Source: Hahella sp. HN01
GTDB taxonomy: Bacteria > Pseudomonadota > Gammaproteobacteria > Pseudomonadales > Oleiphilaceae
Assembly (NCBI RefSeq): GCF_018986435.1
Contig: NZ_JAHMIN010000038.1
Location: forward strand, 33,613 to 65,982
Direction: 5' to 3'
DNA length: 32,370 nt
Positions 1 to 32,370 of this stretch are shown piece by piece. Position 1 is the first letter of the stretch, and every line of letters begins with the position of its first letter. The translations under genes were made by a program, and so were the position numbers. Under the pieces are notes generated by a model that was given only the letters and a program-made list of their open reading frames with translations, ran no database searches and had not been told where the DNA came from.

Positions 1-562
1 TTATCACCGCCGAGCCGATAATATGCGCCAGCCTCAAAGCCTCCGGCACTCGGCCTTTGGTGGTCAGTCGCGCCAGGGCTTGGCTGGCGGTTTCTGGGTC
101 GCAACCCGCCACCTGATAGTGACAGAAGTCGTTATTAAAAATGGTTCCCGCTGCACGAATCAGGTCGCGTCGCCGTTCATAGTCGTCAAAGTTGCGTAGC
201 GCCTTGTCTATAGCCGGTAGATCTGGGTGCTTGCGCATGACCGCGATGCAGGGACGCTGCACGCTTTCGCATAACCTCGGCAGATCAATGACATTGAATC
301 CGCCGATGGCCACGCCATCCGTCAGCACGACGCCGACCTGATCATAAAACTTGCTATTCATCAGCATAGCGATCAGGCAGTCCGTCGCGTCATCGCCGTC
401 TTTGGTCGCCGTTCCCCAGAGCATGCCTTCAAATTCACCATCTGCGCAGATGATTCCCGCCACGTTGACGGGCAATCCTCTCCGCCGCGCAAAAGGCGCA
501 TCGTCAAATCCGGCGACGCGAATGCGACGATTGCCTTTCACCAATTGATCCAATGATTTCAT
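1..562 (-). CDS. DUF99 (UPF0215) protein, endonuclease V-like fold; 3' end outside window
   Basis: The reverse strand is open from an ATG at 562 to the window edge, giving at least 187 codons; the C-terminus is missing. The protein begins MKSLDQLVKGNRRIRVAGFDDAPF. The RVxGxDDxPF motif near residues 14-24, and a later DGVAIGGFNVIDLPRL stretch followed by PCIAVMRKHPD, are the conserved blocks I associate with the DUF99/UPF0215 family. That family is known mainly from archaea and is considered a relative of the endonuclease V nuclease fold; the paired Asp (D20/D21) sits where EndoV has a metal-binding Asp. A GGAAA ribosome binding site precedes the ATG, and only 21 bases separate it from the ligase gene stop, so the two are probably co-transcribed. 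The biochemical role of DUF99 is not established; a nuclease acting on nucleic acid is inference. Confidence 0.75.
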   Translation of the reverse strand, partial: MKSLDQLVKGNRRIRVAGFDDAPFARRRGLPVNVAGIICADGEFEGMLWGTATKDGDDATDCLIAMLMNSKFYDQVGVVLTDGVAIGGFNVIDLPRLCESVQRPCIAVMRKHPDLPAIDKALRNFDDYERRRDLIRAAGTIFNNDFCHYQVAGCDPETASQALARLTTKGRVPEALRLAHIIGSAVI

Positions 563-583
563 TACGCCGTTTCCAAACTGCGG

Positions 584-2287
584 TTAATCCGTCTCGCCAT
601 TTTCAGTTTTACTCGTCTCCTGAGCGCTCTCTTCATTCTCCCGCCCTTTCTCCATTGTTTCTTCGAAAAACACCGGCAGATAAGGATGCCAATTCCATAG
701 CGCAGGACGTCCGCTGTTTTCTGGAAGATAGGCCCCATCGGTTTTACCATGACGCACGAATTTACCCAAAAACAGCACCTGCTCTCCCCGCTCCAGACGC
801 CACACAGCGCCTTCCGGTGCGTCCACGCTTCCGTGCGCGCCATTCCCCAATAATCGCAAGGTCTCATCAATAGAACAGGGTTCGCCGATATGGAGGACCT
901 TGGCGGGAGTAAACCCAGCCTGCGTCACTCGTCGCCTGAAAACCGCATAGGGCGCACGTCGATTGTCCGCGGTGAAAATATCAAAGGCCGCAAAGGGTTC
1001 ATGCGCCAGCCGGTAACGGGTTCCATGCACGAGGGCCAACCATTCGCCGACCAACCTCTCACCAGGCTCCAACACATCAAGAAAACGAGACTGATGCTCT
1101 TCCACCCATTCCGCCCACAGTCTTCGCGCCGGATTGGGAGACTCATCCGCCAGATCGCCATCTCGTCCCAGCGCCAGAACCCGGTCATCCGTTCGCAATG
1201 CCGCCACGCAGGAGCCATCCAGCTTTTCTTGCACGATAACCACATCGTCAGGGTAGCGTTGTCGAGAGGTCAACATCTCCGCCTTATTGGCGTCGATGTG
1301 TTTGTCCGCAGGGCCAGTGCGCGACCCCGGCAGATGGGGAATGGAGGTATAGGCCTTGTACGGCAACAGCTTGCGTTTCTGCTGCAGGGTGCGCAGCTTT
1401 TGGCGCGCGGCTTCCGAACCGTCTTCCTTCAACAGCTTCACGCGATAGGTGATCACCTCAGACTGGGTCAGCAAGGTTCCATCATTCTGCAACGGCAATA
1501 TGGGGTTGAGATATGCTCGCAGCCAGTCCAACACCAACTCCATCGGTTCAATTTTCTGATGCGGATACTCCGACATCAAGTTGCGCCAGTTTCTGCGGGA
1601 TTTTTTGCTGCGGCCGAAATCGCCGTATAGCAGACGACGAAGGATCGCCAGCGGGTCCATGCGGCTTTCAAAGGCGACCAGAATCGCTTCTCGCAGCCGC
1701 ATGGGGTCCAGTGAATTGTGTTTGCAGAACAGATACAGGTCCCACAACGTCTTCGACATCCAACCGCCGTTCATATGCTCAAACAGCCCATGCAACTTCC
1801 AGGCGGCGGCGATCTCAACAGCGACAGCGGGTACAGCGATCATTGCGCCGTCCTCCAGCACGGAGGGTAGCTCAACCATTCGGGGTGGAATCGTCAACGG
1901 ATCGCCGACAGCGATATCCACCTGCAGCAGCCCTTCGACATCGTAAACCACATAGCCACAGGTGAAGCGAATACCGGGAGAAATACTGTCCTGCCAGATT
2001 GGGTTGACCTGCATAGCATCCGAGTTAAAGCGGCAGGGCGAGGCGTCCGTCTGCGTCATGAGCTGGCGTATCAAAGCAGTGAAATAGTCCGGGGCGTAAT
2101 CCCCCAGATACAATAAATCCAAGTCCTTACAGGCTCGCGGCTGCGGCCCGCTCCAACAGCGCGAGACGTAACTGCCTCGCACGACGAAGCGATCAGCCTG
2201 CGCCAGACTGTATAAACGCGCCAACAACGTTTCAATAGCGATCAGCGTTCGCGTTTCTTCCGTCAAAACCTTCGGCGTCTCCGTCAT
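584..2287 (-). CDS. AbiEii-type nucleotidyltransferase fused to ATP-dependent RNA ligase-like domain
   Basis: A 567-residue protein with two apparent catalytic modules. Residues about 10-210 look like a DNA-polymerase-beta-type nucleotidyltransferase of the AbiEii/DUF1814 kind: VVRGSYVSRCW then KDLDLLY (the DxD metal pair), a third acidic position in LLQVDIAVGD, and a helical AAAWKLHGLFEHMN...WDLYLF segment like the K...DLYDL signature of that family. Residues about 320-545 carry covalent-nucleotidyltransferase ligase motifs: motif I EKLDGS with K355 as predicted AMP-accepting lysine, LVGEWLALVHGTRY (III), FAAFDIF (IIIa), EGAVWRLE (IV) and LFLGKFVR (V). The start chosen at 2287 overlaps the upstream stop as ATGA, implying translational coupling; an in-frame ATG at 2317 is possible but would overlap more. 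Predicted role: extending and sealing RNA ends. The domain calls are fairly secure; substrate and reaction are inference. Confidence 0.75.
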   Translation of the reverse strand: MTETPKVLTEETRTLIAIETLLARLYSLAQADRFVVRGSYVSRCWSGPQPRACKDLDLLYLGDYAPDYFTALIRQLMTQTDASPCRFNSDAMQVNPIWQDSISPGIRFTCGYVVYDVEGLLQVDIAVGDPLTIPPRMVELPSVLEDGAMIAVPAVAVEIAAAWKLHGLFEHMNGGWMSKTLWDLYLFCKHNSLDPMRLREAILVAFESRMDPLAILRRLLYGDFGRSKKSRRNWRNLMSEYPHQKIEPMELVLDWLRAYLNPILPLQNDGTLLTQSEVITYRVKLLKEDGSEAARQKLRTLQQKRKLLPYKAYTSIPHLPGSRTGPADKHIDANKAEMLTSRQRYPDDVVIVQEKLDGSCVAALRTDDRVLALGRDGDLADESPNPARRLWAEWVEEHQSRFLDVLEPGERLVGEWLALVHGTRYRLAHEPFAAFDIFTADNRRAPYAVFRRRVTQAGFTPAKVLHIGEPCSIDETLRLLGNGAHGSVDAPEGAVWRLERGEQVLFLGKFVRHGKTDGAYLPENSGRPALWNWHPYLPVFFEETMEKGRENEESAQETSKTENGETD

Positions 2288-2958
2288 GGGCGCGTTCCTG
2301 TGTCGACCCCATCCCAACCGGCGTCAAGCCCTATGTTGCTGTCATAGATATTGAACTCGCGAATGTCCTTCACAATCTCTACGCCATTGTCCGCTAAAAA
2401 TGTACGCAAAGCCTCCAGCACCTCGCCCGCCTTCCCCAACCCTCCGCGTATGCGTTGAGTGACGAACTGCTCCCGATGCTCCTCATCGCGCCAAAATGCA
2501 TTGGAGGAAAGACGCCCGCGATACGCGCGCACCTTTGCACGCAAGACGGTTAAGTCATAATCCGCCGGCAACCTGAGCTTCAGATGATGTTCGAAGTAAC
2601 AATATTCGGGAAATTGCGTCGCCGCTTCGTCATGCTGGGGGATGTTGGCGTTGCTTATCGCCGCCTCGATTTTCAAGCGTTCGACGGAAAATCCCTCACT
2701 CGCCATCCCGTCGCACAGCTCCTGAATTTGCTCCCAAACCTTCTCCGGCGCGCCGCTCAAACGCTTGCACAACATGGGTTGCGTACAATGCTCACCAGAG
2801 GACAACTGAATAACGATAGCTTTCGCCTCTTTCACCGCGCAAAAGTCGACAAAGCGCTGCAGCGCGACTTGATCGCGAGTGACGACGGTAATGTGGATTT
2901 CATACTTTCCGGGAAACGCTTTGAGCGCATCCAACGGCGTGTGGAACCGATACTTCAT
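2284..2958 (-). CDS. 2H phosphoesterase-like protein of unknown function, RNA-repair operon
   Basis: A 224-residue soluble protein with no signal peptide or membrane segment. I do not recognise a named family with certainty. It contains a strand-like YEIHITV (H22-x-T24) and a later YFEHHLKLRL (H125-x-K127), spaced like the two HxT/S motifs of 2H phosphoesterases (LigT/ThpR, 2',3'-cyclic phosphodiesterases). A third His-x-Thr (H57-C-T59) lies in SSGEHCTQPML. The second motif having Lys rather than Thr/Ser is atypical. Its stop overlaps the start of the nucleotidyltransferase-ligase gene (ATGA), so the two products are likely made together. Healing of 2',3'-cyclic phosphate RNA ends would fit next to a ligase, but this is inference. 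The ribosome binding site is weak. Confidence 0.6.
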   Translation of the reverse strand: MKYRFHTPLDALKAFPGKYEIHITVVTRDQVALQRFVDFCAVKEAKAIVIQLSSGEHCTQPMLCKRLSGAPEKVWEQIQELCDGMASEGFSVERLKIEAAISNANIPQHDEAATQFPEYCYFEHHLKLRLPADYDLTVLRAKVRAYRGRLSSNAFWRDEEHREQFVTQRIRGGLGKAGEVLEALRTFLADNGVEIVKDIREFNIYDSNIGLDAGWDGVDTGTRP

Positions 2959-3069
2959 GAGATAAAAACTGCCTACAGAAAACCCGATGGTACAGATAGC
3001 GGACGGATTGATTTCAAATGCGCATCCATCGCGCGATGATTAATTGATGAGATATGTTTGGAGCCGGCC

Positions 3070-3555
3070 TCAAAACAGGAGGTCAAAGGATACCACAGAT
3101 ATCCCCTCCTCCGTGCGGCGACTCACCACCTTCTGAAACCCGAACCGTTCATACAGGGCGATGGCGGGCGCATTTACTGCGGCGGTGGACACTCGCGCTC
3201 CTTTGGGACGTCCAAACTGATCGCGATGAGTAAAAACATGCTCCAGCAAACCGCTGGCGTATCCCCGCCGAAACATATCGGGGGCGACCACCAGACTGTC
3301 GATACTCAGCCACTCGCCCTGGCGGTCCAACTCCATCGCCGCAACCAGTCTGGCCTCCCGTCGATATCCCAGGAACTGGGTGGAACTCGCCATGAAGTCA
3401 GCGGGGGTTCTAAACAATGGCGAAAACAGCTCTACGCCAATCAAGTCCGCTTCCACCCGGTAAGCGGATTGAAACAGATCAAACAACTCCTGGGCGATAC
3501 CCGCATCTGTATGCTTCAGACATAAAAATTTCATCTTTTCAGCTTCGCCGTTCAT
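3070..3555 (-). CDS. GNAT family N-acetyltransferase
   Basis: A 161-residue cytoplasmic protein with a GNAT core. The acetyl-CoA-binding motif A is VVAPDMFRRGYASGLLEHV (R/Q-x-x-G-x-A within it, about residues 90-110), followed by a motif-B-like AVNAPAIALYERFGFQKV. The family transfers an acetyl group from acetyl-CoA to amines or protein N-termini; the substrate here cannot be read from sequence. The start at 3555 is used, but an ATG seven codons in (MKFLCL, 3534) is equally possible since neither has a strong ribosome binding site. It lies 111 bases upstream of, and on the same strand as, the RNA-repair-like genes. It may share their transcript, but no overlap ties it to them. Confidence 0.85.
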   Translation of the reverse strand: MNGEAEKMKFLCLKHTDAGIAQELFDLFQSAYRVEADLIGVELFSPLFRTPADFMASSTQFLGYRREARLVAAMELDRQGEWLSIDSLVVAPDMFRRGYASGLLEHVFTHRDQFGRPKGARVSTAAVNAPAIALYERFGFQKVVSRRTEEGISVVSFDLLF

Positions 3556-3925
3556 ATTTCTTTATCCGATTTTTTGCCTGATTTTTTATCTGACATTACG
3601 CCGCTTAACGCAATAATACGCCCCGTACTTTTTGTTCAGGTATTTCAACCGGATTGCCGGATTTTTTTATAAATCCTAGTCTTTATTCCAGTGCAAAAAA
3701 AGACGCATCATCCTAACGATAAAATGAACGGCGGAGAGTTTGAAACCATTCCCAACCCGCGTCCCACACTTGCAACTGATCATTTTTTAGTCTTCATTTA
3801 TAACTGTCTGAGAGTTGTTCTCATTTGAGAAACAGACCGCTCGACTGCGCTTCCTACCGCGCAGCATTTAAACCGGCCAGCCATTCCGAGCCGCGTTCAA
3901 CTAATTGACTTTAAAGGGAATTTAT
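3556..3925. other. 370-base intergenic region between divergent GNAT and M23 peptidase genes
   Basis: No convincing coding frame. The region is AT-rich in its first half and must hold divergent promoters for the acetyltransferase (minus) and the peptidase (plus). A 6-bp dyad, TTCTCA-TT-TGAGAA at 3818-3831, could be a small operator. A short CCGG-attg-CCGG followed by seven T at about 3653-3671 is too weak to call a terminator. I could not place a confident -35/-10 pair. The plus-strand gene has a clear AAAGGGA ribosome binding site at 3913-3919. Confidence 0.4.
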
Positions 3926-5761
3926 ATGAAAAAGAGTATCGGAACTATCTTCGTCTGCGCGCTTTCAGCACTCCCCCTCCTGGCGCATTCCGACGATAGC
4001 AGAGATATCATTTCGGACGAGCAGTTTATCTATTCTTATCAAGAGATGCTGACCTTCGATGTCGCCGCCTACCTGAAACGGAATGCTCCTCATTTACTGG
4101 ATCAGACCGAAGTCATTACGCACTGGGCCGGTTATAGCACCGTGAGCCCTAAAGTGTTGTTAACCCTGATAGAAATGCAGACTGGCCTGGTAAGCGGCGC
4201 ACGCACTGCATCCCTGCAACGCCCCCTCGGAGATTTGTCCGAACGGGATGGCTTCAGCGCTCAAGTTGAAGATATCGCCATGCGTCTGGCCAAAGCTTAT
4301 TACAGCACGGTAAATCAAGAGCAGAAAAGCCTGTCTGTCAGCGGCGAAGACATCGCCACACGCGCGCTCTCCCGCGCCTTGATGAACAACGCCGCAGGCG
4401 ACGCGGAGGAGTTTGCAACGGTCTACCAGCGCCTGTTCCCGCAAGAGCAGGAAAGCGCGGAACCTCCCGGCGTCAGCCGCTTCTCCGCTTACTCCAAAAA
4501 GCTGGTCCCTCCGGAAAACATGCTGCAGCTCCCCTTCCCGATTGATCAAAGCTGGTGGTTCGGCGGCGCGCATACCAACACCGGCAGCGGCAACTATCCG
4601 TTGTCTTCCCTGGACATGAACAATGGCGGTGGCTGGGGATCGGATACATCCACTAAATGGGCGGTGGCGTCCGCAGCGGGCACAGCAGTGCGACATTCAT
4701 CCTGCTTCGTGGAAGTGCTGCACGACGGCGGCTGGTCAACCACTTACTACCACTTGGACAATGTGCAGTTCCAGGACCGCACCGCCGTATCGCAAAACCA
4801 GAAACTGGCGAACTACGCCAACAACCGTTCTCAGGCGCTATGCAACGGCGGCAGCTCCACCGGTCCCCATCAGCACTTCAGCCTGAAATATGACGGCGGC
4901 TTCTATCACCTGGACGGCGTTTACCTGTCCGGCTACAAGGTGAAAACCGGCCGCTATAGCTATGACGGCGACTGCAATTATTTCTGGATGAGTAAAAACG
5001 GTTCGAAATACTGCACCAGCAATAAACTCTACAACCCTGGCACATCCGGTCCCACCGATCCTGATACGCCGGATAAGGAACTGGAAAACGGTCAGGTTCT
5101 CAGTAATCTGAGCGCGGACAAAGAGGATAAAGACTACTACGTTCTGAAAGTCGACCCTGGCGCGAGCGATCTGGTGTTCCGCATCTCTGGCGGCAGCGGC
5201 GATATGGATATGTTCGTCAAGTTTGGCGAGCGTCCCACCCTCGCTTCCTATGACTGTCGACCTTACAAAACCACCCAGGAAGAAATCTGCACCTTCAACT
5301 CGCCCCAGGCGGGCAATTACTATGTCATGCTGCATGCGTTCTCCAGCTATTCCGGCATCACTTTCGAAGCTGGCTATAAAGCTAACTCCGACAGCAGCCA
5401 GGAACTGATGAATGGCGAGGCGGTGACGAAGCTTTCCGGCAGCAAGGATGAGATGGACTATTTCTACGTCGACATCCCGGAAAGCGCCCGCAACTTGCGT
5501 ATTGAAATGTCTGGCGGTCAGGGCGATGCGGACATGCATGTTCGCTTCAGAACGCCCCCGACGTTAAACGAATATGACTGCCGGCCATTCAAAACCACGC
5601 AGGTAGAAACCTGTTCCTACAATACGCCGCAGACCGGGGTTTATCATGTGATGTTGCACGCCTTCGATCCTTATTCGGACGTACAGCTGGTGGCCCGTTA
5701 CGATGATCGGATTCAAGGCAAAGAAGTGGCTGTCGTGCTGACGCAGGCCAGGCAGGAATAA
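3926..5761 (+). CDS. Secreted LasA-like M23 metallopeptidase with two C-terminal PPC domains
   Basis: A 611-residue precursor. The start at 3926 is preferred over an in-frame ATG at 3905 because it gives a classical signal peptide (MKKSIGTIFVCALSALPLLAHS) and has an AAAGGGA ribosome binding site. Residues about 25-200 form an N-terminal propeptide-like region. Residues about 205-375 align in memory with LasA/beta-lytic endopeptidase of family M23A: H216 and D230 (HTNTGSGNYPLSSLDM) and H317 are predicted zinc ligands, and H276 (YYHL) and H315 (GPHQHF) catalytic. Two tandem PPC (bacterial pre-peptidase C-terminal) domains follow, at about 388-485 and 495-600, each with DxDMxV-R/K, CRPxKTTQ and HAF blocks. 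LasA-type enzymes cut glycine-rich cross-bridges or elastin; a secreted lytic role is likely. PPC domains are usually trimmed or mediate secretion and binding. Confidence 0.9.
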   Translation: MKKSIGTIFVCALSALPLLAHSDDSRDIISDEQFIYSYQEMLTFDVAAYLKRNAPHLLDQTEVITHWAGYSTVSPKVLLTLIEMQTGLVSGARTASLQRPLGDLSERDGFSAQVEDIAMRLAKAYYSTVNQEQKSLSVSGEDIATRALSRALMNNAAGDAEEFATVYQRLFPQEQESAEPPGVSRFSAYSKKLVPPENMLQLPFPIDQSWWFGGAHTNTGSGNYPLSSLDMNNGGGWGSDTSTKWAVASAAGTAVRHSSCFVEVLHDGGWSTTYYHLDNVQFQDRTAVSQNQKLANYANNRSQALCNGGSSTGPHQHFSLKYDGGFYHLDGVYLSGYKVKTGRYSYDGDCNYFWMSKNGSKYCTSNKLYNPGTSGPTDPDTPDKELENGQVLSNLSADKEDKDYYVLKVDPGASDLVFRISGGSGDMDMFVKFGERPTLASYDCRPYKTTQEEICTFNSPQAGNYYVMLHAFSSYSGITFEAGYKANSDSSQELMNGEAVTKLSGSKDEMDYFYVDIPESARNLRIEMSGGQGDADMHVRFRTPPTLNEYDCRPFKTTQVETCSYNTPQTGVYHVMLHAFDPYSDVQLVARYDDRIQGKEVAVVLTQARQE

Positions 5762-5795
5762 TCCCGCGCTCACACCCTAAGCTACGTTAATGAAC

Positions 5796-5837
5796 GCGGG
5801 GCTCGATCCGCCAATACGGCTGCGGATCGAGCCCCGC
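5796..5837. terminator. Bidirectional hairpin terminator between convergent genes
   Basis: A perfect 15-bp inverted repeat (GCGGGGCTCGATCCG at 5796-5810, complement at 5823-5837) with a 12-base loop sits between the convergent peptidase and O-methyltransferase genes. There is no long T-run, so it may work with Rho or only as an mRNA end stabiliser, but position and symmetry fit a shared terminator. Confidence 0.7.
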
Positions 5838-5857
5838 TTGGTCATCTCAATTCGAGA

Positions 5858-6520
5858 TTATTTTTTCCGCGCCAGACTGACGCCATCCGCGATGGGCACC
5901 ATGGAGTAATCAATACGCTTGTCGCGCATCAGCTTCTCATTCAAAGCGCGAATCGCACAGGTATCGTCGTCCCGTTCCGTGGGATCGGCGACTTTGCCAT
6001 CCCACAGCACATTGTCGACGGCGATCAACCCGCCTGGGCGCAACAAGCGCAGGCAGGCTTCGTAATAGTTGTCGTAATTGGTTTTATCCGCATCGATAAA
6101 AGCGAAGTCGAAAGTGCGCGCGTGGCCCTCATCCAACAGCTTGTTGAGGGTTTCCATCGCAGGAGCCAGACGCAGGTCAATGCGGTCAGTCAGCCCCGCC
6201 AGACACCAATAGCGTCTGGCGATACTGGTCCATTCTTCACTGACGTCACAGCAGATGAGTTTGCCGTCTTTGGGCAAGCCTTCAGCGATGCAGATGGAGC
6301 TGTATCCGGTAAAGGTGCCCACTTCGATGGCTTTGCGGGCGCCCGTCAGCTTTGTCAGCAAGGTCAGGAACTGCCCCTGCTCTGGCGCAATCTGCATACG
6401 CGCCATTTCGTGTCTGTTGGTTTCGTCCCGCAATGCATGCAGCACTTTGCTTTCCCTGACGCCGGTGACTTGCAGGTACTGATAGAGGCTGTCGTTCATA
6501 TTCAGAGTTTGTTTTGACAT
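5858..6520 (-). CDS. Class I SAM-dependent O-methyltransferase (caffeoyl-CoA/catechol OMT-like)
   Basis: A 220-residue protein of the Methyltransf_3 family. Visible motifs are the SAM-binding EVGTFTGYSSICIA (about residues 66-79), an acidic strand end CCDVSEEW, the metal-binding FIDADKTNYDNYY and DNVLWDGKV. The family transfers methyl from S-adenosylmethionine to catechol-like hydroxyls in a divalent-metal-dependent way; the natural bacterial substrate is usually unknown. The start at 6520 has GAAAGAG about ten bases upstream. The gene is monocistronic, convergent with the peptidase gene and divergent from the monooxygenase gene. Confidence 0.9.
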   Translation of the reverse strand: MSKQTLNMNDSLYQYLQVTGVRESKVLHALRDETNRHEMARMQIAPEQGQFLTLLTKLTGARKAIEVGTFTGYSSICIAEGLPKDGKLICCDVSEEWTSIARRYWCLAGLTDRIDLRLAPAMETLNKLLDEGHARTFDFAFIDADKTNYDNYYEACLRLLRPGGLIAVDNVLWDGKVADPTERDDDTCAIRALNEKLMRDKRIDYSMVPIADGVSLARKK

Positions 6521-6613
6521 ATTGTGTGATCTCTTTCAAATCGCCGCCGCGCCGATCACCCCAAAGGGGCTGCCAATTAGCGGGAGACTTACCTATCCTT
6601 GAGTTTACCGAGG

Positions 6614-6653
6614 TCTGTTGAGGTTTCGTCATTCACAGCGAAACCTCAACGGA
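6614..6653. promoter_or_regulatory. Long inverted repeat between divergent methyltransferase and monooxygenase genes
   Basis: A 12-bp perfect stem (GTTGAGGTTTCG at 6617-6628, complement at 6639-6650) extends to 15 pairs with one G-T, around a 10-base loop. It lies upstream of both divergent starts (6520 minus, 6700 plus), where a terminator is not expected. It could be an operator or a 5' leader hairpin for the monooxygenase mRNA. Function not established. Confidence 0.45.
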
Positions 6654-6699
6654 GCCCAGCGCACACAAAATAACAAAGATATTTCGCAGGGGGTAGCTC

Positions 6700-8160
6700 A
6701 TGAGCGAAGCGGCGCGTCTCCAAGTCATCATCATCGGATCTGGCTTTGCGGGACTCTGCATGGGAATACGGCTAAGGCAGGCCGGCATTGAAGACTTTAT
6801 GATTCTGGAACAAGCCGACGACATTGGCGGGACCTGGCGCGATAACACCTACCCCGGCGCCGGCTGCGATGTTCCCTCCCATCTGTATTCCTTTTCCTTC
6901 GCGCCCAATCCGGACTGGAGCCGCATGTTCGCCTCGCAACCGGAAATCTGGGCCTACATGCAACAGTGCGCAGACAAATTTGGCCTGCGGCCCTTTATTC
7001 GCCTAAATCAACAAGTCACCCGCGCGGAGTTTGATGAGACCGAGGATCAATGGCGCGTACAAGTAAACGGCGAAGGCTGGTTGCAAGCGCGCTTCCTGGT
7101 CTCAGGCGTCGGCGCGCTCAGTCGCCCGGCGCAACCGGAGATACCAGGGCTATCATCCTTTACTGGCAAGCTTTTTCATTCCTCCCGCTGGGACCACAGC
7201 TATGACCTGACGGCTAAAAAGGTCGGCGTCATCGGCACAGGCGCCAGCACCATTCAGCTGCTGCCAAATATTGCGCCGCAGGCCACCCATACCACAGTCT
7301 TTCAACGCACGCCGCCCTGGATACTGCCCAAGCCGGATCGCATGATCAGTCCAATGGAACGGTCGTTATACCGCCGCTATCCCTTCTTACTGTGGTTCAG
7401 TCGTCAGGTGATTTACTGGGTGTTGGAATGGCGTGTCATGGGGTTTGTGCTGCATCCCGGCATCATGAAACTGGTGGAGAAAAAGGCCCTGTCGCACTTG
7501 GCGCGTCAAACGCCAGACCCCGCGTTGCGGGCCAAATTAACGCCGCAATACACCCTGGGCTGTAAGCGGGTGTTGATCTCCAATGACTATTATCAGGCGC
7601 TGGGGCGCAAGGACGTCACGCTGGAGACCACGCCCATCGACGCCATCACCGCGACTGGCGTCAGAACCCAAGACGGGGTTTACCATGATTTCGACGCCAT
7701 TATCCTCGCCACTGGTTTCCAGGCGGCGGAAGCCGTCATTCCTTTTGATCTCATCGGGCTCGGCGGCGTCAGCCTCAATCAAGCCTGGGAAGACGGCGCG
7801 GAAGCGATGTTGGGCGTCACCATCAGCGGATTCCCCAACTTCTTTATGGTGGTCGGCCCCAACTCCGGCCTCGGTCACAGCTCCATGATCTTTATGATCG
7901 AGTCGCAGGTTAATTACATTCTCGACGCCATGAACAAAGCCCGTGAACTGGGAGTTAAACAGATTCACTTGCGCTCCCGCGCGCAAAGACTGTTCAACGA
8001 ATCGTTGCAACAACGCCTGCAGCGTTCCGTGTGGAAATCCGGCTGCCAGAGCTGGTATCAAACCAAAAGCGGTAAAATCACCACACTCTGGCCCGGCTTT
8101 ACGGTGGAATATCGTCGCCGCACCCGCAAGGTGAACGAAGCGGACTATGAGTGGCTGTAA
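6700..8160 (+). CDS. Flavin-containing monooxygenase, Baeyer-Villiger type
   Basis: A 486-residue flavoprotein. The N-terminal FAD Rossmann motif is IIGSGFAGLCMGIRLRQAG (residues about 10-28) and a second NADPH-binding motif is VGVIGTGASTIQLLP (about 175-190). Just before the second is FTGKLFHSSRWD, matching the BVMO fingerprint FxGxxxHxxxW(P/D). An ATGF block (ILATGFQAAE) follows near 340. Such enzymes insert oxygen next to ketones or oxidise heteroatoms using NADPH and O2. The length is normal for the shorter BVMO class. A GGGGG ribosome binding site precedes the ATG. It converges with the quinone oxidoreductase gene with only 6 bases between stops; whether the two act in one catabolic route is unknown. 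Confidence 0.9.
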   Translation: MSEAARLQVIIIGSGFAGLCMGIRLRQAGIEDFMILEQADDIGGTWRDNTYPGAGCDVPSHLYSFSFAPNPDWSRMFASQPEIWAYMQQCADKFGLRPFIRLNQQVTRAEFDETEDQWRVQVNGEGWLQARFLVSGVGALSRPAQPEIPGLSSFTGKLFHSSRWDHSYDLTAKKVGVIGTGASTIQLLPNIAPQATHTTVFQRTPPWILPKPDRMISPMERSLYRRYPFLLWFSRQVIYWVLEWRVMGFVLHPGIMKLVEKKALSHLARQTPDPALRAKLTPQYTLGCKRVLISNDYYQALGRKDVTLETTPIDAITATGVRTQDGVYHDFDAIILATGFQAAEAVIPFDLIGLGGVSLNQAWEDGAEAMLGVTISGFPNFFMVVGPNSGLGHSSMIFMIESQVNYILDAMNKARELGVKQIHLRSRAQRLFNESLQQRLQRSVWKSGCQSWYQTKSGKITTLWPGFTVEYRRRTRKVNEADYEWL

Positions 8161-8166
8161 CGTCGC

Positions 8167-9147
8167 CTATTCCGCGATTCGCACCACCGCTTTTCCCACC
8201 AGCCTGCGCTCCGCCATATCAGAGATGGCCTGCGCCGCCTGCTCGAACGGATACACTTTGCTGACCCGCGGCTGCAGACGATCCTCTTGCATCCACTGGA
8301 ACATGCGCTGGAAATTCTGCAGATTGTCCTGAGGCTGACGTTGTGTGAAAGCGCCCCAGAAGACACCCACGACCTCGCATCCTTTCAGCAAGGTCAGGTT
8401 CGCCGGCAGCTTGGGAATCTCGCCACTGGCGAAACCAACCACCAGATGTCGTCCGCCCCAGGCCATGGAGCGCAGCGCCTTATCCGTCAGAGCGCCGCCG
8501 ACCGGGTCATAGACCACATCCACGCCGCGCCCCTCCGTCATCGCTTTTATGGCTTCCTTCAAATCCGTTTCGGCGTAATTAATAGTCGCGTCCGCCCCTG
8601 CCTCCTGAGCCGCCGCCAGCTTTTCCGCTGAGCTGGCCGCAGCAATCACCTTAGCGCCCATGGCCTTGCCGATTTCCACCGCAGCCAGCCCAACGCCGCC
8701 GCCCGCGCCCAGCACCAACAACGTCTCACCGGCCTGTAGTCGGCCGCGCTGAGTCAATGCATGCATGGATGTGCCGTAAGTCATGACAAACCCGGCGGCG
8801 ACGATATCGTCTACGCCCGCAGGAACTGGAATCAGGTTGGATTCGGGAACCGCTACTTTTTCCGCAAAGCCGCCCCAGCCCGTCAGCCCCATGACGCGGT
8901 CGCCGGGTTTTAGCCGCTTCACTTTATCTCCCACTGCACTCACTACGCCGACGACTTCTCCGCCGGGACTAAAGGGCATGGGAGGCTGAAACTGGTATTT
9001 CCCCTGAATGATCAGGGTATCGGGAAAATTAAGGCCGGCGGCTCTAACGTCCACCAGAACGTTAGCCCCACTTACTTCGGGCTCGGCAGTGTCTTCAATG
9101 ACCAGCGTATCCGCCGGTCCATGCTCTTTGCACAGCAGCGCGCGCAT
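8167..9147 (-). CDS. NADPH:quinone oxidoreductase family protein (zinc-free MDR)
   Basis: A 326-residue medium-chain dehydrogenase/reductase of the quinone oxidoreductase branch. An N-terminal GroES-like domain carries the AAGLNFPDTLIIQGKYQ block without the cysteine/histidine zinc ligands of alcohol dehydrogenases. The cofactor domain has LVLGAGGGVGLAAVEIGKAMGA (about residues 145-165) for NADPH. These enzymes reduce quinones or the C=C bond of alpha,beta-unsaturated carbonyls. The start at 9147 has AGGGGAAC immediately upstream. The gene is monocistronic by layout. Confidence 0.9.
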   Translation of the reverse strand: MRALLCKEHGPADTLVIEDTAEPEVSGANVLVDVRAAGLNFPDTLIIQGKYQFQPPMPFSPGGEVVGVVSAVGDKVKRLKPGDRVMGLTGWGGFAEKVAVPESNLIPVPAGVDDIVAAGFVMTYGTSMHALTQRGRLQAGETLLVLGAGGGVGLAAVEIGKAMGAKVIAAASSAEKLAAAQEAGADATINYAETDLKEAIKAMTEGRGVDVVYDPVGGALTDKALRSMAWGGRHLVVGFASGEIPKLPANLTLLKGCEVVGVFWGAFTQRQPQDNLQNFQRMFQWMQEDRLQPRVSKVYPFEQAAQAISDMAERRLVGKAVVRIAE

Positions 9148-9274
9148 GATGTTCCCCTTTATCTGATGAATAGATTCAACAACCGGGGTTTGATTTGCTC
9201 ATTTTATGATTTTGTCGCCGAGTGAATCGGCGCGGCTCTTGCGGCCTTGGGGAGTATGAATCAGGGACGGAGGT

Positions 9275-9308
9275 AACTCAACCGCATTGACCTGGGCGCG
9301 GTTGAGTT
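9275..9308. terminator. Hairpin downstream of the 45-codon gene
   Basis: A perfect 11-bp inverted repeat (AACTCAACCGC at 9275-9285, complement at 9298-9308) with a 12-base loop lies 37 bases past the stop of the small minus-strand gene. There is no T-run, so it is a plausible 3' end structure rather than a proven intrinsic terminator. Between it and the quinone oxidoreductase start (9147) I see no gene. Confidence 0.45.
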
Positions 9309-9344
9309 CCAGGAAAGCGTTCGTGCATCTTGTCGCAGTATTAA

Positions 9345-9482
9345 TCAGATAATTTGGTTGTCGATCATGAAGCAAAGGTTTTGTGCGCAGACAATCGCGG
9401 CGAAGGTCAGCAGCGCCAAGCCATAACGCATGGCTTTCGATTGTGATGGCGCGTTAGAGGCGTTTTGAAGTTTCTCGCTCAT
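9345..9482 (-). CDS. Small predicted membrane protein, 45 residues
   Basis: The minus strand from 9482 encodes a 45-residue protein starting MSEKLQNASNAPSQSKAMR and ending MIDNQII. A polar, basic N-terminus is followed by one hydrophobic segment, YGLALLTFAAIVCAQNLCFM (about residues 20-39), long enough to span the inner membrane. AGGAGA lies seven bases before the ATG, a strong Shine-Dalgarno sequence for this window and the main reason for calling it real. A hairpin follows the stop. I do not recognise a family. It diverges from the two-component system at 9738, so it might be part of that regulon, but this is a guess. Confidence 0.55.
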   Translation of the reverse strand: MSEKLQNASNAPSQSKAMRYGLALLTFAAIVCAQNLCFMIDNQII

Positions 9483-9679
9483 AGCGTATCTCCTCTTGGG
9501 TACAGCAGTGATGTTCCGGTTAAGCGACTGCGGGACACTCAGACTGTTTCTGTCAGTTTAGTAACCGTTTTGTTGCAGTCGTTTTACATTTCACTCAAGA
9601 ATTAAGCGGTTTATCTGCTAAAAAACCGTCAAAGCGTCGATCAAAAAATGACGAATTGTGGCAATGCGCCCCGCTTCTC

Positions 9680-9709
9680 TTGAGCAGAGAAATTCAGGCG
9701 TGCTCTAAT
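9680..9709 (+). promoter_or_regulatory. Candidate sigma70 promoter for the response regulator-kinase operon
   Basis: TTGAGC at 9680-9685, an 18-base spacer and TCTAAT at 9704-9709 (5 of 6 matches to the -10 consensus). Predicted transcription would start near 9716, giving a leader of about 22 bases to the ATG at 9738. The rest of 9483-9737 shows nothing else I can name. Confidence 0.4.
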
Positions 9710-9737
9710 AGCGCCATTCTTTGTCGATAGGTGTGAA

Positions 9738-10439
9738 ATGACCCGCAGAATTGCCTTAGTTGAAGACGAGCCTCTGATCCGCGCCAATTACAGTGAGGCG
9801 TTGAAGAAACACGGCTATCAGGTGGAAACCTATGATTCCCGTCCCTCCGCCATGGAACGCTTTCGCGTGCAACTGCCGGACCTGGTGATCATTGATGTGG
9901 GTCTGGGTTCTGATGTAGAAGGCGGTTTTGAGCTGTGCCGCGAAGTGCGCGGGCTGTCCTCCCAGGTCCCCATTATTTTTCTGACCGCCCGGGACAGCGA
10001 GTTCGATCAGATATCTGGACTGCGCCTGGGCGCCGATGATTATCTGACCAAAGACATCAGCATTCCCTATCTGCTCACCCGCATCGTCGCCCTGTTTCGC
10101 CGTCTCGACGCCTTGCAGGCCGCCAATCAGAAGCAGGACGAACTCATCACCCGTGGGCAGCTTAAACTCAACATTGACCGTATGCAGGCGTTCTGGAACG
10201 ATGAGCCCATCATGCTGACGGTCACTGAGTTCTGGATCGTGCACGCGCTGTCACGACACCCTGGGCACGTCAAAAACCGCACTCAATTGATGGACGCCGC
10301 CAACGCCGTTCTCGACGACAGCACCATCACCTCGCATATCAAACGCATCCGCAAAAAATTCCAGGCGGTGGACCCGGACTTCCGGGCGATTAACACCGCC
10401 TACGGCATGGGATATCGCTGGGATTCGACACAACCTTAG
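9738..10439 (+). CDS. pdsR: OmpR-type response regulator, dedicated-sortase system type
   Basis: A 233-residue response regulator. The receiver domain (1-120) has D10/E11, the phospho-acceptor D53 (LVIIDVGLG), T83 and K105 (GADDYLTKD). The C-terminal winged helix (about 140-230) has LTVTEFWIVHALSRHPG and TSHIKRIRKKF...YGMGYRW of the OmpR/PhoB class. The receiver sequence, especially RPSAMERFR, DVGLGS...GGFELCRE and FLTARDSEFDQISGLRLGADDYLTKD, resembles the proteobacterial dedicated-sortase system regulator as I remember it. That regulator normally sits beside a variant sortase and its LPXTG target; neither is in this window. It is followed after eight bases by its cognate kinase gene. The general call is secure; the sortase assignment is from recalled family resemblance. 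Confidence 0.85.
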   Translation: MTRRIALVEDEPLIRANYSEALKKHGYQVETYDSRPSAMERFRVQLPDLVIIDVGLGSDVEGGFELCREVRGLSSQVPIIFLTARDSEFDQISGLRLGADDYLTKDISIPYLLTRIVALFRRLDALQAANQKQDELITRGQLKLNIDRMQAFWNDEPIMLTVTEFWIVHALSRHPGHVKNRTQLMDAANAVLDDSTITSHIKRIRKKFQAVDPDFRAINTAYGMGYRWDSTQP

Positions 10440-10447
10440 GCTGACGC

Positions 10448-12409
10448 ATGAAACTACGTCGCCAGCTTATCCTGATCGCCTGCGTCATGCTGTTGCTGCC
10501 GTGGGCGGTCATTCAGTTCGCCAAACAGATAGAACAGAGCCTGCGGGAATCCCAACAGCAGAATCATATCCAGCTGGCGGGTTTTATCGCTTCCCTGCTG
10601 CGCCCGGAATGGCCGACGCCGGCTTCGATAGGCGGCCGCATTCTCAATGTACGCCAGTATGATACGCCTATTTATCTGGACGGTTATCAGGACGACTGGG
10701 CGGAAATTCCCGCCTTGTCAGACCCGAAACCGGATTCCATCCGTGCAGTCAAAGCCGCCACCGACGGGCAGGACCTGTATCTATTGGTCGCCGCCAATGA
10801 CGCATCCATTCAATACCGACAGCCCAGCGCCCGCAGCCAGCCAGCGGACCATTTCGAACTGATCACCGGCTATCTCGCCGGCGGCAAGGCGGTGACGATG
10901 CTGGAAACGGAAGGGCCCGGACAAATCAAAGCCCGCTTAGCTGGATCATGGAGCAGCGTGCATGGCATGTGGCAGGAGGACGGCCCTGGCTTCATCCTGG
11001 AATTGCGCATTCCCCTCGCCTCCTTGCAGGACGGCTTCAGCCTGCGTTGGATCGACATAGACAAATCCGCCGCCTGGGTGTTCAACCGTAATACGCTGGA
11101 TGTTCTGGGCAGCGACGCTGAGCCCATGTTGTTGAACTTCGCGCCGCCAGGCCTGATCCACAAGGCTCAGGAATTAACGCCTGAATACACCCGTTTACGC
11201 CTGACCGACGCTCAGGGCGCAACCCTGCTGGAATACGATAACGACCTGATGCGCTACATTGGCATGCAGGATGACGTCTGGCGCATGGCCATGCGCCGCC
11301 TGCTGCGCTGGGCGGTGGACGGCGTTTCACAGGCGTCGGAGTCGCAGCCCCTCGCCGCCGACGCGCCGCGCTCCACCTGGGACGCCAGCGCCACCTCGGA
11401 ACTCGCCAACCTGATCACCCGCTATCCCGTTAAAAGCGAGACAGGGAAATTACTGGGCTGGGTGCAGTTGGAGCAGCGTACGCCGCAAATCGCCGCCGTA
11501 GCCAATGACGCCCTGTTCGCAGCCGTCGGCGGCTCTGTGGCGCTGTTGATCGTCATCATGCTCATCTTGTTCGGCTACGCCTCCTGGCTGTCCTGGCGCA
11601 TCACGCATTTGAGCAAAGGTATCGTTTCCGCACTGGATACGGAGACCAAGTTCAGCGGCCGCTTCCAGGCCTCACGGCTGCCGGACGAGCTGGGCGACCT
11701 GTCGCGCAGCTTTAGCGAAATGCTGACCCAATTACGCAGTTATTCAGAATATATGGAGTCCTTCGCCAGCAAGCTGACCCACGAATGTCGCACGCCGCTG
11801 GCTATCGTCAGCTCCTCCCTGCAGTTACTGGAAAGCGCCGACAATGAACAGGAAAAGCAGGAGTATCTGGGTCGGGCCCGCGCCGGCGCTGAACGCATCA
11901 GCGCCCTGCTTACCGCCATGCGGCAGGCGTCGCGTCTGGAAGCCACGATTCAGTCGCAAAGCCTTGAAACCTTTGATTTGAGCGAGCTGATCAGCGAGTT
12001 GCAGCAGTCTTATCGCCCCCTCGTGGAGCCGCGCCGACTGGAGCTTGAATTGCCGGAAGCGCCAATTGTGGCGGACATTTCCGCCGAGCTGATCGCCCAG
12101 GCGGTGGACAAATTACTGGAGAACGCCAGGGACTTTACCGCACCGGACGGGGCCATTTACATCGGCGTCGAAGAAGCTAAACAGGAGCGCTGGATCTACG
12201 TTGAAAACGAAGGCGACCCTATTCCGGAATACATCAAGGAGAAGCTGTTTACGCCGTTTATGAGCGTGCGCCAGGACGGCGGACAGGAACTACACCTGGG
12301 CCTGGGCCTAGTTATCGTCAAACTGATCGCCGATTTCCATCAGGCGCGGATCAAAGTGGAGAACACCGCGCGCGGCGTGCGTTTCGCTATTGGGCTGCCT
12401 CGTTCTTGA
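10448..12409 (+). CDS. pdsS: Sensor histidine kinase with periplasmic CBM9-like domain, dedicated-sortase type
   Basis: A 653-residue membrane kinase. TM1 is at about residues 6-24 (LILIACVMLLLPWAVIQFA). A large periplasmic region follows, in which residues about 68-210 look like a CBM9/DOMON-type beta-sandwich: PIYLDGYQDDWAEIPAL, DGQDLYLLVAAND, HFELITGYLAGG, GFILELRIPLASL. TM2 is at about 357-383, then HAMP, HisKA with H445 (THECRTPL), the N box (DKLLENARDF), and ATP-lid and G boxes (GDPIPEYIKEKLF, LHLGLGLVIVKLI). Paired with the preceding regulator, it autophosphorylates and passes phosphate to D53. The CBM9-like sensor suggests a sugar or envelope-glycan signal, which is inference. A weak ribosome binding site suggests translation following the regulator gene. 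Confidence 0.85.
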   Translation: MKLRRQLILIACVMLLLPWAVIQFAKQIEQSLRESQQQNHIQLAGFIASLLRPEWPTPASIGGRILNVRQYDTPIYLDGYQDDWAEIPALSDPKPDSIRAVKAATDGQDLYLLVAANDASIQYRQPSARSQPADHFELITGYLAGGKAVTMLETEGPGQIKARLAGSWSSVHGMWQEDGPGFILELRIPLASLQDGFSLRWIDIDKSAAWVFNRNTLDVLGSDAEPMLLNFAPPGLIHKAQELTPEYTRLRLTDAQGATLLEYDNDLMRYIGMQDDVWRMAMRRLLRWAVDGVSQASESQPLAADAPRSTWDASATSELANLITRYPVKSETGKLLGWVQLEQRTPQIAAVANDALFAAVGGSVALLIVIMLILFGYASWLSWRITHLSKGIVSALDTETKFSGRFQASRLPDELGDLSRSFSEMLTQLRSYSEYMESFASKLTHECRTPLAIVSSSLQLLESADNEQEKQEYLGRARAGAERISALLTAMRQASRLEATIQSQSLETFDLSELISELQQSYRPLVEPRRLELELPEAPIVADISAELIAQAVDKLLENARDFTAPDGAIYIGVEEAKQERWIYVENEGDPIPEYIKEKLFTPFMSVRQDGGQELHLGLGLVIVKLIADFHQARIKVENTARGVRFAIGLPRS

Positions 12410-12418
12410 GCTTTTAAG

Positions 12419-14005
12419 TCAAGCGCGGATTTCCCGGCAACGGGCAGGTAAACGCAGTGTAAAACAGCTGCCTTTGTGCAGCTGTGACTTGACGCTGACC
12501 CCGCCGCCCATCTGCTCAATCAACGCCCGCACAATACTGAGCCCCAGTCCCGTACCCGCCACCGCCTGACGACCGGAAGGCGGCGCCTGGAAAAATTTAT
12601 CGAAGATGCGCGCCTGATCTATTTCACTGATTCCCACGCCTTCATCCACGACGTCAATAAACACCTCGCCGCCGCCGGACAATCGACTGCGAATCGTCAC
12701 CCTTCCCTGCGCGGGAGAGAATTTGACCGCATTGGAAATCAGGTTGCTCATCACCTGCTGAAAGCGGCGTTTATCCACTCCAACAATAACGTCACCGGCG
12801 CCATGCTCAAGCTGCATCGTCACATTACGAGCCTTGGCGTAGGGTCCATTCATGCTCAGCGCCTGCTCCAGCTCGGCCAGTAGTTCGGTTTCCTCCAACG
12901 CTATGTCCACATGCCCCGCTTCCAGCTTCTCGATATCGAGTATATCGTTCACCAGCGCCAGCAAACGTTCGCTGTTGTTTGAGGCAATCGACAGCAACTT
13001 CGCTGACTGTTCGTTCAGCTCCGGACCCAAGGTCGCCGAAAGCAGTCCCAAGGCGCCTTTTATGGAGGTCAACGGAGTGCGCAATTCGTGGCTGACCACC
13101 GACACGAACTCTTTCTTCATGGCCTCCGCGCGTTTGCGGTCGGAAATATCCGCCACACTGCCAACCCACCTCATTGCGTCGCCCATTTCCATCTGGCGGA
13201 AGCTGAGCTGAGCAGGAAATGTCTCACCGCTGCTGCGGATCAATTCCACCTCCAGGCGATGAATGCCGTCCCGGACGTCGGCGTCGCCTTCTTGTCCACG
13301 CTGCAATAACTCCAGTAGAGGCGCATCGTTTTTCAGCCATTGAGAAAAATGAGCGCCATTCAGCTGCTCGCCAGAGACCCACAACATCTCCTTCATCGCC
13401 TGATTGGCGGCTTCAATCACGCCATCGGCATTTACCGTCACAATCCCTTCGACAACCGCTTGCAGAATGGAAGTGAGATAGGCTTCCTGATGGGCGTTCA
13501 TGTGCGAAAGATCCGCCAGGCGCAGCATATGCAGCTCTCTTTCCACCCAACCAGCCAAATCCTGCAGGCGTTGCAGTTGTTCCTGGTTAAAACGACGGGG
13601 GCGAACGTCAATCAGACAGAGCGTGCCAATACGGTGGGTCTCATCCAGACTCAGCGGAGCGCCAGCGTAAAAACGAATGTGAGGAGGACCAGTGACCAGG
13701 GGGTTATCGGAAAATCGGGGGTCTTTCAGGGCATTGGGCACATAGAGCACTTCCCGCTGCAAAATAGCGTGCCCGCAAAATGAGATATTGCGACCGGTTT
13801 CCGACGCGTTGAGCCCCACCTTCGATTTGAACCACTGGCGTTCAGCGTCGACCAGTGACACCAGCGCAATGGGCACATTAAACAGCGAGGCCGCCAGCTT
13901 GGTGATGCGGTCAAAACGCTGTTCCGGCTCTGTGTCCAGAATGCACAGCGAGTGCAGACAGACAAGCCGCTGCGATTCATTCTCCGGGATGATGGGTTCC
14001 TGCAT
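12419..14005 (-). CDS. Cytoplasmic GAF-PAS hybrid sensor histidine kinase (orphan)
   Basis: A 528-residue kinase with no membrane segments. Residues about 10-165 form a GAF domain (LDTEPEQRFDRIT, SFCGHAILQ, IRFYAGAPL, IGTLCLIDVRPR). Residues about 175-295 form a PAS domain (ILQAVVEGIVTVNADGVIEAANQAM, then VGSVADISDRKRAE). HisKA carries H306 (SHELRTPLTSIKGALGLL), followed by HATPase N and G boxes (NLISNAVKFSP, DEGVGI, GTGLGLSIVRALIEQMGG). No receiver gene is adjacent, so it is an orphan. The ATG at 14005 is the first in frame, since a TAA lies two codons before it, and it has no clear Shine-Dalgarno. TATAAT sits at 14008-14013, almost touching the ATG. It converges with the preceding kinase gene, with 9 bases between stops. 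Confidence 0.9.
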   Translation of the reverse strand: MQEPIIPENESQRLVCLHSLCILDTEPEQRFDRITKLAASLFNVPIALVSLVDAERQWFKSKVGLNASETGRNISFCGHAILQREVLYVPNALKDPRFSDNPLVTGPPHIRFYAGAPLSLDETHRIGTLCLIDVRPRRFNQEQLQRLQDLAGWVERELHMLRLADLSHMNAHQEAYLTSILQAVVEGIVTVNADGVIEAANQAMKEMLWVSGEQLNGAHFSQWLKNDAPLLELLQRGQEGDADVRDGIHRLEVELIRSSGETFPAQLSFRQMEMGDAMRWVGSVADISDRKRAEAMKKEFVSVVSHELRTPLTSIKGALGLLSATLGPELNEQSAKLLSIASNNSERLLALVNDILDIEKLEAGHVDIALEETELLAELEQALSMNGPYAKARNVTMQLEHGAGDVIVGVDKRRFQQVMSNLISNAVKFSPAQGRVTIRSRLSGGGEVFIDVVDEGVGISEIDQARIFDKFFQAPPSGRQAVAGTGLGLSIVRALIEQMGGGVSVKSQLHKGSCFTLRLPARCREIRA

Positions 14006-14095
14006 AAATTATACGCGCCACTGGCGAAGATAAGTTCTGCTCTCGCGGTTTCGCGTCCCGCTGAAAACCGCCCTCCCCTGATAAAGATAGCAGCC

Positions 14096-14119
14096 CGGGA
14101 AGGAATATCATCCTTCCCG
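14096..14119. terminator. Hairpin downstream of mtnA
   Basis: A perfect 9-bp stem (CGGGAAGGA at 14096-14104, complement at 14111-14119) with a 6-base loop lies about 42 bases after the mtnA stop and before the orphan kinase gene on the same strand. There is no T-run, so it is a probable 3' structure rather than a confirmed intrinsic terminator. Confidence 0.5.
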
Positions 14120-14161
14120 TATTCGCCCGTGCTCAGAAAATGATGCGCACAGACGACGAGA

Positions 14162-15187
14162 TTATTGCAATTTACGCATTTTCTCAGCATTCGGACGTAA
14201 AACCACACCGCGTTCGGTGACGATGGCGTCGATCAGCTCCGCCGGCGTTACGTCGAAGACAGGGTTGAAGGCGTTGGCTTTTTCCGGGGCCAACGGGGTT
14301 CCCTGTACGAACTTCAGCTCATCGGAAGTGCGTTCTTCAATAGGAATATCCGCGCCGCTGAACAGTTCGAAGTCAATGGTGCTGGACGGCGCCGCCACCA
14401 TGAATTTGACGCCATGATGACGCGCCAGCACCGCCAGACCGTATGTGCCGATCTTATTAGCGACGTCGCCATGGGCGGTAATGCGGTCGGCGCCGACAAT
14501 CACCCATTTCACCGCACAGGTTTTCATGACATGCGCCGCAGCGGAGTCCGCGATCAGTTTGACGGGGATATCGTCCTGGCATAACTCCCAGGCGGTCAGT
14601 CTTGCGCCTTGCAGCCAGGGGCGGGTTTCATCCGCAAACACTTCCGTCACCAGATCGCGACGGTAGGCTGATCGAATCACGCCCAGTGCGGTGCCATAGC
14701 CGCCAGTGGCCAGACTGCCGGTGTTGCAATGGGTCAACAACGCGCCGCGACCGCTTTCTGCGATCAGATCAGCGCCCAGCTCACCCATGGTCAGGTTGGC
14801 TTGCAGGTCTTCTTCGTGGATGCGCGTCGCTTCTTCCACCAACAGAGGGAACAGGTCCGCGGCGGATGAGGCGTCAATCAGATCCCGCATGCGACGCAGG
14901 GCCCAGAACAAATTCACCGCCGTCGGTCGTGAATCCGCCAGCGTTTCCAGGGCGCGATGCATGCGATCCCGGTCGGAACTGAACTCCGCCGCCGCCAACG
15001 CCACGCCATAGGCCGCCGCGATTCCGATCGCCGGCGCGCCGCGCACCACCATCTGGCGGATGGCGTCAGCCACTTCAACGTGAGTGACGCAGTGAACATA
15101 AGCTTCCTGCAGCGGCAGTTTGCGTTGATCTAGCAGAATAAGTTGATTGTTCGCCCAGCGAATGGCGGAAACGGAAGATTGCGACAT
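14162..15187 (-). CDS. mtnA: S-methyl-5-thioribose-1-phosphate isomerase
   Basis: A 341-residue enzyme of the eIF2B-alpha-like isomerase family. It converts methylthioribose-1-phosphate to methylthioribulose-1-phosphate in methionine salvage. Signature blocks are [20 protein letters not shown] (about residues 47-66), [20 protein letters not shown] with the catalytic Cys, and [23 protein letters not shown] with the catalytic Asp. The length is normal. GGGGCG precedes the start. It diverges from the MTA deaminase gene across a 165-base promoter region, and this pairing supports a shared salvage pathway. No other mtn genes are in the window. Confidence 0.97.
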
Positions 15188-15352
15188 GTGGCGCGCCCCA
15201 ATAAATTGATCAAATGGTCAGAAAACGGAACCGGGCGAAAATCTGCTGGTCCGGGCCGGCATTATACGTCATTTAAGCCCTGCGCCCTACTTATCCCCTT
15301 GTATTATAGGTATACTTGGCGCTGATTTTGAATAGATATAGGAAGTGTAGCT
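15188..15352. promoter_or_regulatory. Divergent promoter region, mtnA / MTA deaminase
   Basis: On the minus strand a perfect TATAAT at 15261-15266 faces mtnA, with a poor -35; a start near 15254 would give a leader of about 67 bases. On the plus strand TATACT at 15311-15316 is a candidate -10 for the deaminase gene, also with a weak -35. No operator dyad stands out. Confidence 0.35.
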
Positions 15353-16687
15353 GTGGCTCAAGAAAGCGTTGATTTATTGATAAATGCGCGTTGGGTTATC
15401 CCCGTCAGACCTGCGGGAGTCGTTCTTGAAAACGCCTCCGTCGCCGTATCCGAAGGCAAAATTGTAGGCGTTTGCGACGCCGCCGAGGCGACAGCGCGTT
15501 TCGCCGCCAAAGAAACGGTCGACCTGCCCAACCACGTCGTGGCGCCCGGCCTGATCAACACCCACGGCCACTTGGCCATGTCCCTGTTCCGCGGGATGGC
15601 GGACGACCTGCCTTTAATGGAGTGGCTGAGCCACCATATCTGGCCTGCGGAAGGCAAATGGGTCAGCGACGAATTCGTTCGCGACGGCTCCAAACTGGCC
15701 ATGGCGGAAATGCTGCTGGGCGGCACCACCACTTTCAGCGACATGTATTTCTATCCGGATGCCGTGGCCGAAGAAGCCACCCGTCTCGGCATGCGTTGCC
15801 AGATTGTGTTCCCGGTCATCGATTTCCCGGTTCCCGGCGCGGCGACAGCGGAAGAGTCCATCCACAAAGGTCTGGCCCTGCACGACGAATACAAGCACAG
15901 CGATCTGGTTCGCATCGGCTTCGGTCCCCATGCTCCTTACACCGTTTCCGACGACAAGTTCGAGCAGGTGGTGACGCTGGCCAACCAGCTGGATATGCCT
16001 GTACAGGTTCACCTTCACGAAACTGCTGGCGAAGTGCAGGAAGGCCTGGAGAAAACCGGCAAGCGTCCGACCGAACGTCTATACGAACTGGGCCTGCTGA
16101 CGCCGAACACGCAATGCGTACACATGACCCAGATTAACGATCGCGATCTGGAGATTCTGCAGGAAACCGGCGCGCATGTAGTTCACTGCCCGGAATCCAA
16201 CCTGAAGCTGGCCAGTGGTTTCTGTCCTCTGGACCGTCTGCTGAAAGCTGGCGTGAACGTGGCTCTCGGCACCGACGGCGCCGCCAGCAACAACGATCTG
16301 GACATGCTGGGCGAGCTGCAAACCGCTGCGATGCTGGCGAAAGCCGTGGCGCAGGACGCCGCCGCCGTCAGCGCATTCCAGGCGCTGGAAATCGCCACCA
16401 TCAACGGCGCGAAGGCGCTGGGCATGGAGTCCGTCACAGGCTCTCTGGAAGCTGGCAAGTGGGCGGACATTATGGCGGTAGACCTGAGCGGCATCGAAGT
16501 ACAACCGGTGTATCACGTCGCTTCGCATTTGGCTTATTCCACCAAATCCAGCCAGGTCAGCCATGTCTGGACCTCCGGCGTGGCCCAGGTGAAAGAGCAG
16601 AAGCTGATCAATATGGACGTCCGCGAGCTACGGACCAAGGTAGACGCCTGGCGCGAGAGAATCGCCAACACCGCCGAAGCCAATTAA
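15353..16687 (+). CDS. mtaD: 5-methylthioadenosine/S-adenosylhomocysteine deaminase (TRZ/ATZ family)
   Basis: A 444-residue amidohydrolase. The metal-binding THGHLAMSLFRG (HxH, about residues 65-76), VHLHETAGE, CVHMTQ and GTDGAASNNDLDMLGEL (metal Asp) are all present. It deaminates methylthioadenosine to methylthioinosine; a phosphorylase (not in the window) would then give the MtnA substrate. The start is GTG at 15353, with AGGAAG seven bases upstream. It sits divergent to mtnA and ahead of ubiG-mupP-yciK, the same order I recall from Pseudomonas (PA3169-PA3173 region). Related family members deaminate guanine or triazines, but context favours the MTA enzyme. Confidence 0.92.
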   Translation: MAQESVDLLINARWVIPVRPAGVVLENASVAVSEGKIVGVCDAAEATARFAAKETVDLPNHVVAPGLINTHGHLAMSLFRGMADDLPLMEWLSHHIWPAEGKWVSDEFVRDGSKLAMAEMLLGGTTTFSDMYFYPDAVAEEATRLGMRCQIVFPVIDFPVPGAATAEESIHKGLALHDEYKHSDLVRIGFGPHAPYTVSDDKFEQVVTLANQLDMPVQVHLHETAGEVQEGLEKTGKRPTERLYELGLLTPNTQCVHMTQINDRDLEILQETGAHVVHCPESNLKLASGFCPLDRLLKAGVNVALGTDGAASNNDLDMLGELQTAAMLAKAVAQDAAAVSAFQALEIATINGAKALGMESVTGSLEAGKWADIMAVDLSGIEVQPVYHVASHLAYSTKSSQVSHVWTSGVAQVKEQKLINMDVRELRTKVDAWRERIANTAEAN

Positions 16688-16711
16688 AATAGCCCGCCGA
16701 AGCGTACGCAT

Positions 16712-16730
16712 GGGGCCGCATCACGGCCCC
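16712..16730 (+). terminator. GC hairpin between deaminase and ubiG genes
   Basis: A 7-bp perfect stem (GGGGCCG at 16712-16718, CGGCCCC at 16724-16730) with a 5-base loop, followed by only TTCC. It may attenuate or partly terminate transcription ahead of ubiG; there is no T-run, so strong termination is unlikely. Confidence 0.4.
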
Positions 16731-16758
16731 TTCCGACCAATTCAGAGGAAACGGATAC

Positions 16759-17475
16759 ATGACTCCCGTTGAGAACGTCGATCTGAGTGAAGTGAAAAAG
16801 TTTGAAGATCTCGCCCATCGCTGGTGGGATGCGGAAAGCGAATTCAAACCCCTACATGAGATCAACCCGCTGCGGCTCGACTTTATTGACGAGCGCGCCG
16901 CCCTGCCCGGCAAAAGAGTGTTGGACGTAGGCTGCGGCGGCGGCATTCTCAGCGAGAGCATGGCGCGTCGCGGCGCACATGTGGTCGGCATCGATATGGG
17001 CGAAGCGCCGCTGTCCGTGGCCCGTCTGCATGGACTGGAATCTGGCGTCAGCGTGGATTATCGCCGCACCACTATTGAGGAGCTAGCGGAAGCCGAAGCG
17101 GAGTCTTTCGATGTGGTGACCTGCATGGAAATGCTGGAGCATGTTCCCGATCCCGCCTCAGTCATCGCCGCCTGCGCTCGCGTCGCCAAACCCGGCGCTG
17201 ACCTGTTCTTCTCCACCATCAATCGCAATCCCAAGTCCTTTCTATTCGCCATCGTCGGCGCGGAATACGTGCTGAAAATGCTGCCGCGAGGCACTCACGA
17301 ATGGAAGAAATTCATCAAGCCCAGCGAGCTGGCGGCCTGGTTGCGTCGCACTGATCTCGATCTGTGTGAAATGCGAGGCATGACCTACAATCCGTTGCTG
17401 AAAGAATACAAGCTGGGCGACGACGTGGACGTCAACTACCTCATGCACGCGGTCAAACCGCTCAAGGACGCCTGA
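16759..17475 (+). CDS. ubiG: Ubiquinone biosynthesis O-methyltransferase
   Basis: A 238-residue class I SAM methyltransferase that carries out both O-methylation steps of ubiquinone synthesis (and of demethylubiquinone). The diagnostic N-terminus [29 protein letters not shown] is followed by [20 protein letters not shown] (motif I, about 54-73), [15 protein letters not shown] and the late [25 protein letters not shown] block typical of UbiG. AGAGGAAA precedes the ATG. Its stop overlaps the next start by one base (TGATG), so it is coupled to mupP. Confidence 0.97.
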
Positions 17476-18155
17476 TGACGGATACGCGACTTTACCGTCC
17501 AGAGGCCGTGTTCTTCGATCTTGATGGCACCCTGATCGACACCGCCCCCGACTTCTTTCGGGTGATGAACATGCAACGCAGTCAACGCGGCATGCCTGAC
17601 ATGGCGTACGAAGCCGTGCGTAAAACGGTGTCCGATGGTGCCCGCGCCATGGTGAAGCTGTCTTTCGCCATGGAAGAGACAGACGCCGATTTTGAGCCGC
17701 TGCGTCAGGAGCTGCTGGACCTGTATTTGCGCCATATCGCCGTCGACAGCCGCCTGTTCGCAGGCTTTGAAACGCTACTGACGTTGATGGAAGGCCAAGG
17801 AATTCACTGGGGGGTCATCACCAACAAACCCAGACTGTACAGCGAAGCGCTGCTGGAAGCGCTGGGCTTGAGCTCCCGCATGGCCGCACTGGTGTGTCCC
17901 GACGACGTCTCCCGCACCAAACCGGACCCTGAGCCCATGTTGCTGGCGTCGCGTCTGGCGGACTGCGACCCGCAGAAATGCTGGTATGTCGGCGATCATA
18001 TACGCGACATTCAGGCCGGCGCCAATGCCGGCATGCTCACCATCGCCGCCGCTTACGGCTATCTGGATGAGCCCGAGGCGGCCCTGGCCTGGAATGCGGA
18101 CCACGTGGCGCACTCTGTGGAGGATGTCGCCGCCCTGCTGAAACAAGTGCTTTGA
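17475..18155 (+). CDS. mupP: HAD phosphatase, N-acetylmuramic acid 6-phosphate phosphatase
   Basis: A 226-residue HAD-superfamily hydrolase. Motif I is VFFDLDGTLIDTAPDF (nucleophile and acid/base Asp at about residues 16 and 18), motif II is GVITNKP and motif IV is WYVGDHIRDIQAGANAG. The Lys lies in SRTKPDPEP. It was long annotated as phosphoglycolate phosphatase (gph). In Pseudomonas the ortholog between ubiG and yciK was shown to be MupP, which removes phosphate from MurNAc-6-P in peptidoglycan recycling, and the same neighbours here favour that role. The start codon overlaps the ubiG stop. Confidence 0.88.
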   Translation: MTDTRLYRPEAVFFDLDGTLIDTAPDFFRVMNMQRSQRGMPDMAYEAVRKTVSDGARAMVKLSFAMEETDADFEPLRQELLDLYLRHIAVDSRLFAGFETLLTLMEGQGIHWGVITNKPRLYSEALLEALGLSSRMAALVCPDDVSRTKPDPEPMLLASRLADCDPQKCWYVGDHIRDIQAGANAGMLTIAAAYGYLDEPEAALAWNADHVAHSVEDVAALLKQVL

Positions 18156-18170
18156 TTTCCCCTCGGGCGT

Positions 18171-18176
18171 TATAAT
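18171..18176 (+). promoter_or_regulatory. Possible -10 element upstream of yciK
   Basis: A perfect TATAAT lies in the 72-base gap between mupP and yciK, but no good -35 is correctly spaced upstream. It may be an internal promoter; read-through from mupP is equally possible. Confidence 0.3.
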
Positions 18177-18227
18177 CGAAAGTCACTGCACATTAAAGAC
18201 AGATCACGACGAGAGAAAACACGCATT

Positions 18228-18977
18228 ATGTATTCTTATCAAGCCCCCGCCGACCTTCTACACGACCGCGTAATCCTGATCACAGGCGCGGGCGCGGGAA
18301 TTGGCCGTGCGGCGGCGAAGACCTTCGCCCGACACGGCGCCACCATCATTCTCAGCGGCCGCACCACCAAAAAGCTGGAAGACGTCTACGATGAAATCGA
18401 AGCGGAAGGCGGCCCGAAACCCGCGATTTTTCCCGTCAATCTGGAAGGCGCGGTGGCGAAGGATTATGACGATCTGGCCAACGCCATCCGTGAAGAGTTC
18501 GGCCGACTGGACGGACTGCTGCATAACGCCGCTATTCTGGGCCACCGCACCCCGCTGGAGCACTATGACCCGGACAGCTGGGCGCGCGTAATGCAAGTAA
18601 ACGCCATGGCGCCATTTCTGCTGACTCGCTCCCTGATGCCGGTGATCCGCGAGTCCGAAGACGCTTCGATCGTTTTCACTTCCTCCAGCGTCGGCCGCAA
18701 AGGCAAAGCCTACTGGGGCGCTTACGCCGTCTCCAAATTCGCCGTTGAAGGCATGATGCAGGTGCTGGCGGACGAACTGGATGACGCCGACAAACGCATT
18801 CGCGTCAACAGCGTCAATCCCGGCGCCACCCGCACCGCCATGCGCGCGCTGGCCTATCCGGCGGAAGACGCCACGAAAAACCCAACGCCTGAAGAGATCA
18901 TGAATGTCTATCTTTATCTGATGGGTAAAGACAGCATTGGCGTTACTGGTCAGGCATTTAACGCACAAGGCGACTGA
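18228..18977 (+). CDS. yciK: YciK family SDR oxidoreductase
   Basis: A 249-residue short-chain dehydrogenase/reductase. It has the NAD(P) motif ILITGAGAGIGRAAAKTFARHGA (about residues 16-38), an LHNAAILG segment, a catalytic Ser in VFTSSSVG and YAVSKFAVEGM (Tyr-x-x-x-Lys, about 164-168). The NPGATRTAMRALAYP tail block is typical of YciK. The physiological substrate is not known. It follows mupP at 72 bases, conserving the Pseudomonas order. Confidence 0.93.
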   Translation: MYSYQAPADLLHDRVILITGAGAGIGRAAAKTFARHGATIILSGRTTKKLEDVYDEIEAEGGPKPAIFPVNLEGAVAKDYDDLANAIREEFGRLDGLLHNAAILGHRTPLEHYDPDSWARVMQVNAMAPFLLTRSLMPVIRESEDASIVFTSSSVGRKGKAYWGAYAVSKFAVEGMMQVLADELDDADKRIRVNSVNPGATRTAMRALAYPAEDATKNPTPEEIMNVYLYLMGKDSIGVTGQAFNAQGD

Positions 18978-19039
18978 TCTTACAGCTGTATTTCACGCCT
19001 TAACCAAAGTCTGCGCCAATGCGCAGCGGAGAAGGAGCG

Positions 19040-19486
19040 ATGAGCAACACAGCAAAATGGACAATCTTTGTTATCGCCGCAGGCCTCAGCGCCTGCGGCA
19101 GCACGCCCCCAGCAGGACTCGGGGCCCATGACGGGCGTCTGACGCCCTGCCCCGAAAGCCCTAACTGCGTCAGCAGCTTCAGCGATCCCAACGACGCGGA
19201 GCATTTCATTACGCCCCTTTACAACGACAAAGCGACACAGATGTGGGAACGGCTGCCCACTGTTTTGGAAAACGCCGGCAATATCCGCATCACCCAACGC
19301 AAGCCCGATTACATCCGCGCGGAAGCCACATCATTCGTATTCCGCTTTGTGGACGATGTAGAGTTTCTATTGGATCGGCAGACAGGCGTGATACATCTGC
19401 GCTCGGCGTCCCGGCTGGGCTATCGGGATTTCGGCGTCAATCGGGAGCGGATGGAGGAAATCAAGGCGGCGCTACTCAGTGAGTAA
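19040..19486 (+). CDS. DUF1499 lipoprotein
   Basis: A 148-residue protein. The start at 19040 is chosen over the in-frame ATG at 19019 because AAGGAGCG sits directly ahead of it and it gives a proper lipoprotein signal: a charged start, a hydrophobic run IFVIAAGL and lipobox LSAC (Cys near residue 19). The body matches DUF1499: CPESPNCVSS, then ADDVEFLLD-like FRFVDDVEFLLDRQTGVIHLRSASRLGYRDFGVNRERME. The function of DUF1499 is unknown. It is predicted to be anchored to the outer membrane. It converges with the ccm operon, with 17 bases between stops. Confidence 0.88.
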   Translation: MSNTAKWTIFVIAAGLSACGSTPPAGLGAHDGRLTPCPESPNCVSSFSDPNDAEHFITPLYNDKATQMWERLPTVLENAGNIRITQRKPDYIRAEATSFVFRFVDDVEFLLDRQTGVIHLRSASRLGYRDFGVNRERMEEIKAALLSE

Positions 19487-19503
19487 CGCCGCCGGCGCAT
19501 GAG

Positions 19504-20757
19504 CTATTGCACCAGCTGGTCAATCACCAGATTGAGCGGCTCGTTTTGCGCGCGCAGTTGGATTGGGCCTACGACGCCCTGCAGGTCGCCTGGCTGAGGT
19601 TGCGGCGAACCGGATTTGGACACCCGCGCCACCACTTCCACCGTTTCAGCGGAGGACAGCTTCGCCATCGGCCCCATGGCCATGGAGTCATCCAAGGTGA
19701 CGCTGACAGGCAACTCGCCCACGGTTTTACGCACCACCGCTAACGGCATGCGCGTGCCGTCCGCAGGGCGCGCAAGGATAAATACAGTATCACCAGGCTC
19801 AGCCTGGCCATTCAGACTTTCACCCAGACTGACTTGCAGCTGCAGACTGGCTCCGCCCGCCGCCTGCGCGGGCTGCTGATTCGCCTGCTCCGCCGCCAGT
19901 TGCTCCGCTCTCGCTACGCCATTACGAATCGCAGCGGCGTTAGGGTCGTTCGGATTCAGCTCAATAATGCGACGCCAGAACTTGGCGGCTTCGGCGTAAC
20001 GTTGCTCCTGGAACGCCGCCACGCCAAGAATACTCAGTGAACTCCCTTCGTTGGGGTCGGTTTTCAGGGCCTGCTCCAGAGCCGCCCTGACCGGAGCGCT
20101 CAAACGTCCTTCCTTGAAGAACAGCGCCTGTGCGCGCAATCCGTGAGCGCCGGCGGGGTTTTCGCCTTCCGCCGCAAGCAACTCCGCCAGGTGGCGAAAC
20201 GCTTCTTCCGCTTCCGCGTAGCGCTGCATGGTCATCAGGGAGCGCCCCAATAGCGCCCAGCCTTCGACATGGTCCGGCTGCTCCAAAAGACGATCGCGCA
20301 AACGGCGCAAAATCTCTTCCGGATCATTGCCAGCCAGAGCCAATTGCAGGCGAGTCTCTTTCATCCACTCCACCTGACGCAGGCCTTTATAATCGCCAAC
20401 CTGCTGATACATCAGCAGCGCCGTCACCGGCACTCCCACAACTACCAGCACCAGCACAAGAACCTGGCGCATGCGGCTACTGCGGTACGCGGTGTTCTGC
20501 GCGCCCGGCTCCGCGTCGTTCAACAGTGACTTTTCCAACTCAATATGCAGATCATGAAACTCCGCATCGCTGATTTGTCCGGCTTTCAGCTCCGCACGCA
20601 GCTCCGTCAGACGGTCTTCAAACAACGCCACGTTGGCGGTATCGCGACGCGCGCCAGCGCCCTGCGAACCGGATTTCAGGATGGACAACAAAGGAACGGC
20701 GATGATCGCTATCGCCAAAACCGCCAGAAGGACGATAGCCAGCCAGAATACTGTCAT
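19504..20757 (-). CDS. ccmI: Cytochrome c maturation protein CcmI (CycH)
   Basis: A 417-residue bitopic/polytopic membrane protein, last gene of the ccm operon. There are two membrane segments, at residues about 2-25 and 95-115, with a cytoplasmic loop between (TANVALFEDRLTELRAELKAGQISDAEF, characteristic of the CcmI N-terminus). A periplasmic TPR region follows (about 150-290; repeats around EGWALLGRSLMTMQRYAEAEEAFRHL and SLSILGVAAFQEQRYAEAAKFW), then a C-terminal beta-rich domain. CcmI chaperones apocytochrome c to the CcmFH ligation complex. It is separate from ccmH (12-base gap), as in Pseudomonas, unlike the fused E. coli CcmH. Confidence 0.95.
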   Translation of the reverse strand: MTVFWLAIVLLAVLAIAIIAVPLLSILKSGSQGAGARRDTANVALFEDRLTELRAELKAGQISDAEFHDLHIELEKSLLNDAEPGAQNTAYRSSRMRQVLVLVLVVVGVPVTALLMYQQVGDYKGLRQVEWMKETRLQLALAGNDPEEILRRLRDRLLEQPDHVEGWALLGRSLMTMQRYAEAEEAFRHLAELLAAEGENPAGAHGLRAQALFFKEGRLSAPVRAALEQALKTDPNEGSSLSILGVAAFQEQRYAEAAKFWRRIIELNPNDPNAAAIRNGVARAEQLAAEQANQQPAQAAGGASLQLQVSLGESLNGQAEPGDTVFILARPADGTRMPLAVVRKTVGELPVSVTLDDSMAMGPMAKLSSAETVEVVARVSKSGSPQPQPGDLQGVVGPIQLRAQNEPLNLVIDQLVQ

Positions 20758-20769
20758 TCGGAATGCCTG

Positions 20770-21255
20770 TTATTTCTGCTCAGATTCTTCGGAAGAGGTT
20801 TGCTGCAATAAGGCCCGCAAGCGCGCCTGCTCTTCATCGCTCAATTCAGCAGACTCTCCCAGAGAGCGACGTCTACGACGAGCGACGTACAGCAAAATAG
20901 ATAAGCCCAGAGTCACCACCGTCACCGGTCCCAACCACAAAGCGGCGGTTTGCGCATTCAGCCGCGGCCGATACAACACGAAATCGCCATAACGGGCCAC
21001 CATGAAGTCAACGATGTCGTCATCGCTCTTCCCTTCTTCAATCATTCGATGCACTTCACGACGCAAATCTTTGGCGATGGGCGCCGTGGAGTCGGAGATA
21101 TTCTGGTTTTGACACAGGGGACAGCGCAGCTCGTAAGTCAGTGTCTGATAACGCTCACGACCTTCGTCACTGCTGAACTGGTAATCATCAATGGCCCAGA
21201 CGGCAGAAGACATCCACAGCGCAGTCAGGCAGATCAGTAATCTTTGCGCGATCAT
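20770..21255 (-). CDS. ccmH: Cytochrome c maturation thiol oxidoreductase CcmH (CcmL)
   Basis: A 161-residue protein with a signal peptide (MIAQRLLICLTALWMSSAVWA), the redox motif LRCPLCQNQNISDS (Cys-x-x-Cys at about residues 43-46), the DLRREVHRMIEEGKSDDDIVDFMVARYGDFVLY block, and one C-terminal membrane helix (TAALWLGPVTVVTLGLSILLYVA). It reduces or resolves apocytochrome disulfides in the periplasm together with CcmG. The start overlaps the ccmG stop (ATGA). Confidence 0.96.
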   Translation of the reverse strand: MIAQRLLICLTALWMSSAVWAIDDYQFSSDEGRERYQTLTYELRCPLCQNQNISDSTAPIAKDLRREVHRMIEEGKSDDDIVDFMVARYGDFVLYRPRLNAQTAALWLGPVTVVTLGLSILLYVARRRRRSLGESAELSDEEQARLRALLQQTSSEESEQK

Positions 21256-21818
21256 GAACCAGGCTCCTCAACCGCGTTGGCGTTCGCCATCTTCAAATTG
21301 CGCAGCATCGGCGCCAGGGTCTCCCGCCAGACTTTTTCGTTTACTACGCCCACATGGCGATAACGAATCACGCCGGCGGCGTCGATCACATAGGTCTCAG
21401 GCGCGCCATACACGCCCAGATCCAGACCCAAACGTCCTTCCTGGTCGAAAATCACAAAGCGATAAGGGTCCTGCAGCGTCTCAAGCCACTTCTTCGCCGC
21501 ATCGCGATCATCTTTGTAGTTCAAGCCAATGATCGGAACGTTGTATTCCTTGGCCAATTTAAGCAAATAAGGGTGCTCGACCCGACAGGAAGGACACCAG
21601 GTCGCCCAGACGTTGAGCAGCATGGGCTCGCCCTTAAGATCCGCAGGAGTCAGCTCCCGGCCAGGGTTGTACAGTTCGCCCAGCTTAAATGTCGGCACAG
21701 GCTGATCCTTGCGCGCCAACTCCAGCTTGGAGGGATCGTTGTCCATGTTCTGATTAAACAGAATGACTACCGCAACAAAGGCCAGCAGAGGAACAAATAA
21801 GAATAACCGCTTCATCAC
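21252..21818 (-). CDS. ccmG: Periplasmic thioredoxin-like protein CcmG (DsbE)
   Basis: A 188-residue membrane-anchored thioredoxin. The N-terminal anchor is LFLFVPLLAFVAVVILFN. The active site is NVWATWCPSCRVEHP (Cys-x-x-Cys) and the cis-Pro region is GVYGAPETYVID. The family keeps CcmH and apocytochrome c thiols reduced for heme attachment. It overlaps ccmF upstream and ccmH downstream by ATGA in each case. Confidence 0.96.
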   Translation of the reverse strand: MMKRLFLFVPLLAFVAVVILFNQNMDNDPSKLELARKDQPVPTFKLGELYNPGRELTPADLKGEPMLLNVWATWCPSCRVEHPYLLKLAKEYNVPIIGLNYKDDRDAAKKWLETLQDPYRFVIFDQEGRLGLDLGVYGAPETYVIDAAGVIRYRHVGVVNEKVWRETLAPMLRNLKMANANAVEEPGS

Positions 21819-23839
21819 GCCTGCCGTCCTCCGAGCGCATCGGCGTCGCCGCGAGGTTGAGCCTGTGCGTCGCTGCTATCCATGGCTTCCGCCGTTGATA
21901 GTTTGCGTTTCAGCTTGATGCGATAACGTCTGTCCGCCACCGCCAGGAAGCCGCCCCAGGCCATAAACACGCCCCCCAGCCACAGCCAGCGCACGAAAGG
22001 CTTATATTGGACGCGCATGGTCCAGGACTCATCTTCCAGAGACTCGCCCAGAGAAACGTAGAGATCCCGGAACAGGCCCGGGTCGATGCCTGCTTCCGTC
22101 ATAATATTACCGGATACCTGATAGCGGCGTTTTTCCGGATGCAGAACATGCAGCACGTCGCCGTCACTGTCGAGAATAGAGACTGTGGCGCGATCGCCGA
22201 TAAAGTTAGGACCGCGACGCTGGGTTTCTTCATCAAAACGGAAGGTGAAGCCCGACAGCTCAACCGACTGCCCTGGCGCCAGGCGTACGTCCCGCTCCAC
22301 GGTGTACTGTGACACCATCGTGGCTCCGACGATGGTCACCGCCAAGCCCAGATGCCCCAGCACCATGCCTTTGTAGCTCCGCGAGGTGCGCAGCCAGCCG
22401 CGCATACGTCCCTGCGAGGAGGCGCTTTTGAGCCACGCGTCGCGCAGGGTCGCTGCAAACAGCCAAACAGCGATGAAGACGCCAATAACCGCCATCAAAT
22501 GAATTTCCCCGTACATCCAGGGAATCACAACGGAGGTAACGGCGCTGATCACCAGAAACATAGGGACAGGACCGAGCAGCTGCGCCGCCTTGGTGTCCTT
22601 CCAGTGACTGTACATGCCCACGCCCATCACGATGACCAACAAGGGAACCAACAGGGAGAACATCAAATTGAAATAGGGCGCGCCGACGGAAATTTCTTTA
22701 TCCATCCATTCCGCCACCAGCGGGGCCAGCGTACCGATCAACACGGTCAGCATAGCGACCACCAGAATGATGTTGTTGACCAGCAGGAACACTTCCCGGG
22801 AGGTTTCACTGAAGCCAATGCGGCTTTTCACCACGGGCGCGCGCAGGGCGTACAGCAGCAGCGAGCCGCCAATGACCACGCCCAGCATCATGAGCACGAA
22901 GCGGCCCCGTTCAGGGTCTGCGGCGAACGCATGCACCGAGGTCAGAATGCCGGAGCGGACCAGGAAGGTGCCCAACAGACTGAGCGAGAAGGCGAATATC
23001 GCCAGCAAAACCGTCCAGCTCTTGAAAACGCCGCGTTTTTCCGTCGCCGCCAGAGAGTGAATCAAAGCAGTTCCCGCTAACCAGGGCATAAAGGACGCGT
23101 TCTCAACCGGGTCCCAGAACCACCAACCGCCCCAGCCCAGCTCGTAGTAGGCCCACCAGCTGCCCAAGGCGATACCTAGAGTCAAGAAGGCCCAGGCCAC
23201 CGTCGTCCAGGGACGCGACCAACGCGCCCAGGCTGCGTCCAGACGACCGCCCATCAGCGCAGCCACCGCAAAGGCGAAAGCGACGGAGAAACCGACATAG
23301 CCCATATACAGCATGGGCGGATGCACGATCAGACCGAAATCCTGCAACAAGGGATTCAGATCCGCGCCGTCCTGCGGCGAATTCGGCAGGTAACGCAAGA
23401 AGGGATTAGAGGTCATCAGGATGAACAACATAAAGCCGATGCTGATCATGCCCATGACGCCCAGTACGCGCGCCACCATTTCCAGCGGCAATTGCTTGCT
23501 GAACTTGGCCACGGCGGCGGTCCAGCCAGTCAAAATCAGCGCCCACAATAACAGTGAGCCTTCATGGCCGCCCCACACGGCGCTGAATTTGTAATACCAG
23601 GGCAGCAGGCTGTTGGAGTGGCCCGCCACGTAGCGGACGCTGAAGTCGTCCCGCAAAAAGCTGGCGGTCAATGCGGCGAACGCCACAATCGCCATCAGAA
23701 ACTGGGCGCCCGCGAGAGGGCGAGACAAGCGCATCCAAAGACGGTCGCCAATCCAGGCGCCAGTGATAGGCACAAACGCCAACAGGATAGCGAAGCAGAA
23801 ACTTAAAATCAGTGCGAAGTGACCCAGCTCAGCAATCAT
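21815..23839 (-). CDS. ccmF: Cytochrome c heme lyase subunit CcmF
   Basis: A 674-residue polytopic inner-membrane protein with a dozen or more hydrophobic segments. The heme-handling WWD domain is GWGGWWFWDPVENASFMPWL (about residues 235-254). Conserved periplasmic histidines are visible in AGHSNSL, IVHPPMLY and ALIHSL. A large periplasmic domain (about 500-630) precedes the last helix. CcmF is the core of the holocytochrome c synthetase of System I. The length is normal. An in-frame ATG at 23839 begins an inner-membrane N-terminus; the gap to ccmE is 11 bases. Confidence 0.97.
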   Translation of the reverse strand: MIAELGHFALILSFCFAILLAFVPITGAWIGDRLWMRLSRPLAGAQFLMAIVAFAALTASFLRDDFSVRYVAGHSNSLLPWYYKFSAVWGGHEGSLLLWALILTGWTAAVAKFSKQLPLEMVARVLGVMGMISIGFMLFILMTSNPFLRYLPNSPQDGADLNPLLQDFGLIVHPPMLYMGYVGFSVAFAFAVAALMGGRLDAAWARWSRPWTTVAWAFLTLGIALGSWWAYYELGWGGWWFWDPVENASFMPWLAGTALIHSLAATEKRGVFKSWTVLLAIFAFSLSLLGTFLVRSGILTSVHAFAADPERGRFVLMMLGVVIGGSLLLYALRAPVVKSRIGFSETSREVFLLVNNIILVVAMLTVLIGTLAPLVAEWMDKEISVGAPYFNLMFSLLVPLLVIVMGVGMYSHWKDTKAAQLLGPVPMFLVISAVTSVVIPWMYGEIHLMAVIGVFIAVWLFAATLRDAWLKSASSQGRMRGWLRTSRSYKGMVLGHLGLAVTIVGATMVSQYTVERDVRLAPGQSVELSGFTFRFDEETQRRGPNFIGDRATVSILDSDGDVLHVLHPEKRRYQVSGNIMTEAGIDPGLFRDLYVSLGESLEDESWTMRVQYKPFVRWLWLGGVFMAWGGFLAVADRRYRIKLKRKLSTAEAMDSSDAQAQPRGDADALGGRQA

Positions 23840-23850
23840 ACGTCATTCCT

Positions 23851-24300
23851 TCAGTAAGTCTGTGCGGGCGCGGCGTCCTGCGCCTTGTCGAGCGCGCGCT
23901 GCACTTGCGGCGGCATGTATTTTTCGTCGTGCTTGGCCAGCACTTCCTCCGCCTGGAAAACGCCTTGGGCGTCCAGTTTGCCGGTGGCGACGATGCCCTG
24001 CCCCTCTCTGAAGAGGTCTGGCAGGATGCCGGTGTATTTGACATTAACGTTGTTGTTGTAATCCGTCACGGTGAAAGCGACCGCCAGGGATTTCCCATCT
24101 CTGTTCACGCTGCCGTCAACCACCATGCCGCCCACGCGAATGCTTTTATCGATAGGAGCGGCGCCTTGCACGACTTCGGTAGGGTTATAAAAGTGATTCA
24201 CGTTGTTGCTGAGCGCGGTCATGATCAAACCGACCGTCGCGCTGACGCCGATCACCAGGAATGACACGATAATTAAACGCTGCTTGCGCTTGGGATTCAT
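23851..24300 (-). CDS. ccmE: Heme chaperone CcmE
   Basis: A 149-residue protein: one N-terminal membrane anchor (RLIIVSFLVIGVSATVGLIM) and a periplasmic OB-fold. The heme-attaching histidine is H124 in EVLAKHDEKYMPP, with the nearby Tyr ligand. It receives heme from CcmC and passes it to CcmF. The start overlaps the ccmD stop (ATGA). Confidence 0.97.
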   Translation of the reverse strand: MNPKRKQRLIIVSFLVIGVSATVGLIMTALSNNVNHFYNPTEVVQGAAPIDKSIRVGGMVVDGSVNRDGKSLAVAFTVTDYNNNVNVKYTGILPDLFREGQGIVATGKLDAQGVFQAEEVLAKHDEKYMPPQVQRALDKAQDAAPAQTY

Positions 24301-24476
24301 TGGGACGCCTTCTCCCTTCTATACTGCTGGGACAATCTTTTGACGAGGCTGCCGCGTTTTAGTTTCGGCGCAGCCAGGTTATATAGGAACACCAGTCCAC
24401 CCGCGCCGTAGGCCAACCAGACGTATAGACCATGGCCGCCCATTGCGAAAAATTCATTGAGGCTTTCGAAGTTCAT
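24297..24476 (-). CDS. ccmD: Heme exporter protein CcmD
   Basis: A 59-residue single-span protein. The start at 24476 is chosen because it forms an ATGA overlap with the ccmC stop and has GAGGGGAAAG just upstream; a longer frame from 24512 would run into ccmC. The motif [16 protein letters not shown] followed by a helix and the basic tail [11 protein letters not shown] is typical of CcmD. It helps release holo-CcmE from CcmABC. Confidence 0.95.
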
Positions 24477-25231
24477 ACTTTCCCCTCTTTCGCCAAGAGC
24501 TCGCGGACCCATAGGGTACGGCGTTCGCGTTCGATTATCTCATTACGACTTCGTAAGAAAAGCGAATAGCCGAAGAAGCAGTAGACCCCTATCACCATCA
24601 CCAGCAACGGCGCCCACATTTCCACTGGCATATCGGGCTTTTCCGTCAGCTTGAAGGTGGCGGGCTGATGCAGGGTGCGCCACCACTCTACGGAGTATTT
24701 GATGATGGGAATATTCACCACGCCCACCAGACTCAGCACCGCCGCGGCTCTGCCTGCGGTGATCTTGTCTTCGATAGCGGCTTCCAAAGCGATGACGCCA
24801 AAATACAGGAACAGTAATATCAACATGGCGGTGAGGCGCGCATCCCACTCCCACCAGGTTCCCCAGGTCGGTTTGCCCCAGACCGCGCCGGTAAATAAAG
24901 CGAGAAAACAAAAAGACGCGCCAATCGGCGCCGCGCACTTCAACACCACATCCGCCATTTTCATGCGCCAGACCAGACTGACAAAGCCGGCGACCGCCAT
25001 GATCATATAACAGGACTGCGCCAGGATGGCGGCGGGCACGTGTAGATAGATAATGCGGAAGCTATTGCCCTGCTGATAGTCCTGAGGCGCGAACGCCAAG
25101 CCCCAGACAATACCAATAGGCAACAGGATCATGGCGCCCCAACCCAACCAGAACGACCACACTAGGCTGCGCTCGTAAAACCATTTGGGCGATCCCCACC
25201 GGTGAAACCACTGTTTAAATGCTTCCCACAT
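24473..25231 (-). CDS. ccmC: Heme exporter subunit / heme-handling protein CcmC
   Basis: A 252-residue protein with about six membrane helices. The WWD-type motif is [18 protein letters not shown] (about residues 118-135), flanked by conserved histidines in YLHVPAAI and WWRTLHQPA. CcmC attaches heme to CcmE. It is separated from ccmB by 85 bases with no coding content, the only sizeable gap in the operon. Confidence 0.97.
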
Positions 25232-25316
25232 AATCGCTTCTGTTATCTGTATCCAAGCTATTCAGTCCGCCGCCGCATCGCCTATACAAGGCGTCGCGCC
25301 AGCCTGTTTTATTGTC

Positions 25317-26003
25317 TCAGTTGGAGACGCTGATTTTAAGCGCTGCCGCCGCGGCGAATGGCGCCAACGTCAGCGACAGCGCCAATATTGCGCCCAACAT
25401 AGCCAGCGTGGCGGTGTAATCCATACCGGCCGCTGCGCTCTGCACCATGCCGGTCCCGAAGATCAGCACGGGAATATACAGGGGCAGCACCAACAATGAA
25501 ATCAAAACCCCGCCTACGCGCAACCCCACAGTCAGGGCCGCGCCAATGGCGCCAATCAGACTGAGAACCGGCGTGCCCACTAATAGCGACAGCATCAGGA
25601 CGCCGAGCAGGCTTTCATCCACATGCAGCATCAGCGCCAGCACCGGGCTCAGCAATATCAGGGGCAGCCCTGTCGTCAGCCAGTGCGCGAAGACTTTCGC
25701 CAGAACCAGAATAAACAGAGGCTGAGGCGCCAGGGTCAACTGCTCCAGCGATCCGTCTTCATGATCCGCCCGAAACAAGGCATCCAGAGAAAGCAAGGTC
25801 GCCAGCAACGACGCCACCCATACCACGCCCGCCGCCGCCGGGGCCAAAAAGCTCTTTTCCGGCGAGACGCCAAGCGGAAACAGGCTTACCGCCATCACAA
25901 AGAACACCAGCGGATTGGCCAGCTCCTGAGGACGTCTGAACGCCAGCATCAAATCCCGTCTCACTACGGCGCAAAAGCCCGCCCATACGCCTACTTCCGT
26001 CAA
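25317..26003 (-). CDS. ccmB: Heme exporter permease CcmB
   Basis: A 228-residue ABC permease with about six hydrophobic helices. The recognisable N-terminal FCAVVRRDLMLAFRRPQELANPLVFFVMAVSLFPLGV and DHEDGSLEQLTLAP segments match CcmB. It pairs with the ATPase CcmA. The start overlaps the ccmA stop (ATGA). Confidence 0.96.
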   Translation of the reverse strand: MTEVGVWAGFCAVVRRDLMLAFRRPQELANPLVFFVMAVSLFPLGVSPEKSFLAPAAAGVVWVASLLATLLSLDALFRADHEDGSLEQLTLAPQPLFILVLAKVFAHWLTTGLPLILLSPVLALMLHVDESLLGVLMLSLLVGTPVLSLIGAIGAALTVGLRVGGVLISLLVLPLYIPVLIFGTGMVQSAAAGMDYTATLAMLGAILALSLTLAPFAAAAALKISVSN

Positions 26004-26635
26004 GACGCAGCCCCCAATTGAATGCGGCGCACTTCGCCGGACAAATGCAAACTGTGATGAGTGGTCAAAATCACCGCGCCGCCGGCGTTGGCTTTTTCAC
26101 GCAGCAACGCTTCCAGCTGGGCCACTCCTTTTTTATCGATGGCTGTGAAAGCTTCATCCAGCACCCATAAAGGCGCGGAGGACACGTGCAAGCGCGCCAG
26201 CGCGGCCCGCCGCTGTTGGCCAGCGGATAAACTATTGCAGGGTGAATATTCATAGCCGGCGAGGCCGACCGTTTCTAATGCCGCCATCATGCGCTCTTCA
26301 TTCACGTCTTCACGTTGAGCGCACCAGGCGCGGAGATTTTCCAGCGGGGTCAACAACGCCTTAACGCCGGTTTTATGGCCCAGGTACAGCAGTGAGGAAA
26401 GAAACTGTGGGCGCGCCTGCGACATACGTTCGCCACGCCAGAACAACTCGCCCTGACGCAATGGAGCCAGTCCGCATAGAAGTTTGAGTAAGGTGGTTTT
26501 TCCAGCCCCGTTGGGGCCTTCAATCTGCACGACGTCCCCGGGATCGACGGAGAAGGACAGGTTTTCGAACAGGATACGGTCATCTCGCTCGCACTGGAGA
26601 TTCTTGGCCTCAAGCAGAGGAGTTTGACCTGTCAT
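26000..26635 (-). CDS. ccmA: Heme exporter ATP-binding protein CcmA
   Basis: A 211-residue ABC ATPase, first gene of the operon. Walker A is EGPNGAGKTTLLKL (about residues 39-52), the signature is LSAGQQRRAALARL, Walker B is LWVLDEAFTAID and the switch His is in LTTHHSL. It powers release of heme-loaded CcmE with CcmB, C and D. A possible AGAGG lies about 14 bases before the ATG, a long spacing. Confidence 0.97.
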   Translation of the reverse strand: MTGQTPLLEAKNLQCERDDRILFENLSFSVDPGDVVQIEGPNGAGKTTLLKLLCGLAPLRQGELFWRGERMSQARPQFLSSLLYLGHKTGVKALLTPLENLRAWCAQREDVNEERMMAALETVGLAGYEYSPCNSLSAGQQRRAALARLHVSSAPLWVLDEAFTAIDKKGVAQLEALLREKANAGGAVILTTHHSLHLSGEVRRIQLGAAS

Positions 26636-26810
26636 AATTACTAAAGCAGCCTCTTGTGTGCGCCTCTGGCGTGCAGAACAACGCGGAACAACCGGAAATA
26701 AAGCGGCGCAAGAATAACAAATTGGCGCTTTTTCCGAAAAGTCGTCAACAATAACGGAAAAGAGTTAGAAAAGTGGCCCGCTCGCGCTTAAGCTTTGTAA
26801 AAACGGGCGC

Positions 26811-26840
26811 ATTATAGCCCAGCTTTCCCCGGATGGTCAG
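26811..26840 (-). promoter_or_regulatory. Sigma70-type promoter for the ccm operon
   Basis: Reading the minus strand, CTGACC (26840-26835), an 18-base spacer and a perfect TATAAT (26816-26811). A start near 26804 leaves a leader of about 170 bases before ccmA. No well-formed attenuator was found in the leader. The same gap (26636-26891) must also hold the promoter for the FliK-like gene on the plus strand, which I could not place. Confidence 0.55.
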
Positions 26841-26891
26841 TGCATAGCCCTGATTAAGATCATTTTATTGTGGGAGAAATGTTAAAAAGCG

Positions 26892-28277
26892 ATGAAAGTT
26901 CAGCCCGACGCCGCGGCGGCGCCCACTCGCACCAACTCTCTCCCTCCTAAGATACAGGCGGAACTGTCCGCTATCGTGCAGAAAGTCGGCAACCTATTCT
27001 CCGCCCGCATCACCGATATCTCCCCCTCACCCAACACAACAACGCCCAGCCCTACTCCCAACGCGCAAACCTCCGCCACGCCGTCCTGGCGTTTGATAAT
27101 GAGCGCTGAAGGCTTGCCGCAGCCGCTGCAAACTGACATCCGCACGGCGCAACTTCCTCAGGACTGGCTGGTCGGCAAGGTGCTGCAACTTCAGGTCACC
27201 GCATTGGGCCTGAAAGTCGTCGACGCTCTGGCGCCGCCGCAAACAGAGCCCGCGCAGGCGCTGCTCGCCACGACATTACAAACGTTGTCCAAGTGGCTGC
27301 CCTTACAGGGGGATCTTCGCCGTAATCTGGAGGCGTTAGTGCGACTGTCCTCTGATACGCGGTTGCCGAGAGATCTGGCGCAAACGCTCGATAAACTGAA
27401 CCAGGCGCTACCAACGCCGCCGCGAGTCAGCGAAGCTGGGGGGCTGAAACAGGCGATTCAGCAATCCGGCGCGGGGCTGGAGCGTCATTTACTACGAACG
27501 CTGGCGGAGAATCGTACGGCGGCGCCCGACAAATCCGCCACGCCCTCTGGCGCTGAACCACGCCTGTTGAGCGTCGCGCCTCAGGACATCAAGGCATTGC
27601 TGACGGTAGCGCTGGGCGCCACGCTGGCGCAGCTCAATCGTCTTCCTGATAGCCCGCTTCCCGCCAACTGGGAACAACTGGTCAGCTGGCTAACCCGACA
27701 GACAGCGGAGCAGCCGGGCATGGCGACCGGTGGACATCCACTGCAATTTCCGCCACCGATGGGACGCGAAGGCGGACGGCCTCCCCTGCCCGCCAATTTG
27801 GACGCTGGCGAAATGTTGCGCGCTCTGGCGCAGGCCACCGCGCGTCTGCATAGTCATCAATTAAACGCCTTGCAACAAAATCTCAGCGCGGGGCCTGACC
27901 AAACCGGAGCGCAAGTGTGGTTTGTGGAGGTGCCTGTCGCCGCTCCACGCATGGATAGCATTCAGATGCGCTTTGAAAAAGAGCAGCGCAACGGCGCTAA
28001 AGACAACAAGAAAAGCCGCTGGAAAATTGTACTCGCCTTCGACCTGGAGGGACTCGGCCCCATGCAAAGCCAGGTCCTGTATACGGAAGGAACAGTGTCC
28101 GCCACATTCTGGGCGATGGAGCAAAAGACACTGGGACTGGTCACGGAAGAGTTGCCGCGCCTGCGCAAAGGTCTGCAGGACTGGGGCCTTGAAGTGGGCG
28201 ATCTGGCGGTGCGTAAAGGCGCGCCGCCAACGCCTTCCGCACCGATATCCCGCCAACTGATTGACGAACGCGCATGA
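26892..28277 (+). CDS. FliK-like flagellar hook-length control family protein
   Basis: A 461-residue cytoplasmic or exported protein. The first 340 residues are Ala/Pro/Gln/Thr-rich with low complexity (TTTPSPTPNAQTSATPS), as in FliK linkers. The C-terminal 110 residues (about 340-445) hold the Flg_hook-type fold: VWFVEVPVAAPRMDSIQMRFEKE, VLAFDLEGLGPMQSQVLYTEGTVSATFWAM, ELPRLRKGLQDWGLEVGDLAVRKG. It overlaps the FlhB-like gene as ATGA, so the pair is translationally coupled. Canonical fliK normally lies in the main flagellar cluster, and the ccm-adjacent copy in related genomes is probably a divergent paralog. A role in substrate switching is inference. Confidence 0.75.
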   Translation: MKVQPDAAAAPTRTNSLPPKIQAELSAIVQKVGNLFSARITDISPSPNTTTPSPTPNAQTSATPSWRLIMSAEGLPQPLQTDIRTAQLPQDWLVGKVLQLQVTALGLKVVDALAPPQTEPAQALLATTLQTLSKWLPLQGDLRRNLEALVRLSSDTRLPRDLAQTLDKLNQALPTPPRVSEAGGLKQAIQQSGAGLERHLLRTLAENRTAAPDKSATPSGAEPRLLSVAPQDIKALLTVALGATLAQLNRLPDSPLPANWEQLVSWLTRQTAEQPGMATGGHPLQFPPPMGREGGRPPLPANLDAGEMLRALAQATARLHSHQLNALQQNLSAGPDQTGAQVWFVEVPVAAPRMDSIQMRFEKEQRNGAKDNKKSRWKIVLAFDLEGLGPMQSQVLYTEGTVSATFWAMEQKTLGLVTEELPRLRKGLQDWGLEVGDLAVRKGAPPTPSAPISRQLIDERA

Positions 28278-28624
28278 CAAAAAAACAACAGGACACGCAA
28301 GACAATTACTCCCAGGAAACGTCTCAAAACGACGTCCAGCAGGCCATTGCCCTGTTTTACGATGGCAAACAAGCGCCCAAGGTTTCCGCCAAAGGCGAAG
28401 CGGACCTCGCGGAGGAGATCATCGCCATCGCCCGGGAGCATGGCGTTCCCTTGTACGAGAATCCAGAGTTGGTGCGTTCTCTGGCGCAACTGGATCTCGG
28501 CGATGAAATACCTGAGTTGCTGTATCGCGTTATCGCGGAAATTATCGCCTTCGCCTATCACATTCAGGGCAAAACGCCGGAAGGCTTTCAACCGCCGCCC
28601 AATGCTGACAGCGACGCGCCATAA
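28274..28624 (+). CDS. Stand-alone FlhB C-terminal (export switch) domain protein
   Basis: A 116-residue soluble protein. Residues about 22-100 match the cytoplasmic FlhB/YscU switch domain after its autocleavage site: QAIALFYDGKQAPKVSAKGEADLAEEIIAIAREHGVPL, ENPELVRSLAQLDLGDEIPELLYRVIAEIIAFAY. The membrane part and the NPTH cleavage motif are absent, so it corresponds to a ready-made FlhB-CC fragment. Similar short proteins (FhlB/FlhX) are known in several flagellated bacteria and can partly replace the FlhB C-terminus. Coupling to a FliK-like gene suggests the two proteins interact in the way FliK and FlhB do. Confidence 0.88.
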   Translation: MTKKQQDTQDNYSQETSQNDVQQAIALFYDGKQAPKVSAKGEADLAEEIIAIAREHGVPLYENPELVRSLAQLDLGDEIPELLYRVIAEIIAFAYHIQGKTPEGFQPPPNADSDAP

Positions 28625-28719
28625 TACATTGGGACTGCGATCTTGCTTCGTCAGATCTCAACGCAGCGGAATCAATCGTTTACACTATCAACCTTGAGGA
28701 CATATAGCTTTCTTCTGCT

Positions 28720-28748
28720 TGTCCGCTATTTGTCCGCTATTTGTCCGC
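28720..28748 (+). repeat. Tandem 11-base repeat, 2.6 copies
   Basis: The unit TGTCCGCTATT occurs at 28720-28730 and 28731-28741, then a partial TGTCCGC at 28742-28748, in the 272-base gap between the FlhB-like and DUF1244 genes. One-turn spacing would place protein sites on the same DNA face. No other gene is seen in this gap. Confidence 0.8.
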
Positions 28749-28761
28749 GCATATTTTCTAC

Positions 28762-28773
28762 AAACCGCGGTTT
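28762..28773. repeat. 12-base perfect palindrome AAACCGCGGTTT
   Basis: A self-complementary 12-mer lies 14 bases after the tandem repeat and 124 bases before the DUF1244 start. It may be an operator; no regulator can be named. Confidence 0.6.
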
Positions 28774-28896
28774 ATCTAATGGATATTGACCTGCGGCTGA
28801 ACTTGCCAATGACTTGCTGAACCGCCATTTCGATGGAGGCCAGGCAAATGGGGTGTTGTCAAGTACGTTTTATTTCACTGAGAACAAGGCTGAATT

Positions 28897-29190
28897 ATGG
28901 ACTCTAAAACCCAAACCGAAATCGAAGCAGCGGTGTTTCGCCGACTGGTCAAACATCTGCAGGACAACACCGAGGTTCAGAATATCGATTTAATGAACCT
29001 CGCCGGCTTCTGTCGCAACTGTCTGAGCAAATGGTATCACGCCGCGGCGGAAGAACGAGGAGAACAGGTGGAAGACGCCGCAGCCAGGGAAATCGTGTAC
29101 GGCATGCCTTACGATGAGTGGAAAGCCAAACATCAGAAACCTGCGAGCGAAAGCCAGCTCAAACAATTTGAGCAAAATAAACCCGAATAG
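28897..29190 (+). CDS. DUF1244 domain protein
   Basis: A 97-residue soluble protein with the DUF1244 core: AAVFRRLVKHLQDNTEVQNIDLMNLAGFCRNCLSKWYHAA and AREIVYGMPYDEWKAKHQ. The family is widespread in proteobacteria, all helical, with an invariant FCRNCLSKW segment whose two Cys could bind metal; its function is unknown. AAGG lies seven bases ahead of the ATG. It is followed by a hairpin, so it is probably monocistronic. Confidence 0.92.
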   Translation: MDSKTQTEIEAAVFRRLVKHLQDNTEVQNIDLMNLAGFCRNCLSKWYHAAAEERGEQVEDAAAREIVYGMPYDEWKAKHQKPASESQLKQFEQNKPE

Positions 29191-29198
29191 CTTTCCTC

Positions 29199-29234
29199 GA
29201 TTCAGGCTCGGGGCGACGCCTATGAGCCTGAATC
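29199..29234 (+). terminator. Hairpin after the DUF1244 gene
   Basis: A perfect 11-bp stem (GATTCAGGCTC at 29199-29209, complement at 29224-29234) with a 14-base loop starts 9 bases past the stop codon. There is no T-run. Its placement fits a transcript end. Confidence 0.6.
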
Positions 29235-29428
29235 ACCCTCCTCAGAGAAAGTTTTGCAAAGCCATTGCAAAACTTGCAGTCGCAGCGCGCTCTCTTCTGA
29301 ACAAAACTTACTCTCCCAATGTCCTTATACACACATAACAATTTGATATATAAGCAATTTTAAATATTTTCAAAACCTGGCCCGGTTTCTGCTGTATTCA
29401 GGGAAAGCAACCAAACCTAGGAGAGGTT

Positions 29429-29932
29429 ATGAATCAGCACGCTAAAAAACTCGACCTGACTGCTACATCCCCGGATATGGGCATTAAAGAGAACAAGGCG
29501 GACTCAGTCGCCGACAAACTGGCGCGCGTGCTCGCCGACACTTACAGCCTGTACCTCTACACCCAATACGCCCACTGGAATGTCCGGGGCATGAGTTTCT
29601 TCGCACTGCATGAGTTGTTTGAGAAACAATACAAAGAGCTCGCCGAAACCATCGACGATATCGCCGAGCGCATGCGCGCCATCGGCTACAAAGCTCCCGG
29701 CACCCTGTCCCGCATGGCGGAATTTTCCACGATTTCCCCCAAAGAAGAGCGGACAGCGACAGCTTTGATTAAAGAATTGATTTCCGCCCATGAGGGCACA
29801 GTCGCAAGCTGTAGAAAGTGTATCGCCGCGGCGCAAAAGGCCGAGGACTTTGCGACTGAGGACCTTATGGTTAATAGACTGACTTCCCACGAACAGGCTG
29901 TCTGGATGTTGGGCAGCCTTCTCGAGGAGTAA
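29429..29932 (+). CDS. dps: Dps/ferritin-like DNA-protection protein
   Basis: A 167-residue ferritin-like protein of the Dps type. The ferroxidase signature is YAHWNVRGMSFFALHELFEKQYKELAETIDDIAERMRAIG (His pair, Asp and Glu at the dimer interface, about residues 47-86), followed by a C-terminal helix ending SHEQAVWMLGSLLEE. Dps dodecamers oxidise Fe(II) with H2O2, store iron and can bind DNA in stationary phase or stress. The N-terminal tail has some lysines (HAKKLD, KENKAD). AGGAGAGG precedes the ATG. The AT-rich 29335-29400 stretch upstream is the likely promoter region, but I cannot place an OxyR or sigmaS site. Confidence 0.93.
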   Translation: MNQHAKKLDLTATSPDMGIKENKADSVADKLARVLADTYSLYLYTQYAHWNVRGMSFFALHELFEKQYKELAETIDDIAERMRAIGYKAPGTLSRMAEFSTISPKEERTATALIKELISAHEGTVASCRKCIAAAQKAEDFATEDLMVNRLTSHEQAVWMLGSLLEE

Positions 29933-29990
29933 TCCTCGCCCTATCCCACCCAAACGATACCCTCCACATTTATCCTACCTTCCTTTTTTT

Positions 29991-30013
29991 GGCCACTTCG
30001 GTGGCCTTTTTTT
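29991..30013 (+). terminator. Intrinsic terminator of dps
   Basis: GGCCAC-TTCG-GTGGCC (29991-30006), a 6-bp GC stem with a stable TTCG tetraloop, followed directly by seven T (30007-30013). This is the clearest Rho-independent terminator in the window, 58 bases past the dps stop. Confidence 0.93.
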
Positions 30014-30155
30014 ATGAGTAGAGGACGGTGGAGCGTTACGCCGCCCGAGGGTAAAACCGGCACGATTTCTGCGTTACCAGTTCCAGGTACTCAGACGTAG
30101 AGAGGGTTCGCCCACATCGTCGTATTTGTTGTATGAACAGATTAAGGATTAAGCA

Positions 30156-31079
30156 ATGGACATAATAGAATTTGAAAAAGCCGTCGACATTGTCTGGTCT
30201 TCCATTCAGGAATGGGCGGAAACCGCACTGGCCAACCTGCCTAGCGCCATCGTGGCCCTGGTGTTTTTCTTCCTGTTTTTGTACATAGCCAAAGCCGTAT
30301 CCAACCTCACCCAGCGGGTGCTGGTGCGCTCATTGGATTCAGTGGAAGTCGCGAATCTTCTTTCCACCATTGTGCATATTGTACTGGTTGCTATCGGCGT
30401 CTTCGTCTCACTGGGCTTTGTGGGATTGCAAGGCACCGTCACCTCACTCCTCGCCGGGGCCGGGATCATTGGTCTGGCGTTGGGCTTCGCGTTTCAGGAC
30501 CTCACCGAGAACTTTATCGCCGGGATATTCATGGGCGTTCGCAAGCCATTTCGGGTGGGAGACATCGTGGCGACCGCAGACATTATGGGTACCGTAGAGG
30601 CGATTAATCTGCGCAATACCCATATCCTGACGTTTTCAGGACAACGGGTCATTCTTCCCAATAAAGCCGTCTTCACCAACAAACTGACGAACTTCTCCAT
30701 CACCCGTCAACGCCGCCTGGAAATCCAAGTCGGCATTTCTTACGCCGACGACATCGACAAAGCCGCCAAGGCCATCACCAAAGCCATCGACGCTCTGAAT
30801 TTCAACCGCAACGGCACGGAAACCCAGGTATTCGCCACCGGCTTCGGCGACAGCAGCATCAATTTGGTTGTGTGGTATTGGATCGATTATCCCACCGGAA
30901 AAGTAGACTTCATGACCGCCCAGCACAAAGGCGTCGTAGCCGTGAAGAAGGCGCTGGACGATGCCGATATCCTCATCCCCTTCCCGATTCGCACACTGGA
31001 TTTTGCGGCGAAAGGCGGCTTGCAGCTTGATCAGATTATCAGCACTCGTACGGAAGAGGTGGAGTCTTCGGCAGCTTAA
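30156..31079 (+). CDS. mscS: Small-conductance mechanosensitive channel, MscS family
   Basis: A 307-residue inner-membrane channel. There are three hydrophobic helices (about residues 30-50, 68-92, 95-125); the pore-lining TM3 is LLAGAGIIGLALGFAFQDLTENFIAGIFM with the Gly/Ala packing pattern of MscS. The cytoplasmic beta-domain follows (KPFRVGDIVATADIMGTVEAINLRNTHI, ILPNKAVFTNKLTNFS), then a cage domain. It opens under membrane tension to release solutes during hypo-osmotic shock, relevant to a marine organism. AAGGA is seven bases before the ATG. Confidence 0.94.
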   Translation: MDIIEFEKAVDIVWSSIQEWAETALANLPSAIVALVFFFLFLYIAKAVSNLTQRVLVRSLDSVEVANLLSTIVHIVLVAIGVFVSLGFVGLQGTVTSLLAGAGIIGLALGFAFQDLTENFIAGIFMGVRKPFRVGDIVATADIMGTVEAINLRNTHILTFSGQRVILPNKAVFTNKLTNFSITRQRRLEIQVGISYADDIDKAAKAITKAIDALNFNRNGTETQVFATGFGDSSINLVVWYWIDYPTGKVDFMTAQHKGVVAVKKALDDADILIPFPIRTLDFAAKGGLQLDQIISTRTEEVESSAA

Positions 31080-31110
31080 GTCAGCATGCAGGGAGCAATT
31101 CAAAATAATA

Positions 31111-31151
31111 GCCGTCCTCTTGCGCCTCTAATCCACTGATATGAGGGCGGC
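31111..31151. terminator. Possible bidirectional hairpin between mscS and the minus-strand small genes
   Basis: GCCGTCCTC (31111-31119) pairs with GAGGGCGGC (31143-31151) over 9 bp with one G-T, around a 23-base loop, in the 77-base gap between convergent genes. The loop is long and there is no T-run; moderate to low confidence. Confidence 0.35.
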
Positions 31152-31156
31152 CCGCC

Positions 31157-31492
31157 TCAGAAATGAAACTCAAGTATGTCTTCACTGCCTTGATAGATTT
31201 GTAATAAGCCCGATTTCAATTCTTCGAACCTGTTGAAGCCTTCCTTGAAGTAAAAGTGCATCGATTTACCATCCGTCATCGCCACACGAATACCATCGTT
31301 GCCGACCACGCATTTCTTTATGCAGTTAAAATCGCCATTAATTTGGTCATCAAACTCAAAATAGATTCCATCCTCGGAACCAGTATCCTCAGTCAACCCT
31401 CTCTGCCAGAGTATATATCCATCATCACAACCTTCTACGCCCACAATGAGGACATCGTTTTCAATCGTTACAACTTCATACTGGTTGCTCAT
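31157..31492 (-). CDS. Imm10-like immunity family protein
   Basis: A 111-residue acidic soluble protein. The pattern VLIVGVEGCDDGYILWQRGL, then GIYFEFDDQINGDFNCIKKCVVGNDGIRVAM and a closing ILEFHF resembles the immunity protein 10 family as I recall it (a beta-rich fold with YILWQR- and YFE-DDQ-like blocks). Such proteins neutralise the C-terminal toxins of polymorphic or contact-dependent systems. The ATG at 31492 lacks a strong Shine-Dalgarno. It is downstream of two other small genes on the same strand in an AT-richer stretch, consistent with an acquired immunity array. The family call is tentative. Confidence 0.65.
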   Translation of the reverse strand: MSNQYEVVTIENDVLIVGVEGCDDGYILWQRGLTEDTGSEDGIYFEFDDQINGDFNCIKKCVVGNDGIRVAMTDGKSMHFYFKEGFNRFEELKSGLLQIYQGSEDILEFHF

Positions 31493-31511
31493 GTTGTAGC
31501 TCGCGTTAATT

Positions 31512-31934
31512 TTATTGATTTACTTCCAATAATCTGCGCAATTTATGCTCCATACCCCGATTATATTTATCTGTGTATGTCTTAAACTCCTGAATATCGG
31601 CGAGCCATTTCGCTATATACTCTGCATGAGCCTTACTGGACTCCGTCTCCAGCAGCCACAGCCGCTCATACTCACGAATCCTTCCTTTCAGTGAATTATA
31701 TTTTTTATAGCAGGGCTCACAGAGAACTTTTCCGTAATACACTTTCTTCAGTACTTCTGCCTCGTGCTTTTGTTGTTCCGCAGACCAGACAGCCTCCTTC
31801 TTACATTTCCGGCACATGTACTGAATGTCGTAATAATAATCAAATAGTGGGTCCTGAAAGTCATGAGAGTTTTTAACAGCTTCAGGCCAAAGATCTTTAT
31901 TAGCCTTGATTTTATTTGGTTTTATTTCAGACAT
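31512..31934 (-). CDS. Zinc-ribbon domain protein
   Basis: A 140-residue protein with two Cys pairs, YMCRKCKKEAVW and VLCEPCYKKY (about residues 40 and 73), consistent with the probable-zinc-ribbon (zf-trcl-like) domain. A charged, helical and probably coiled tail follows (REYERLWLLETESSKAHAEYIAKWLADIQEF). The start at 31934 (MSEIKPNK) is preferred to a TTG at 31949. The function is unknown. It sits 19 bases before the Imm10-like gene and may be co-transcribed. Confidence 0.65.
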   Translation of the reverse strand: MSEIKPNKIKANKDLWPEAVKNSHDFQDPLFDYYYDIQYMCRKCKKEAVWSAEQQKHEAEVLKKVYYGKVLCEPCYKKYNSLKGRIREYERLWLLETESSKAHAEYIAKWLADIQEFKTYTDKYNRGMEHKLRRLLEVNQ

Positions 31935-32004
31935 ACTAAAAGCACACAAAAGTCGCCATGCATATTAATCATTAACCAAACGTAAAACTAAGCCGTATCT
32001 GCAC

Positions 32005-32217
32005 TTAATCAAGCAACAGCTCAGCCATAGAGTATTTACATTCATACCCCATTTCGACTGAGTCCCATTGGATCGAGTCTCGATGCACCCACAGATAATG
32101 TTCGGTATTACATGGAGAAACTCTCTCACCATTAACGAAAGGAAAGATATCTATTTCTTCAATCTTCTCGCCATTTCGTAGACCAAAATAGTACGAGCCA
32201 GCCACTTCCACCTTCAT
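32005..32217 (-). CDS. Small hypothetical protein, 70 residues
   Basis: A 70-residue acidic protein (MKVEVAGSYYFGLRNGEKIEEIDIFPFVNGERVSP...), soluble and probably beta-rich, ending AELLLD. I recognise no family. It sits 60 bases after the stop of the partial frame at the window edge, where an immunity gene would be expected if that frame is a toxin. Confidence 0.5.
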   Translation of the reverse strand: MKVEVAGSYYFGLRNGEKIEEIDIFPFVNGERVSPCNTEHYLWVHRDSIQWDSVEMGYECKYSMAELLLD

Positions 32218-32277
32218 GAATATATTAATCCGGCATCGATATAGGCATTCTATGCCGCATATTTGATGCTTGGGTGG

Positions 32278-32370
32278 TTAAAGTATTTTTTCACCCTCGA
32301 AGGCTTCTTTTGCAACATACACATATGGGATCGAACTTTCTTTTTGAGATCCCCTTTCTTTCGTGCCGGC
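32278..32370 (-). CDS. C-terminal end of an unidentified protein running off the window
   Basis: The minus strand is open from the window edge to a TAA at 32280-32278, giving the last 30 residues (...KESSIPYVYVAKEAFEGEKIL). No start is inside the window. A 30-codon open frame is weak evidence alone. Same-strand small genes follow it, including an immunity-like one, so a polymorphic toxin C-terminus is one reading. No family is identifiable from this tail. Confidence 0.35.
   Translation of the reverse strand, partial: AGTKERGSQKESSIPYVYVAKEAFEGEKIL

Follow-up and report, generated by a model that had tools for sequence, protein, structure and literature searches.

Nucleotidyltransferases (NTases) of the AbiEii type are known as toxins, and AbiEi is a winged-helix protein. 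The MenT relatives of AbiEii are reported to extend tRNA acceptor stems (PMC10435456), and RNA-ligase-associated NTases (RlaP) have been proposed to restore nucleotides ahead of ligation (PMC7824862). Here we analyse a locus of Hahella sp. HN01 in which an AbiEii-type NTase is fused to an RNA ligase, an association that points to a repair use of toxin-type chemistry. The gene beside it, called A below, is strictly conserved, and we found for it neither a Pfam match nor a solved relative; the fusion offers a concrete way to test what both the NTase and A do.

Gene order and the fusion protein B

The window, that is, the whole stretch of 32,370 nucleotides analysed, belongs to a genome of 7.1 Mb and begins with three genes on the minus strand. 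Gene A (2284-2958, 224 residues) ends in an ATGA overlap (2284-2287) with the start of gene B (584-2287, 567 residues from the ATG at 2287), and gene C (2-562) follows after 21 bases (563-583), so that the ORF coordinates agree with the tight linkage given in the initial annotation. Extension to the left of base 1, which that annotation had called for, shows that C, open at the window edge, finishes eight codons further on; one N lies in the contig just outside. The same-strand run then goes on with a DUF4166 gene (12427-12978 in the extended locus L002) and a DUF6939 gene (11838-12392 in L002). Upstream of A, a GNAT acetyltransferase gene (3073-3555, minus strand) is syntenic in four genomes and lies outside the module. 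Further along, the plus strand carries at 3905-5761 a probable secreted protein of 618 residues, M23-type peptidase-like as judged by eye from the ORF list.

The fusion claimed for B was recovered, with intact motifs in both domains. Residues 21-243 (1559-2227, minus strand) form an AbiEii domain with a GS...DxD signature (Pfam PF08843, 1.5e-17; 64.8 bits for a cut-off of 22.5), also matched by the PADLOC AbiEii profile (1.8e-52). This pattern is present in 68 of 70 related NTase frames, the two outside it being L087 (CGS...DID) and the second gene in L054 (KGA...DID). Residues 305-545 (653-1375, minus strand) make up the RNA ligase domain (PF09414, 4.1e-16, over residues 349-501). Pfam presumably includes a RlaP model, and a scan of B up to an E value of 1 returned AbiEii, RNA_ligase and a sub-threshold aminoglycoside transferase, and nothing else.

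Ligase motifs I (K355-x-D-G), IV (EG) and V (K509-x-V) are all found in B, and KxDG, EG and KxV are invariant in the 52 aligned ligase sequences, an alignment that uses 50 of 80 viral loci (L183, L186 and L218 were left out for stop codons, the others by choice). The model of the ligase half is confident (pLDDT 95.4) and its nearest solved folds are RNA ligases. Together with the motifs this predicted fold, closest to RNA ligases that seal nicks, marks the C-terminal half of B as a putative ATP-dependent RNA ligase, predicted to seal RNA. It has many close relatives in viral contigs; single-protein scans of genome contigs and viral contigs with B, and a scan of viral contigs with the A3 alignment, confirmed no relative. 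The genome of the window also carries a second RNA-ligase-like gene (L032, G000:C102:175394-175813), which shares 29% identity with the ligase part of B, and similar matches are present in three related genomes.

Gene A and its associations

The initial annotation took the product of A for a 2H-phosphoesterase-like protein. Enzymes of the 2H type carry two HxT/S motifs, as stated in the abstract of PMC5283653. Among 69 aligned bacterial A proteins (L099, L112, L114 and L116, partial or broken in frame, were dropped), the first motif is kept throughout as H22-x-T24. The second is not: H125-x-K127 is found in 67 proteins, T and R replacing the lysine in one each. Comparison of A with a 2H profile built from 10 PF13563 sequences (hhalign) gave a probability of 2.5% over 13 columns, at which a very distant kinship could escape, the control against phage A giving 99.9%. 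A Pfam scan of A matched no family, and no 2H structure is among the best 50 matches of the A model, Foldseek or VIA, which excludes nothing. We therefore rejected the 2H assignment, on the second motif and the profile probability; the two-histidine arrangement of the model does bear some likeness to 2H enzymes.

What A resembles is better seen from its predicted structure (pLDDT 93.5, pTM 0.88), which consists of tandem beta-alpha-beta-beta-alpha-beta halves, ferredoxin-like, with an E-x-H motif on the first strand of each half (20-22 and 123-125; position 20 is Asp in 4 of 69). H22, T24, M62, R94, K96, E98, F122, E123, H125, S151, N153, R169, D206, D212 and W215 are invariant in all 69 proteins, and the polar residues among them look catalytic, judging from their conservation. 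The closest solved structure by sequence has an E value of 0.081, and the best 50 Foldseek matches of the model are low (TM 0.27-0.35 by query length). Predicted viral structures do match it, both from phages (LAh_8, TM 0.78) and from the giant viruses Fadolivirus, Bodo saltans virus, Yasminevirus and Klosneuvirus (TM 0.73-0.81). A is annotated as hypothetical in the six annotated records examined. A PADLOC profile labelled AbiEi (PDLC02277) matches it at 3.5e-51, a label that seemingly stems from gene pairing. A is probably an RNA-end or nucleotide-processing enzyme, its enzymatic nature being what we infer from these features.

That A and an AbiEii-type NTase form a conserved pair is clear from a scan with an alignment of four A proteins, one genome per species, which yielded 72 A loci (going by record titles, 66 in Actinomycetota, 3 in Planctomycetota and one each in Lysobacteraceae, Deinococcales and Cytophagales). 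The NTase lies downstream of A on the same strand in 62 of them, and in 13 loci the two share one open frame (L054, L061, L064, L065, L066, L072, L075, L081, L082, L083, L087, L089 and L093). In the remaining 10, tblastn detected no NTase; the contig of L063 stops right after A and the A of L116 is only partial, the others representing either true absences or NTases too distant. Tandem A-NTase open frames were noted in Actinoplanes rectilineatus (L066, 6526-9551) and Amycolatopsis xylanica (L082, 6478-9554). All-against-all clustering of neighbouring frames of 90 residues or more found no third partner in the 72 loci: beyond the A-NTase frames, the largest clusters (70 and 44 loci) are mostly on the opposite strand, over or near those frames, and every other cluster covers at most 25 loci, which we read as Streptomyces synteny. 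A is rare, its PADLOC profile being found in 2 of 398 genomes of the phylum, that of the window among them.

The ligase joins this pair in three lineages. It is fused to the NTase in the genus of the window; in a Deinococcales locus (L108), the only one of the 72 scanned A loci with a ligase match, A, ligase and NTase follow each other in that order on one strand; and on a plasmid of Deinococcus sp. QL22 (L033) the ligase gene is divergent from A, which overlaps the NTase gene by four bases. The three ligase-linked NTases fall on a single branch of the NTase tree, separate from the remaining 65 rows (support 100/98), and the A proteins of these three lineages share a branch of the A tree with a solitary Cytophagales A (99/97), around which neither NTase nor ligase was detected; long-branch warnings apply to both trees. 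This topology fits a three-part set that arose once and was later rearranged, and equally a recruitment of the ligase within the clade. Either way, A, NTase and ligase stayed together through changed gene order. The solitary Cytophagales gene (L070, 2973-3629) adjoins a recO-like gene, identified by eye, and a run of short repeats resembling a CRISPR array, as read from translations, lies upstream of it.

Viral relatives of A were also found. Twenty of 50,697 phage records, duplicates included, match A at E 0.01 or better, and 50 of the 55 A proteins from viral contigs are extended at the N-terminus by at least 90 residues, a loose MazG-type ExxE pattern being present in 49. When three such extensions were scanned, Pfam MazG-like was above its cut-off in one (5.2e-7), below it in another and without a match in the third, and two of three bacterial A proteins are hit by the PHROG family 'MazG-like pyrophosphatase', in each case by the C-terminal portion of the PHROG profile. 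An RNA ligase lies near A, within 5 kb flanks, in three of the six phage records opened: phiM12 (as annotated), Arash (annotated RNA ligase, RtcB-like by eye) and XacN1 (annotated 2'-5' RNA ligase, with a KMDGE motif by eye). We do not count this proximity as support, because none of these ligases was matched in the 55 IMG/VR loci of A, searched with flanks up to 6 kb.

Gene C presents a different picture. Its identification as a DUF99 protein holds (Pfam PF01949, Endo_dU, 4.5e-55; 186.3 bits for a cut-off of 32.7); it scores below both NCBIfam equivalog cut-offs, and a histidine seen by eye near its C-terminus is a possible counterpart of the basic residue of motif VII. Four of the seven genomes of the genus, including that of the window, have A, B and C, and the other three have none of them. 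Identity to the proteins of the window is 75-91% for A, 82-87% for B and 95-97% for C. The genes GNAT, A, B, C and DUF4166 are in identical order in three relatives, which also have a DUF6939 match (full-length in two, partial in one). This synteny does not single out C, because GNAT and DUF4166 are equally syntenic; in the three genomes devoid of the trio, a search for the empty site turned up DUF4166 and GNAT matches of at most 49% identity, or none. A search of the 72 other bacterial A loci, with flanks up to 8 kb, did not find C, nor was it seen in the QL22 plasmid locus, the opened phage loci or 135 viral A or ligase loci. Of 369 genomes in the class, 20 have a DUF99 match over the cut-off, that of the window included, and A was not found in these 20 DUF99 loci (flanks up to 1.5 kb), a weak control because even the A of the window lies beyond the limits of the DUF99 locus there (L130). 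The conserved co-occurrence sought for the three genes is thus seen for A, NTase and ligase in three lineages, and for C together with A and B in the genus of the window only. Given its absence from other A loci, we rejected C as a part of the module; it is probably a linked DNA-repair neighbour in the same gene run, with a possible role within the genus.

Candidate functions of the locus

The question arises as to what A and B do together. Our preferred reading, to which we tentatively give a probability of about 0.4, is that they form an RNA-end repair module that cleans, rebuilds and seals. A would act on a broken RNA end, or on the nucleotide chemistry of that end, and make it usable; the NTase half of B would restore or add nucleotides at the 3' end; and the ligase half would then join the 3'-OH to the 5'-phosphate with ATP. 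This reading is based on the domain content, the intact motifs, the pairing and fusions of A with the NTase, the threefold recurrence of the ligase and the predicted ligase fold; from these we infer that A is an enzyme, that the substrate is RNA, most likely tRNA, and in which order the steps would run. The sequential three-gene repair system first put forward thus survives in part, through the NTase-ligase fusion, the RNA-ligase folds and their recurrence with A, and loses the 2H role of A and the nuclease step of C. A wider proposal, which we hold to be doubtful, is that A founds an unrecognised enzyme family of bacteria, tailed phages and Klosneuvirus-type giant viruses acting on RNA ends or nucleotides and forming with the AbiEii-type NTase an RNA-repair unit, so that the window would encode a three-enzyme clean-rebuild-seal pathway in which the NTase mends tRNA instead of poisoning it.

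Three other scenarios were weighed. The main rival, given that the AbiEii relatives characterised so far are reported to extend tRNA ends with nucleotides (PMC10435456), is a toxin-antitoxin or abortive-infection pair: the NTase would add to tRNA 3' ends and block translation, A would neutralise it, perhaps by removing the addition, and the ligase would be a later extra. The AbiEii membership of the NTase, the PADLOC labels AbiEi and AbiEii on A and B, the tRNA acceptor-stem extension by MenT and the overlap of the two genes all agree with such a pair. It nevertheless seems somewhat unlikely to us: A has no Pfam AbiEi match and is modelled as a tandem ferredoxin-like protein with conserved polar residues that look catalytic, it shares one frame with the NTase in 13 of 72 loci, none of 26 further AbiEii loci in the class carries it within flanks of at most 1.5 kb, and the link to the ligase is left unexplained. 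The MazG-type fusions seen in viral A suggest nucleotide chemistry, which would fit either the repair module or the toxin-antitoxin pair. Because 50 of 55 viral A proteins have the long extension, with MazG-like above cut-off in one of three scanned, the substrates of A could also be free or cyclic nucleotides instead of RNA ends, in a module that makes and removes a nucleotide signal or alters pools. The ExxE patterns and the PHROG matches speak for this role, which we judge improbable, as bacterial A pairs with an NTase of a family known from tRNA modification and the ligase fusion is again unaccounted for.

The last scenario is a DNA-repair operon in which a nick made at uracil by Endo_dU would be filled by the NTase and then closed in DNA by the ligase. 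Members of the family of C are reported to cut 3' of deoxyuridine in DNA, with no cleavage detected on RNA or deoxyinosine DNA (PMC11585767), a specificity that suits this operon and, along with the absence of C from 72 A loci, speaks against the suggestion that C is an opening nuclease on RNA or inosine. The joint presence of A, B and C in four genomes of the genus, and their joint absence in three, is likewise as such an operon would have it. We consider it very improbable, however: C was found in no other A locus, DUF99 (20 of 369 class genomes) and the A profile (2 of 398 phylum genomes) differ in their distribution, the ligase sides with RNA ligases in both fold and Pfam, and the synteny of C in the window's genome and three relatives is matched by that of GNAT and DUF4166.

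Relation to described systems

Endonuclease dU (DUF99) corresponds to gene C, found together with A and B only in the genus of the window. The idea of several enzymes that heal and seal ends is shared with the Pnkp1-Rnl-Hen1 and RtcAB systems; the Pfam scan matched no kinase-phosphatase, Hen1 or RtcB component in A, B or C. With AbiE and MenAT the locus has in common an AbiEii-family NTase and a two-gene arrangement. It departs from them in that A shows no match to the winged-helix antitoxin AbiEi (no Pfam AbiEi match, ferredoxin-like model) and in that an RNA ligase is fused or adjacent. The RlaP-type systems resemble it in that an NTase works alongside an RNA ligase and is predicted to put back nucleotides that were lost (PMC7824862), whereas the NTase described here reaches the Pfam cut-off for AbiEii and for no other NTase family, forms one chain with the ligase, and is accompanied by a third conserved protein, A. 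Finally, the RNA ligases of Naegleria and T4 (Rnl2) are the nearest ligase folds to B and share motifs I, IV and V with it, whereas B has a minimal ligase domain, of about 230 residues, set as the C-terminal half of an NTase fusion.
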